This document shows, piece by piece, positions 1-43,633 of a stretch of DNA of 43,633 bases. The stretch spans positions 18,149-61,781 of the forward strand of contig CAKKRC010000062.1 of the NCBI GenBank assembly GCA_919902495.1, read 5' to 3'. Source of the stretch: Nitrospiria bacterium (lineage in GTDB: Bacteria; Nitrospirota; UBA9217). The position numbers and the translations under genes were made by a program. The notes beneath the pieces are model-generated. The model saw only the letters and a list, made by a program, of their open reading frames with translations, ran no database searches and was not told the origin of the DNA. How positions within the stretch are numbered: position 1 is the stretch's first letter; the number at the start of each line of letters is the position of its first letter.

Positions 1-2
1 TG

Positions 3-173
3 GCGGCCTACGAGATCCTGTATCGGATGGATATCCCCCTGAGCGTTACGATCAACGAGGCCATCGAACTTGCCAAGAAGTACGGGACCGACGATTCGGG
101 CGCGTTTGTCAACGGTATCCTTGACAGCGTCGCCCGCATGGCAGGCAAGGTGGACGCAAAAGACCTTCGCTGA
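3..173 (+). CDS. nusB: NusB, transcription antitermination factor (3' end only)
   Basis: The frame is open from the window edge and encodes the last 56 residues before TGA. The segments [20 protein letters not shown] and [12 protein letters not shown] are the typical last helices of the NusB fold, which binds boxA RNA with NusE (ribosomal protein S10) in rRNA antitermination. The 5' part lies outside the window. The stop codon overlaps the first possible ATG of the next gene, suggesting one transcript. The assignment rests on the C-terminal signature only. Confidence 0.8.
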
Positions 174-679
174 TGCGAAAAGGGAATAGCTTGGTCCTGA
201 AAGTACTCATGCACGATATCAAGAAATTGGAGACCGAAGCTGTTGCCGTCGGTTTTTTCGAAGATATCCGACCTCTGAAAGGGGTGGCTGGCGCATTGGA
301 CTGGATCCTGTGCGGCGCCCTTACTCAACTTCTCATGCATAACAAGATACGCGGCGCCCTCGGGGAAGCCGCCTTGTTGACCACGAAGGGAAAGATACCC
401 GCCCCCAAGGTGTTCATGGTCGGGCTCGGACCCCGGTCGCAGATGACCCCCGCGAGGTTGCGCGAAGCCTCCCGAGTGGCTGCGACCATTATCGTCGGTG
501 CCGGGGTCACGCGTGCGGCATTGGACTGCTTTCCGCTCAGGAACGATCAGAGCGAGGAATATCTCACCGCGGTCCGGCAGGGACTTGAAAAAGGTGCGGG
601 CCATCATGCGCTGGATATCGCCTTGCTCGCCCCTGATGCGGCATCGTTCGAGGCGATGTCCCGGTCCGTCCGGGCATGA
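173..679 (+). CDS. Stand-alone M17 leucyl-aminopeptidase N-terminal-domain protein
   Basis: A 168-residue protein (from the first ATG) resembling only the N-terminal, macro-like domain of M17 leucyl aminopeptidases. The pattern is a first strand, then EAVAVGFFEDIRPLKGVAG, then KVFMVGLGPRSQMTPARLR, then a helix and strand ending at about residue 150. The metal-binding catalytic domain of M17 enzymes is absent and the next gene follows 23 nt later, so this is a complete single-domain protein, not a truncated peptidase by frameshift. The start is uncertain: ATG at 173 overlaps the nusB stop and has a poor ribosome site, while TTG at 191 has AAGGGAA just upstream. It lies between nusB and purB and may be cotranscribed with them. 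No catalytic function can be assigned. Confidence 0.65.
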   Translation: MRKGNSLVLKVLMHDIKKLETEAVAVGFFEDIRPLKGVAGALDWILCGALTQLLMHNKIRGALGEAALLTTKGKIPAPKVFMVGLGPRSQMTPARLREASRVAATIIVGAGVTRAALDCFPLRNDQSEEYLTAVRQGLEKGAGHHALDIALLAPDAASFEAMSRSVRA

Positions 680-702
680 TCGATCACTGACAGGAGAACC
701 TG

Positions 703-2004
703 ATGATACCTCGCTATAGCAGGCCGGAAATGACCCGTTTGTGGGAACCGGAGAATCGCTACCGTGCATGGCTCCTCGTGGAGGTCCTGGCGTGTGAGGC
801 CAACGCTAAACTGGGTCTGATCCCCGCACGGTCACTTGCCACGATCAAAAAGAAGGCGGCCTTTGACGTCAAGCGGATCGACGCCCTTGAAAAGATCGTG
901 AAACATGACGTCATTGCGTTCCTTACCTCCGTCGGAGAGCATGTCGGACCGGATTCACGCTTCATCCACCTGGGGCTCACGTCGTCTGACGTCCTCGACA
1001 CCTCCCTGGCGTATCTCATGCAGAACGCCGCGGACATCATTATCGACGACATCCGGGGCCTCCGGGCGGTCCTTAAAAAGAAGGCCTTTACCCACAAGGA
1101 TACGGTCATGATCGGCCGTTCCCACGGCATCCATGCCGAACCGGTGACCTTCGGGCTTAAGATGGCGCTGTGGTATGAGGAGATGGGTAGGGCGCTTGAC
1201 CGCATGGAACGGGCGCGGGCAGCGGTAAGCGTCGGGAAGGTCTCGGGCGCCGTGGGGACCTTTGCCAACATCGATCCCTTCGTGGAACGGTACGTCTGCA
1301 AGAGGCTCAAGCTCGCGCCGGAACCGGTCGCAACACAGGTGGTCCAGCGCGACCGGCATGCCGAATTCCTCACCGCGCTCGCGCTCATCGCCTCATCGAT
1401 CGAGAAGTTTTCCGTGGAGCTGCGCCATCTGCAGCGGACCGAGGTGCTCGAGGCCGAGGAGTATTTTTCCGAAGGCCAGAAAGGGTCGTCCGCCATGCCC
1501 CACAAGCGGAACCCCATCTCCGCCGAGAATCTCTCGGGACTTGCCCGTGTAGTGAGGTCCAACTCGCTCGCGGCAATGGAGAACGTAGCGCTGTGGCACG
1601 AACGTGACATAAGCCACTCCTCGGTAGAGCGTATCATCATCCCCGACAGCACCATCCTGCTTGATTATATGCTAGCGCGGTTCACGAACCTTGTTGACAA
1701 ATTGTTCGTGTATCCCAAGAACATGGCGAGGAACATGGAACTGTCGCGCGGCCTGTTCCATTCCGAAACGGTGATGCTCGCGCTGGTGGAAAAAGGCCTT
1801 TCCCGGGAAACGGCATACCGCTACGTGCAGCGGAACGCCATGGAAGTATGGAAACAGGGAGGGGACTTCTCCGAGCGCCTGATGAACGACCCCGATGTCC
1901 GGAAGCACCTGACCGAAAAGGAGATCGAAGGGTGCTTCTCGCTCAGGCATACGATCAAGAAAGTGGACTATATATTCAAGCGTGTCTTCAAAAAAAGGAG
2001 ATAA
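703..2004 (+). CDS. purB: Adenylosuccinate lyase
   Basis: A 433-residue member of the fumarase/aspartase superfamily. It cleaves SAICAR to AICAR and adenylosuccinate to AMP, releasing fumarate, in cytosolic purine synthesis. It starts MIPRYSRPEMTRLWEPENRY, typical of the short bacterial PurB. The signature loop GSSAMPHKRNP is present near residue 263 and carries the catalytic serine. The motifs THLGLTSSDVLDT-like (here HLGLTSSDVLDTS) and GRSHGIHAEP, with its catalytic histidine, also fit. ATG at 703 has AGGAG 7 nt upstream. purF follows after a repeat-filled gap; purS, purQ and purL, which often lie between these two genes in related bacteria, are not here. Confidence 0.95.
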   Translation: MIPRYSRPEMTRLWEPENRYRAWLLVEVLACEANAKLGLIPARSLATIKKKAAFDVKRIDALEKIVKHDVIAFLTSVGEHVGPDSRFIHLGLTSSDVLDTSLAYLMQNAADIIIDDIRGLRAVLKKKAFTHKDTVMIGRSHGIHAEPVTFGLKMALWYEEMGRALDRMERARAAVSVGKVSGAVGTFANIDPFVERYVCKRLKLAPEPVATQVVQRDRHAEFLTALALIASSIEKFSVELRHLQRTEVLEAEEYFSEGQKGSSAMPHKRNPISAENLSGLARVVRSNSLAAMENVALWHERDISHSSVERIIIPDSTILLDYMLARFTNLVDKLFVYPKNMARNMELSRGLFHSETVMLALVEKGLSRETAYRYVQRNAMEVWKQGGDFSERLMNDPDVRKHLTEKEIEGCFSLRHTIKKVDYIFKRVFKKRR

Positions 2005-2136
2005 AGCTCCAAATAACACCAAATAACAAATAAATTCCGAATTTCAAACGCCAAATTCAAAACGTTTTGGCAATTGATCAATTGGAGATTGGAATTTATT
2101 TGGGATTTGTGATTTGGAATTTGGAATTTTGGTGCA
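2005..2136. repeat. AT-rich imperfect inverted repeat (family R1, copy 1)
   Basis: The purB-purF gap is made of iterations of CCAAAT/AATTCC-type words on the left and their complements (ATTTGGAATTTGG) on the right, giving a long imperfect hairpin. The same word pattern recurs at 3545-3664 and 10885-10925. It has no coding potential. Confidence 0.7.
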
Positions 2137-3540
2137 ATGGCCATGTTCGATAAGTTCCATGAAGAATGCGGTGTGTTCGGGATATACGGACACCCCGATG
2201 CGGCCAACCTGACCTACCTGGGGCTGTACGCCCTGCAGCACCGGGGACAGGAGTCTGCCGGCATCGTGTCCACGGACAGCAAGAAGCTCTACTGCGAAAA
2301 GTCCATGGGGCTTGTCGCGGATATCTTCACCGAGGACCGCATCAAAAAGCTGCCCGGCCACGCGGCCATAGGCCATAACCGCTACTCAACGACGGGCGAC
2401 AGCATCAGCATCAATATTCAGCCCATCCTCGTCAATTTTGCCATGGGCAGCCTTGCCATTGCGCACAACGGCAACCTGGTCAACGCCGGCATCTTGAAAG
2501 CCGAGCTGGAGGCCTACGGTTCCATCTTCCAGTCGACCATGGACAGCGAGGTGATCATCCACCTCATCGCCCAGTCCCGCATGTCGAATCTCCATGAGCG
2601 GATCGTGGACGCCCTGCAGCACGTGCAGGGGTCCTACAGCCTGCTCCTCCTCGCTGAGGACGAACTTATCGGCCTGCGTGATCCGCACGGCTTCCGGCCG
2701 CTGGTCCTGGGCGAACTGGGCGGCGCCTACGTGCTTGCCTCGGAGACCTGCGCCCTTGACCTTATCGAGGCCACCTACATCCGGGAGATCGAACCCGGCG
2801 AGATGGTCGTGATCAACGGATCAGGGATCCATTCGACCTTCCCGTTCAAACGCGCGAATCCGTCGCACTGCATCTTCGAGTTCATCTACTTTGCCCGACC
2901 GGACAGCTATGTGTTCGGCCAGAACGTCTACACGACCCGGAAGGAATTCGGAAGGCAGCTCGCCCGGGAGACGGGGGTCCAGGCTGACGTGGTGATCCCA
3001 GTACCGGATTCCGGGGTCCCTGCGGCGCTCGGGTATGCCGAGGAGACGGGGATACCTTTCGGTCTGGGACTGATCCGGAACCACTATATCGGAAGGACCT
3101 TCATCGAGCCGCGGCAGACCATCAGGCACTTCGGCGTCAAGATCAAACTGAACCCGGTGAAGGATGTGCTCAAGGGAAAACGAGTGGTGGTGGTGGACGA
3201 CTCGATCGTGCGGGGAACAACGAGCAAGAAGATCATCAAGATGATCCGCAACGCCGGGGCTTCAGAGATCCATATGCGCATCAGTTCGCCGCCCACGATG
3301 TATCCTTGCTACTACGGGATCGATACGCCGACCCGGCAGGAGCTCATCGCGTCCTCCCACAGCATCGAGGAGATCAGAAAATATATCACTGCCGATACAC
3401 TGGGGTATATCAGCCTCGAGGGAGTGAGGAAGGTCGTCGACAAACCGATCAATTATTGCGTGGCGTGCTTCTGCGGCGAGTATCCCGTACCGTTCCCGGG
3501 AGAACGGATGCTGCAGCTGGGATTGTTCGACAAGGAGTGA
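2137..3540 (+). CDS. purF: Amidophosphoribosyltransferase (glutamine PRPP amidotransferase)
   Basis: A 467-residue enzyme of the first committed step of purine synthesis, making phosphoribosylamine from PRPP and glutamine. It is the Bacillus-type enzyme: a 10-residue propeptide precedes [10 protein letters not shown], so Cys11 would become the N-terminal nucleophile after cleavage. An N-terminal Ntn glutaminase domain (about 11-240) contains QHRGQESAG and HNGN. The phosphoribosyltransferase domain has the PRPP motif [14 protein letters not shown]. Cysteines in HCIFEF, YPCYYG and [11 protein letters not shown] match the four ligands of the structural [4Fe-4S] cluster. ATG at 2137 is preferred because of the propeptide length, though no strong ribosome site precedes it. 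A second ATG lies two codons later. Confidence 0.95.
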
Positions 3541-3544
3541 TGGA

Positions 3545-3664
3545 CAAGCACCAGGGTCCAAGCATCAAATAACAAATAAGCACCAAAGACCCAAATATCA
3601 AAATGCAAACATTTGGTTATTGTGATTTAATTATTATTTGGGATTTGGATCTTGGGATTTGGAA
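3545..3664. repeat. AT-rich imperfect inverted repeat (family R1, copy 2)
   Basis: Left half rich in CAAATAACAAATAAGCACCAAA-like words and right half in ATTTGGGATTTGGATCTTGG-like words, able to pair imperfectly. It is the same architecture as the purB-purF gap. It fills the space between purF and the tRNA-Phe gene. Confidence 0.65.
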
Positions 3665-3694
3665 CGGTTTCCTTTGCATGAGCAAAGGAAAGAA

Positions 3695-3770
3695 TGGTGC
3701 CGAGGCGCAGAATCGAACTGCGGACACGAGGCTTTTCAGGCCTCTGCTCTACCAACTGAGCTACCTCGGC
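3695..3770 (-). tRNA. tRNA-Phe (GAA)
   Basis: Read on the minus strand, a full cloverleaf of 76 nt including an encoded CCA. The acceptor stem is GCCGAGG/CCTCGGC and the D-arm is GCTC...GAGC. The anticodon stem GAGGC/GCCTC has loop CTGAAAA (anticodon GAA). The T-arm is CGCAG-TTCGATT-CTGCG and the discriminator is A. The gene lies alone between two plus-strand units. Positions 3771-4004, between it and the next gene, hold no recognisable gene; a TTGACA occurs at 3970 but no convincing -10 follows. Confidence 0.97.
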
Positions 3771-4004
3771 ATCGTTGCGGGCCGCTTGAACGAGCGATAC
3801 AATAACAGACAGGCGGGATGATTGTCAAGTGAATTTTGGACGCGCCAGCGGTCTGCGACCCTGTTTTCCGGTACTATTCTACTTCCCGATCATTCCTGAC
3901 GATGTGTTGAGTCACCTGCCTGATCTCGCTCTCCGCGTCATCCCATCACGCTCGTTCGCTATTACTCTTTTGACACAAAATTCCAGTTATGCTACTCTCA
4001 TGCC

Positions 4005-6128
4005 ATGCAGGATAATCCAGGTCAGACCGATCCACTGTCCCCGGAGATCCAGGAGGTCATGCGGAGCTTTGTGGCCGCGGCACGGGCAGTGAAGCTCTAT
4101 CCTCAGAACAACCCGATCTACATGCAGTCCGTTAAAAAGTCCTTCGAGTCCCTCGACAATTTCCTCAAGCATACCATCCGATTTTCTGTAGGCATCCAGA
4201 AGGCCTATTTTCTGTACGAGAACACCCCCGTGGCGAAAGAGACCCAGTTGAACAGGACCATCGCACAGGACCTGTTCGGAAAAGGGTTCCGGGAGATACT
4301 CTTTCTTGAAGGGCTCACGGAGGAGGAACTATTGGGTTTCTACGCGGCCCTTTCCTTGTCCCAGGAAGAGCAGGCGCTCAGGAGCGGGATCGTATCGATC
4401 CTGTGGGAGCAGGGGTCCACGCACATCAAGATCACGGAGGCGGCCCTGGAGGACGTGATCACGACGCATCCGGATATGAGCAAGCTGGGGGAGGGCGAGG
4501 AGAGATCAACGGTGCAGATCTCACCTGACGTGGCTCGGAAAGAGATCCGCATTGCCGGACGGACCCTGGTCCTGGGCGACCTGATGGATGACCCCGTGAG
4601 ATTTGCAGCGTCCATGGTCGGTATCGCGCGGGAGACACTGGGAGAGAACGAATCCATCGAGGACCGGCTCCATGCTCTGTATCAGGAGGCCGGCAAGGAG
4701 ATCCAGGGCATGCCGCAGGAACAGCAGGGGGCCCTGTTCCAGGGTCTTGCCAAGTCGGTATTGGCAATGGACCCGGAGCACCGGGACAAGTTCATCGCGG
4801 CAAAGCTCTATGCGGGGATGGATGGCGACCAGGTCCGTGAGCAAAGCGAACAGACGGATGCGGTGGAGGGGCCCACGGGAGGACCACTGTCCCATTCGCA
4901 TATTCCCGAGGAGCTTCATGAGATCGTGACGGGTCGCTTCTCGAAACAATGGACCGTCCATCAGATCGCGGAACTGCTCAAGAGGGCGGCCGCAAAGAAG
5001 ATCGAAGCGCCCGCACCGGCGGTGGACCCGACCATGATCGAGGCTGTTCCGGTCTCCGCGGACCTGTACACCATCGCGAAGGAGTTGGCGGAGTATTCAC
5101 CCGAGGAAATGGAGACGCTCAAGGCCATCAGCGGGGTCGGTATGGAGCCGGACATCATTGAGGCATCGGTCCGGACCCTGATCTTCCTGATCACGCTGGT
5201 AAAGCGCCCGGGCCGACCGGAAGCGCTGGAAAAGACGGTCAGCCGCTTCTCCAGCGTCGTTCGCCAGCTCGAAGACAGCCTGACCTATCTGCTCAAGGGC
5301 AAGGATTATGATCTCGCGACGATCATTGTCCGGGCCCTGCATCTTCCTGTTGACCCGCTTTTCAAACCCCGCCTCAACGAAGCGATCAAAAAGGCCTCGT
5401 CGCAGGACATTCTCAGCGCAGTTGTCACGCACATGCGCTCGAACCAGAAGGCATCGCCTGACTACCTGTCGGCCTATGCCTATTTGCAGGTGCTTGACCA
5501 GGAGGCCATGCCGGGCCTGCTGGACATCCTCTCCGTCGAAAAGGACCGCGCCATCAGGAAATACCTGGTCGAGATCCTCAAGGACCTGGGCAGAAAGCAG
5601 ATCTCCTTGATCGCCCGCCATCTTACCGACGGCAGATGGTACGTCGTGAGGAACATCGTGAACATCCTCGGTGACAGCAAATCGGAGGAGGCGATCTCCT
5701 ACCTGGAAAGGGTCGCTGACCACAAGCAGGTCCAGATCAGGCAGGAAGTGATCAAAGGCCTGATATCGATCGGCGGGAAAAAGGCGGCGGTCCTTTTGAC
5801 GAGGTTTCTCAGGGACCGGGACCCCGATGTGCAGATCGCCGCGGTCCGCGCTATCGCCATCGTGCATGGAGCAGGCAGGAGCGAAGCCCAGACGCTCGCG
5901 GACTTCCTGCTGGATCGGCCCGTCAGGAAGAAGGAAAATGAGCTCACGGTCGAAGTGATCAAAGCGCTCGAAAAGATCGGGGACCAGGAAATAGCGGAAT
6001 TTCTCAAGCGCTATACCCGGATCAAGTGGTGGAGATCACGAAAACCGCAGGAGGAGCTTCGCACGGTAGCCGTTGTGGCGATTGATACTATCGGGAGGAG
6101 ACTTGGCGATGTCGGCAGAAAACACTGA
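4005..6128 (+). CDS. HEAT-repeat protein upstream of the HD-GYP gene
   Basis: A 707-residue soluble protein without signal peptide or membrane segments. The N-terminal about 150 residues (EVMRSFVAAARAVKLYPQNN) resemble the N-terminal region of the HD-GYP protein encoded next (both have a KLYP/TVYP-N/H-P segment), suggesting a shared module. The C-terminal half (about residues 480-690) consists of HEAT-type helical hairpins. Examples are ISLIARHLTDGRWYVVRNIV, AISYLERVADHKQVQIRQEV and AAVLLTRFLRDRDPDVQIAA. Such repeats usually serve protein-protein contact. The 3' end overlaps the next gene by 20 nt, so the two are very likely translationally coupled. No enzymatic motif is visible and the precise role is unknown. 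Confidence 0.75.
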   Translation: MQDNPGQTDPLSPEIQEVMRSFVAAARAVKLYPQNNPIYMQSVKKSFESLDNFLKHTIRFSVGIQKAYFLYENTPVAKETQLNRTIAQDLFGKGFREILFLEGLTEEELLGFYAALSLSQEEQALRSGIVSILWEQGSTHIKITEAALEDVITTHPDMSKLGEGEERSTVQISPDVARKEIRIAGRTLVLGDLMDDPVRFAASMVGIARETLGENESIEDRLHALYQEAGKEIQGMPQEQQGALFQGLAKSVLAMDPEHRDKFIAAKLYAGMDGDQVREQSEQTDAVEGPTGGPLSHSHIPEELHEIVTGRFSKQWTVHQIAELLKRAAAKKIEAPAPAVDPTMIEAVPVSADLYTIAKELAEYSPEEMETLKAISGVGMEPDIIEASVRTLIFLITLVKRPGRPEALEKTVSRFSSVVRQLEDSLTYLLKGKDYDLATIIVRALHLPVDPLFKPRLNEAIKKASSQDILSAVVTHMRSNQKASPDYLSAYAYLQVLDQEAMPGLLDILSVEKDRAIRKYLVEILKDLGRKQISLIARHLTDGRWYVVRNIVNILGDSKSEEAISYLERVADHKQVQIRQEVIKGLISIGGKKAAVLLTRFLRDRDPDVQIAAVRAIAIVHGAGRSEAQTLADFLLDRPVRKKENELTVEVIKALEKIGDQEIAEFLKRYTRIKWWRSRKPQEELRTVAVVAIDTIGRRLGDVGRKH

Positions 6129-7542
6129 CACCCGGGGCGAGGCGCGGCAGTCGTTCTATGTGAAACAGCAGATGATCGCGGCCGCGAAAACCGCCTTCCA
6201 GCAGCTTTCCGGGGTCATCAAGAACGCGACCGTCTATCCCGCCGCGCATCCCTTTCTGCTGGCGTCTGCGGACCAGCTCCTTGACCGGATCAAGGAGTTC
6301 CTTCTCTCGCGCAAAGAGGTGGCGTTCTATCTGGTCGGCGGCGAGCTGTTCTTTGAGACGCACTCGGTGCCGATCGATCAGAGCCTGTCCATGCTGATGG
6401 AACAGTTCACGGCGCGGGACGTGGGTGGCGTCATCTTCAAGCCGGGGATCACCTGCGAAGAGATCGTGAAGTTCGCTTACCTGATGAACAAGGATACCGC
6501 CTATTTCACCGAGCAGGGCGGTGTCGCCAAGGCCATCGCGAAGGAACAGATCGTTCATATCGACCTCCACCGGGTGATCCTTGTCGACAAGAAGTTCGGC
6601 GCGGCCATCAAGGAAGCGAAGAAAAAGTCCGGAGAGATCTTCATGGATGCGGTGGAAACGGTCAAGGAGATCGTCGACTCCGTCCACCTTGAAAAAGCGG
6701 TCAACATGAAAAGGGTCAGCGCGGTCGTCCACGGCATGGTGGACGATATCCTTGACAACCGCGACGCCCTTATGGGGCTGACGACCATCAAGATGTATGA
6801 CGAGTACACGTTCGCCCACTCGGTGAACGTTGCTGTTCTTTCAATCTCGCAGGGGTCCTTCCTGTCGTTCGAAAAACCCCAGATTGCGGCGCTCGGGATC
6901 GCCGGCATGATGCATGACATCGGGAAGGTGAATGTTCCCCTGGAGGTCATCAATAAACCGGACAAGCTTACGGATGAGGAATGGGAACAGATCAAACGCC
7001 ATCCGATCGAAGGCGCGCTCATTCTCTCTGATGTGCCTGCCATGACAAGGCTTGCCATGGTGGCCGCATTTGAACATCACCAGCACGGTGATATCCGCGG
7101 ATATCCCCGCATGGATGACCGGGTCCAGCAGCACCCGTTCTCGCAGATCATCGCCATCTCGGATGCATACGACGCCATCATTGCGGCGCGGGTATATTAT
7201 AAGGTGACGACCCCGCCGGAGAAAGCGATCAGGATCATGCTGAGCAAACGCGGCACGGCATTCAACCCGGTCCTGGTCAAGGCGTTCGTAAACATGATCG
7301 GCATCTATCCCGTCGGGACGCTGCTCAAGCTCGATTCGGGGGAGATCGGGATCGTGATGCACCAGACGCGGGACCTCATGCGGCCCCGGGTGCTCCTTCT
7401 CACGAAGTTCGATGGCTCCGAGAAAGAGTCGGGAAAGGAAGTGAGCCTTCTTGAGATGGAAGGCGGACACTACAAGCGGACGATAGCGGGGACCATCGAT
7501 CCGAACGGCGCGAAGGTCAACGTGAAGAAATATCTGGAGTGA
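6109..7542 (+). CDS. HD-GYP domain protein (c-di-GMP phosphodiesterase family)
   Basis: A 477-residue protein. The start is placed at ATG 6109 because GGGAGGAG lies 9 nt upstream; an earlier in-frame TTG at 6073 is poorly supported. The N-terminal about 200 residues are an uncharacterised helical module shared in style with the preceding HEAT protein. The HD-GYP domain spans about 225-400, with metal-binding MMHDIGK (H269-D270) and a signature EHHQHGDIRGYP at 322-333. The family norm is HHE-x-x-D-G-x-GYP. Here Glu is replaced by Gln and the acidic/Gly order is altered, so catalytic activity toward c-di-GMP is not assured. It is coupled to the HEAT gene and is probably a signalling or motility regulator. 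Confidence 0.85.
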   Translation: MSAENTDTRGEARQSFYVKQQMIAAAKTAFQQLSGVIKNATVYPAAHPFLLASADQLLDRIKEFLLSRKEVAFYLVGGELFFETHSVPIDQSLSMLMEQFTARDVGGVIFKPGITCEEIVKFAYLMNKDTAYFTEQGGVAKAIAKEQIVHIDLHRVILVDKKFGAAIKEAKKKSGEIFMDAVETVKEIVDSVHLEKAVNMKRVSAVVHGMVDDILDNRDALMGLTTIKMYDEYTFAHSVNVAVLSISQGSFLSFEKPQIAALGIAGMMHDIGKVNVPLEVINKPDKLTDEEWEQIKRHPIEGALILSDVPAMTRLAMVAAFEHHQHGDIRGYPRMDDRVQQHPFSQIIAISDAYDAIIAARVYYKVTTPPEKAIRIMLSKRGTAFNPVLVKAFVNMIGIYPVGTLLKLDSGEIGIVMHQTRDLMRPRVLLLTKFDGSEKESGKEVSLLEMEGGHYKRTIAGTIDPNGAKVNVKKYLE

Positions 7543-7721
7543 TCCCACCGCGATGTGTATTCTGAAATCCCCCGTTGAGCGTTCGTTTCCTTTGTGCTTC
7601 CGCCCCATGTTGTTGACAAAACCCGTTAATTCCTGTATTTTTAACTGGTTAATAGCGGACGTCCCCATCCCGTTTATATCCATGGGTGATGCGGGGGGAA
7701 CCGGTACAATGAGGTCGCTTT

Positions 7722-8417
7722 GTGATACCACTGAAGGACTCCAATCCCACGGAACGGTTCCCGATCGTTACCGTGGTATTCATCACACTCAACATACTTG
7801 TGTTCCTCTATCAGACCTCGCTCGGCGAAGATACCGTAGAGTCCTTTGTTGGAGCATTTTCACTCGTTCCTGCCAGGCTCTTTCACGCAGGGACCGTGCT
7901 CCCGGGACCGGTTCCCGACGGCGTTACACTATTCACCTCTCTGTTCCTCCACGGGGGGCTGTTCCACCTGATCGGCAACATGTTGTACCTCTGGATTTTC
8001 GGCAATAATGTGGAAGACGCAATGGGCAGGATCCGCTTCATCGTCTTTTACCTGCTGTGCGGCGTACTGGCGTCGATGGCCCACGCGCTCATGAACGCTC
8101 AATCGAGCATCCCCATGATCGGCGCATCGGGCGCCGTTTCCGGGATCCTTGGCGCATACGTGCTGCTGTACCCGAAGGCGCGGGTATTGACGCTCTTCAC
8201 CCTGGGGTTCTTCGTCCGGATGATCGAGGTCCCGGCCCTGGTGGTACTGGGATTCTGGTTCGTCTTCCAGTCCCTGAACGCGCTCGTCGCGAATGGTGCA
8301 GGCGGTGTTGCATGGTACGCGCACATCGGCGGTTTTCTTGCCGGTTTGACGCTCATTATATTGTTCAAACGGCGCGGTGTCCCGTTTGGAGGCAAGAGGA
8401 GTTACCGCAACCTATGA
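7722..8417 (+). CDS. Rhomboid-family intramembrane serine protease
   Basis: A 231-residue polytopic protein of about six membrane helices. It has the rhomboid hallmarks: the HGGLFHLIGNMLYLWIFG segment (HxxxN in helix 2), GASGAVSGILGAY with nucleophile Ser136, and AHIGGFLAGL with His201 completing the catalytic dyad. Rhomboids cleave membrane proteins within the bilayer. Translation probably starts at GTG 7722. The last codons overlap the ATG of the next gene (ATGA), indicating coupling. Natural substrates cannot be told from sequence. Confidence 0.92.
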   Translation: MIPLKDSNPTERFPIVTVVFITLNILVFLYQTSLGEDTVESFVGAFSLVPARLFHAGTVLPGPVPDGVTLFTSLFLHGGLFHLIGNMLYLWIFGNNVEDAMGRIRFIVFYLLCGVLASMAHALMNAQSSIPMIGASGAVSGILGAYVLLYPKARVLTLFTLGFFVRMIEVPALVVLGFWFVFQSLNALVANGAGGVAWYAHIGGFLAGLTLIILFKRRGVPFGGKRSYRNL

Positions 8418-9715
8418 CCGTAATTTGCGAATGCGGCGCGAAGCTCAAGATCAGCGATGAGAAGATCACTGCCGCAGGGGTGAGGATTAAATGCCCGAAA
8501 TGCGGCAACCCGCATCTGGTAAAGAAACCGGCACCCGCGGCACCTGCACCGCAAGCGGACGGACTTGCCATGCCGTGGTTCGCTTCCTCGACGCCTTCTG
8601 CCGGCAAACCGCTCGTTCTGATCGCTCATGACAGCAAAGTGGTCGCCGACATGATCGACCAGGTCGTCAGTGAAGCAGGGTATGTCACCGCACATGCAAC
8701 TGATGGACTTGAGGCCCTCAAGAAAGCGATGGACCTTAAGCCGCAGGTAATGGTCGTCGATGTGGGTCTTACCGGCATATACGGATTCGAATTGTGCGAA
8801 CGCCTGAAGGGAGACCCGGATACCCGTGGCATCAAGATCATCCTTCTGTCTTCGGTGTATGGCCTGACTGCATACAAGCGTTCGCCGGTCACCCTCTATG
8901 GAGCCGATGATTACATCGAGAAACATCACATTCCCGACAAACTGGCTTCGAAGATCAAACGGCTCCTTTCCGGCGAACCAATCGAACCGCCGCAGCTTCC
9001 CCCGGTCTATGAACCGGTGCCTGCAGGGCAGGAGCAGAGTGAACCGGAGCACGCCGGCCATAGAACCTCCCCCCTGATACGCAAAAAAGGCCTGATGGTC
9101 GATGCCTCGCCGACCATGGATGTCATGCGAGCACCGGACGCGCCTGCAGCCCCAGCCAGCCGGGATCGAGAAAAAAAGCCGGTCATCCCTGAATTCCCCG
9201 ATGTGATGCCGAAGGTTCCCGTCACCCTGGATTCGGGACAAAAACGGACGATCGCACCCGCGGGGCCCGCCGCGGCCCAGCCACCCAGGGCGGCCGAAGT
9301 GAGGCCGGAGACGGCGCCTGAACCGCCCGCGGCAAAGACAACTCCGGCTCCGGCGAAGGCGAAAAGCGCTGAGGCCGCATTGCAGGATGAGTCCGTCACG
9401 CTTGACGCGTCCTTCTTTGAACATGAGGAATATGATGCCCCGGTCAAGGCAACGCCAAAGGCCGCAGCCGACCCTGAAGAGATCGAAAAGGCCCGGAGGT
9501 TCGCACGCCTGATCGTGTCCGATATTGCCCTATACAATCAGGACATCGTGGCTGAGGGACTGAAAAATGGGACGTTCTTCGAGCTCCTGCAGGACGATAT
9601 CACCGAAGGCCGGTCATTGTATGACAATCGGGTGCCTGAGGCGATCCGGGAAATGAATGATTATTATCAGGAAGCATTTGATGATTTTATCGCCGCAAAG
9701 AAGAAACAGCGTTGA
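8414..9715 (+). CDS. MJ0042-type zinc ribbon + response-regulator receiver protein
   Basis: A 433-residue protein, with the start set at ATG 8414, which overlaps the rhomboid stop. Residues 1-31 form an MJ0042-like zinc ribbon with Cys5, Cys7, Cys27 and Cys30. Residues about 65-180 are a receiver domain with Asp73, phosphoacceptor Asp116 in VMVVDVG, Ser146 or Ser147, and Lys170 in YIEKHH. A long Pro/Ala-rich, probably disordered region follows (about 190-360). A C-terminal helical region ([20 protein letters not shown]) closes the protein and resembles tails of other deltaproteobacterial zinc-ribbon proteins. There is no DNA-binding or enzymatic output domain, so it may act through protein contacts. 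The partner kinase is not in the window. Confidence 0.82.
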
Positions 9716-9740
9716 CAGAGGAGCAACATTAGTATATTAT
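9712..9740 (+). promoter_or_regulatory. Sigma-70 promoter of tRNA-Pro
   Basis: TTGACA (9712-9717) and TATTAT (9735-9740) are separated by 17 bp and lie 11 bp before the tRNA 5' end. The -35 box overlaps the stop codon of the upstream gene. Confidence 0.8.
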
Positions 9741-9750
9741 ACACAACTTG

Positions 9751-9828
<78 letters not shown>

Positions 9829-9912
9829 TTTTTTATTCATCTTTCCTGAAGGCTCATACTTGCAGGGAATGCAGCATCGCTGGCGACATTTTCCTGGGCG
9901 TAAGGGGTGTGA

Positions 9913-10875
9913 ATGAGTGAGCGGGAACGGTCGGTTGATGACGTTATGAGCCCGAAGACCTACAGCGACGAGCTCGAAGAGAAGGATGCGCAGGAGAAGC
10001 TGAACCAGAAGGACGAGCAGAGTGGCGATAGCGAGGGCGGTTCCAAAGGCCTCGATGCCATCAAGTACTACCTCAAGGAAATCCGCAAGACCCCACTTCT
10101 CACCTTTGAGCAGGAGCAGGAACTGGCCAAAAAGATCGCCCAGGGCGATCAGGAAGCACGCGCCAGGATGATAGAAGCGAACCTGCGTCTCGTAGTAGCC
10201 ATCGGAAAAAAATATATCAACCGCGGTCTTCCGTTCTCTGACATCATCGAAGAAGGCAACCTCGGCCTTATCCGTGCGGTCGAGAAGTTCCAGTACCAGC
10301 GGGGCTTCAAGTTCAGCACCTACGCGTCGTGGTGGATCAAACAGTCCATTGAACGGGCCATTGTGAACCAGACGCGCACCATCCGGCTCCCCGTGCACAT
10401 CGCCGAGATCGTGAACTCCTACATGCGGGCGACGCGCCAGTTGACGCAGAAACTGGGGCGTGATCCTTCACTCGAAGAGGTCGCCAAGAAGATGAAGGTG
10501 ACCCTCGACAAGGTGCGGAGCATCTCCCAGGTGGTCCGGGAGACGTACTCGCTGGACATGCTCATCGGGGACCAGGAAGAGGACACGCTCAAGGATATCC
10601 TCCAGGATACCAACGCGCTTTCACCGGCGAGTTTTTCAGAGGATATCCGCCGGCGGGAGCATATCGACGAGTGGCTGAAGCAGCTCTCGGTGAGCGAGAA
10701 GAAAGTGGTCGAAATGCGGTTCGGACTGGTCGATGGGGATCCCATGACCCTGGACAGCATCGGCAAGGAGTTCGGCATCACCCGGGAACGTGTGCGGCAG
10801 ATCGAGACCCAGGCCCTGAACAAATTGCGGGTCATCACCAAGCGGAAGAAGATAGATTTAGAGGGAATGCTGTGA
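9913..10875 (+). CDS. rpoS: RNA polymerase sigma factor, RpoS/RpoD family
   Basis: A 320-residue primary-like sigma factor lacking region 1.1, the size of RpoS. Region 1.2 ([20 protein letters not shown]) and region 2 ([20 protein letters not shown], then [14 protein letters not shown], recognising and melting the -10) are present. Region 3 and region 4 ([20 protein letters not shown], the -35 recognition helix) follow in order. An acidic, Glu/Asp-rich N-terminus of about 45 residues precedes region 1.2. ATG at 9913 has AAGGGGTG upstream. A housekeeping RpoD would be expected to be longer, so an RpoS-like role is favoured. The choice between RpoS and another group-2 factor is inference. Confidence 0.8.
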
Positions 10876-10884
10876 TCTCCAAAC

Positions 10885-10941
10885 CGCAATATTTCAATTT
10901 CCAAATTGCAATTTGAAATTTGCAATGTTCCTTCGGAACAT
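10885..10941. repeat. AT-rich inverted repeat (R1 copy 3) and adjoining hairpin
   Basis: The perfect palindrome CAAATTGCAATTTG (10902-10915) sits in R1-type AT-rich words. Immediately after comes a second perfect hairpin, ATGTTCC-TTC-GGAACAT (10925-10941), ending one base before tRNA-Arg. The block separates the sigma-factor gene from the tRNA and may act as terminator or processing site. Confidence 0.65.
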
Positions 10942-11018
10942 GCCCCTGTAGCTCAGGTGGATAGAGCAGCGGTTTCCTAAACCGCGTGCCGGGTGTTCGA
11001 ATCACCCCAGGGGCACCA
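10942..11018 (+). tRNA. tRNA-Arg (CCT)
   Basis: A 77-nt cloverleaf with encoded CCA. The acceptor is GCCCCTG/CAGGGGC, the D-arm GCTC/GAGC and the anticodon stem GCGGT/ACCGC with loop TTCCTAA (anticodon CCT). The T-arm is GGGTG-TTCGAAT-CACCC. It decodes AGG, a commonly used Arg codon in the native genes of this window. Confidence 0.96.
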
Positions 11019-11052
11019 ACCTTTGCCTGAGTAAACATCCGCTGATTTTATC

Positions 11053-11081
11053 TTGACAAAAAACCTGAAATTTCATACAAT
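11053..11081 (+). promoter_or_regulatory. Sigma-70 promoter for tRNA-Val and possibly thrS
   Basis: TTGACA (11053-11058), 17-bp spacer, TACAAT (11076-11081). It lies 21 bp before tRNA-Val. No terminator is seen between the tRNA and thrS, so read-through into thrS is possible. Confidence 0.8.
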
Positions 11082-11102
11082 TCACGGTCATTAACAAACG
11101 AC

Positions 11103-11177
11103 AGGCTCGTAGCTCAGGGGGAGAGCGCTACCTTGACACGGTAGAGGTCGGCGGTTCGAAACCGCCCGGGCCTACCA
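11103..11177 (+). tRNA. tRNA-Val (GAC)
   Basis: A 75-nt cloverleaf with encoded CCA. The acceptor is AGGCTCG/CGGGCCT with one G-U pair, the D-arm GCTC/GAGC, and the anticodon stem CTACC/GGTAG with loop TTGACAC (anticodon GAC). The T-arm is GGCGG-TTCGAAA-CCGCC. Confidence 0.95.
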
Positions 11178-11219
11178 TTTTAATGCAAATAAACAGCAAC
11201 TTGAGAGAAACCACTTCCT

Positions 11220-13160
11220 ATGAGTGACATACGACTGAGTCTGCCTGACGGCAACGAGAAACGGTTGCCCGCAGGCATCACCGGTCTGGGAATAGCCGAA
11301 TCCATCGGTCCCCGCCTGGCAAAGGACGCCCTCGCGATCAAGTTGGACGGACGGCTGCAGGACCTGAACCTTCCCGTTGATCAAGATGCCTCCATAGCGA
11401 TCCTCACGTTCGACAGCCCTGAAGGCCACGAAGTGTACTGGCATAGCACTTCACATCTCATGGCCCATGCGGTCAAGCAGCTCTTTCCGCGGGCGAAGCT
11501 TGCCATCGGCCCGGCGATCGAAGAGGGGTTCTATTACGATTTTGACCTCGAGCGTCCCTTTACTCCGGAGGACCTCGAAAAGATCGAAAAGAAGATGGCG
11601 GAACTGGCCAAGGCGGCCACGCCGGTAACAAGAAAAAACATTTCCAAGGCGGATGCCTTGGCGTTCTTTATCAATCGAGGCGAGACGTACAAGGTAGAGC
11701 TGATCAATGAACTGCCTGACGAAACGATCTCGATCTACGAGCAGGCTGACTTTGCCGATCTCTGCCGGGGTCCCCATGTGCCGACAACGTCGAAGATCAA
11801 GGCCGTGAAGCTCCTGTCCATTGCCGGCGCCTACTGGCGGGGCAGCGAGAAGAACAAGATGCTCCAGCGCATCTACGGCATCTCATTCCCGGCGAAGGAG
11901 AAGCTTGACGAGTATATCGCCCGGCTCGAGGAGATCAAACGACGCGACCACCGGAAGCTCGGCAAGGACCTCGATCTGTTCTCCATCTCCGAGGAGTCGG
12001 GGGGCGGACTGGTCCTGTGGCACCCGCGGGGCGCGCTCATCCGGAAGACGATCGAGGACTTCTGGCGCGACGAGCACCAGAAGAACGGCTATGACTTTGT
12101 GTATTCGCCGCATGTGGGCAGGGCCTCTCTCTGGGAGACATCGGGCCACCTGAGCTTCTACCGGGAGAACATGTATTCGTCCATGGACGTGGAAGGGCAG
12201 GAGTATTTCGTGAAGCCCATGAACTGCCCCTTCCACATCATGATCTACAAGAACAAACTCCGCTCCTACCGAGACCTCCCGCTCCGGTTCGCCGAGCTGG
12301 GCACGGTGTACCGGTTCGAGCGGTCGGGCGTGCTGCACGGCCTCCTGCGGGTCAGGGGATTCACGCAGGACGACGCGCACATCTTCGTTGCCCCCGAAGA
12401 CATGGAAACCGAGGTCGTTCAGGTCATCGCGTTCGTGGTCAAGATGCTCAGGACCTTCGGGTTCGACGATTTCAAGGCCTACATCGCCACGAAGCCGGAA
12501 AAATCCGTGGGTGACGATTCGAAGTGGGAGCAGGCGACGCAGGCGCTCAAGGTCGCCGCGGACAAGGCCGGCCTGGCATACGAACTTGATGAGGGCGGCG
12601 GCGCATTCTATGGTCCGAAGATCGACATCAAGATCAAGGACGCTCTCGGGCGGCTCTGGCAGTGCTCCACGGTGCAGTTCGATTTCAACCTGCCCGAGCG
12701 CTTCGATATGAACTTCATCGGCGTCGATAACCAGGCCCATCGGCCCTACGTGATCCACCGGGCGCTCCTGGGATCGCTGGAGCGGTTCTTCGGAATGCTG
12801 ATCGAACACTATGCAGGCGCGTTCCCGGTGTGGCTCGCGCCGGTGCAGGCGAAAGTACTGTCCATCACGGACCGGCAGCTTGACTACGCCAAAGGCGTGC
12901 GGGACAAGCTGCTCGCCGCGGGGATCCGGGCGGAGATCGATACCCGGTCGGAAAAGATAGGGTTCAAGATACGCGAGGCGGCAATGGACAAAGTTCCCTA
13001 CATCCTTGTGGTGGGTGACAAGGAAGTCGAGCAGAACGCCGTGGCCGTCCGCGAACGCGGAGGCAAGGACCTCGGCGCCATGCCGCTTGAAGCATTTATG
13101 ACCGGTATTTCGGATCTCATTAAGAATAAACGTACGACAACTGAACTGACAAGGGGGTGA
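11220..13160 (+). CDS. thrS: Threonyl-tRNA synthetase
   Basis: A 646-residue class II synthetase that charges tRNA-Thr in the cytosol. Order: N-terminal TGS domain (1-62); the editing domain with HSTSHLMAHAVKQLFP (His-rich motif) and GFYYDFDL; the class II catalytic core with MNCPFHI (zinc-ligand Cys), YRFERSGVLHGLLRVRGF (motif 2) and DNQAHRPYVIHRALLGSLER (motif 3); and a C-terminal anticodon-binding domain (VLSITDRQLDYAKGVRDKL). Length and domain order match the bacterial enzyme. It heads the conserved thrS-infC-rpmI-rplT unit, and its final codons contain the infC ribosome site. No T-box leader is visible upstream. Confidence 0.97.
   Translation: MSDIRLSLPDGNEKRLPAGITGLGIAESIGPRLAKDALAIKLDGRLQDLNLPVDQDASIAILTFDSPEGHEVYWHSTSHLMAHAVKQLFPRAKLAIGPAIEEGFYYDFDLERPFTPEDLEKIEKKMAELAKAATPVTRKNISKADALAFFINRGETYKVELINELPDETISIYEQADFADLCRGPHVPTTSKIKAVKLLSIAGAYWRGSEKNKMLQRIYGISFPAKEKLDEYIARLEEIKRRDHRKLGKDLDLFSISEESGGGLVLWHPRGALIRKTIEDFWRDEHQKNGYDFVYSPHVGRASLWETSGHLSFYRENMYSSMDVEGQEYFVKPMNCPFHIMIYKNKLRSYRDLPLRFAELGTVYRFERSGVLHGLLRVRGFTQDDAHIFVAPEDMETEVVQVIAFVVKMLRTFGFDDFKAYIATKPEKSVGDDSKWEQATQALKVAADKAGLAYELDEGGGAFYGPKIDIKIKDALGRLWQCSTVQFDFNLPERFDMNFIGVDNQAHRPYVIHRALLGSLERFFGMLIEHYAGAFPVWLAPVQAKVLSITDRQLDYAKGVRDKLLAAGIRAEIDTRSEKIGFKIREAAMDKVPYILVVGDKEVEQNAVAVRERGGKDLGAMPLEAFMTGISDLIKNKRTTTELTRG
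13151..13160 (+). promoter_or_regulatory. Extended Shine-Dalgarno deciding the AUU start of infC
   Basis: AAGGGGGTGA (13151-13160) matches the full anti-16S complement AAGGAGGTGA in nine of ten positions and overlaps the thrS stop codon. Its end abuts TTG 13161 (too close) but lies 6 nt before ATT 13167, the ideal distance. Confidence 0.7.
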
Positions 13161-13166
13161 TTGTTT

Positions 13167-13685
13167 ATTTCTAAGATAACGACAAGGATCAATCATTTGA
13201 TCAAGGCCAGGGAAGTGCGCGTCATCGCGTCCGAGGGCGAACAGCTGGGTGTCCTGATGCTCCGGGATGCGCTCCAGCGGGCCGAGGAAGCGGGTCTTGA
13301 TCTGGTAGAGGTGGCGCCGACAGCGGTACCGCCGGTCTGCCGCATCATGGACTTCGGGAAGTACAAGTATGAGATGAACAAGAAGGCCCATGAGTCCAAG
13401 AAGCATCAGACCGTCATTGCGGTCAAAGAGGTCAAGCTCAGGCCGCGGACGGACGACCATGATGTCCAGTTCAAGACGAACAACATCAAGCGTTTTCTGG
13501 AAGGCGGCGACAAGGTAAAGGTGAGCATCATGTTCCGGGGCAGGGAGATGGCCCATCCGCAGCAGGGCAGGGCGCTTCTTGATCGGATCGTGAACGATCT
13601 GCAGGCGGTCGCGATCGTTGAGCAGATGCCGCGCATGGAAGGCAGGAACATGTTCCTGATGCTTGCCGCGAAACCCCAGAAGTGA
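13167..13685 (+). CDS. infC: Translation initiation factor IF-3, probable AUU start
   Basis: A 172-residue IF-3 that binds the 30S subunit and proofreads start codons. The N-terminal domain (TRINHLIKAREVRVIASEGE, GLDLVEVAP), a linker helix and the C-terminal domain (VKEVKLRPRTDDHDVQFK, KVKVSIMFRGREMAHPQQG) are all present. There is no ATG or GTG near the expected N-terminus. ATT at 13167 (encoding I-S-K-I-T in frame) lies 6 nt after an excellent Shine-Dalgarno, while TTG at 13161 touches it. An AUU start is a known feature of infC in several bacteria and lets IF-3 repress its own synthesis; here it is inferred. The alternative is TTG 13161 (174 residues). Confidence 0.93.
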   Translation: MSKITTRINHLIKAREVRVIASEGEQLGVLMLRDALQRAEEAGLDLVEVAPTAVPPVCRIMDFGKYKYEMNKKAHESKKHQTVIAVKEVKLRPRTDDHDVQFKTNNIKRFLEGGDKVKVSIMFRGREMAHPQQGRALLDRIVNDLQAVAIVEQMPRMEGRNMFLMLAAKPQK

Positions 13686-13753
13686 TCCCGGGACCGCTTT
13701 CGGGACGATGATCGCGAGCGGGACCCATAACGATTAGTGGCAAGAACGGTTTA

Positions 13754-13879
13754 GCCACAAAGGCACTAAGACACTAAGAAAATAAAATACAATTACAGGT
13801 TAATCAGAAGAAAATGCCATGTTAGGATTGCTTTGTGACCTCGCTTAGAAGCGCCTACTTTTGGTCGTGACTTCGTGGC
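13754..13879. repeat. GCCAC...GTGGC inverted repeat (family R4, copy 1)
   Basis: The left end GCCACAAAGGCACTAAG and right end CGTGACTTCGTGGC are imperfectly complementary over about 22 nt and enclose about 80 nt of AT-rich DNA. It lies in the infC-rpmI gap (13686-13934), which holds no gene. A second copy is at 43560-43633. Confidence 0.65.
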
Positions 13880-13934
13880 ATAGTTGGTTTCGGTTTGAAC
13901 TGAATAAGGAAAAGATCCTGGAAAGGGGAAGACC

Positions 13935-14138
13935 ATGGCAAAGATCAAGCTGAAAACGAACAAGAGCGCCGCCAAGAGGCTGAAAGTGACCGGTTCGGGC
14001 AAGATAATGCGGCGGAAAGGCTGGAAGGGCCATCTGCTCACCGGCAAGAACAAGACCCGCAAGCGGCGGTTGTCCGGTTCGCTGGAAGTGAACAAGGACA
14101 ATCTTGCCACCATTAAGCGGCTGCTGCCCTACGCATAG
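13935..14138 (+). CDS. rpmI: 50S ribosomal protein L35
   Basis: A 67-residue, strongly basic protein beginning MAKIKLKTNKSAAKRLKVTG and containing GWKGHLLTGKNKTRKRRL, the standard L35 sequence. Between it and infC there is a 249-nt gap carrying repeat DNA, so coupling to infC is looser than usual. It is followed by rplT after 107 nt, in the canonical order. Confidence 0.97.
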   Translation: MAKIKLKTNKSAAKRLKVTGSGKIMRRKGWKGHLLTGKNKTRKRRLSGSLEVNKDNLATIKRLLPYA

Positions 14139-14245
14139 TAAGGACGTTGGCCGCAGAAGGTGCGGAGAGCATCAGGGAAAAGGCATCCTGATCTCCCGCG
14201 TTGTACCCCTGTGAAACAGGGATCTATTTACGAGGAGGTAGTACA

Positions 14246-14602
14246 ATGCCGAGAGCAAAAGGCGGCCCGAAAACACGGGCCAGAAGAAAGAGAGTACTGA
14301 ACCTTGCAGAAGGATTCTGGGGAGCAAAATCGAAGCTCTTCCGCAGTGCCACAGAAGCCGTTGACCGCTCGCTGAAGTATGCATACCGGGACCGCAAGGC
14401 CCGCAAACGGGACTTCCGCAGGCTCTGGATCGCGCGCATCAACGCCGCGGCCAGGCTGAACGGCATCTCGTACAGCAAGTTCATCGCCGGACTGGCGAAG
14501 AACGGCGTCGCTCTGGACCGCAAGATACTCGCCGACCTGGCTATATCGGACCCGGCAGGCTTCGCCAAGATTGCCGAGTCAGCCAAGACCGCCACAGCAT
14601 GA
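14246..14602 (+). CDS. rplT: 50S ribosomal protein L20
   Basis: A 118-residue protein of the large subunit assembly core, starting [20 protein letters not shown] with [18 protein letters not shown] near the end. ATG 14246 has GAGGAGG 9 nt upstream; a longer in-frame extension to 14201 is not supported. It is the last gene of the thrS unit and is followed by a strong terminator. In some bacteria L20 represses this unit through the leader RNA; no clear L20 site could be recognised here. Confidence 0.97.
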
Positions 14603-14625
14603 CCATCAAATAACGCCGATACGAG

Positions 14626-14655
14626 AAGGCCCTGGAAATCCAGGGCCTTTTTTTA
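14626..14655 (+). terminator. Intrinsic terminator after rplT
   Basis: A 10-bp perfect stem AAGGCCCTGG/CCAGGGCCTT with loop AAAT and a run of seven T. Confidence 0.93.
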
Positions 14656-14697
14656 TTGACTTCCTGCGCTATTTCGGTTAAAAAACATCAGAAAATT

Positions 14698-16542
14698 ATG
14701 GTGATACGCGGCCGTACATTGCTGGCGGCCATCGTCGCAAGCTCGATCCTGCTGCTGTTTTCCACCGCAGCTTTCCCGTCCACGAACACCGAGGCCGGGC
14801 ACAAGCTTTCTGTCGCCCGAGAACGCCTTGCCGACCTGAAACGTTCCCCGAAAAAGACCAAGTACCGCTCCTACTGGATGGACAGCATCCGCATGTTCGA
14901 ACTGGTGGAGAAGAAATATCCCGGCAGCCCGGCTGCTGCCGACGCCTGCTTCGAACGCGCGGCCGCTTACGGGGACCTCTACCAGCACAATCAGCATTCC
15001 CGGGACCTCGATGAATCCCGCAAGACCTTCGCAAAGTGCCAGTCATCCTACCCAAAGCACGAACGCGGTCCGGAAGCCCTTTACCGCATCATCGTAATAT
15101 TCAAGGATCGCAAGAAGGACAATCCCGCGGCGCTTGAAACGTACAGGAAAATGGCGGAGCTATACCCGGACAGCGCCTGGACGGATAAGGCGAAGGTCCG
15201 CCTCGGCATCAGGACGGCCGCGAAGAACGGGAAGATCGGCAAGAACGGAAAGAAAAAGAAGAAGGAAACGGAGCTTCGCAAGCCGCCCGAGTCCGTGATC
15301 GCCGTCCCGACGGCGCCGAAGGAGCTCGGTGTCGTAAAGAACGTTCGGTACTGGTCCGGAGGGGCATATACCCGCATCGTGATCGACCAGGACCGCACCC
15401 TCAAGTTCCAGGCGCATGAGCTGAAGAATCCGGACCGGCTGGTCTTTGATATCCTGAGCTCCCGCGTCTCTGACTCTGTGGACAAAGACCCGCTGCCGGT
15501 GAACGACGGGATCCTGAAACAGGTGCGGACGAGCCAGTATGCGCCGGACACCGTGCGGGTAGTGCTCGATCTTGCCAGCCTGAAAAGCTACGCCGCGTTT
15601 CCGCTGCACGAGCCCGACCGGCTCGTGATCGATGTGACGGGGACTGGTGACCCTGATGAGCCGGCTGAGGCCGGACCGGCGACCCAGCAGACCGATACCC
15701 GGCAGGGGACGGTTATCGAGGCAAAGGGGGACGATCAACCAAAACCCGCTCTGCCGCCTTTCCCGAAAGAACCCATTCTGCCGAAGCGGTTCTCAAAAAG
15801 GGGGGGAGGGGACAGCATCAGCCTTTCCCAGCAAATTGGGCTCAAGATCGCCACCATCGCCATCGATGCGGGACACGGCGGACGGGACCCCGGCGCCATG
15901 GGGAGGGGAGGGCTCAAGGAAAAAGAGGTCACGCTGGACATCGCCCGGCGGTTGGCCGCCCTGGTCAAGGAGCGGCTCGGCCGCAAGGTCATCATGACCC
16001 GGGACAAGGATGTGTATATTCCCCTTGAGGAACGGCCGTTCATCGCCAAATCCAAGGGCGCCGATCTTTTCGTGTCGATCCATGTGAACGCGAACCGGAA
16101 ACGCAAGGCACGGGGCATCGAGACCTATATTCAGGGGCTTCGTGCGTCGGACACGGAGGCCATGGCGACCGCTGCGCGGGAGAACGCCATGTCCACGCGA
16201 AGGCTCTCCGAGCTCAAGGATGAGCTCTCAAAGATATTGAAGGACCTTGCGACCGATGACAAGAGCGAGGAATCCCTGCACCTCGCCCACGCGGTCCAGG
16301 GCTCGCTGGTGAGCACAGTGAAGCAGACCCAGAAAAAGGGTGTCGATCGGGGCAAGGTCAAACGGGCGTTCTTCTATGTCCTGGTGAACACGCAGATGCC
16401 GAGCATCTTAGCGGAAGTCGGGTTCATCAGCAACGCCGAGGAGGAAGCTCTTCTCAGGAAGGATGCCTACCGCCAGAAGCTGGCAGAGGCTTTGTTCCAG
16501 GGGATCAAACGCTATGTTGAATCGCGTGACCCGGTGATATGA
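14698..16542 (+). CDS. N-acetylmuramoyl-L-alanine amidase (AmiC type) with TPR and AMIN domains
   Basis: A 614-residue exported protein. The start is set at ATG 14698 because a signal peptide follows directly (TLLAAIVASSILLLFSTAAF). Residues about 35-165 form TPR-like helices (FELVEKKYPGSPAAADACFE, ALETYRKMAELYPDSAWTDK). A Lys-rich linker comes next. An AMIN domain (about 195-300, RIVIDQDRTLKFQAHEL) directs such enzymes to the septum. The C-terminal Amidase_3 domain (about 385-610) has zinc ligands in AIDAGHGGRDPG, KEKEVTLDIARRL and VSIHVNANRK, and the catalytic Glu in ILAEVGFISN. It cuts the amide between MurNAc and the stem peptide during daughter-cell separation. The TPR fusion is an addition to the usual AmiC plan. 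Confidence 0.92.
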   Translation: MVIRGRTLLAAIVASSILLLFSTAAFPSTNTEAGHKLSVARERLADLKRSPKKTKYRSYWMDSIRMFELVEKKYPGSPAAADACFERAAAYGDLYQHNQHSRDLDESRKTFAKCQSSYPKHERGPEALYRIIVIFKDRKKDNPAALETYRKMAELYPDSAWTDKAKVRLGIRTAAKNGKIGKNGKKKKKETELRKPPESVIAVPTAPKELGVVKNVRYWSGGAYTRIVIDQDRTLKFQAHELKNPDRLVFDILSSRVSDSVDKDPLPVNDGILKQVRTSQYAPDTVRVVLDLASLKSYAAFPLHEPDRLVIDVTGTGDPDEPAEAGPATQQTDTRQGTVIEAKGDDQPKPALPPFPKEPILPKRFSKRGGGDSISLSQQIGLKIATIAIDAGHGGRDPGAMGRGGLKEKEVTLDIARRLAALVKERLGRKVIMTRDKDVYIPLEERPFIAKSKGADLFVSIHVNANRKRKARGIETYIQGLRASDTEAMATAARENAMSTRRLSELKDELSKILKDLATDDKSEESLHLAHAVQGSLVSTVKQTQKKGVDRGKVKRAFFYVLVNTQMPSILAEVGFISNAEEEALLRKDAYRQKLAEALFQGIKRYVESRDPVI

Positions 16543-16807
16543 TTGAAGTGCGAAGTATCGAGTGCGGAGTGCGGAATGGGGACGAATTTATAACCGACGC
16601 GGCGACAAGGGGACGCGGTGACACGGGGAGGGTGAAATAGGGCAGGAGACAGATCTACCCTTTTCAGCACAAACAGCTTTGACACAGATGTACACAGACA
16701 ACTGCTATGATAACTGCGGATAAAGTATCCTCAGTGTCAAAGATGTATCCGCCTTTATCGTTTTACCGATCTGCCTCTTCCGTGTCGAAGATCCTGACCA
16801 CTTTGTT
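16543..16807. repeat. Cluster of dispersed repeats between amidase and prfB
   Basis: There is no gene in this stretch. It holds GTGCGGAGTGCGGAATG (family R2, 16562-16578), a GCGGCGACAAGGGGACGCGG-like tract, and a TTGACACAGATG...CTATGATAACTGCGGATAAA block (family R5, about 16678-16723). The R5 block also recurs at the 5' end of btuF. Confidence 0.6.
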
Positions 16808-17945
16808 TTATACGGACATATCGGGGCTATTCTTCCCATCAGGCCCCGCGGCCTTCCCCATCAGATACGCTTCAATGAACTGCTCGATCTCGCCGTCCAT
16901 CACGGCGTTCACATTGCCCGTTTCCATGCCGGTCCGGTGGTCCTTCACCATCTGATAGGGCTGGAACACGTACGACCTGATCTGGCTCCCCCAGGTGATA
17001 TCCTTCTTTTCTCCCACGACCTTCCCGAGCTTTTCTTCATGCTCCTTCTTCCGCACTTCATAGAGCCGTGAACGCAGCACTTTCATTGCCACATTCTTAT
17101 TCTTGAGCTGGGAGCGCTCGTTCTGGCACTGGACGACGATGTTCGTGGGAAGGTGGGTGATGCGGACCGCAGAATCTGTCTTGTTCACGTGCTGCCCGCC
17201 CGCGCTGGACGCCCGGTAGGTGTCGATGCGCAGGTCCTTTTCGTCGATGTCGAGGTCGATGTCCTCTTCCACTTCGGGATAGACATAGACCGACGCGAAC
17301 GAAGTATGGCGCCGCTTATTGGCGTCAAAGGGCGATATGCGCACAAGACGGTGGACCCCCGCCTCGGCCTTCATCTTGCCATAGGCGTAGTCACCGGAAA
17401 CGGTGAAGGTAACGGATTTTACGCCCGCTTCCTCTCCGGCCTGATAGTCGAGGATATCCCTGCCAAACCCGTTCTTCTCGGCCCAGCGGAGATACATGCG
17501 CATGAGCATCTCAGCCCAGTCCTGGGCCTCAACACCGCCCGCTCCTGGATGGATCGAGACGATGGCGTTGACCCGGTCGTGCTCCTCGGACAGCAGCACG
17601 GATATTTCCGATTTCGAGATGTCGCTTGCGATCGTGACGATACCCCGCGACAGCTCGTCGTGCATCGCCTCGCCGCCTTCCTCGGACCCAAGTTCACACA
17701 TGGCCTCGAGATCGCTCATGCGATTGGCGAGCAGGTCCATGTCCTTCAGGGAACGCTCGATGGCCGACTTTTCCTTGAGGACCGTGTTCGCCTTCGATTG
17801 GTTGTTCCAGAAATCAGGTGCTTCCAGCAGGCGGGTGAGTTCGGTCAGGCGTGCTTCCTTGGCAGGGGTGTCAAAGATGCCTCCGAAGGGCATCTATTCT
17901 GCTCTTGATCGCGGTCAGTTCCTGTTTCAGATCATCCATCAACAT
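16808..17945 (-). CDS. prfB: Peptide chain release factor 2 with programmed +1 frameshift
   Basis: RF2 recognises UGA and UAA stop codons. On the minus strand a 24-codon zero frame begins at ATG 17945 (MLMDDLKQELTAIKSRID) with AGGAGA upstream and ends at TGA 17871-17873. Reading must shift +1 on CTT to continue with DTPAKEARLTEL and 354 residues down to 16808, giving a 378-residue protein. The main frame contains the peptidyl-hydrolase motif (GGQHVNKTDSAVRITHLPT, with the GGQ tip) and SASVYVYPEVEEDIDLDI-like core sequence (here FASVYVYPEV). The motif that reads UGA (SPF region, VRISPFDANKRRH) is present. It stands alone, convergent with the amidase gene. Confidence 0.95.
17871..17885 (-). other. 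prfB programmed frameshift site
   Basis: On the minus strand the sequence reads CGG AGG CAT CTT TGA C. It has a Shine-Dalgarno-like GGAGG three bases before the slippery CTT, then the in-frame TGA followed by C, the weak-termination context of the classical RF2 site. Low RF2 favours the shift, an autoregulatory loop known from many bacteria. Confidence 0.95.
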
Positions 17946-17981
17946 GCGGTATCTCCTGTTCACCAAGATCGAACGGTGCTG

Positions 17982-18009
17982 ATTATACCATACTGAAAAA
18001 AAAATACAA
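17982..18009 (-). promoter_or_regulatory. Probable prfB promoter
   Basis: On the minus strand a consensus TATAAT (17982-17987) follows a weaker TTGTAT box (18004-18009) at 16 bp. The start codon lies 36 bp downstream. Confidence 0.55.
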
Positions 18010-18034
18010 CGATAGGAAGGCTGGAGAAAATCCT

Positions 18035-18064
18035 TTGACTTTTGCGGCCTGTCCGTGTTATATA
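18035..18064 (+). promoter_or_regulatory. Probable promoter of the btuFCD riboswitch transcript
   Basis: TTGACT (18035-18040), spacer 18, TATATA (18059-18064), about 25 bp before the riboswitch P1 stem. Confidence 0.55.
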
Positions 18065-18087
18065 TCGGCTACAATTACATACTGAAT

Positions 18088-18255
18088 ACATCCAGGCGAA
18101 GGGAATCCCGTGCAAATCGGGAGCGGACCCGCCGCTGTGATCCCGGCCCTGCAGGAAGCAGGGTCAACGCATCTGCCAGACAGTATCCACTGTCCCGAAC
18201 CATCGGGGTGGGAAGGACGGCAGATGAGGGAGAGCCAGAAAACCTGCCTTGATGT
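18088..18255 (+). promoter_or_regulatory. Cobalamin riboswitch controlling btuFCD
   Basis: The P1 stem ACATCCAGGC (18088-18097) pairs with GCCTTGATGT (18246-18255) with one mismatch. The core includes GGGAATCCCGTGCAAATCGG, GCCGCTGTGA and the B12-box-like AGCCAGAAAACCTGCC at the 3' end. A terminator follows at 18307, so control is probably by premature termination when adenosylcobalamin is bound. Confidence 0.95.
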
Positions 18256-18306
18256 TTCTCGCACAGTCTTCGGCGTTAAGACCATGTGTGGGTTAATGTG
18301 TCCCTT

Positions 18307-18349
18307 AATCCCCAGTCTTCCCGCGAAGGCTGGGGATTTTTGTTTTTTT
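18307..18349 (+). terminator. Intrinsic terminator of the B12 riboswitch
   Basis: The stem AATCCCCAGTCTT/AAGGCTGGGGATT (13 pairs, one G-U) is followed by a T-rich tail (TTTTTGTTTTTTT). It lies between the aptamer and btuF and is the likely expression platform. Confidence 0.88.
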
Positions 18350-18386
18350 AAAAGGGCATTTGGACACGGAAGAAGCGGATGAACCT

Positions 18387-19346
18387 ATGATAACGGCGGA
18401 TAAAAAATACGAATACTACTTTACCGCAGAGGACGCAGAGGAAGTCAGGACCAATGACTCTGATGGACAGGGTACATCCGGACTTAAAACCGCTCTTATC
18501 CGGTTCTTATCCGCATTTATCTGTGTCAAAATCATTTTATTGCTTATTGTATGTTCTCCGCCGGCTTTAGCCGCTGAACGGATTACCGCTCCGCAGCGCA
18601 TCATCTCCCTTTCCCCCGCCACGACGGAGATCCTGTTCAGCCTTGGGCTCGGCGACCGGGTCGTCGGGGTGACGAGCTTCTGCGACCATCCACCTGAAGC
18701 GAAGAAGAAGGCGAAGATCGGCGGGATGTCGAATCCGTCGCTCGAGGCGATCGTCGGGCTCAAACCCGACATCGTTGTCATGACGACCGACGGTAACCCC
18801 CGAGAGGTCGATGACCGGCTCAGGGGGATGTCGCTCAAGACCTATGTCTGGACCGCACGGACACTTGCAGAACTGCCGCGTGGGATCCGCGAACTGGCTG
18901 GTGTGATGGGAGTAAAGGAAAACGGAGAGAAGCTGGCGAGAGAGATGGAAGAGGGGATTGAAAAATTCAGGAGCCAGAAGACAGGAGCCGGGAGTCAGAA
19001 GAAGGTAGTGTACATTGTCTGGCCGGAGCCGTTGCTTGTTGCGGGACCGGGCTCGGCGATCCATGACGCCATGGCGCTGCTGGGCCTGGAGAACATCGCC
19101 GCCAATGCGTCGTCATCCTATCCCCGGTATTCCATCGAAGAACTCATCCGCTCGTCGCCTGACGTGCTGATCATCGGCAAGGGCGCGGGGATGGACATCC
19201 GGACGGTTGCGCAGGGCGTGCTGAAGAAGCTCGCGACCGTGCCGGCGGTGAAGAACGGGAAAGTCTGCTACGTGAGCGACCACCTGTACCGCCTGGCGCC
19301 GCGTATCATTCAAGGCATCGAGGAGCTGGCAGCATGCGTCCGGTAA
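18387..19346 (+). CDS. btuF: Cobalamin-binding periplasmic protein of the Btu ABC transporter
   Basis: A helical-backbone metal/vitamin receptor (TroA/BtuF family) that captures corrinoids in the periplasm for BtuCD. The mature domain starts near ERITAPQRIISLSPATTEIL. PGSAIHDAMALLGLENIAAN and SSPDVLIIGKG are typical BtuF segments. The hydrophobic segment FICVKIILLLIVCSPPALAA looks like a signal peptide. It is preceded by about 40 unusual residues whatever start is chosen: ATG 18387 (319 residues) or TTG 18360 (328). That region coincides with dispersed repeat DNA (R5 and an ACCGCAGAGGACGCAGAGG tract), so the N-terminus appears repeat-derived. The 3' end overlaps btuC by 13 nt. Confidence 0.88.
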   Translation: MITADKKYEYYFTAEDAEEVRTNDSDGQGTSGLKTALIRFLSAFICVKIILLLIVCSPPALAAERITAPQRIISLSPATTEILFSLGLGDRVVGVTSFCDHPPEAKKKAKIGGMSNPSLEAIVGLKPDIVVMTTDGNPREVDDRLRGMSLKTYVWTARTLAELPRGIRELAGVMGVKENGEKLAREMEEGIEKFRSQKTGAGSQKKVVYIVWPEPLLVAGPGSAIHDAMALLGLENIAANASSSYPRYSIEELIRSSPDVLIIGKGAGMDIRTVAQGVLKKLATVPAVKNGKVCYVSDHLYRLAPRIIQGIEELAACVR

Positions 19347-20299
19347 GGATGATCATATTCATCGGCGTCGTCGTGGGCATCGTACTGCTCGCGCTGTTCG
19401 CGGGACCGCGCATGGTGAACCCCTTCAGCCTCACGACGATGGACCGGGAGATCCTCTATTCGATCCGCATGCCGCGGGTCGTTGTTGCAATGCTCATGGG
19501 CATGGCCTTGGGGGCTTCTGGCGCCATCTTGCAAGGCGTCCTGCGCAATCCCCTCGCCGACCCCTATATTCTCGGGATATCGAGCGGCGCTTCGCTCTGT
19601 GCCGCGCTCGGGCTGCTCTCGGGGTTCTATTATTTCGGAAGCATGAGCGTGCCGCTGACCGCGTTCATCGGAGCTGCTCTCGTCAGCATGCTGGTCGGGG
19701 CCTTCGGGTGGAAACGGGGAGGGTTATGGCCCGAGCGGCTGCTGCTCGCCGGCATCGGCCTGAACTTCCTGTTCAGCGCGGTGCTGATGCTGCTCATGAG
19801 CGTCTCGTCGGATGAAGGGCTACGCCGCGCGGTGCTCTGGATGTTCGGAGATCTGTCAATGGCCGATTGGTCGCTCATCCCCACGGCCGCGATCTTCATC
19901 GTGATCGGGATGGGGCTGGTCCTGTCCCGGTCTAGGGCCCTGAACGCCATGATCCTGGGAGACGAGTTCGCCCACAGCCTCGGCTTCGCCGTGCAGCGGG
20001 AGCGGCTCATCCTGTTCGGCGCCATGGCCTTGATGACCTCCGCGTCCGTGTCGCTGGGCGGCACGATCGGGTTCATCGGACTGCTCATGCCGCACATCGT
20101 CCGGTTCCTGCTCGGAGCGGACAGCCGCCTGCTCGTACCGGCCTCGGCCGTGGCGGGCGGCGCGTTCCTCTGCTTCGCGGACCTCGTGGGGAGATCGCTC
20201 ATGCCGCCGATGGAACTCCCGTCGGGAACGGTGACCGCGGTCTTCGGGGCGCCCTATTTTCTCTATCTCCTGAGGAGGAAAGATGTCCTCAGTATCTGA
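19334..20299 (+). CDS. btuC: Cobalamin ABC transporter permease
   Basis: A 321-residue FecCD/BtuC-family inner-membrane protein with about ten helices. The family hallmarks are RMPRVVVAMLMGMALGASGA, LRNPLADPYILGISSGAS, and the coupling-helix segment GTIGFIGLLMPHIVRFLLG. It forms the corrinoid channel as a homodimer with BtuD. It overlaps btuF (13 nt) and btuD (17 nt), so the three are translationally coupled under the upstream riboswitch. Substrate is assigned from the riboswitch context; the family also moves iron siderophores and haem. Confidence 0.92.
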   Translation: MRPVRMIIFIGVVVGIVLLALFAGPRMVNPFSLTTMDREILYSIRMPRVVVAMLMGMALGASGAILQGVLRNPLADPYILGISSGASLCAALGLLSGFYYFGSMSVPLTAFIGAALVSMLVGAFGWKRGGLWPERLLLAGIGLNFLFSAVLMLLMSVSSDEGLRRAVLWMFGDLSMADWSLIPTAAIFIVIGMGLVLSRSRALNAMILGDEFAHSLGFAVQRERLILFGAMALMTSASVSLGGTIGFIGLLMPHIVRFLLGADSRLLVPASAVAGGAFLCFADLVGRSLMPPMELPSGTVTAVFGAPYFLYLLRRKDVLSI

Positions 20300-21056
20300 C
20301 GGTCCCATCCTCGAGATGGCGAACGTCTCGTTCAACTACCCGGGCGGCGGCCCGATCGTAGCCGGCCTCTCCTGTTCCGTCCGTGAGCGGGAGATCATCG
20401 GCCTGCTCGGCGCGAACGGCTCCGGCAAGTCCACGATCCTCAAGATCGCGGCCGGCATGCTGCGGCCATCCCAGGGGGAGGTCATTCTCTGGAACAAGGC
20501 GCTCAAGAGCTACCGGAACAGGGACCGGGCAAAGCTCCTGTGCTATTTTCCCCAGCAGCTTGATGTGAACGTCCCGTTCACGGTCCGGGAGATCGTGGGG
20601 ATGGGTCTCTATCCCTACGAGATACCACCGGTGATGACCGTCGATGACGCCATGGACATGGTCGGCGTGGGCGACAAGGCAGACGCGTTCGTGACGAACC
20701 TGAGCGGAGGGGAGCGGCGGCGGGTGTTCCTTGCCATGACCCTGATCCAGGGCGCCGGCATCCTGCTCCTCGACGAGCCGCTGGCGAACCTGGACATCAA
20801 GTACCAGATCGAGTTCCTGAAGCTGCTGCGCAGCCTAAAGGAGGCCCGGGGCCTCTCGGTGGTCATGGCGCTCCATGACATCAACTTGGCGCTGCAGTTC
20901 GAAAAGGTGATGCTCATCAAGTCCGGCGAGGTCCACGGCATCGGCGCTCCGGAGGTTGTATTGACCAGTGCGACGATCCGGGATGCCTTCGATGTGGAAG
21001 TCGAGGTGCGGAAAGCGGAATACGGCGCGTATATAACGCACGAAAAATGGTTCTAG
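20283..21056 (+). CDS. btuD: Cobalamin ABC transporter ATP-binding protein
   Basis: A 257-residue ABC ATPase. Walker A is GANGSGKST (43-51), the Q-loop lies in CYFPQQLDVNVPFTV, the signature is NLSGGERRR, Walker B is GILLLDEP, and the switch His is in ALHDINLA. It powers import through BtuC. It overlaps btuC at its 5' end and the Dph6-like gene at its 3' end. Confidence 0.94.
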   Translation: MSSVSDGPILEMANVSFNYPGGGPIVAGLSCSVREREIIGLLGANGSGKSTILKIAAGMLRPSQGEVILWNKALKSYRNRDRAKLLCYFPQQLDVNVPFTVREIVGMGLYPYEIPPVMTVDDAMDMVGVGDKADAFVTNLSGGERRRVFLAMTLIQGAGILLLDEPLANLDIKYQIEFLKLLRSLKEARGLSVVMALHDINLALQFEKVMLIKSGEVHGIGAPEVVLTSATIRDAFDVEVEVRKAEYGAYITHEKWF

Positions 21057-21067
21057 AGGAGAACGCA

Positions 21068-21733
21068 TTGTATCTGGCGTCATGGAGCGGCGGCAAGGAC
21101 AGCTGTTTCGCAGTTTATCAGGCGATGCAAAAGGGCATGAAGGTCAAGGGCCTGATGAACTGCGTCTCGCGGGAGAACGGGCGGGTGAGCTTTCACGGTC
21201 TCGACAGCCGTCTGATCCAGGCGCAGGCGTCCCTGCTCGGCATCCCGCTCCTCCTGAAAGAGACCACGCCGGACCGGTATGCCGAGGAATTCAAGGAAGG
21301 CGTACGTTCGCTTGGCAGGGGGCTCGACATAGCAGGCATGATCTTCGGCGACATCTATCTCGATGAGCATCTGGCATGGGTGGAAGGTATCTGCGGGGAC
21401 CTCGGCATCGAGGCCGTCGAACCGCTCTGGGGCTTGAATACGTCGGAACTGATCCGGGAGTTCGTCAATGCAGGATTCAGATCGGTCATCATTGCGGGTA
21501 AGGCGGATTGCATCGACCGGGAATGGATCGGCAGGATGGTCGATACCGCGTTCATTGAGTATCTTGCCAAAAGGCCTGAGGTCGATCCCTGCGGCGAGCG
21601 GGGTGAATATCATACCCTCGTGGTCGGCGGTCCGTTGTTCAACGGCAGCATCGACATTAAGGGCAGCGAGGTCGTCGAACGGAATGGCTATCGCTTTCTC
21701 GATGTGAAGGCGTATCAGGTCATCGCCTCGTAA
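21068..21733 (+). CDS. Dph6-related ATP-binding protein (adenine nucleotide alpha-hydrolase-like)
   Basis: A 221-residue N-type ATP pyrophosphatase. The PP-loop SWSGGKDSC lies at its N-terminus, and the middle region (LDIAGMIFGDIYLDEHLAWV, GIEAVEPLWGLNTSELIREF) and the end (DPCGERGEYHTLVVGGPLF) match the archaeal/eukaryal diphthine-ammonia ligase family. Bacteria have no diphthamide, so another substrate is expected. TTG 21068 is preferred because GAGGAG lies 6 nt upstream; ATG 21047 inside btuD is the alternative (228 residues). It sits between btuFCD and the riboswitch-controlled btuB, pointing to a corrinoid-related role, which is inference. Confidence 0.82.
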   Translation: MYLASWSGGKDSCFAVYQAMQKGMKVKGLMNCVSRENGRVSFHGLDSRLIQAQASLLGIPLLLKETTPDRYAEEFKEGVRSLGRGLDIAGMIFGDIYLDEHLAWVEGICGDLGIEAVEPLWGLNTSELIREFVNAGFRSVIIAGKADCIDREWIGRMVDTAFIEYLAKRPEVDPCGERGEYHTLVVGGPLFNGSIDIKGSEVVERNGYRFLDVKAYQVIAS

Positions 21734-21811
21734 TATCGGTGGAAAGGAGGTGGCGGGCGGCACAGGGCAGGCCCGAAGCAGGTTCAGAATAAAGAAGTTA
21801 CGCATGATCCA

Positions 21812-21953
21812 GGGAATGTCGAAGCGGAAAGGGGTGAAAACCCCCTGCTGCCACGCAACTGTGATGGAAACGAAAGCCCTGTCAGCCACTGCCCCGAAAG
21901 GGGTGGGAAGGCGGGCGAGTAGGAAGTCCTGAGCCAGGAAACCTCACATTCCC
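21812..21953 (+). promoter_or_regulatory. Cobalamin riboswitch controlling btuB
   Basis: The P1 stem GGGAATGT (21812-21819) pairs perfectly with ACATTCCC (21946-21953). The core shows GGGGTGAAAACCCCC, CACGCAACTGTGATGG, GTCAGCCACTGCCCC, GGGTGGGAAGGCGGGCGAG and the B12-box-like GAGCCAGGAAACCT. No terminator follows; the aptamer ends about 13 nt before the btuB ribosome site (GGAAGGAGA), so control of translation is more likely than termination. Confidence 0.93.
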
Positions 21954-21980
21954 ACAACCTCGACGGAAGGAGATAGTATA

Positions 21981-23858
21981 ATGAAGAAGGCATTGATAGT
22001 CGTACTGGTATTGTTTTGCGCAGGGTCTGCAGGCCCGGCGGGGGCGCAGCAGGCGGATGTGAAGCTCAAGGAAGTTGTGGTGACGGCCACCAAGACCGAG
22101 AAGGATCCGAAGGACGTGACCCAGTCGGTCACGGTCATTACGGCAGAAGAGATCAAGAAATCGGGTGCAACGACACTAACGGAGGTTGTCGAGCGCTCGA
22201 CCGGCGTTGCGATAACTAATTATGGACCGGCAGGATCCCTGAACACGGTCCGCATCCGTGGAGCCGACTACTCGCGAGTGCTGATCCTGCTCGATGGCAT
22301 ACGACTCAATTCACCGCGCGACCTCGGTTTCGATCTTTCCGCGCTCCCCGTGAGCGTCGACATGATCGAGCGGGTGGAAATAGTCCGGGGACCGGCATCA
22401 GCGCTCTACGGATCAGAGGCCGTCGGAGGCGTCGTCAACATCATCACGAAGAAACCCGGCAAGAACGAGAGCCTGATCGCCGGCACGATCGGATCACATG
22501 GTTATGATGCAACGACGCTGGGTTTCGGGAACGGCACCGGAGCGGCGTACTATCACCTGGAAGGGACCCGGACGACCTATGATGGATACCGGCCGAACAG
22601 CGATCTTGAACAGTGGACCTATGGAGGAAAGGTAGGCGTGAACATGACCGACCGGGTAAACCTGGAGGTCATAGGCAATTATACGAACAAGGAGAACGGC
22701 GTGCCGGGCCCGAAGAATTCGGTCGGGGTAACGGATCGGCAGTGGGACAGGATTTTTGTGACCGGTGCCGGGCTGACCATGAAGGCCAAGGATGGTCTGA
22801 CGTTCAAGGTACGTGCGAGCCGAACGGATGAGAAACTTCAGTATCGGTCCGCCTTTGGATTCTCGGTACATAAGACCTATACAGATACGGCGGAAGGGCA
22901 GGCCGACTTTCTGCTGGGCTCATGGAACGCCCTTACCCTCGGCTATGAGATACGCCGGGACCATCTGGACAGCACGGACACGGGCAAGCATGTGTCGGAC
23001 CTGAAGGCTTTTTTCCTGCAGGACGAGATCTCCCTTGGCGAGTCGTTCATCGTTGTCGCCGGCGTGAGAAAGGACGATCACTCCCAGTACGGCGAGCAGA
23101 CCAGCCCGAAGTTCAGTGGGCGGTATCTGAACAAGCGTGCAGGAACCATCTTTCGCGCATCTTACGGAGAGAGCTTCCGCAGCCCGACACCGAATGATAT
23201 TTTTTCCCCGTTCATGTCGTCATTCTGCCCTGCTCCTTTTTGCGGACCTACTGACATGACCTTTGAAACCGTGGGCAATCCGAATCTGAAGCCGGAAACG
23301 TCCAAGGAGTATGAAGGAGGGATCGAACAGCCCTTCGGGACCAGTAAGGTTAAGTTTACCGGGTTCTCGCGCAAGGCGACGAACATGATCGTCTGGCTGA
23401 AGACGACCCCTACGACCACCTTGGAGCACTGGCAGCCCGAGAACATCGGGAATGCCACGGTCCGGGGATATGAGGCGGAGGCGACGATCGCCCTTGCAAG
23501 TACTGCACGGGTGGATGTAAATTATACCTATACAAATCCCGTGGACGAGTCCACGGGCAAGAAGATCCCCTTCATACCTCGAACACAATGGAAGGGTGTC
23601 CTGTCGATCGACGTGGAGAAGAAGACGACCATCTCCCTCGAGGGCAGGGCGGTGGAGAACTACGTTAATCCAGGCGAACCGGCCTGGAAGTATTCGGTCC
23701 TGGATGCGAAGATCGTCGAGCGCATGGAGGGTTCGTCGAAATATGCAGGCGAGATGTTCATCGCCTTGACGAACGTGTACGACAGGAAGTATGAGGTGGC
23801 CCAGAATTACCCCATGCCGCCACGGGAGGTCAGGGGCGGGGTGACGGTCAGGTTCTAG
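21981..23858 (+). CDS. btuB: TonB-dependent outer-membrane receptor for cobalamin
   Basis: A 625-residue receptor: signal peptide (1-22, cleavage near AGA-QQ), TonB box region (KEVVVTATKTEKD), a plug domain (about 40-155, with VRIRGADYSRVLILLDGIRL and RGPASALYGSEAVGGVVNII) and a 22-strand-type beta-barrel ending in the aromatic residue F. The B12 riboswitch upstream and the adjacent btuFCD set the substrate; sequence alone would not exclude haem or siderophore. The ribosome site is GGAAGGAGA. Confidence 0.9.
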   Translation: MKKALIVVLVLFCAGSAGPAGAQQADVKLKEVVVTATKTEKDPKDVTQSVTVITAEEIKKSGATTLTEVVERSTGVAITNYGPAGSLNTVRIRGADYSRVLILLDGIRLNSPRDLGFDLSALPVSVDMIERVEIVRGPASALYGSEAVGGVVNIITKKPGKNESLIAGTIGSHGYDATTLGFGNGTGAAYYHLEGTRTTYDGYRPNSDLEQWTYGGKVGVNMTDRVNLEVIGNYTNKENGVPGPKNSVGVTDRQWDRIFVTGAGLTMKAKDGLTFKVRASRTDEKLQYRSAFGFSVHKTYTDTAEGQADFLLGSWNALTLGYEIRRDHLDSTDTGKHVSDLKAFFLQDEISLGESFIVVAGVRKDDHSQYGEQTSPKFSGRYLNKRAGTIFRASYGESFRSPTPNDIFSPFMSSFCPAPFCGPTDMTFETVGNPNLKPETSKEYEGGIEQPFGTSKVKFTGFSRKATNMIVWLKTTPTTTLEHWQPENIGNATVRGYEAEATIALASTARVDVNYTYTNPVDESTGKKIPFIPRTQWKGVLSIDVEKKTTISLEGRAVENYVNPGEPAWKYSVLDAKIVERMEGSSKYAGEMFIALTNVYDRKYEVAQNYPMPPREVRGGVTVRF

Positions 23859-23886
23859 TCCGCGTGGCCGCGAGGCCGGTAATGCC

Positions 23887-24546
23887 ATGATCACCGATAT
23901 CCGCACATTCAGAAAAGCAATGGGCATGTCGATCGCGGTGCATATTGCGATCTTCGGTAGTGCCATCGCGTTCGCTTATTATGGCGGCGTGCTGTACCAG
24001 CAGAGCCTCTGGTCAATGACCGTGTCTCTCGTCGGACCGGGTGTCAGCACAGGGACCAGCGGGAAGCCGGGAAGAGAACTGCTGGAGGAACGCTCAGCGG
24101 CAGACATCACGTCGGCCAACGGAAACCACATGCCGGCAGTTGAGAACGAGCCCGGCGGCAGTGAACAGCGGCCCATCAGCATGGGCGACCCGACAGGGGT
24201 CGTCGATGAGCAGGGACGTGCGCCCGGTACCGGCGGCCAGTCCGGGGGAGTCATAGCTGTAGGATATTCTCCTGAAGAATGGATGCGGTTCTCAACTGCG
24301 CTGGAGCGGGTCAAACGTTATCCGCGGCTTGCGCGGGAGCGGGGGATCGAGGGCACGGTCCTGGTGCGGTTCAAAGTGCAGCCGACGGGCGGTATAGAAC
24401 GTGTCGATATCGTAAAGAGCTCGGGCGCGAAGATCCTCGATGACGCGTCGGTCAGCACCGTCTACCGGGCCGCGCCGGTTCCCTATGTCGATGGATGGGT
24501 AGAGGTGCCCATGGTATATCAGTTGGACCGTCCGGAGTTCAGATGA
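23887..24546 (+). CDS. TonB-like energy transducer
   Basis: A 219-residue protein with one N-terminal membrane helix ([20 protein letters not shown]), a periplasmic linker poor in Pro and rich in Gly/Glu, and a C-terminal TonB domain ([40 protein letters not shown]). It presumably energises BtuB with ExbB/ExbD proteins encoded elsewhere. The linker is short and lacks the Pro-Lys/Pro-Glu repeats of enterobacterial TonB. Its stop codon overlaps the ATG of yacG. Confidence 0.85.
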
Positions 24547-24743
24547 CCGGGGATAACAGGAAGAAAGAAGCGGTGCGATGCCCGGTTTGTAAAAAGGAAA
24601 CGGCCTGGAAGGACAATCCTTTCAGGCCGTTCTGTTCCGAGCGATGCCGCATGATCGATCTTGGCAGGTGGGCAGCAGAAGAATACCGGATAGCCGGGGA
24701 GAAGAAGATAACGGAGATCGAAGAAGGGGACGAAAAAATATAG
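24543..24743 (+). CDS. yacG: YacG, DNA gyrase inhibitor zinc-ribbon protein
   Basis: A 66-residue protein with the four-cysteine ribbon CPVCKKE...[19 protein letters not shown], diagnostic of YacG, which binds the GyrB C-terminal region and blocks DNA binding by gyrase. The start ATG 24543 overlaps the tonB stop (ATGA). The C-terminus is acidic and charged. Confidence 0.93.
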
Positions 24744-24837
24744 TACAGACAAGTAGAATTATTTATAAAAATATATTACAATACGGCCTGATACACTTCG
24801 GGACCTTCCGATCCAATAGACCAGGAGACAAATCAGT

Positions 24838-26757
24838 ATGGATATCCGGTGTCCCAGCTGCAGCAAGCTGTTTCGCGTTGCCGATGAAAAGATCTCCGGT
24901 AAGGGCATTCGGTTCAAGTGCTCCAAGTGCGCGGAGATCATCACCATAACCAAAGATGACTTTGATATGGACCTTCTGGCCCGTGAGGCTGAAGCTACGG
25001 AACCGGTCCCTCAGCAGCAGCCCGAACCGGCAACCAGGCCGTCACCCCAGACCGCGCCGAAACCCTCCAGCATACCCGTCCCCCCGCAACCAGCAATGTC
25101 TCCCGAGCCCGAAGCGCGGGAATATCAGCCCCCGCAGGAACATGATATTCCCCCGGCAGCGCTGAGTGACTTCGATTTCAGCGAGCCCCACGCCGCTGCC
25201 ACGGCAGCGGCTCATCCCGAAGAAGGTTTTGGAGGCCAGGATTTCAGCTTCAATGTAGAGCCGGAGCAGGATGCTGTCCCGGAGGTCGAGATCTCGCCTG
25301 AAGCCGCGGCTGAAGCCGAGGCGGCCCTGGATTTCCCCGTGGACCTCATCTCGGAACCAACACGGAAACCGGTATTCGGAGCGCCATCGGCGAGTGAAAC
25401 TGTGTCTTCGGCCACGCATGCTGATGAGGAGATGGACCTCGGGACCGCGCTGCATATTCCATCGGCTGATGAGCAGCCGGCGACGGAACCGGAGATCAAG
25501 GTAAAGGCTCCGACATCCTCATTAGAGCCACCCAGGACCGGACCCGTATTCACGCCGCCGCCGAGGTCCAAACCAGCCCCTGAAAAACAGGACGAGGAGA
25601 TGGACCTGGGAGTAGCGTTGCGCATTCCCCAGGACTCGTCATCAGATAAAGGATCATTCGGTGACGCGAAAGGATCGGACGCGTCAACAGCAACGATCGG
25701 TGATGCGACCAGGCGGACCGGGACCTCGGAAGATATGCATCCGTTCGCTTCCGGGAACGCGACGGGAGCTGTTGCCGGACTGGGATGCGCTGTGCCGCTG
25801 GCGGCGTTCATGATGCTGGGTTTCGGCATGATCGTCAAATTCCTGCCCTATGCGGCGGACCTGCCGTTCTTCCATCTTGTCGCGGTCGTCGGAACCGGCA
25901 TTATCACCTTCGGTGTTGTGATCGGCCTTATATTATCGATAGCGCAAGCCCTCGCCGGCAAGAAGCTCTTCTTCCTCGTGAACATCCTGATCGGGACGGT
26001 GTTCGGGGCTGGATTCGCTGTGGGTAAGTCCGTCGTTGTATCGCTCGTGTCTGGTTCGGCGTTGAACCTGCCGCAGCTCCTGTCAGGAGGCGCGAACGTG
26101 GCAGCGCTCTCGTTCGTGATCAGTGTCCTCGTGGTGATCGCACGGCGGATCATTGTCAATGAGAGGGAAGAGACATTTTCGGCGAGCCTGAGCGGCCTGC
26201 AAAAGGCCGGTCTTGCAGTATCAATGCTGGTCGTCCTCGGTGCGGTCTATGAGACCGGGACCTTCGCGGGCAAGATCCAACGGTCGCTGCACGAGAACAG
26301 GGAACGGTTGCCAGGCACGGCACCTCGGATATTGGTAACGGCAGAGGGGCTCCAGGTCATCAATGCCCACGGGTATCTCGATCCCGCAACGGGAGACCTC
26401 GTCATTTCCGGTTCCGTGCAGAACACCTCGGACACGCCGAAGGCGGGATGGTATCTGGTGACCGAGGTCCGTGATGCGAAGGAAACCGTGTTGGCTACCG
26501 TGAGGATGGTGAACGGCATCCAGATCTTTTCAAAGGCGGAGCATGACATCCTTGCCAGGCGCGGCGGAAAGATCGAGGAACTTCAGAAAAGGCTGGCTTC
26601 TGTCGGAACGGTGATGATCTCGCCGAAAGGAAGTGTCCCCTATGAGGTCCGGGTCATGAACCCGCCTGCCGGCAGCGCTCGTTTCCTGCCGGTCCTCCGG
26701 GATTTCGACCTTACCACGCTGGGTGAGGTCACCCAGGACGGCATGGGACGCAAGTAA
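24838..26757 (+). CDS. MJ0042 zinc-ribbon membrane protein with DUF3426-like C-terminus
   Basis: A 639-residue protein. Residues 1-31 are an MJ0042 zinc ribbon with Cys5, Cys8, Cys28 and Cys31 (CPSCSKLF, KCSKCAE). A long Pro/Glu-rich disordered segment (about 50-300) contains two copies of an EEMDLG(T/V)AL(H/R)IP motif. About five membrane helices follow (305-480: ATGAVAGLGCAVPLAAFMML, VVGTGIITFGVVIGLILS and others). An extracytoplasmic domain (about 495-639) has GDLVISGSVQNTSDTPKAGW, a DUF3426/FxLYD-like beta fold. It is preceded by an AT-rich gap with no clear promoter. The function is unknown; no enzymatic motif is seen. Confidence 0.75.
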   Translation: MDIRCPSCSKLFRVADEKISGKGIRFKCSKCAEIITITKDDFDMDLLAREAEATEPVPQQQPEPATRPSPQTAPKPSSIPVPPQPAMSPEPEAREYQPPQEHDIPPAALSDFDFSEPHAAATAAAHPEEGFGGQDFSFNVEPEQDAVPEVEISPEAAAEAEAALDFPVDLISEPTRKPVFGAPSASETVSSATHADEEMDLGTALHIPSADEQPATEPEIKVKAPTSSLEPPRTGPVFTPPPRSKPAPEKQDEEMDLGVALRIPQDSSSDKGSFGDAKGSDASTATIGDATRRTGTSEDMHPFASGNATGAVAGLGCAVPLAAFMMLGFGMIVKFLPYAADLPFFHLVAVVGTGIITFGVVIGLILSIAQALAGKKLFFLVNILIGTVFGAGFAVGKSVVVSLVSGSALNLPQLLSGGANVAALSFVISVLVVIARRIIVNEREETFSASLSGLQKAGLAVSMLVVLGAVYETGTFAGKIQRSLHENRERLPGTAPRILVTAEGLQVINAHGYLDPATGDLVISGSVQNTSDTPKAGWYLVTEVRDAKETVLATVRMVNGIQIFSKAEHDILARRGGKIEELQKRLASVGTVMISPKGSVPYEVRVMNPPAGSARFLPVLRDFDLTTLGEVTQDGMGRK

Positions 26758-27019
26758 CACACGGCATGGCCATCGAGCGGACCTGGCCCGGCGTCCTGCC
26801 GCATTCTTCTTATCCGAGTAGCATCGAAAAGGCAGTTATCCAGTGTCTCGTTCACCCGGCCGCATAAGAAATCCATCTGCAACAACGAACATGCATTGAA
26901 GCTCGCGGCGATCGCGCCCTGGCGGGAAGGGACATGCGCTCGTTCCCGGGTTCATCAAGCCTGTTGGGGTACGGTCCCTGAGGAACTACCATATTTTGTG
27001 CTTAAGGCGTAATTTGCTC
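26758..27019. other. Gene-free stretch upstream of the metK promoter
   Basis: No open frame with a ribosome site, RNA motif or clear hairpin is recognised in these 262 bases. Base composition resembles coding DNA, so it could be the remains of a degraded gene, but no homologous protein fragment was recognised in any frame. Confidence 0.4.
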
Positions 27020-27047
27020 TTGACAAAAACCGTGATTGTGCTATAAA
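27020..27047 (+). promoter_or_regulatory. Sigma-70 promoter of metK
   Basis: TTGACA (27020-27025) and TATAAA (27042-27047) at 16 bp, about 45 nt before the start codon. The leader is too short for a SAM riboswitch. Confidence 0.78.
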
Positions 27048-27099
27048 TGCAGGGCTTTTTCCTTAATCATACGTGGTGCACAGGCAGGGAGGCGAACAG

Positions 27100-28257
27100 A
27101 TGAGCAGTGTTCATAAGAACTATCTCTTTACTTCGGAATCGGTGACCGAGGGGCATCCTGATAAAATAGCCGACCAGATATCGGACGCGGTCCTTGACGC
27201 GTTCCTCGCGCAGGACCCCATGAGCCGCGTGGCCTGCGAGACGCTCCTGACGACCGGCCTGATCATGGTCGCCGGCGAGATCACCTCGAAGGGCCGTGTT
27301 GAGATCGACGAACTTGCCCGAAAGACCGTCGCCGAGATCGGCTACACCCGCGCCAAGTTCGGGTTCGACGCCGAGACCTGCGGCGTCATCACCGCGGTCC
27401 ACCGGCAGTCGCCGGACATCTCCATGGGTGTGGACACGGGCGGAGCCGGCGATCAGGGCCTCATGTTCGGCTATGCCTGCGACGAGACACCGGAGCTCAT
27501 GCCCCTTACCATCAGCCTTGCGCACAAGATCACCCGTCAGCTCGCGGAAGTGCGGAAAAAAGGCATCCTGCCGTATCTGCGGCCTGACGGCAAGTCCCAG
27601 GTCACCGTCGAGTACCGGCAGGGCAAGCCCCACAAGATCCACGCGGTGGTGGTATCGAGCCAGCACAGCGCCGACGTGGAGCAGAAGCAGATCCGGGCGG
27701 ACATCATCGAGAAGGTGATCAAGCCGGTCCTGCCGAAGGAACTGCTTGACGAAAAATCGATCATCTATCATATCAATCCAACCGGCAAGTTCGTGGTCGG
27801 CGGGCCCATGGGCGACACGGGCCTCACGGGCCGCAAGATCATCGTTGACACCTACGGCGGCGTGGGCAGCCACGGCGGAGGCGCGTTCTCGGGCAAGGAC
27901 CCATCGAAAGTCGACCGGTCGGCGGCCTATATGGTGCGTTACATCGCCAAGAACATCGTTGCGGCGGGGATCGCGACCGAATGCGAGGTGCAGCTCGCCT
28001 ATGCCATCGGTGTGCCCGATCCGGTCTCGATCCATGTGGACGATTTCGGGACGGGGAACGTACCGCATGACAAACTGGTCGATCTGATCCGAAAGAACTT
28101 CGATATGACCCCGAAAGGCATCATCCAGACCCTGGACCTCAGGAGGCCGATCTATAAAAAGACGGCCGCCTACGGGCACTTCGGACGGAACGAGCCGGAG
28201 TTCACCTGGGAGCGGACGGACAAGGCGGCGACCCTCAAGAAGGAGGCGGGCCTGTAA
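27100..28257 (+). CDS. metK: S-adenosylmethionine synthetase
   Basis: A 385-residue enzyme making SAM from methionine and ATP. Motifs: [20 protein letters not shown] (ATP/Mg site), [20 protein letters not shown], and [20 protein letters not shown] (the Gly-rich phosphate loop). ATG 27100 has GGGAGG 8 nt upstream; GTG 27073 is in frame but would overlap the probable 5' leader. It opens the methyl-cycle cluster with two SAH hydrolase genes. Confidence 0.97.
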
Positions 28258-28316
28258 GAATCTCTGATCTCGGAGCAAGGACCGAAGAGAGGACCGCATT
28301 GACACGTGATGTACTT

Positions 28317-28347
28317 GTTGGGGCAGCCCTGTGTGGCTGCCCTCAAC
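28317..28347 (+). terminator. Hairpin after metK, possible terminator
   Basis: GTTGGGGCAGCC and GGCTGCCCTCAAC form a 12-pair stem with one bulge and a 6-nt loop. No T-run follows, so it may be rho-assisted or a processing site rather than an intrinsic terminator. Confidence 0.45.
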
Positions 28348-28388
28348 ATTGTGTGACTTATACTAGTTGGCCGCGAAGATCTGGAATT

Positions 28389-28479
28389 GAAGCTCCCTGC
28401 AGCAAGCTGCAGGGAGCTTCGATCCTCAAGGTTGTAATTATATTCTAATCGCTCGCTAACCCCGCAGCAAGCTACGGGG
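28389..28479. repeat. Two related palindromes (family R6) between metK and ahcY
   Basis: Copy one is a perfect inverted repeat of 15-bp arms GAAGCTCCCTGCAGC/GCTGCAGGGAGCTTC around AA (28389-28420). Copy two is CCCCGCAGC-AA-GCTACGGGG with one mismatch (28460-28479). Both share a (C/T)GCAGCAAGCT(G/A)C core. They sit just before the apparently transferred riboswitch-ahcY block. Confidence 0.75.
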
Positions 28480-28569
28480 AATGCGCTCGCTCCTGGATTC
28501 AAGTGGGAAGCCACTGACAAGGCTGCCGCATAGCGCGCAGACGCAGGACTGTAATTCAAACATCAATCC

Positions 28570-28654
28570 ACCCCGTCGAGGGGCGCTGCAGCAGTCACCG
28601 CAAGGTGGGTCTGTCAGGCTCGATGGGGTAGTTCAACAGGTAGCAACGGCGCCC
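28570..28654 (+). promoter_or_regulatory. S-adenosylhomocysteine (SAH) riboswitch upstream of ahcY
   Basis: P1: ACCCCGTCGAG (28570-28580) pairs with CTCGATGGGGT (28619-28629) over 11 bp. The core GGGGCGCTGCA and GTCAGGCTCGA matches the SAH riboswitch. The pseudoknot is visible: GGGCGC (28581-28586) pairs with GCGCCC (28649-28654). It lies 26 nt before the ahcY start and would raise expression when SAH accumulates. Confidence 0.92.
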
Positions 28655-28680
28655 ATTCATTAACCTGAATGGAGAGCTTT

Positions 28681-30078
<1,398 letters not shown>

Positions 30079-30151
30079 GCGGGCTGGTATCAGCGTAACC
30101 TTGCGGCGGGGGCGGAACATTTCAATCCCCGCTTGACTTATTGGTTGCTAA

Positions 30152-31417
<1,266 letters not shown>

Positions 31418-31444
31418 TCAATTCCTTAAGCGTAGATCGTTCTG

Positions 31445-31498
31445 ATGCGGAATGAAGGATGGCGTATGAGCACGCTTCCCATTCCGCATTTTTTTTTA
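31445..31498 (+). terminator. Intrinsic terminator after the second ahcY
   Basis: ATGCGGAATG (31445-31454) pairs with CATTCCGCAT (31480-31489), followed by nine T. The 25-nt loop can hold a smaller hairpin. Confidence 0.88.
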
Positions 31499-31513
31499 TA
31501 AAGCTGCTGTCCT

Positions 31514-32380
31514 ATGAACAACCACCTGAAAATAGTCGCGGCCATGCTCATCTGGAGCACCTGGGGGATGATGATACGGCTGCTTTCCCTGCCTCCCGTC
31601 GTTGTCCTGTTCTATACCGCATGCATCGCAAGTATTGCAGTGCCGCTGGTCCTGAAGGCACGAGGGGAGTTCGATCTGGGAGGGGTGTCGGCTGTGTGGC
31701 CTCTCTTCACTGCCCTCGCTTTAGCCTCGATCATAAACAATCTTACCTATTTCTACGCCCTTGCCCAGACGACCGTATCGAATGCCGTCTTTACGCACTA
31801 TACGGCGCCGGTGTTCGTTGCTCTGCTGGCCCCGCTCCTGATAACGGAGCGTCTCCAAAGGGTGACCCTGATCTCGCTGCCACTGGCGGTCGCCGGAATG
31901 GTGCTGATCGTCCTGGCAGGAGACGGTCTACAAATGGGAGAAGAGCATAGGCGGGGCATTTTAGCCGGTATCGCGTCGGGTATTGCGTATGCGTTCCTGA
32001 TCATCATATCACGGAGACTCAGTCAACGGATGATGCACCATAAGGCCGTCGTTGTGCTGCTCTGGATCACTGCTGCCGTTACTGCGCCTGCGGCGTTTCT
32101 TGTTGATCATCACCTGACGAAACTCTCCGTCCTTCTCCTGCTCACCGGCGGGCTGGTACACTCAACAATAGCGCCGCTGCTGTATTTCAGCGCGTTGCGT
32201 CAGGTGATGGCGCAACACGCGGCGATCCTTGGATATATTGAACCCCTGGCGGCCGTGCCGCTTGCGTTCCTGTTCTTGTCCGAACTTCCGCCGGCCACGG
32301 CCATCTTCGGCGGTATTCTCATTCTGGTCTCCGGATATCTTGTCGTTCGTGCATCTGCCGGAAACCGCCATCGTCTTTAA
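31514..32380 (+). CDS. EamA/DMT-family membrane transporter
   Basis: A 288-residue protein with about ten hydrophobic helices arranged as two EamA repeats (about 5-135 and 150-280). AMLIWSTWGMMIRLL and FTHYTAPVFVALLAPLLITE are typical of the first repeat, and ILGYIEPLAAVPLAFLFLSE of the second. The family exports amino acids and other metabolites; the substrate cannot be predicted. The ribosome site is weak. It follows the terminator of the methyl-cycle cluster and appears to be a single-gene unit. Confidence 0.88.
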   Translation: MNNHLKIVAAMLIWSTWGMMIRLLSLPPVVVLFYTACIASIAVPLVLKARGEFDLGGVSAVWPLFTALALASIINNLTYFYALAQTTVSNAVFTHYTAPVFVALLAPLLITERLQRVTLISLPLAVAGMVLIVLAGDGLQMGEEHRRGILAGIASGIAYAFLIIISRRLSQRMMHHKAVVVLLWITAAVTAPAAFLVDHHLTKLSVLLLLTGGLVHSTIAPLLYFSALRQVMAQHAAILGYIEPLAAVPLAFLFLSELPPATAIFGGILILVSGYLVVRASAGNRHRL

Positions 32381-32569
32381 GGTCTTTTTCCTGCCTTCGT
32401 TCGCCTGTTTATCCGTGATGCTCCCCGCCCTTCACTGTTAGCTGATATCGTCCGGATCAAAATAATGTTTACGTCACGAGGTCTTGAGCTATTTCTATGC
32501 TATACTATTTTTTAATAGTCCTGCGGCACGTCCAGACTACAGACTTCTCCAAAGAAGGGAGCTTTTCAA

Positions 32570-32902
32570 ATGAAAAAATGTGGTCTGGCGGCGATCCTGT
32601 TGCTCATACTCATTGCCGTAGTTGGTTCAACCGGCATGAAAAGCATGGAAGCTGCTGAAAAAACAGGGGAACAATTGTTCGTTGAGCACTGCGTCATGTG
32701 CCACCCTGATGGCGGTAATATCATCAATCCTAAGAAAACTCTCCTGAAAAAAGACCTCGCAGCAAATAATATTAAAACTGCGGATGCCGTTATCAAATTA
32801 ATGAGAAAACCCGGTACCGGCATGACCGCATTCAGTACGAGTTTAATCTCTGACACGGAAGCACGAAAGATCTCGGATTATATATTTAAGAAATTCAACT
32901 AG
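32570..32902 (+). CDS. Small periplasmic c-type cytochrome
   Basis: A 110-residue monohaem class I cytochrome. It has a signal peptide (1-28, LAAILLLILIAVVGSTG then MEA-AE), the haem motif CVMCH in LFVEHCVMCHPDGGN, and a probable axial Met in TGMTAF. It resembles cytochrome c-553/c6-type electron carriers. The ribosome site is AAGGGAG. It lies just upstream of the hydrogenase operon in the same direction but is separated by 277 nt with its own regulatory elements. A role as electron acceptor for the hydrogenase is possible but unproven. Confidence 0.88.
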   Translation: MKKCGLAAILLLILIAVVGSTGMKSMEAAEKTGEQLFVEHCVMCHPDGGNIINPKKTLLKKDLAANNIKTADAVIKLMRKPGTGMTAFSTSLISDTEARKISDYIFKKFN

Positions 32903-32934
32903 TGATGCAACAGTTTAATAAACGAGCCGATAAA

Positions 32935-33114
32935 TGTAACAAAATGTTACCGGCAGAATGACGTAACATGTCACTCTCAAGAAATATACTCATTCATATT
33001 CCGTATATTCAATTAGTTATTCATGGCATGGTTTGTGCTAATATCAGCATAATATTTCCTTATATTGTTACAAGCTCTTGTAACTATTAACTCCCTAGAT
33101 ACTGGTAACACCAG
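32935..33114. promoter_or_regulatory. Series of palindromes around the hyb promoter
   Basis: Inverted repeats of related half-sites: GTAACA-AAA-TGTTAC (32936-32950), GTAACATGTCAC (32963-32974), GTTACAAG-CT-CTTGTAAC (33067-33084) and CTGGT-AAC-ACCAG (33102-33114). The first two are 50-90 nt upstream of the sigma-54-like element, the usual distance for enhancer-binding activators. The last two lie in the transcribed leader. Confidence 0.6.
33024..33039 (+). promoter_or_regulatory. Sigma-54-type (-24/-12) promoter of the hyb operon
   Basis: TGGCATGGTTTGTGCT keeps the invariant GG-N10-GC spacing of RpoN promoters (consensus TGGCAC-N5-TTGCA). It lies about 140 nt upstream of hybS, and no good sigma-70 promoter is seen in the same gap. 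Confidence 0.65.
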
Positions 33115-33179
33115 CTACGTCTTGTCGACTCAATAAGCCTGCACGATATTTGAATATTCTTTTCTCTGAAGGGGGAAGT

Positions 33180-34304
33180 ATGAAGATCAAAGATATCGCA
33201 TCGGTCAGCAAGCAACTTGGTGTGTCACGCAGGGAGTTCCTGAAATATTGCAGTATCGTGGCCGCAGGCATGGGGCTGCCTCTCGGTGCCGGAGAGCAGA
33301 TTGCCGAGGCGGTCACCAGCGCGGCAAGGCGACCACCGGTCATCTGGCTTTCAGCACAGGAGTGCACCGGTTGCAGCGAATCACTTCTTCGAGCCACCCA
33401 TCCCACCTTTGAACACCTGATCCTCGATCTTATCTCCCTTGATTATCACGAAACGCTCAGCACGCCATCGGGCCACCAGGCCGAGGCCGCGCGCGCCGCA
33501 TCGATCAAGGCGAACAAGGGGGAGTTCATCCTCGTGGTGGATGGCGCCATCCCCGTGAAGGACAATGGCATCTACTGCATGATCGCAGGCAAGACGGCTC
33601 TGGATATCCTTAAGGAGACGGCCAAGGAATGCAAAGCGATCATCGCGATGGGTTCCTGTTCGTCATGGGGCGGTGTGCCGTCCGCGGATCCCAACCCGAC
33701 CGGCGCAACCGGGGTGCAGAAGATACTTACGGATGCGGGCATCAAGACGCCGGTCGTCACGATCCCGGGATGTCCTCCTAACCCCTACAATTTCCTCTCG
33801 ACCGTCCTATACTTCGTGACCTTTAAAAAATTGCCCGAGCTCGACGATCTGGCCAGACCCAAGTTTGCCTATGGCCGCCTCATCCACGAAAATTGCGAGC
33901 GTCGGCCCCATTTCGATGCCGGCCGGTTCGCAACGGAGTTCGGTGATGAGAACCATCGAAAGGGCTACTGCCTGTACAAGCTGGGGTGCAAAGGCCCGGA
34001 GACCCATGCCAACTGTCCGTCGATCCTATTCGGCGACACCGGCGCCGGCACCTGGCCGGTCGGGACGGGACACCCCTGTTTCGGCTGCACCGAGAAGGGC
34101 ATCGGATTCCATAAACCGCTGTTCAGCAGGGCCAGCCTGCACATGGTCACCCCGCCGGATACCTATCCTCATGTCGTTGAACATCAGGGCAAGTCGGCGT
34201 TGGCCGGCATCGCGGTTGCCGCGGCCGCGGCCGGGGCCGCCTATGTTGCGGTCGATAAAGTGGCGAAAAAACTGGGCGACGACGACGGGAAAGGCAAAAA
34301 ATAA
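33180..34304 (+). CDS. hybS: Uptake [NiFe] hydrogenase small subunit, Tat-exported
   Basis: A 374-residue small subunit carrying the three Fe-S clusters that take electrons from the NiFe site. It has a twin-arginine signal (SRREFLKYCSIVAAG), then proximal-cluster cysteines in ECTGCSESLL, GSCSSWGG and GCPPNP. Distal and medial cluster ligands are in HENCERRPHF, GYCLYKLGCKG, ANCPS and GHPCFGCTEKGIGF. Position 19-type extra cysteines of oxygen-tolerant enzymes are absent (CTGC, not CTCC), so the enzyme is probably the standard oxygen-sensitive kind. A C-terminal Ala-rich helix may anchor it. ATG 33180 has AAGGGGGAAG upstream. First gene of hybSABLP. Confidence 0.96.
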   Translation: MKIKDIASVSKQLGVSRREFLKYCSIVAAGMGLPLGAGEQIAEAVTSAARRPPVIWLSAQECTGCSESLLRATHPTFEHLILDLISLDYHETLSTPSGHQAEAARAASIKANKGEFILVVDGAIPVKDNGIYCMIAGKTALDILKETAKECKAIIAMGSCSSWGGVPSADPNPTGATGVQKILTDAGIKTPVVTIPGCPPNPYNFLSTVLYFVTFKKLPELDDLARPKFAYGRLIHENCERRPHFDAGRFATEFGDENHRKGYCLYKLGCKGPETHANCPSILFGDTGAGTWPVGTGHPCFGCTEKGIGFHKPLFSRASLHMVTPPDTYPHVVEHQGKSALAGIAVAAAAAGAAYVAVDKVAKKLGDDDGKGKK

Positions 34305-34324
34305 GGCCACGGGGGATATTACCT

Positions 34325-35278
34325 ATGGAAATTAAACGAAGAGATTTCCTGAAAGTAGCCACAGCCGGCGGTCTCATGCTGGCGGCGAACGCGCACCCAT
34401 CCCTCGCCCGTGAGCCGAAAGCACGCATCAAGGACGCGGTCGGCATGCTGTACGATTCAACGGTCTGCGTCGGCTGCAAGGCGTGCGTTTCAGCCTGCAA
34501 GCAGTACAACGAGACCCCGTCGAGCTTTTCCTCGACCGACGAGATATGGGACAATCCGCTCGATAACGATGCCAAGACCTACAACATCATTAAACTTTAC
34601 AAGAGCGGCACAGGAGCGGCCAAGGACCGGGAACAGGACGGCCATGCCTACGTCAAGCGGCAGTGTATGCACTGTGTGGACCCGGCCTGCGTGTCAGCCT
34701 GCCCGGTATCGGCGCTCAAGAAGGGTCCCAAGGACGGCATCGTCTCATACGACAAGGACGCCTGCATCGGCTGCCGGTACTGCCAGGTGGCATGTCCGTA
34801 CAACGTCCCCAAGTTCGAGTTCGAGAAGGCCTTTCCGATGATCAGGAAGTGCCAGCTTTGTTCGCACCGGCTGGAGAAAGGGGACATCCCGGCATGCTGC
34901 CAGTTCTGCCCGACGGGCGCATGCATCTTCGGCAAGGTGGAGGACCTGCTGGCGGAGGCGAAGAAACGGCTGGCGTATAAGCCGGGGGAGCTGCGGAAAT
35001 ATCCGGTCGAGCGCGTCAGCGGAGGTCCGGTTGCCGAACGGATCGTAACCCCCTATGTGCAGAACGTCTACGGGGAAAAAGAGGGCGGCGGGACCCAGGT
35101 GCTGTATCTTGCGGGAGTGCCCTTCGAAAAACTCGGTCTTCCGGCACTCGAGGAGACCTCCGATGCCCAGAGGTCGGAGACCATCCAGCATACGCTGTAT
35201 AAGGGCATGATCGCACCGATCGTGATGCTGGGCGGACTCATATATATTGTTCACAAGAACACAAAGGACCATAAATAA
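34325..35278 (+). CDS. hybA: HybA-type ferredoxin subunit of the hydrogenase
   Basis: A 317-residue periplasmic electron-transfer subunit with a Tat signal (KRRDFLKVATAGGLMLAANA) and four cysteine groups for four [4Fe-4S] clusters: CVGCKACVSACKQYN, CMHCVDPACVSACPVSALKK, CIGCRYCQVACPYNVPKF and CQLCSHRLEKGDIPACCQFC. A C-terminal membrane helix (GMIAPIVMLGGLIYIV) anchors it. It passes electrons from HybS to the membrane partner HybB. It is separated from hybS and hybB by about 20 nt each. Confidence 0.95.
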   Translation: MEIKRRDFLKVATAGGLMLAANAHPSLAREPKARIKDAVGMLYDSTVCVGCKACVSACKQYNETPSSFSSTDEIWDNPLDNDAKTYNIIKLYKSGTGAAKDREQDGHAYVKRQCMHCVDPACVSACPVSALKKGPKDGIVSYDKDACIGCRYCQVACPYNVPKFEFEKAFPMIRKCQLCSHRLEKGDIPACCQFCPTGACIFGKVEDLLAEAKKRLAYKPGELRKYPVERVSGGPVAERIVTPYVQNVYGEKEGGGTQVLYLAGVPFEKLGLPALEETSDAQRSETIQHTLYKGMIAPIVMLGGLIYIVHKNTKDHK

Positions 35279-35295
35279 CCATAACGGAGAGGACT

Positions 35296-36477
35296 ATGTC
35301 TGAAGAAAGCAAACCTATAGGTGGTGAGTTTCTGACAACGCCGTTCAAGGTCCTTGCCGGATTCACGCTGTTTGCGGGTCTCCTGGTCTTGATCCGGTAC
35401 GTAATGGGCCTCGGCGCGGTATCCAACCTGAACGACGGCTATCCCTGGGGCATCTGGATCGCCTATGATGTGGTCGCTGGCACGGCCATTGCCTGCGGCG
35501 GATATTCCATGGCACTCCTGGTCTACGTAATGAACAAAGGGGAATACCACCCCCTGATCCGACCGGCTCTCCTGGCAGGCGTGTTCGGGTACACGCTGGC
35601 GGCTGTTTCGATCTTCATCGACGTCGGCCGGTACTGGCAGGCCTATAACATGTTCATGCCTTGGTACGCGAACGTGAACTCGATCATGCTCGAAGTGGCG
35701 GTCTGCATCGCTACCTATGTTTTTGTCCTGTGGATCGAGTTCGCACCCGTCTTCTTTGAGGGCATCCAGACGAACAAGAGCAACCTGCCGGCATTCCTGA
35801 CCAAATGGGACGTCTCGGGGCTTCAGAAGACCTGGAACAAGTACCTGTTCTTTTTCATCGCCCTCGGCATCCTGCTCCCGACCATGCATCAATCCTCCCT
35901 CGGTACCCTGATGGTGATCGCGGGAAAGAAGCTGTCCCCGCTTTGGCAGACCGGTCTCTTGCCGCTCCTCTTCCTCATATCGGCCATCACCATGGGATAT
36001 GCGATCGTAGTGTTCGAGTCGCTCTACGCGTCAGTCGGCTTCAAACGACCTCTTGAAATGAAGTTCCTGTCGAGGCTATCCGGTATCATCACGTATTTGA
36101 TAGGCGTGTACCTCATCCTGCGGTTCCTCGATGTCATCGTGCGGGGCGCCTTCGGTCTGGCCTTCCGGTTCGACCTGAACAGCCTCATGTTCTGGATCGA
36201 GAACGCCCTCTACTGCGTGGCGCTGTTTTACCTTCTGCCACAGGCGAACCGGTCTCGACCCAAAGCGTTGTTCCTCGGCGCCTTCTTTTTGCTGCTGGCA
36301 GGAACGGTATACCGGTTCAACGCTTTCATGATCAGCTTCGATCCGGGCAACGGCTGGCATTACTTCCCGTCGTTCGGAGAGATCATGATCACCCTGGGCA
36401 TCATCTCGTTCGAGATCATGGCATACCTGTACATCGTAAGGAAATTCCCCGTGCTGCCGAAGGCTGAGCACGCATAA
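35296..36477 (+). CDS. hybB: HybB/NrfD-type membrane subunit of the hydrogenase
   Basis: A 393-residue integral protein with about ten membrane helices of the NrfD/PsrC fold. GGEFLTTPFKVLAGFTLFAG opens the protein and LNDGYPWGIWIAYDVVAGTA is the family signature. It hands electrons from hydrogen oxidation to the menaquinone pool. No haem-binding motif is present, as expected of this family. ATG 35296 has GGAGAGG upstream. It lies between hybA and the large subunit gene, the order known from E. coli and Geobacter Hyb systems. Confidence 0.95.
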   Translation: MSEESKPIGGEFLTTPFKVLAGFTLFAGLLVLIRYVMGLGAVSNLNDGYPWGIWIAYDVVAGTAIACGGYSMALLVYVMNKGEYHPLIRPALLAGVFGYTLAAVSIFIDVGRYWQAYNMFMPWYANVNSIMLEVAVCIATYVFVLWIEFAPVFFEGIQTNKSNLPAFLTKWDVSGLQKTWNKYLFFFIALGILLPTMHQSSLGTLMVIAGKKLSPLWQTGLLPLLFLISAITMGYAIVVFESLYASVGFKRPLEMKFLSRLSGIITYLIGVYLILRFLDVIVRGAFGLAFRFDLNSLMFWIENALYCVALFYLLPQANRSRPKALFLGAFFLLLAGTVYRFNAFMISFDPGNGWHYFPSFGEIMITLGIISFEIMAYLYIVRKFPVLPKAEHA

Positions 36478-36502
36478 CTTTCGCGGAAGGAGACTCTGAA
36501 CA

Positions 36503-38203
36503 ATGTCGAAAAGAATCGTCATAGATCCAATCACCAGGATCGAAGGCCATCTGCGCATCGAGTGCGAAGTGGAGAACGGAAAGGTCAGCAAGGCCTGGAC
36601 GTCCGGCCAGATGTGGCGCGGGATCGAGAACATCGTGAAGGGCAGGGATGCCCGCGAGGTCTGGCTCTTCACCCAACGGATCTGCGGGGTTTGAACGTCC
36701 GTTCACGCACTGACCTCGGTGAGGTCGGTTGAGAACGCCCTGCAGCTCGAAATACCGCTGAACGCGCAGTATATCCGGAACCTGATCATGGCGGCCCATG
36801 GCGTACATGACCATATCGTGCATTTCTACCACCTGGCAGCCCTCGACTGGGTGGACATTGTCTCGGCCCTGAAGGCCGATCCCAAGAAAGCGTCGGCGCT
36901 CGGTGAGAGCCTTTCGAACTGGGACCAGAACAGCGCCAAGCACATGAAGGAAGTGCAGGACCGGCTGGGCACCTTCGTGAAGAGCGGTCAGCTCGGCATC
37001 TATGCGAACGGCTACTGGGGCCATCCGGCCATGAAACTGCCGCCCGAGGTGAACCTCCTTGCCGCGGCGCATTACCTTCAGGCGCTTCATTACCAGCGCA
37101 GGATCAACATGGTGGTGTCCATTCTTGGCTCCAAGACGCCGAACATTCAGAACCTGGCTGTGGGCGGCGTGGCGAACGCGATCAACCCGGACAATCAGTC
37201 GGCGCTCAACATGGAACGGCTCTACTACATCAAGACGCTCATCGACGAGGTCCAGAGCTTCGTGAGGAACGCGATGCTTGTCGATGTCGCCGCCGTGGCG
37301 GCCTTGTATGCTGATTGGACCGGACACGGCAAAGGCGTTACGAACTATCTTTCGGCTCCTGATATGCCTATGGATACGAAGGGAACCGCTTTCGCGCTGC
37401 CGGGCGGTTACATCGAGAACGGGGATTTCGCTACGTTCAAGCCGATCAAGAGCTTTAATGATGAATACTTCAAAAATGGTGTGAAGGAGAGCATCAAACA
37501 CTCCTGGTACAAGGGTGACTGGAACAAGCATCCTTTTGAAGAGACGACGGACCCGAACCATACAGGCATGCAGTACGACGGGAAATATTCCTGGGTCAAG
37601 GCGCCGACGTTCAACGGCAAACCTGCCCAGGTCGGTCCGCTTGCCAACGTGCTGTGCATGTATGCCGCAGGCCACGCCGGGACCAAGAAGTATGTCACCG
37701 ATATGCTGAATACCATAAGCGCGGTCGCCAAGACAAAGGTCGGGCCGGCAGCGCTGCACTCGACCATCGGACGCATCGGCGCCCGGGCTGTCCGTTGCGC
37801 GGTGCTGTTGGATGAGTGCACGAACCAGTGGAACGCGCTGGTCGCCAACATCGGCAAGGGCGATGTAAAGACCTTCAATGCGCCCAAGTTCCCGAGCGGC
37901 GAGATCCGGGGCGTGGGTTTCCACGAAGCGCCGAGAGGCATCCTGTCGCACTGGGCGGTCATTGACGGCGGCAAGATCAAGAACTATCAGTGCGTTGTTC
38001 CGTCCACCTGGAACGCGGCCCCGCGGAACGGAAGCGATCAGCCCGGCCCGTACGAGGCCTCGCTGGTCGGCACGCCGCTGGCCGATCCGGAAAAGCCCCT
38101 GGAAGTCCTCCGGACCGTGCATTCTTTCGACCCTTGTCTGGCCTGCGCTGTTCACCTGGTCGATGCAAAAGGGAGAGATATCATCACGGTGAAGGCCCTG
38201 TAA
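36503..38203 (+). CDS. hybL: [NiFe] hydrogenase large subunit with in-frame TGA (probable selenocysteine)
   Basis: It holds the NiFe active site. The frame opens at ATG 36503 (ribosome site AAGGAGA). It runs MSKRIVIDPITRIEGHLRIE...FTQRICGV, meets TGA at 36692-36694 (codon 64), and goes on without any shift as TSVHALTSVRSVENALQ to TAA 38203, 566 codons in all, the usual size of HybC. The TGA replaces the second Cys of the N-terminal ligand motif RxCGxCxxxH. The first Cys61 and the whole C-terminal motif DPCLACAVH (Cys545, Cys548, His551) are intact. The 15-residue tail removed by the maturation protease (LVDAKGRDIITVKAL) is also intact. Everything else is conserved, so recoding as selenocysteine is the best reading. 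Alternatives are a recent nonsense mutation or a base-call error. Confidence 0.93.
36692..36694 (+). other. In-frame TGA read as selenocysteine (residue 64)
   Basis: TGA between GGG GTT and ACG TCC, at the position of the bridging Cys (equivalent of Cys68 in Desulfovibrio gigas HynA). The same frame is fully conserved on both sides. Confidence 0.72.
36709..36729 (+). promoter_or_regulatory. Candidate bacterial SECIS element in hybL
   Basis: The hairpin ACTGACCTC-GGT-GAGGTCGGT has nine pairs (one T-G). It starts 15 nt after the TGA, with its loop 24 nt after it. The loop GGU carries the guanine and uridine that SelB recognises in bacterial SECIS elements. Confidence 0.65.
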
Positions 38204-38226
38204 TATCTTCGAAACAGTAAGTATGA

Positions 38227-38267
38227 AGCCCTCTTGCCCCATCGTTCGGAGGCGGAGGGCTTTTTTT
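38227..38267 (+). terminator. Intrinsic terminator between hybL and hybP
   Basis: AGCCCTC/GAGGGCT stem with a 21-nt loop and seven T. It separates structural genes from maturation genes and probably reduces, not stops, downstream transcription, as no promoter is evident after it. Confidence 0.72.
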
Positions 38268-38284
38268 ATGTCCAGGAGACACGT

Positions 38285-38788
38285 ATGCATTTGAAGGAAC
38301 CAACGATTTCGATCATAGGGCTCGGCAACATCCTCATGACCGATGAAGGGGTCGGCGTACACGCAGTGAACGAGTTCGAGCGGCGATACACGGTCCCCGA
38401 GCATGTTGAGATCGTCGATGGCGGTGCAGCGGGGCTCGATCTGATACCGTTCATCGAGGGAAGGGAGAAGGTCCTGATGGTCGATGCCGTCAATTTCGAT
38501 CAAGATCCGGGATACATTGGTGAACTGGAAAATGACGCAATTCCCGCGCGGATTACCCAGAAGGCCTCCATGCACCATCTGGGGCTCATGGACGTCCTCT
38601 GTATTGTGCGCATGTCAGGAAACATACCCAAGGAACTCTGTATCATCGGCATCCAGCCGAAGAGCCTCGAACTCGGTCTTGACATGACCCCGGAGATATG
38701 GGATAAAAAAGATATCCTTATCGAGCGTATCGTATCAAAGCTTAAGGAATGGAACATACCATGTGCCTTGCGGTCCCCTCAAAAGTAA
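38285..38788 (+). CDS. hybP: Hydrogenase maturation protease (HybD type)
   Basis: A 167-residue endopeptidase that removes the C-terminal tail of the large subunit after nickel insertion. The family motifs are ISIIGLGNILMTDEGVGVHA (the metal-sensing Glu16-equivalent in DEG), VDGGAAGLDLIPFIEG and MVDAVNFD. ATG 38285 has CAGGAGA upstream; the longer frame to 38234 lies within the terminator hairpin. The 3' end overlaps hypC by 28 nt. The name follows Geobacter hybP. Confidence 0.92.
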   Translation: MHLKEPTISIIGLGNILMTDEGVGVHAVNEFERRYTVPEHVEIVDGGAAGLDLIPFIEGREKVLMVDAVNFDQDPGYIGELENDAIPARITQKASMHHLGLMDVLCIVRMSGNIPKELCIIGIQPKSLELGLDMTPEIWDKKDILIERIVSKLKEWNIPCALRSPQK

Positions 38789-39300
38789 TTTCCATCGATA
38801 ACGATATCGCGATGATCGATGTGTATGGAGCCCGGAAAGAAGTGAATATCATGCTGCTTCCCGAACCGCCGCAGCTTGGCGATTTTGTCCTGGTCCATGC
38901 AGGTTTCGCGATCCAGTCGATCAAGGCAGAGGCATTCAAGACAGGTGAGATCATGCATGAATCATCCATTGCACACAGCATCATAGAGATCATTGACGAA
39001 CAGTGTGCCGAACAGGGCTGCACAACGGTCGATGCGCTGACGGTCCGGCTCGGCAAGGCGACCGGGGTCATGCCCGAATCGCTCCAATTCGCCTTCGATG
39101 CATTGAAGGAACCGACGAAAGCGAAGAACGCCAGGCTCACGATCGAGATCGTTCCGGTCGGGGGAACCTGCAATAGCTGTAAAAAGGAGTTCGACGAGAA
39201 AGAAGTCCCTTATGTCTTTGCATGTCCTCACTGCGGTTCGAATGATTTTGAGATAACCCGTGGACGGGAGATGGAGATCTCGGATATGGAGATGCACTAG
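38761..39300 (+). CDS. hypC: HypC-HypA fusion, hydrogenase maturation
   Basis: One uninterrupted frame of 179 residues. Residues 1-64 are HypC: MCLAVPSKVISIDNDIAMID and QLGDFVLVHAGFAIQSIKAE, with the essential Cys2 that carries the Fe(CN)2CO group with HypD. Residues 65-179 are HypA: MHESSIAHSIIEIIDEQ, with a zinc site CNSCKK...CPHCG, the nickel-delivery protein. HypC is short and lacks its usual C-terminal helix. ATG 38761 is chosen because HypC needs Met-Cys at its N-terminus; ATG 38749 would add EHT. An internal ATG at 38953 has AGGTGA 4 nt before it, so free HypA may also be made. See the separate finding. Confidence 0.9.
   Translation: MCLAVPSKVISIDNDIAMIDVYGARKEVNIMLLPEPPQLGDFVLVHAGFAIQSIKAEAFKTGEIMHESSIAHSIIEIIDEQCAEQGCTTVDALTVRLGKATGVMPESLQFAFDALKEPTKAKNARLTIEIVPVGGTCNSCKKEFDEKEVPYVFACPHCGSNDFEITRGREMEISDMEMH
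38943..38955 (+). promoter_or_regulatory. Internal ribosome site for free HypA
   Basis: AGGTGA (38943-38948) ends 4 nt before ATG 38953, which begins Met-His-Glu, the exact nickel-binding N-terminus of HypA. Confidence 0.6.
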
Positions 39301-39301
39301 G

Positions 39302-39336
39302 TTCAATTTCGGATTGCGGATTGTAGATTGCGGATT
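39302..39336. repeat. GGATTGCGGATT repeat (family R3) between hypA and hypB
   Basis: Tandem words TTCGGATTGCGGATTG and GATTGCGGATTT. The same words occur inside hypF at 41149-41176. Confidence 0.7.
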
Positions 39337-39366
39337 TAACTACAAAGAAGAACACGGAGCAACTAC

Positions 39367-40014
39367 TTGAAAGTTAAGGTCGTGTCAAGGATCCTCGAAG
39401 CGAACGACAGGATAGCCGAGGAGAACAGAAAGAGGTTCAAGGAAGCGGGGGTGTTCGTCGCGAACCTGATGGGCGCTCCGGGCGCGGGGAAGACGACGCT
39501 GCTTGAGGAGACCATCAAACGGCTCAAGCCGCATCTGCGTATCGGGGTCATCGAAGGCGACATCGTCGGCCAGGACGACGCGGATCGGATCGGCGCGCTC
39601 GATATCCCTGTTGTCCAGATCAACACCGGCGGCGCTTGCCACCTTGACGCGAACATGATCAATGAGGTCCTCGATGAACTGCCGCTCAAACAGCTCGACA
39701 TGGTCATTATCGAGAACGTCGGCAACCTCGTTTGTCCGGCCGAATTCAAGGTCGGTGAGGACATAAAACTGATGGTGCTTTCAGTCGCGGAGGGTCACGA
39801 CAAGCCGCTCAAATACCCCCTTATGTTCCAGCAGTCATCAGGACTGGTGCTGAACAAGATCGATCTGCTTCCGTACGTCAAGGTTGACATCAATAAAATG
39901 AGGAGCGATTCCCTTGCGTTGAACCCGAAGCTCAAGGTCTTCGAGGTATCATGCTCTTCCGGGGCGGGGATCGATGCGTGGGCTCAATGGCTGAACGGGC
40001 TCAGATCGCAGTAA
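39367..40014 (+). CDS. hypB: HypB, GTPase for nickel insertion
   Basis: A 215-residue G3E GTPase that drives nickel delivery from HypA. P-loop GAPGAGKTT (about 37-45), GVIEGDIVGQDDADRI, GGACHLDANM with the metal-binding Cys-His, IIENVGNLVCPAEF and the guanine motif LNKIDLLP. The N-terminal His-rich nickel-storage stretch of some relatives is absent. The start is TTG 39367 with GGAG 8 nt upstream; no ATG precedes the P-loop at a suitable distance. The 3' end overlaps hypF by 28 nt. Confidence 0.96.
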   Translation: MKVKVVSRILEANDRIAEENRKRFKEAGVFVANLMGAPGAGKTTLLEETIKRLKPHLRIGVIEGDIVGQDDADRIGALDIPVVQINTGGACHLDANMINEVLDELPLKQLDMVIIENVGNLVCPAEFKVGEDIKLMVLSVAEGHDKPLKYPLMFQQSSGLVLNKIDLLPYVKVDINKMRSDSLALNPKLKVFEVSCSSGAGIDAWAQWLNGLRSQ

Positions 40015-42398
40015 AAGGGACCGTCCAGGGCGTCGGTTTCCGTCCATACGTCTATACCCTTGCGACCAGCCTCGGGTTGGCCGGATACGTTTCCAATAAC
40101 GCGGGCGGCGTTCACATCGACATTGAAGGCGCGTCGGTCTCCGAATTTATCCGGCGGTTGCCCGTAGAGGCGCCGCCGCTATCCCATATCGCCGATATTT
40201 CCGTCACGCCGCTCCCCATCCATGGATATACAGGATTCACGATCCAGGCAAGCAGTGACCACGCCGGCAACTATCCCTTCACGCTCATTTCCTCCGATGT
40301 TTCTGTCTGTCCTGATTGCCTTCAGGAAATGAACGACCCGAGCGACCGTCGATACCGCTATCCATTCATAAACTGCACGAACTGCGGGCCCCGCTATACC
40401 ATTACCCGGGCAGTCCCCTATGACCGGCCGAACACGACCATGGCGGGCTTCCCTCTGTGCACGGAATGTTCGCGGGAATACCATGATCCGCGTGATCGGC
40501 GGTTCCATGCACAGCCCATTGCATGTCCGGTGTGTGGACCGGAAATCGAGTTTCACGTGCGGAGCAGTGCGGAGTGCGGAGTGAAGGGGACCGAGGCGTT
40601 AGAGTCCTGTATCAAGGCATTGCGCGAAGGCGGCATCGTGGCGATCAAGGGGTTGGGCGGCTTTCATATTGCCTGCGATGCCTTGGATCATCATGCAGTT
40701 GCGGCGCTGCGGGAACGAAAGCGGAGGAGCAACAAACCGTTCGCTGTCATGGCAGCTTCGGTCGAGGTGCTGCAGGGATTTTGCGAAGTTGGCCGTGAGG
40801 AACAGGAGCTGCTCGAATCGGCAAAGCGGCCGATCGTTCTGCTCAGGAAGAAACAACCGGAGGCGGTCCTCGATCCTCTTTCCGGTGACGTAGCGCCGAA
40901 CAATCTTTATATAGGATGTATGCTGCCGTACACTCCATTGCATTCACTCTTGTTCACAGCAGGAGATAAGGAACACGATACGGGATCACGAACATTGTCC
41001 GTGCTGGTCATGACGAGCGGTAACCTGTCAGAAGAACCGATCGTTCACAGGAATGTGGATGCGATACAGAAGCTTTCGGGCCTCGTCGATGCGTTCCTGA
41101 CCCATAACAGGGATATCTTCATGAGGGTCGACGACTCTGTGGTACGGATTGCGGATTGCGGATTGAGGAGTAAGGATTATAAAAAAAGAACAGATAAATC
41201 AGGAATCCGAAATACGAAATTCAATATTTCTTTTCTACGCCGAGCGCGCGGATACGCGCCTGAAGCGATCGTACTTCAAGATACCGGGCCCGAGGTCCTC
41301 GGCTGCGGCGCAGACCTCAAGAATACGTTTACCGTCACCAAGGGATCGTTCGCCATTCCCAGCCAGCACATCGGGGATATGGAGAATTACGAGACCTTGG
41401 AGTTCTACGAAGAGTGCCTCGCAAATCTCAAACAAGTCTATCGTGTGGAGCCGGTTGCCATAGTACACGACCTGCATCCCGGCTATCTTTCTACGCGGTG
41501 GGCCGTGGAAGAGGGGTCAAGGTGCAAACTCCCGCTTTTCCCGATCCAGCATCATTATGCCCATATCGGGTCCGTTATGGCCGAACACGGACTTACGGAA
41601 AAGGTCATCGGTGTTGCTTTCGACGGGACCGGGTACGGCACTGACGGGAACCTGTGGGGAGGTGAGTTTCTGATCGCCGGTATTGAAGGTTTCGATCGAG
41701 CTGGACAGTTCAAGTACATCCCGCTTCCGGGCGGTGAGGCCGCGATCAGAGAACCCTGGAGAACGGCAGTAAGCTATGTAGCTGATGCAGATGAAACTCG
41801 GGCAGCAGACCGGCTTGCTTCGATCGGATTTCTGGAAAGACATGGACAGGCATCCGTCGAACAGGTCCTGAAGATAGCGGATTCGAAGGACCTTTCACCG
41901 CTCTCATCCGGTGCCGGAAGATTGTTCGATGCCGTATCGGCCATACTCGGGGTCTGCGACCGCAACACCTTTGAAGGTGAGGCTGCCATTGCATTGGAGG
42001 CGCTGACGGTCGAAGGAATTGATGGCGAGTATCCGATTGTTTTAACAAAGAATAATGGGTATACTGTTATCGATTTTTGTAATGTTATTCAGGCGATGAT
42101 CGATGACTTCGTGAATAAAGAACCAAAGCCCGTAATTGCGACGCGCTTCCATAATACGATCGCTTCGGCCATCAGCTTGCTGGTGAAGGGCATCCGTGAT
42201 CGGACCGGGATCCTGGACGTGGCCTTGAGCGGCGGAACCTTCCAGAACAGATATTTGCTCGCCCGGACAGTCGCTCTGCTCACAACTGACGGTATGCGGG
42301 TCCATACCAACTCGCAGATGCCTCCCAATGACGCGTGCATTTCGCTCGGCCAGGCATATCTTGTCCGGGAGAGGCTACAGAAGTGCGGAGTGCGCTAG
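39987..42398 (+). CDS. hypF: HypF carbamoyltransferase with repeat-derived insertions
   Basis: An 803-residue protein (relatives are about 750-780) that makes the cyanide ligands with HypE. It has acylphosphatase (1-90, VQGVGFRPYV), two zinc fingers (CPDCLQEM...CTNCGP and CTECSREY...CPVCGP), a YrdC domain (GGIVAIKGLGGFHIACDALD) and a Kae1-like domain (QHHYAHIGSVMAEHG, AFDGTGYGTDGNLWGGEFL, ALSGGTFQNRYLL). Two stretches do not belong to the family: RSSAECGVKG (about 191-200) and RIADCGLRSKDYKKRTDKSG onward (about 388-417), just before FLRRARGYAP. Both coincide with dispersed repeats R2 and R3. The last residues (QKCGVR) come from another R2 copy. ATG 39987 lies inside hypB. Confidence 0.93.
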   Translation: MAERAQIAVKGTVQGVGFRPYVYTLATSLGLAGYVSNNAGGVHIDIEGASVSEFIRRLPVEAPPLSHIADISVTPLPIHGYTGFTIQASSDHAGNYPFTLISSDVSVCPDCLQEMNDPSDRRYRYPFINCTNCGPRYTITRAVPYDRPNTTMAGFPLCTECSREYHDPRDRRFHAQPIACPVCGPEIEFHVRSSAECGVKGTEALESCIKALREGGIVAIKGLGGFHIACDALDHHAVAALRERKRRSNKPFAVMAASVEVLQGFCEVGREEQELLESAKRPIVLLRKKQPEAVLDPLSGDVAPNNLYIGCMLPYTPLHSLLFTAGDKEHDTGSRTLSVLVMTSGNLSEEPIVHRNVDAIQKLSGLVDAFLTHNRDIFMRVDDSVVRIADCGLRSKDYKKRTDKSGIRNTKFNISFLRRARGYAPEAIVLQDTGPEVLGCGADLKNTFTVTKGSFAIPSQHIGDMENYETLEFYEECLANLKQVYRVEPVAIVHDLHPGYLSTRWAVEEGSRCKLPLFPIQHHYAHIGSVMAEHGLTEKVIGVAFDGTGYGTDGNLWGGEFLIAGIEGFDRAGQFKYIPLPGGEAAIREPWRTAVSYVADADETRAADRLASIGFLERHGQASVEQVLKIADSKDLSPLSSGAGRLFDAVSAILGVCDRNTFEGEAAIALEALTVEGIDGEYPIVLTKNNGYTVIDFCNVIQAMIDDFVNKEPKPVIATRFHNTIASAISLLVKGIRDRTGILDVALSGGTFQNRYLLARTVALLTTDGMRVHTNSQMPPNDACISLGQAYLVRERLQKCGVR
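40558..40583. repeat. R2 repeat inside hypF
   Basis: TGCGGAGCAGTGCGGAGTGC followed by GGAGTG. The same words are at 16562-16578, 42382-42394 and 42464-42477. It is read in frame as RSSAECGV. Confidence 0.75.
41149..41238. repeat. R3 repeat inserted in frame in hypF
   Basis: ACGGATTGCGGATTGCGGAT at the left end and GGAATCCGAAATACGAAATT toward the right, about 90 nt that keep the frame open and add about 30 residues. Confidence 0.72.
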
Positions 42399-42478
42399 AC
42401 ATGACCCTCACCCCTGCCCCTCCCCCCTGGAGGGAGAGGGAAAAAGGAGAGGGGGCTTTTCAACGCGGAGTGCGGAAT
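42382..42478. repeat. R2 copies and a GGAGGGAGAGGG hairpin at the hypF-hypD junction
   Basis: AGTGCGGAGTGCG supplies the last hypF codons. The 80-nt spacer has CCCCTCCCCCCTGGAGGGAG, able to fold on itself. A second R2 copy, GCGGAGTGCGGAAT (42465-42478), lies directly before the hypD ATG and supplies its purine-rich ribosome site. Confidence 0.65.
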
Positions 42479-43537
42479 ATGAAACAGCATATCGATGAAA
42501 TAAACAAGCTGATGATCGGGATCAGCAGGCCGGTGAAACTCATGGAGGTCTGCGGGACCCATACGGTCGAGATCTTCCGGCACGGGATACGTTCCATCAT
42601 ACCGGGCACGATCACTCTCCTGAGCGGCCCTGGGTGCCCGGTGTGCGTCACCTCCATACGGGACGTCGATGCCGCGATCTCGATCGCGAAGCAGCCGAAC
42701 ACGGTCCTGGTGACCTTCGGGGACATGATGCGGGTGCCGGGAGGGAAACGGTCGCTCATGGATGCGCGGTCCGAAGGCGCGGATGTCCGGGTGATGTACT
42801 CGCCCATGGACGCCCTGAAGCTCGCACAGGAGGATGGTTCGAAACAGATCGTGTTCTTCGCCACGGGATTTGAAACGACATCTCCGCTGATAGCCGGTAC
42901 TGTCTTTGCCGCGTTTCAAAAGAAGGTAAGAAACTTCACCATTCTATCATCTCACAAGACGGTCCCCCTTGCTCTCAAGGCGCTCCTCGACGCGCCCGAC
43001 GTCCGCGTGGACGGGTTCATTCTTCCTGGACACGTGAGCACGATCATCGGCCTCGCTCCCTACGAATTTGTCGCGAAGAACTACCGGAAACCCGCTGTCG
43101 TGACCGGTTTCGAGGCAGGTGAGATCATCGAGGGCATCCTGATGATCATACGTCAGATCGCCAAGGGGGAGGCGAAGGTGGAGAACGCCTATCCCACGGT
43201 CGTCAGGCCGGAAGGGAACCCACGGGCTGTCGAGATATTGAACGACATATTCGAACCCTCAGACGCTTATTGGCGCGGGATCGGGGTCCTGCCGGGAACC
43301 GGCCTGAAGCTGCGGGAGAAATATCGGGAGTTCGATGCGGAAGCGCGATTCCACCCCGAGTCAACAGGGATAGCCGAGCCGGAGCTGTGCTCGTGCGGTG
43401 ATATATTGCGGGGGGTCAAGGTACCGACGGAATGTCCGCTCTTCGGAACAGGCTGCACCCCCGACAGTCCTGTCGGACCCTGCATGGTCAGCACGGAAGG
43501 CAGTTGTTCGGCCTATTTCAAATACGGACACCGATGA
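42479..43537 (+). CDS. hypD: HypD, Fe(CN)2CO assembly protein
   Basis: A 352-residue iron-sulfur protein that with HypC builds the Fe(CN)2CO unit. It contains VCGTHTVEIFRHGIRSIIPG, LLSGPGCPVCVTSI (active-site Cys pair), FATGFETTSPLIAG, GFILPGHVSTIIG and the C-terminal [4Fe-4S] ligands in CSCGDILRGVKVPTECPLFG and GTCTPDSP-like GTGCTPDSPVGPC. ATG 42479 is chosen by homology; the longer upstream frame runs through repeat DNA. hypE, normally next, is not in the window and may follow. Confidence 0.96.
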   Translation: MKQHIDEINKLMIGISRPVKLMEVCGTHTVEIFRHGIRSIIPGTITLLSGPGCPVCVTSIRDVDAAISIAKQPNTVLVTFGDMMRVPGGKRSLMDARSEGADVRVMYSPMDALKLAQEDGSKQIVFFATGFETTSPLIAGTVFAAFQKKVRNFTILSSHKTVPLALKALLDAPDVRVDGFILPGHVSTIIGLAPYEFVAKNYRKPAVVTGFEAGEIIEGILMIIRQIAKGEAKVENAYPTVVRPEGNPRAVEILNDIFEPSDAYWRGIGVLPGTGLKLREKYREFDAEARFHPESTGIAEPELCSCGDILRGVKVPTECPLFGTGCTPDSPVGPCMVSTEGSCSAYFKYGHR

Positions 43538-43559
43538 AGATCGATCAAGACCACTGATC

Positions 43560-43633
43560 GCCACGAAGACACAAAGGATCTAAGAACGGAAATTAAATCG
43601 TTGTGCTCTCTTGGTGTCTTGGTGACTTCGTGG
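43560..43633. repeat. GCCAC...GTGG inverted repeat (family R4, copy 2, runs to window edge)
   Basis: The left end GCCACGAAGACACAAAGG pairs imperfectly with the right end TTGGTGACTTCGTGG. It is the same architecture and ends as the copy in the infC-rpmI gap. The repeat probably closes with C just outside the window. Confidence 0.7.

Follow-up and report, generated by a model that had tools for sequence, protein, structure and literature searches.

The hybL gene of this Nitrospiria bacterium raises the question of whether a natural [NiFe] hydrogenase could carry selenocysteine (Sec) at the ligand that bridges nickel and iron. An earlier note on the window, by which we mean the whole analysed stretch of 43,633 nucleotides, had described hybL as one frame of 566 codons broken only by a TGA at 36692-36694, at the second Cys of RICGVC, and had reported both cysteines of the C-terminal motif DPCLACAVH to be present. 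Re-reading the frame bore out both statements: this TGA is the only one in frame, its context is RICGV-TGA-TSVHA, and C545 and C548 are intact. The closest PDB match of HybL was the large chain of Escherichia coli hydrogenase-2 (6en9, 4.1e-237), with residues 1-566 aligned on 1-567, and residue 64 aligned without gaps with C64 of that chain (E. coli HybC). This alignment agrees with the proposal of the earlier note that Sec stands at a Ni-coordinating N-terminal Cys; that this Cys is a bridging one rests on the established assignment in the family, where the later of the two N-terminal Cys bridges Ni and Fe. Position 61 is presumably, by homology, the N-terminal terminal Ni ligand.

The gene stands in an operon that runs from the small subunit through HybA-like, HybB-like, HybL, maturation protease, HypC-HypA, HypB and HypF to HypD (Table 1). 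We assigned the enzyme to the Hyb type by its full-length homology to HybC and by an operon in which the small subunit, HybA, HybB and the maturation protease are all present, and both criteria were met. A third criterion, four ligand cysteines, was not met, as the ligand set of hybL consists of three Cys codons and one TGA. The best NCBIfam model for HybL was that of the hydrogenase 2 large subunit (879.8 bits, under its cut-off of 969), and none of the NCBIfam models reached its own cut-off on this protein.

Table 1. Features of the hydrogenase operon, in window coordinates.
Feature	Position	Strand	Basis or remark
Hydrogenase small subunit (HybO-like) ORF	33150..34304	+	NiFe_hyd_SSU_C, Oxidored_q6
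HybA-like ferredoxin subunit	34325..35278	+	Fer4_11
HybB-like membrane subunit	35296..36477	+	NrfD
hybL, [NiFe] hydrogenase large subunit	36503..38203	+	566 codons then TAA; one in-frame TGA, read as Sec64
Cys61 codon TGC	36683..36685	+	TGA in UU relatives
TGA codon 64, bridging-ligand position	36692..36694	+	frame reading and alignment
SECIS-like hairpin	36710..36730	+	loop GGU 36718-36720; stem 36710-36717 with 36721-36728; no SelB-binding data
C-terminal motif DPCLACAVH	38129..38155	+	C545 at 38135-38137, C548 at 38144-38146, both intact
Hydrogenase maturation protease	38234..38788	+	HycI; ORF from TTG, true start possibly further in
HypC and HypA domains, single ORF of 183 codons	38749..39300	+	HupF_HypC 5-63, HypA 69-182
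HypB	39367..40014	+	cobW/HypB/UreG
HypF	39951..42398	+	domain search
HypD	42335..43537	+	domain search

The explanation that we favor, with a probability of roughly 0.88, is a natural, quinone-linked Hyb-type [NiFe] hydrogenase with Sec64 at the Ni-Fe bridge, decoded by SelB and tRNA-Sec with the help of a SECIS element. Under this explanation hybL would encode the large subunit of a membrane-linked, hydrogenase-2-like enzyme, and SelB and tRNA-Sec would read the UGA at codon 64 as Sec, guided by a SECIS hairpin with a loop that begins 23 nt downstream. By homology, Sec64 would take the place of the N-terminal bridging thiolate, so that the core becomes Ni(mu-Se)(mu-S)Fe; H2 would most likely supply electrons to the quinone pool by way of HybO, HybA and HybB. 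That Sec is inserted, where it sits in the cofactor, how the electrons travel and what selenium contributes are all inferred, as there are no protein, selenium or expression data.

Several known systems resemble parts of this arrangement. FrhA and VhuU/MvhA, of the Sec-containing F420-reducing and methyl-viologen hydrogenases, belong to group 3 and have their Sec in the C-terminal motif; they are hydrogenase large subunits with Sec, as HybL of the window would be. They differ in carrying a UxxC motif with one Sec, according to the accessible part of a 2026 review of prokaryotic selenoproteins, where Sec-containing hydrogenase large subunits appear only with UxxC and Sec hydrogenases are described as exclusive to sulfate-reducing and methanogenic organisms (PMC13188914). 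Bacterial UxxU selenoproteins have two Sec three residues apart, as do the relatives with two TGA codons described below, but those named in the same part of the review are Prx-like, metal-binding and FmdB-type proteins, with no hydrogenase large subunit so listed (PMC13188914). The [NiFeSe] hydrogenases of the HysA type (Desulfovibrio, Desulfomicrobium) also have a natural Sec as Ni ligand in a [NiFe] large subunit; however, their Sec is at the first Cys of the C-terminal motif, where the window has Cys, and this criterion of the HysA type is not met. Likewise, the NCBIfam HysA model gave 342.9 bits on HybL vs a cut-off of 780.

E. coli hydrogenase-2 (HybOABC) matches HybL in the location of all four ligand positions and has HybA and HybB, to which the window has similar partners, but all four of its ligands are Cys whereas the window has TGA at position 64. 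As far as the available portions of two papers go, each Ni-coordinating Cys of E. coli Hyd-1 and Hyd-2 has been replaced by Sec in engineered variants (PMC11212049, PMC13111528). In the first of these papers HybC Cys 61, 64, 546 and 549 were changed singly as Ni ligands; the four Hyd-2 Sec variants were all active, at levels below native, and C546U, altered at the non-bridging ligand that is Sec in [NiFeSe] enzymes, was singled out as markedly different in voltammetry (PMC11212049, available in part). The activity of these variants points to tolerance of Sec at 64, with a benefit that may appear under stress, not in plain turnover.

The earlier note had also called a bridging Sec a possibly undescribed chemistry. 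This held for nature, since a full-text search of the open literature found no natural N-terminal Sec hydrogenase, within a coverage that was partial and left subscription papers and preprints outside; it did not hold for the laboratory, given the engineered E. coli variants. Both the enzyme family and the decoding system are known, and what has not been described in nature, within the partly accessible literature searched, is the metal-ligand position. In that literature, natural Sec in [NiFe] hydrogenases has so far been described as a single non-bridging Ni ligand.

We searched for homologues in 99 genomes (that of the window plus 98 relatives), of which 90 gave some match, and retrieved 30 loci. 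A single TGA was found in 6 loci, the window's among them and all from its family, a double TGA (RI-TGA-GV-TGA-TTVHA) in 7 loci from other families of the phylum, and Cys in 17. We denote TGA at the bridging codon only as CU, TGA at both N-terminal Cys codons as UU, and Cys at both as CC. An exact-pattern scan of contigs from one genome per species gave at least 118 stretches, all listed ones matching the window's HybL (lowest, 99.6 bits). Codon 64, which the earlier note had wanted compared among homologues, is TGA in 12 further loci of the 30 and in all 118 matches listed, a recurrence far beyond chance.

Among the 118 matches listed, 35 were CU and 83 were UU; the pattern fixes the flanking residues, and these counts are therefore no census. 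By phylum, as read from their record titles, the matches listed fell into Nitrospirota (51), Chloroflexota (43), Thermodesulfobacteriota (10) and others or unassigned (14), the first three together making up 104. All seem to come from metagenome-assembled genomes (MAGs), some overlap the 99-genome set, and two (L086 and L102) belong to one MAG. Both C-terminal Cys were present in 90 of the 90 loci among the matches listed in which the motif was found, the motif being cut off or unmatched in the other 28. Wider searches at E 1e-100 in the phyla of a Desulfobacca MAG (L071) and a Chloroflexota MAG (L084) gave matches in 130/297 and 32/301 genomes, respectively, the majority without TGA. Forms with a single TGA also turned up with other flanks: a separate subfamily has RSCGVU or RACGVU, in 5 genomes, and a single genome has RFCGVU. 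Among all gathered loci whose motif could be read, of which some were counted twice under two ids, we found 106 CC, 92 UU and 48 CU, and 2 loci were unreadable.

One of the loci (L249, G386:C47:2300-4500) has the classical C-terminal Sec, in DPUMACAVH, and Cys at both N-terminal positions.

What would selenium at this position bring? Oxidation of selenium is in general reversed more readily. The likeliest benefit, which we infer, would be that the bridging ligand is shielded from lasting oxidation, because an S-oxygenated bridging Cys has been proposed, in the part of the source available, as the mark of the inactive Ni-A state (PMC7324405). It is also conceivable, if on balance unlikely, that Sec is inserted and serves mainly in maturation or in a selenium-responsive control of the amount of hydrogenase, not in catalysis or resistance to oxidation. 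Such a role would fit the Cys enzymes of the same subfamily in close relatives, which imply that Sec is not needed for function, as well as the fact that reading of UGA ties expression to selenium supply. However, Sec occurs repeatedly at a metal-ligand Cys, and Sec at the first position only (UC) was absent from the gathered loci and, by pattern, from 395 genomes of the phylum, which argues, if only indirectly, for the chemistry of the site.

Sec64 as a bridging ligand presupposes a signal for SelB next to the codon. Bacterial SECIS elements, in published searches, are hairpins with G or U in the loop, 16-37 nt past the UGA. The window has a hairpin of 21 nt (-11.1 kcal/mol, z -3.64) with a GGU loop that starts 23 nt after the UGA, and this criterion of a selenoprotein is met; SelB binding is only inferred. 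The 50 nt from the UGA of the window folded with a z of -1.94. The apical hairpin was first tested in three segments picked after viewing the alignment, and the Cys control was later raised from 17 to 106 sequences. Against random sequences of synonymous codons that kept the peptide, the mean z of the 21-nt hairpin was -2.67 in CU (n=42) and -2.25 in UU (n=77), vs -0.24 in CC (n=106), and the hairpin passed the 5% level in 89/119 TGA sequences vs 7/106 Cys sequences. Furthermore, a scan of 14 windows placed the minimum at the hairpin in both TGA groups, with partly low values in overlapping neighbors. The signal is confined to this apical hairpin: the 54-nt region downstream of the UGA, folded as a whole, showed no excess stability over synonymous randoms (CU -0.46, UU -0.08, CC -0.35), longer stretches of L010 and L012 folded unremarkably (z -0.31 and -0.83), and Rfam, at E up to 10, returned no SECIS and two matches that were both under their gathering score.

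Covariation was observed in the stem of the commonest hairpin class (72 sequences, 35 distinct 21-mers), in which 197/210 cells were paired and 0/2000 shuffles scored as high; 17 Cys sequences used for comparison had 45/102 cells paired. Pair 3-17 was G-C in 6, T-A in 10 and A-T in 12, and pair 4-16 was C-G in 6 and G-C in 26. These covarying changes shift amino acids, as Ala, Ser or Cys at codon +7 is matched by partner bases at codon +11. The class was set by pairing score, and when the same register was applied over all TGA sequences still 0/2000 shuffles were as high. No covariation was detected in the window's own class, which has a three-base loop (11 sequences, 6 distinct; 1706/2000 shuffles as high), or in a third class (4 distinct; 2000/2000). 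Synonymous codon identity over the hairpin was raised in UU (0.63 vs 0.43; 0/177 other windows as high), weakly so in CU, the group of the window (0.52 vs 0.45; 16/176), and not in CC (0.43 vs 0.49; 130/177).

In the UU loci (L012-L018 and the 83 among the matches listed in L065-L182), the second UGA starts nine nucleotides after the start of the first and a single main hairpin follows, and one SECIS may therefore serve both. In this form the terminal Ni ligand 61 would also be Sec, and both UGAs would depend on that single element.

Nucleotides 3-24 after the second UGA of UU sequences hold a weaker second local structure (mean z -1.32), whose pairing register, judged by eye, differs between Nitrospirota and Chloroflexota. 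The Thr codon at +2 in UU has a synonymous identity of 0.93 (0.31 in CU). In some Cys forms without an evident Sec past (for example L204, L269 and L189) the apical hairpin also exceeded synonymous randoms, and it is not settled whether these hairpins are further fossils or chance products of GC-rich sequence.

In the genome of the window (3.67 Mb, 97% complete), the genes for SelB and SelA are neighbors, that for SelD contains its own TGA, and a tRNA-Sec carries the anticodon UCA. All four of selA, selB, selC and selD, for which the earlier note had suggested a search, are thus present in the same genome, and together with an in-frame UGA where homologues have Cys they fulfil two further sequence criteria for a selenoprotein. 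In a first set of 24 genomes, SelA, SelB and SelD were each over cut-off in 13/13 TGA genomes, and a tRNA-Sec above 60 bits was found in 11 of these 13; in G002 the search found none, and the match in G089 was a tRNA-Ser. SelA was over cut-off in 7/11 of the other genomes of this set, and 4 genomes with a Cys HybL had neither SelA nor SelB over cut-off. We considered SelA as a discriminating correlate and rejected it, since it was over cut-off in 47/50 further TGA genomes (taken from the 118 matches listed) vs 62/67 genomes chosen for a Cys HybL, one of which (G451) also has a TGA form. SelA is common in Cys-HybL genomes too, and is therefore needed but not discriminating.

The presence of this machinery also bears on the possibility that the UGA is decoded as cysteine, by a tRNA-Cys with a UCA anticodon or by a Cys-loaded tRNA-Sec, and that the enzyme is an ordinary [NiFe] hydrogenase. 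Cys is indeed the residue found in homologues (106 CC loci), and tRNA-Cys(UCA) is known from other bacteria. We nevertheless regard this possibility as improbable. A plain suppressor tRNA needs no hairpin, whereas a hairpin conserved after the UGA and covarying in its commonest class suits decoding by SelB. Moreover, 10 of 29 checked ORFs of the window, hypD among them, end in TGA as an ordinary terminator, which rules out a general reassignment of TGA. Finally, the genome has the Sec machinery, although tRNA-Cys(UCA) was outside the scope of the genome search.

Sec insertion is also preferred over a true stop or a decayed gene, in which the second half of hybL would be a pseudogene or a separate product. 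An ORF of 494 aa does start after the TGA, from a GTG (36719-38203), but a product from 36719 would be without two of the four metal ligands, those at positions 61 and 64. Furthermore, dN/dS downstream of the TGA was 0.03-0.12 between the window's hybL and four relatives (a fifth pair, with L009, was left out since its codons were not indel-aligned), and the part beyond the TGA is therefore under selection. With the operon intact and the same codon in more than 100 contigs, this explanation is very hard to maintain. A sequencing or assembly error at a TGC codon, which draft genomes without read coverage data might invite, is excluded as a general account by recurrence of the codon in many assemblies of several phyla, with a hairpin that tracks the codon, and we give it practically no weight.

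Elsewhere in the window, an ORF at 11220 read across TGA 13158-13160 was considered as a selenoprotein and rejected, as by eye it is thrS followed by infC. At 13158-13163 the thrS-like ORF stops at TGA and the infC-like ORF follows directly in the same frame, so that read-through mimics a selenoprotein.

Taken beyond this one locus, the data make it probable, with less assurance than for the window's own gene, that the window represents a widespread undescribed class of natural hydrogenases. In this class Se would occupy the Ni-Fe bridge and in many cases both N-terminal Ni ligand positions (Ni then being surrounded by two Se and two S), repeated changes of state would have taken place in Nitrospirota, Chloroflexota and Desulfobacterota, and two UGAs nine bases apart would share a single SECIS. 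We examined these changes on a tree of 128 representatives from 225 rows (a quick LG+G4 search, with motif columns kept and U treated as a gap). The state of position 64 changed at least 13 times on this tree, and a three-state label at least 19 times, far under the shuffles (mean 45.1). Cys and Sec forms were interleaved in at least 3 parts of the tree. As reconstructed from these alignments, the Sec state clearly does not go back to one event; sampling of Cys forms was partial, and gains could not be distinguished from losses.

A natural bridging selenolate and a two-Se form, if true, would provide evolved enzymes in which one could measure what each ligand contributes to oxygen damage, proton transfer and catalytic bias, in contrast to the low-yield engineered variants available so far. 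We also infer that automatic annotation may truncate the hydrogenase genes of these Nitrospirota, Chloroflexota and Desulfobacterota at the UGA or label them pseudogenes, and that hydrogen use in these groups may therefore be under-counted.

A single locus illustrates how the state may change. L261 (G295:C179:1100-3300) is a Cys form (TGT) within an otherwise-Sec clade (7 rows, support 100), and its hairpin is that of a UU relative in 21/21 letters. It therefore reads as a change from Sec to Cys that left a fossil hairpin. With the hairpin intact in this Cys homologue, and with Cys and Sec forms interleaved in the tree, the family lends itself well to the study of Sec gain and loss. The RSCGVU lineage, which lies in a distant part of the tree, has a hairpin of the loop type seen in the window.

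Two HybL-like genes, L218 (G516) and L243 (G414), contain an in-frame TAG, and L243 additionally has a TGA.

Follow-up and report, generated by a model that had tools for sequence, protein, structure and literature searches.

In one family of Nitrospirota, the [NiFe]-hydrogenase maturation chaperones HypC and HypA are encoded by a single open reading frame. The fusion is real and established, and is not an error. HypC and HypA are known families, and it is their joined arrangement that is new, as far as the literature searched shows. No description of a HypC–HypA fusion was found in that literature, which covered few subscription papers, and such an absence is not proof. The gene lies in a window of 43,633 nucleotides, the whole stretch of DNA analysed here, from a Nitrospiria bacterium (GTDB lineage Nitrospirota; UBA9217).

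HypC and HypA share one reading frame

The open reading frame at 38761–39300 of the forward strand encodes a 179-residue protein in which HypC (residues 1–64) runs into a complete HypA (residues 65–179) with no stop between them. Its translation reads MCLAVPSK…FKTGEIMHESSIAHS…DMEMH up to the stop codon, with zero internal stops. The Pfam HypC profile matches residues 1–59 at 77.4 bits (cut-off 28.5), and the HypA profile matches residues 65–178 at 113.7 bits (cut-off 28.9), with positions 1–112 of its 112 covered. Both NCBIfam cut-offs are also passed (TIGR00074, 68.4 vs 48; TIGR00100, 93.4 vs 88.1). The translation and the profile matches bear out the first-pass annotation, which had placed HypC and HypA in one frame without a stop. 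It had also described the 64-residue HypC part as short of its C-terminal helix, and comparison with the free HypCs of the phylum agrees. These are 74–89 aa long and end in a helical tail of 15–25 residues, which is absent from the fusion, where the HypC part ends at about residue 60.

The C-terminal tail is no strict requirement of HypC, as the tail-less fusion still passes the family profile. HypC chains in the HypCDE complex of the PDB comprise only 52–54 residues, so HypCDE may be able to do without the tail that the fusion lacks. The HypC paralogue HupF tolerates loss of a 24-residue C-terminal extension at very low oxygen, a region that HypC lacks (PMC3534401), and a C-terminal Strep-tag on HypC is tolerated (PMC9002611).

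Judged from the sequences, the residues required of HypC and those required of HypA are both kept in the fusion. With the HypC/HybG/HupF family (PF01455, TIGR00074) it shares the MC(L)A(V/I)P start, here MCLAVP at 38761, and the GD-VLVHAGFA motif, and its His46 matches E. coli His51. It differs from that family in having no C-terminal helix and in continuing into HypA. With the HypA metallochaperones (PF01155, TIGR00100) it shares a full-length match, the MHE sequence and two CxxC zinc motifs, whereas its HypA is preceded in frame by HypC and the HypA methionine is internal unless separately initiated. Cys2 and His46 of the HypC part and H66, E67, C137, C140, C155 and C158 of the HypA part are invariant in all 11 fusions that we recovered.

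In an AlphaFold2 model of the protein (mean pLDDT 81.7, pTM 0.60) the HypC barrel is followed by a short helix (56–60), a coil (61–65) and then the first HypA helix. Confidence falls to a pLDDT of about 65 across residues 61–70, and the placing of the two domains relative to each other is uncertain in the model. Foldseek matched HypA and HypC structures separately and returned no fused structure, and a sequence search of the PDB found no HypC–HypA fusion.

The genes around the fusion are listed in Table 1. The protease reading frame overlaps the hypC start by 28 bases, and its real start is perhaps the ATG at 38285. Directly downstream, hypB is the next gene in 10/10 fusion loci compared. The order large subunit–protease–hypCA–hypB–hypF is kept in nine of these, and the tenth (L028) has too little upstream sequence to tell. 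Outside the family, hypC may come after the protease gene with hypA elsewhere (L014, L021).

Table 1 Features of the hypCA locus, in window positions
Feature	Position	Strand	Details
[NiFe]-hydrogenase large subunit, client of both chaperones	36503..38203	+	PF00374, 641.5 bits over 36719–38203; in-frame TGA 36692–36694
Hydrogenase maturation protease (HyaD/HycI type)	38234..38788	+	PF01750, 105 bits
hypC–hypA fusion gene, 179 aa	38761..39300	+	TAG stop 39298–39300
HypC (HupF/HypC) domain, residues 1–59	38761..38937	+	PF01455; Cys2 codon 38764–38766
Linker codons 60–64 (KTGEI)	38938..38952	+	AlphaFold2: helix 56–60, then coil 61–65, pLDDT about 65
AGGTGA, Shine-Dalgarno-like	38943..38948	+	Four bases upstream of ATG 38953; duplex -8.4 kcal/mol
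HypA domain, residues 65–179	38953..39297	+	PF01155, full length; zinc motifs C137xxC140, C155xxC158
ATG of Met65, candidate start of free HypA (115 aa)	38953..38955	+	CAT GAA (His-Glu) next
hypB (nickel GTPase partner of HypA)	39367..40014	+	PF02492, 89.1 bits
hypF	39951..42398	+	Pfam match
hypD (scaffold partner of HypC)	42335..43537	+	PF01924, 489.9 bits

The fusion is conserved across one family, with no second copy seen

A profile of the fusion was run over 396 Nitrospirota genomes. This search for the same fusion in related genomes, which the first-pass annotation had proposed, recovered it in one open frame in 11 genomes of the window's family, one copy each and six genera in all. The matches extend over residues 1–179 (1–178 in two cases) and the proteins are 58–94% identical to that of the window. 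All 11 sampled genomes of the family with either domain carry the fusion. Three further family members (G005, G006 and G009) have neither HypC nor HypA, through loss or incomplete assembly. No second HypC or HypA was found by profile in any of the 11 fusion genomes, the window's own genome included. In most other Nitrospirota families the same profile gave two separate matches, one to a free HypA and one to a free HypC, so a spare HypA or HypC in the 11 genomes would probably have been seen.

No fusion was found outside the family among the matches listed from the 396 Nitrospirota genomes and from 289 genomes of the phylum of L008. A fusion elsewhere would score high and rank first; weak cases could be missed among the matches listed. 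Matches were also obtained on 637 plasmid records, and none of them reaches 80% coverage of the query.

The junction has a constant length, with 64 codons before Met65 in the same frame in 11 distinct, separately assembled genomes. Loss of a stop through faulty sequencing or assembly has in its favour that the relatives with names are Nitrospirae metagenome-assembled genomes, and nothing further. It is refuted by these relatives, and we leave it next to no probability; error and chance are both rejected, given that 11 genomes in six genera share the open fusion. The first-pass annotation had raised the possibility of homologues in which the genes are separate and the local sequence is unchanged. 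None was found, and only a single distant genome has hypC and hypA in one frame divided by a stop. Based on six pairs of sequences, dN/dS is 0.07–0.14 for HypC and 0.03–0.10 for HypA. Thus, both halves of the fusion are under purifying selection.

A candidate internal start precedes the HypA domain

Met65-His66-Glu67 is invariant in 11/11 fusions, and Glu67 is encoded by GAA in every one. The codons before Met65 are TCA/ACA-GGT/GGA-GAG/GAA-ATC in 9/11 (once with GTT for ATC) and look like a translated Shine-Dalgarno sequence, part of which is forced by the Gly-Glu of the linker. Codon 62 is only GGT or GGA in the fusions and never GGC, which is the commonest glycine codon (46%) in the window's genes, from which codon usage was taken.

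The Shine-Dalgarno duplex before Met65 has a predicted energy of -7.4 to -10.0 kcal/mol in 9/11 sequences and of -4.3 kcal/mol in 2/11. Across the same sequences the hypC starts range from -3.3 to -7.9 kcal/mol, with -5.7 kcal/mol for that of the window. Because 5 of the 108 in-frame internal ATGs of the window have a Shine-Dalgarno sequence of at least the -8.4 kcal/mol strength seen here, and the hypC start reaches only -5.7, the motif alone is suggestive and not decisive. Synonymous random versions reach the observed strength in 8–50% of cases (per-sequence P 0.08–0.5). The two weak sequences (L029 and L030) belong to one genus, g7, in which the motif is no better than in synonymous random versions, and this makes two products less convincing as a rule without exceptions.

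Synonymous variation, corrected for amino acids, is lowest at codons 59–67 among 173 nine-codon stretches and second lowest at codons 61–67 among 175 seven-codon stretches; codons 136–142 are equally low. Folding around the internal start is weaker than the gene average in 11/11 sequences (mean z +0.9). Together, the Shine-Dalgarno sequence, the synonymous constraint and the weak folding give moderate support to an internal start that has been kept, in tests that use the same 11 related sequences and are not independent. The well-spaced AGGTGA before ATG 38953 and the Met-His-Glu that it opens, which the first-pass annotation had pointed out, are present and are conserved more strongly than the protein sequence by itself would lead one to expect.

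One gene may give two products

In the full-length product the N-terminal methionine amine of HypA is blocked, and the equivalents of His2 and Glu3 (H66, E67) are present. The concern of the first-pass annotation that this blockage matters is upheld by published work on H. pylori HypA, in which hydrogenase activity fell to 14% and urease activity to 0.1% with the L2* variant, which has one residue between Met1 and His2 (PMC5557546). As a shift of the amine by one residue has this effect, free HypA should be needed; by the same measurement, blocking the amine is not fatal. In HypAB the amine serves as a ligand of nickel (PMC7055735), and selection should favour a product with a free amine because no other HypA was seen. 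At the other end of the protein, Cys2 of HypC is essential for precursor binding (PMC12134894). The HypC–HypA order leaves this cysteine at the N-terminus, which a HypA–HypC order would not.

We consider it probable, reading from sequence, that one gene gives two products, HypC–HypA and free HypA, with a tethered hand-over, and this is the best explanation of the locus. The fusion would go back to a single event in the family's common ancestor, in which hypC, with loss of its C-terminal helix, was joined in frame immediately before the former ribosome-binding site of hypA. The linker (S/T)-G-E-I would then be translated from an apparent former hypA Shine-Dalgarno sequence, as judged from present sequences with no reconstruction. 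In the full-length product, the free Cys2 of HypC would bind HypD and hand Fe(CN)2CO to the large subunit, and HypA on the C-terminus of the fusion would place the nickel chaperone at hand as HypC leaves. Initiation at ATG 38953 would yield a normal free HypA, whose Met-His-Glu N-terminus would supply the amine required for nickel. We give an even chance to the more specific proposal that the fusion brings a HypA with a capped nickel site to the large subunit as iron is delivered and that the internal start gives free HypA, in a ratio set by translation.

The main rival to two products is a single one, in which only the full-length fusion is made and HypA holds nickel through His66 and backbone amides, perhaps with help from HypB and with no free amine. 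We regard this as unlikely, though by no means negligible. The hypC start and its Shine-Dalgarno sequence are intact (-5.7 kcal/mol in the window), the internal one is weak in one genus, L2* HypA retains its 14% of hydrogenase activity (PMC5557546), and MHE could be kept by His and Glu ligation alone. Met65 should then be free to vary, yet it is invariant, and another cause would be needed for the weak folding and the limited synonymous variation around the junction; free HypA, moreover, uses its amine in the HypAB nickel site (PMC7055735). The constraint at the DNA level would also go unexplained if the whole fusion were cut by a protease before Met65, which would free the HypA amine after translation. 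The linker is short and modelled with low confidence (pLDDT about 65, residues 61–70), and could be accessible to such cleavage. The linkers KTGEI, ESGEI, ESGKA and ESGEV hold no conserved cleavage motif, no protease of such a kind is known, and we think this route improbable.

Nickel binds only once HypC is displaced, presumably with the help of HypAB, and the hand-over from the iron step (HypC) to the nickel step (HypA, HypB) has been reviewed in these terms (PMC12134894). The existence of a natural HypC–HypA fusion, with no other copy seen in any of the 11 genomes that carry it, suggests that both chaperones can sit together on their client. It offers a ready construct for trapping HypC and HypA on the large subunit, and a natural experiment on how strongly HypA depends on its free amine. 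If the two-product reading is true, the two-output gene would tie the iron step to the nickel step as a fixed trait of the whole family.

Comparison with related gene arrangements

Some bacterial genes have an in-frame internal start with a second ribosome-binding site that yields a nested product. In hypCA, two different chaperones serving the same pathway would be produced.

The nearest thing to the fusion among the matches listed is a gene pair in another Nitrospirota family (genome G083; L073:6647–7264, reverse strand). Here hypC and hypA are adjacent in the same frame with hypF next, an in-frame near-fusion that shows how near to fusion hypC and hypA can lie. It differs from the fusion in that TAA-CGA-GGG-AAT-ATG (TAA plus three codons before the ATG) separates the genes, and in that the HypC tail is kept. 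Family f8 of the Nitrospirota (L067–L072) has a HypC-like domain (MCYAIPGK…) that continues without a break of frame into a HydE-like radical-SAM [FeFe] maturase, so that the partner is HydE and not HypA. One 926-aa frame in genome G028 combines a HypC-like domain with two radical-SAM domains and BATS domains, perhaps HydE plus HydG.

An in-frame TGA in the large subunit and other observations

The in-frame TGA of the [NiFe]-hydrogenase large subunit falls at the second cysteine of the first metal motif (RICGV-TGA-TSVH). L003–L006 share this TGA, and a cysteine codon is in its place in L007. SelB is present in the genome (383.6 bits) and a 9-bp hairpin comes after the TGA; the position of the TGA, SelB and the hairpin therefore suggest selenocysteine in the large subunit. 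Known [NiFeSe] enzymes carry selenocysteine in the C-terminal motif. The putative selenocysteine here is suggested at the residue matching C244 of E. coli HycE, which is the likely first iron acceptor (PMC12134894).

Elsewhere in the window, positions 28669–31417 of the forward strand hold a tandem of two different adenosylhomocysteinase-like genes (named from sequence only) that encode proteins of 469 and 418 aa.
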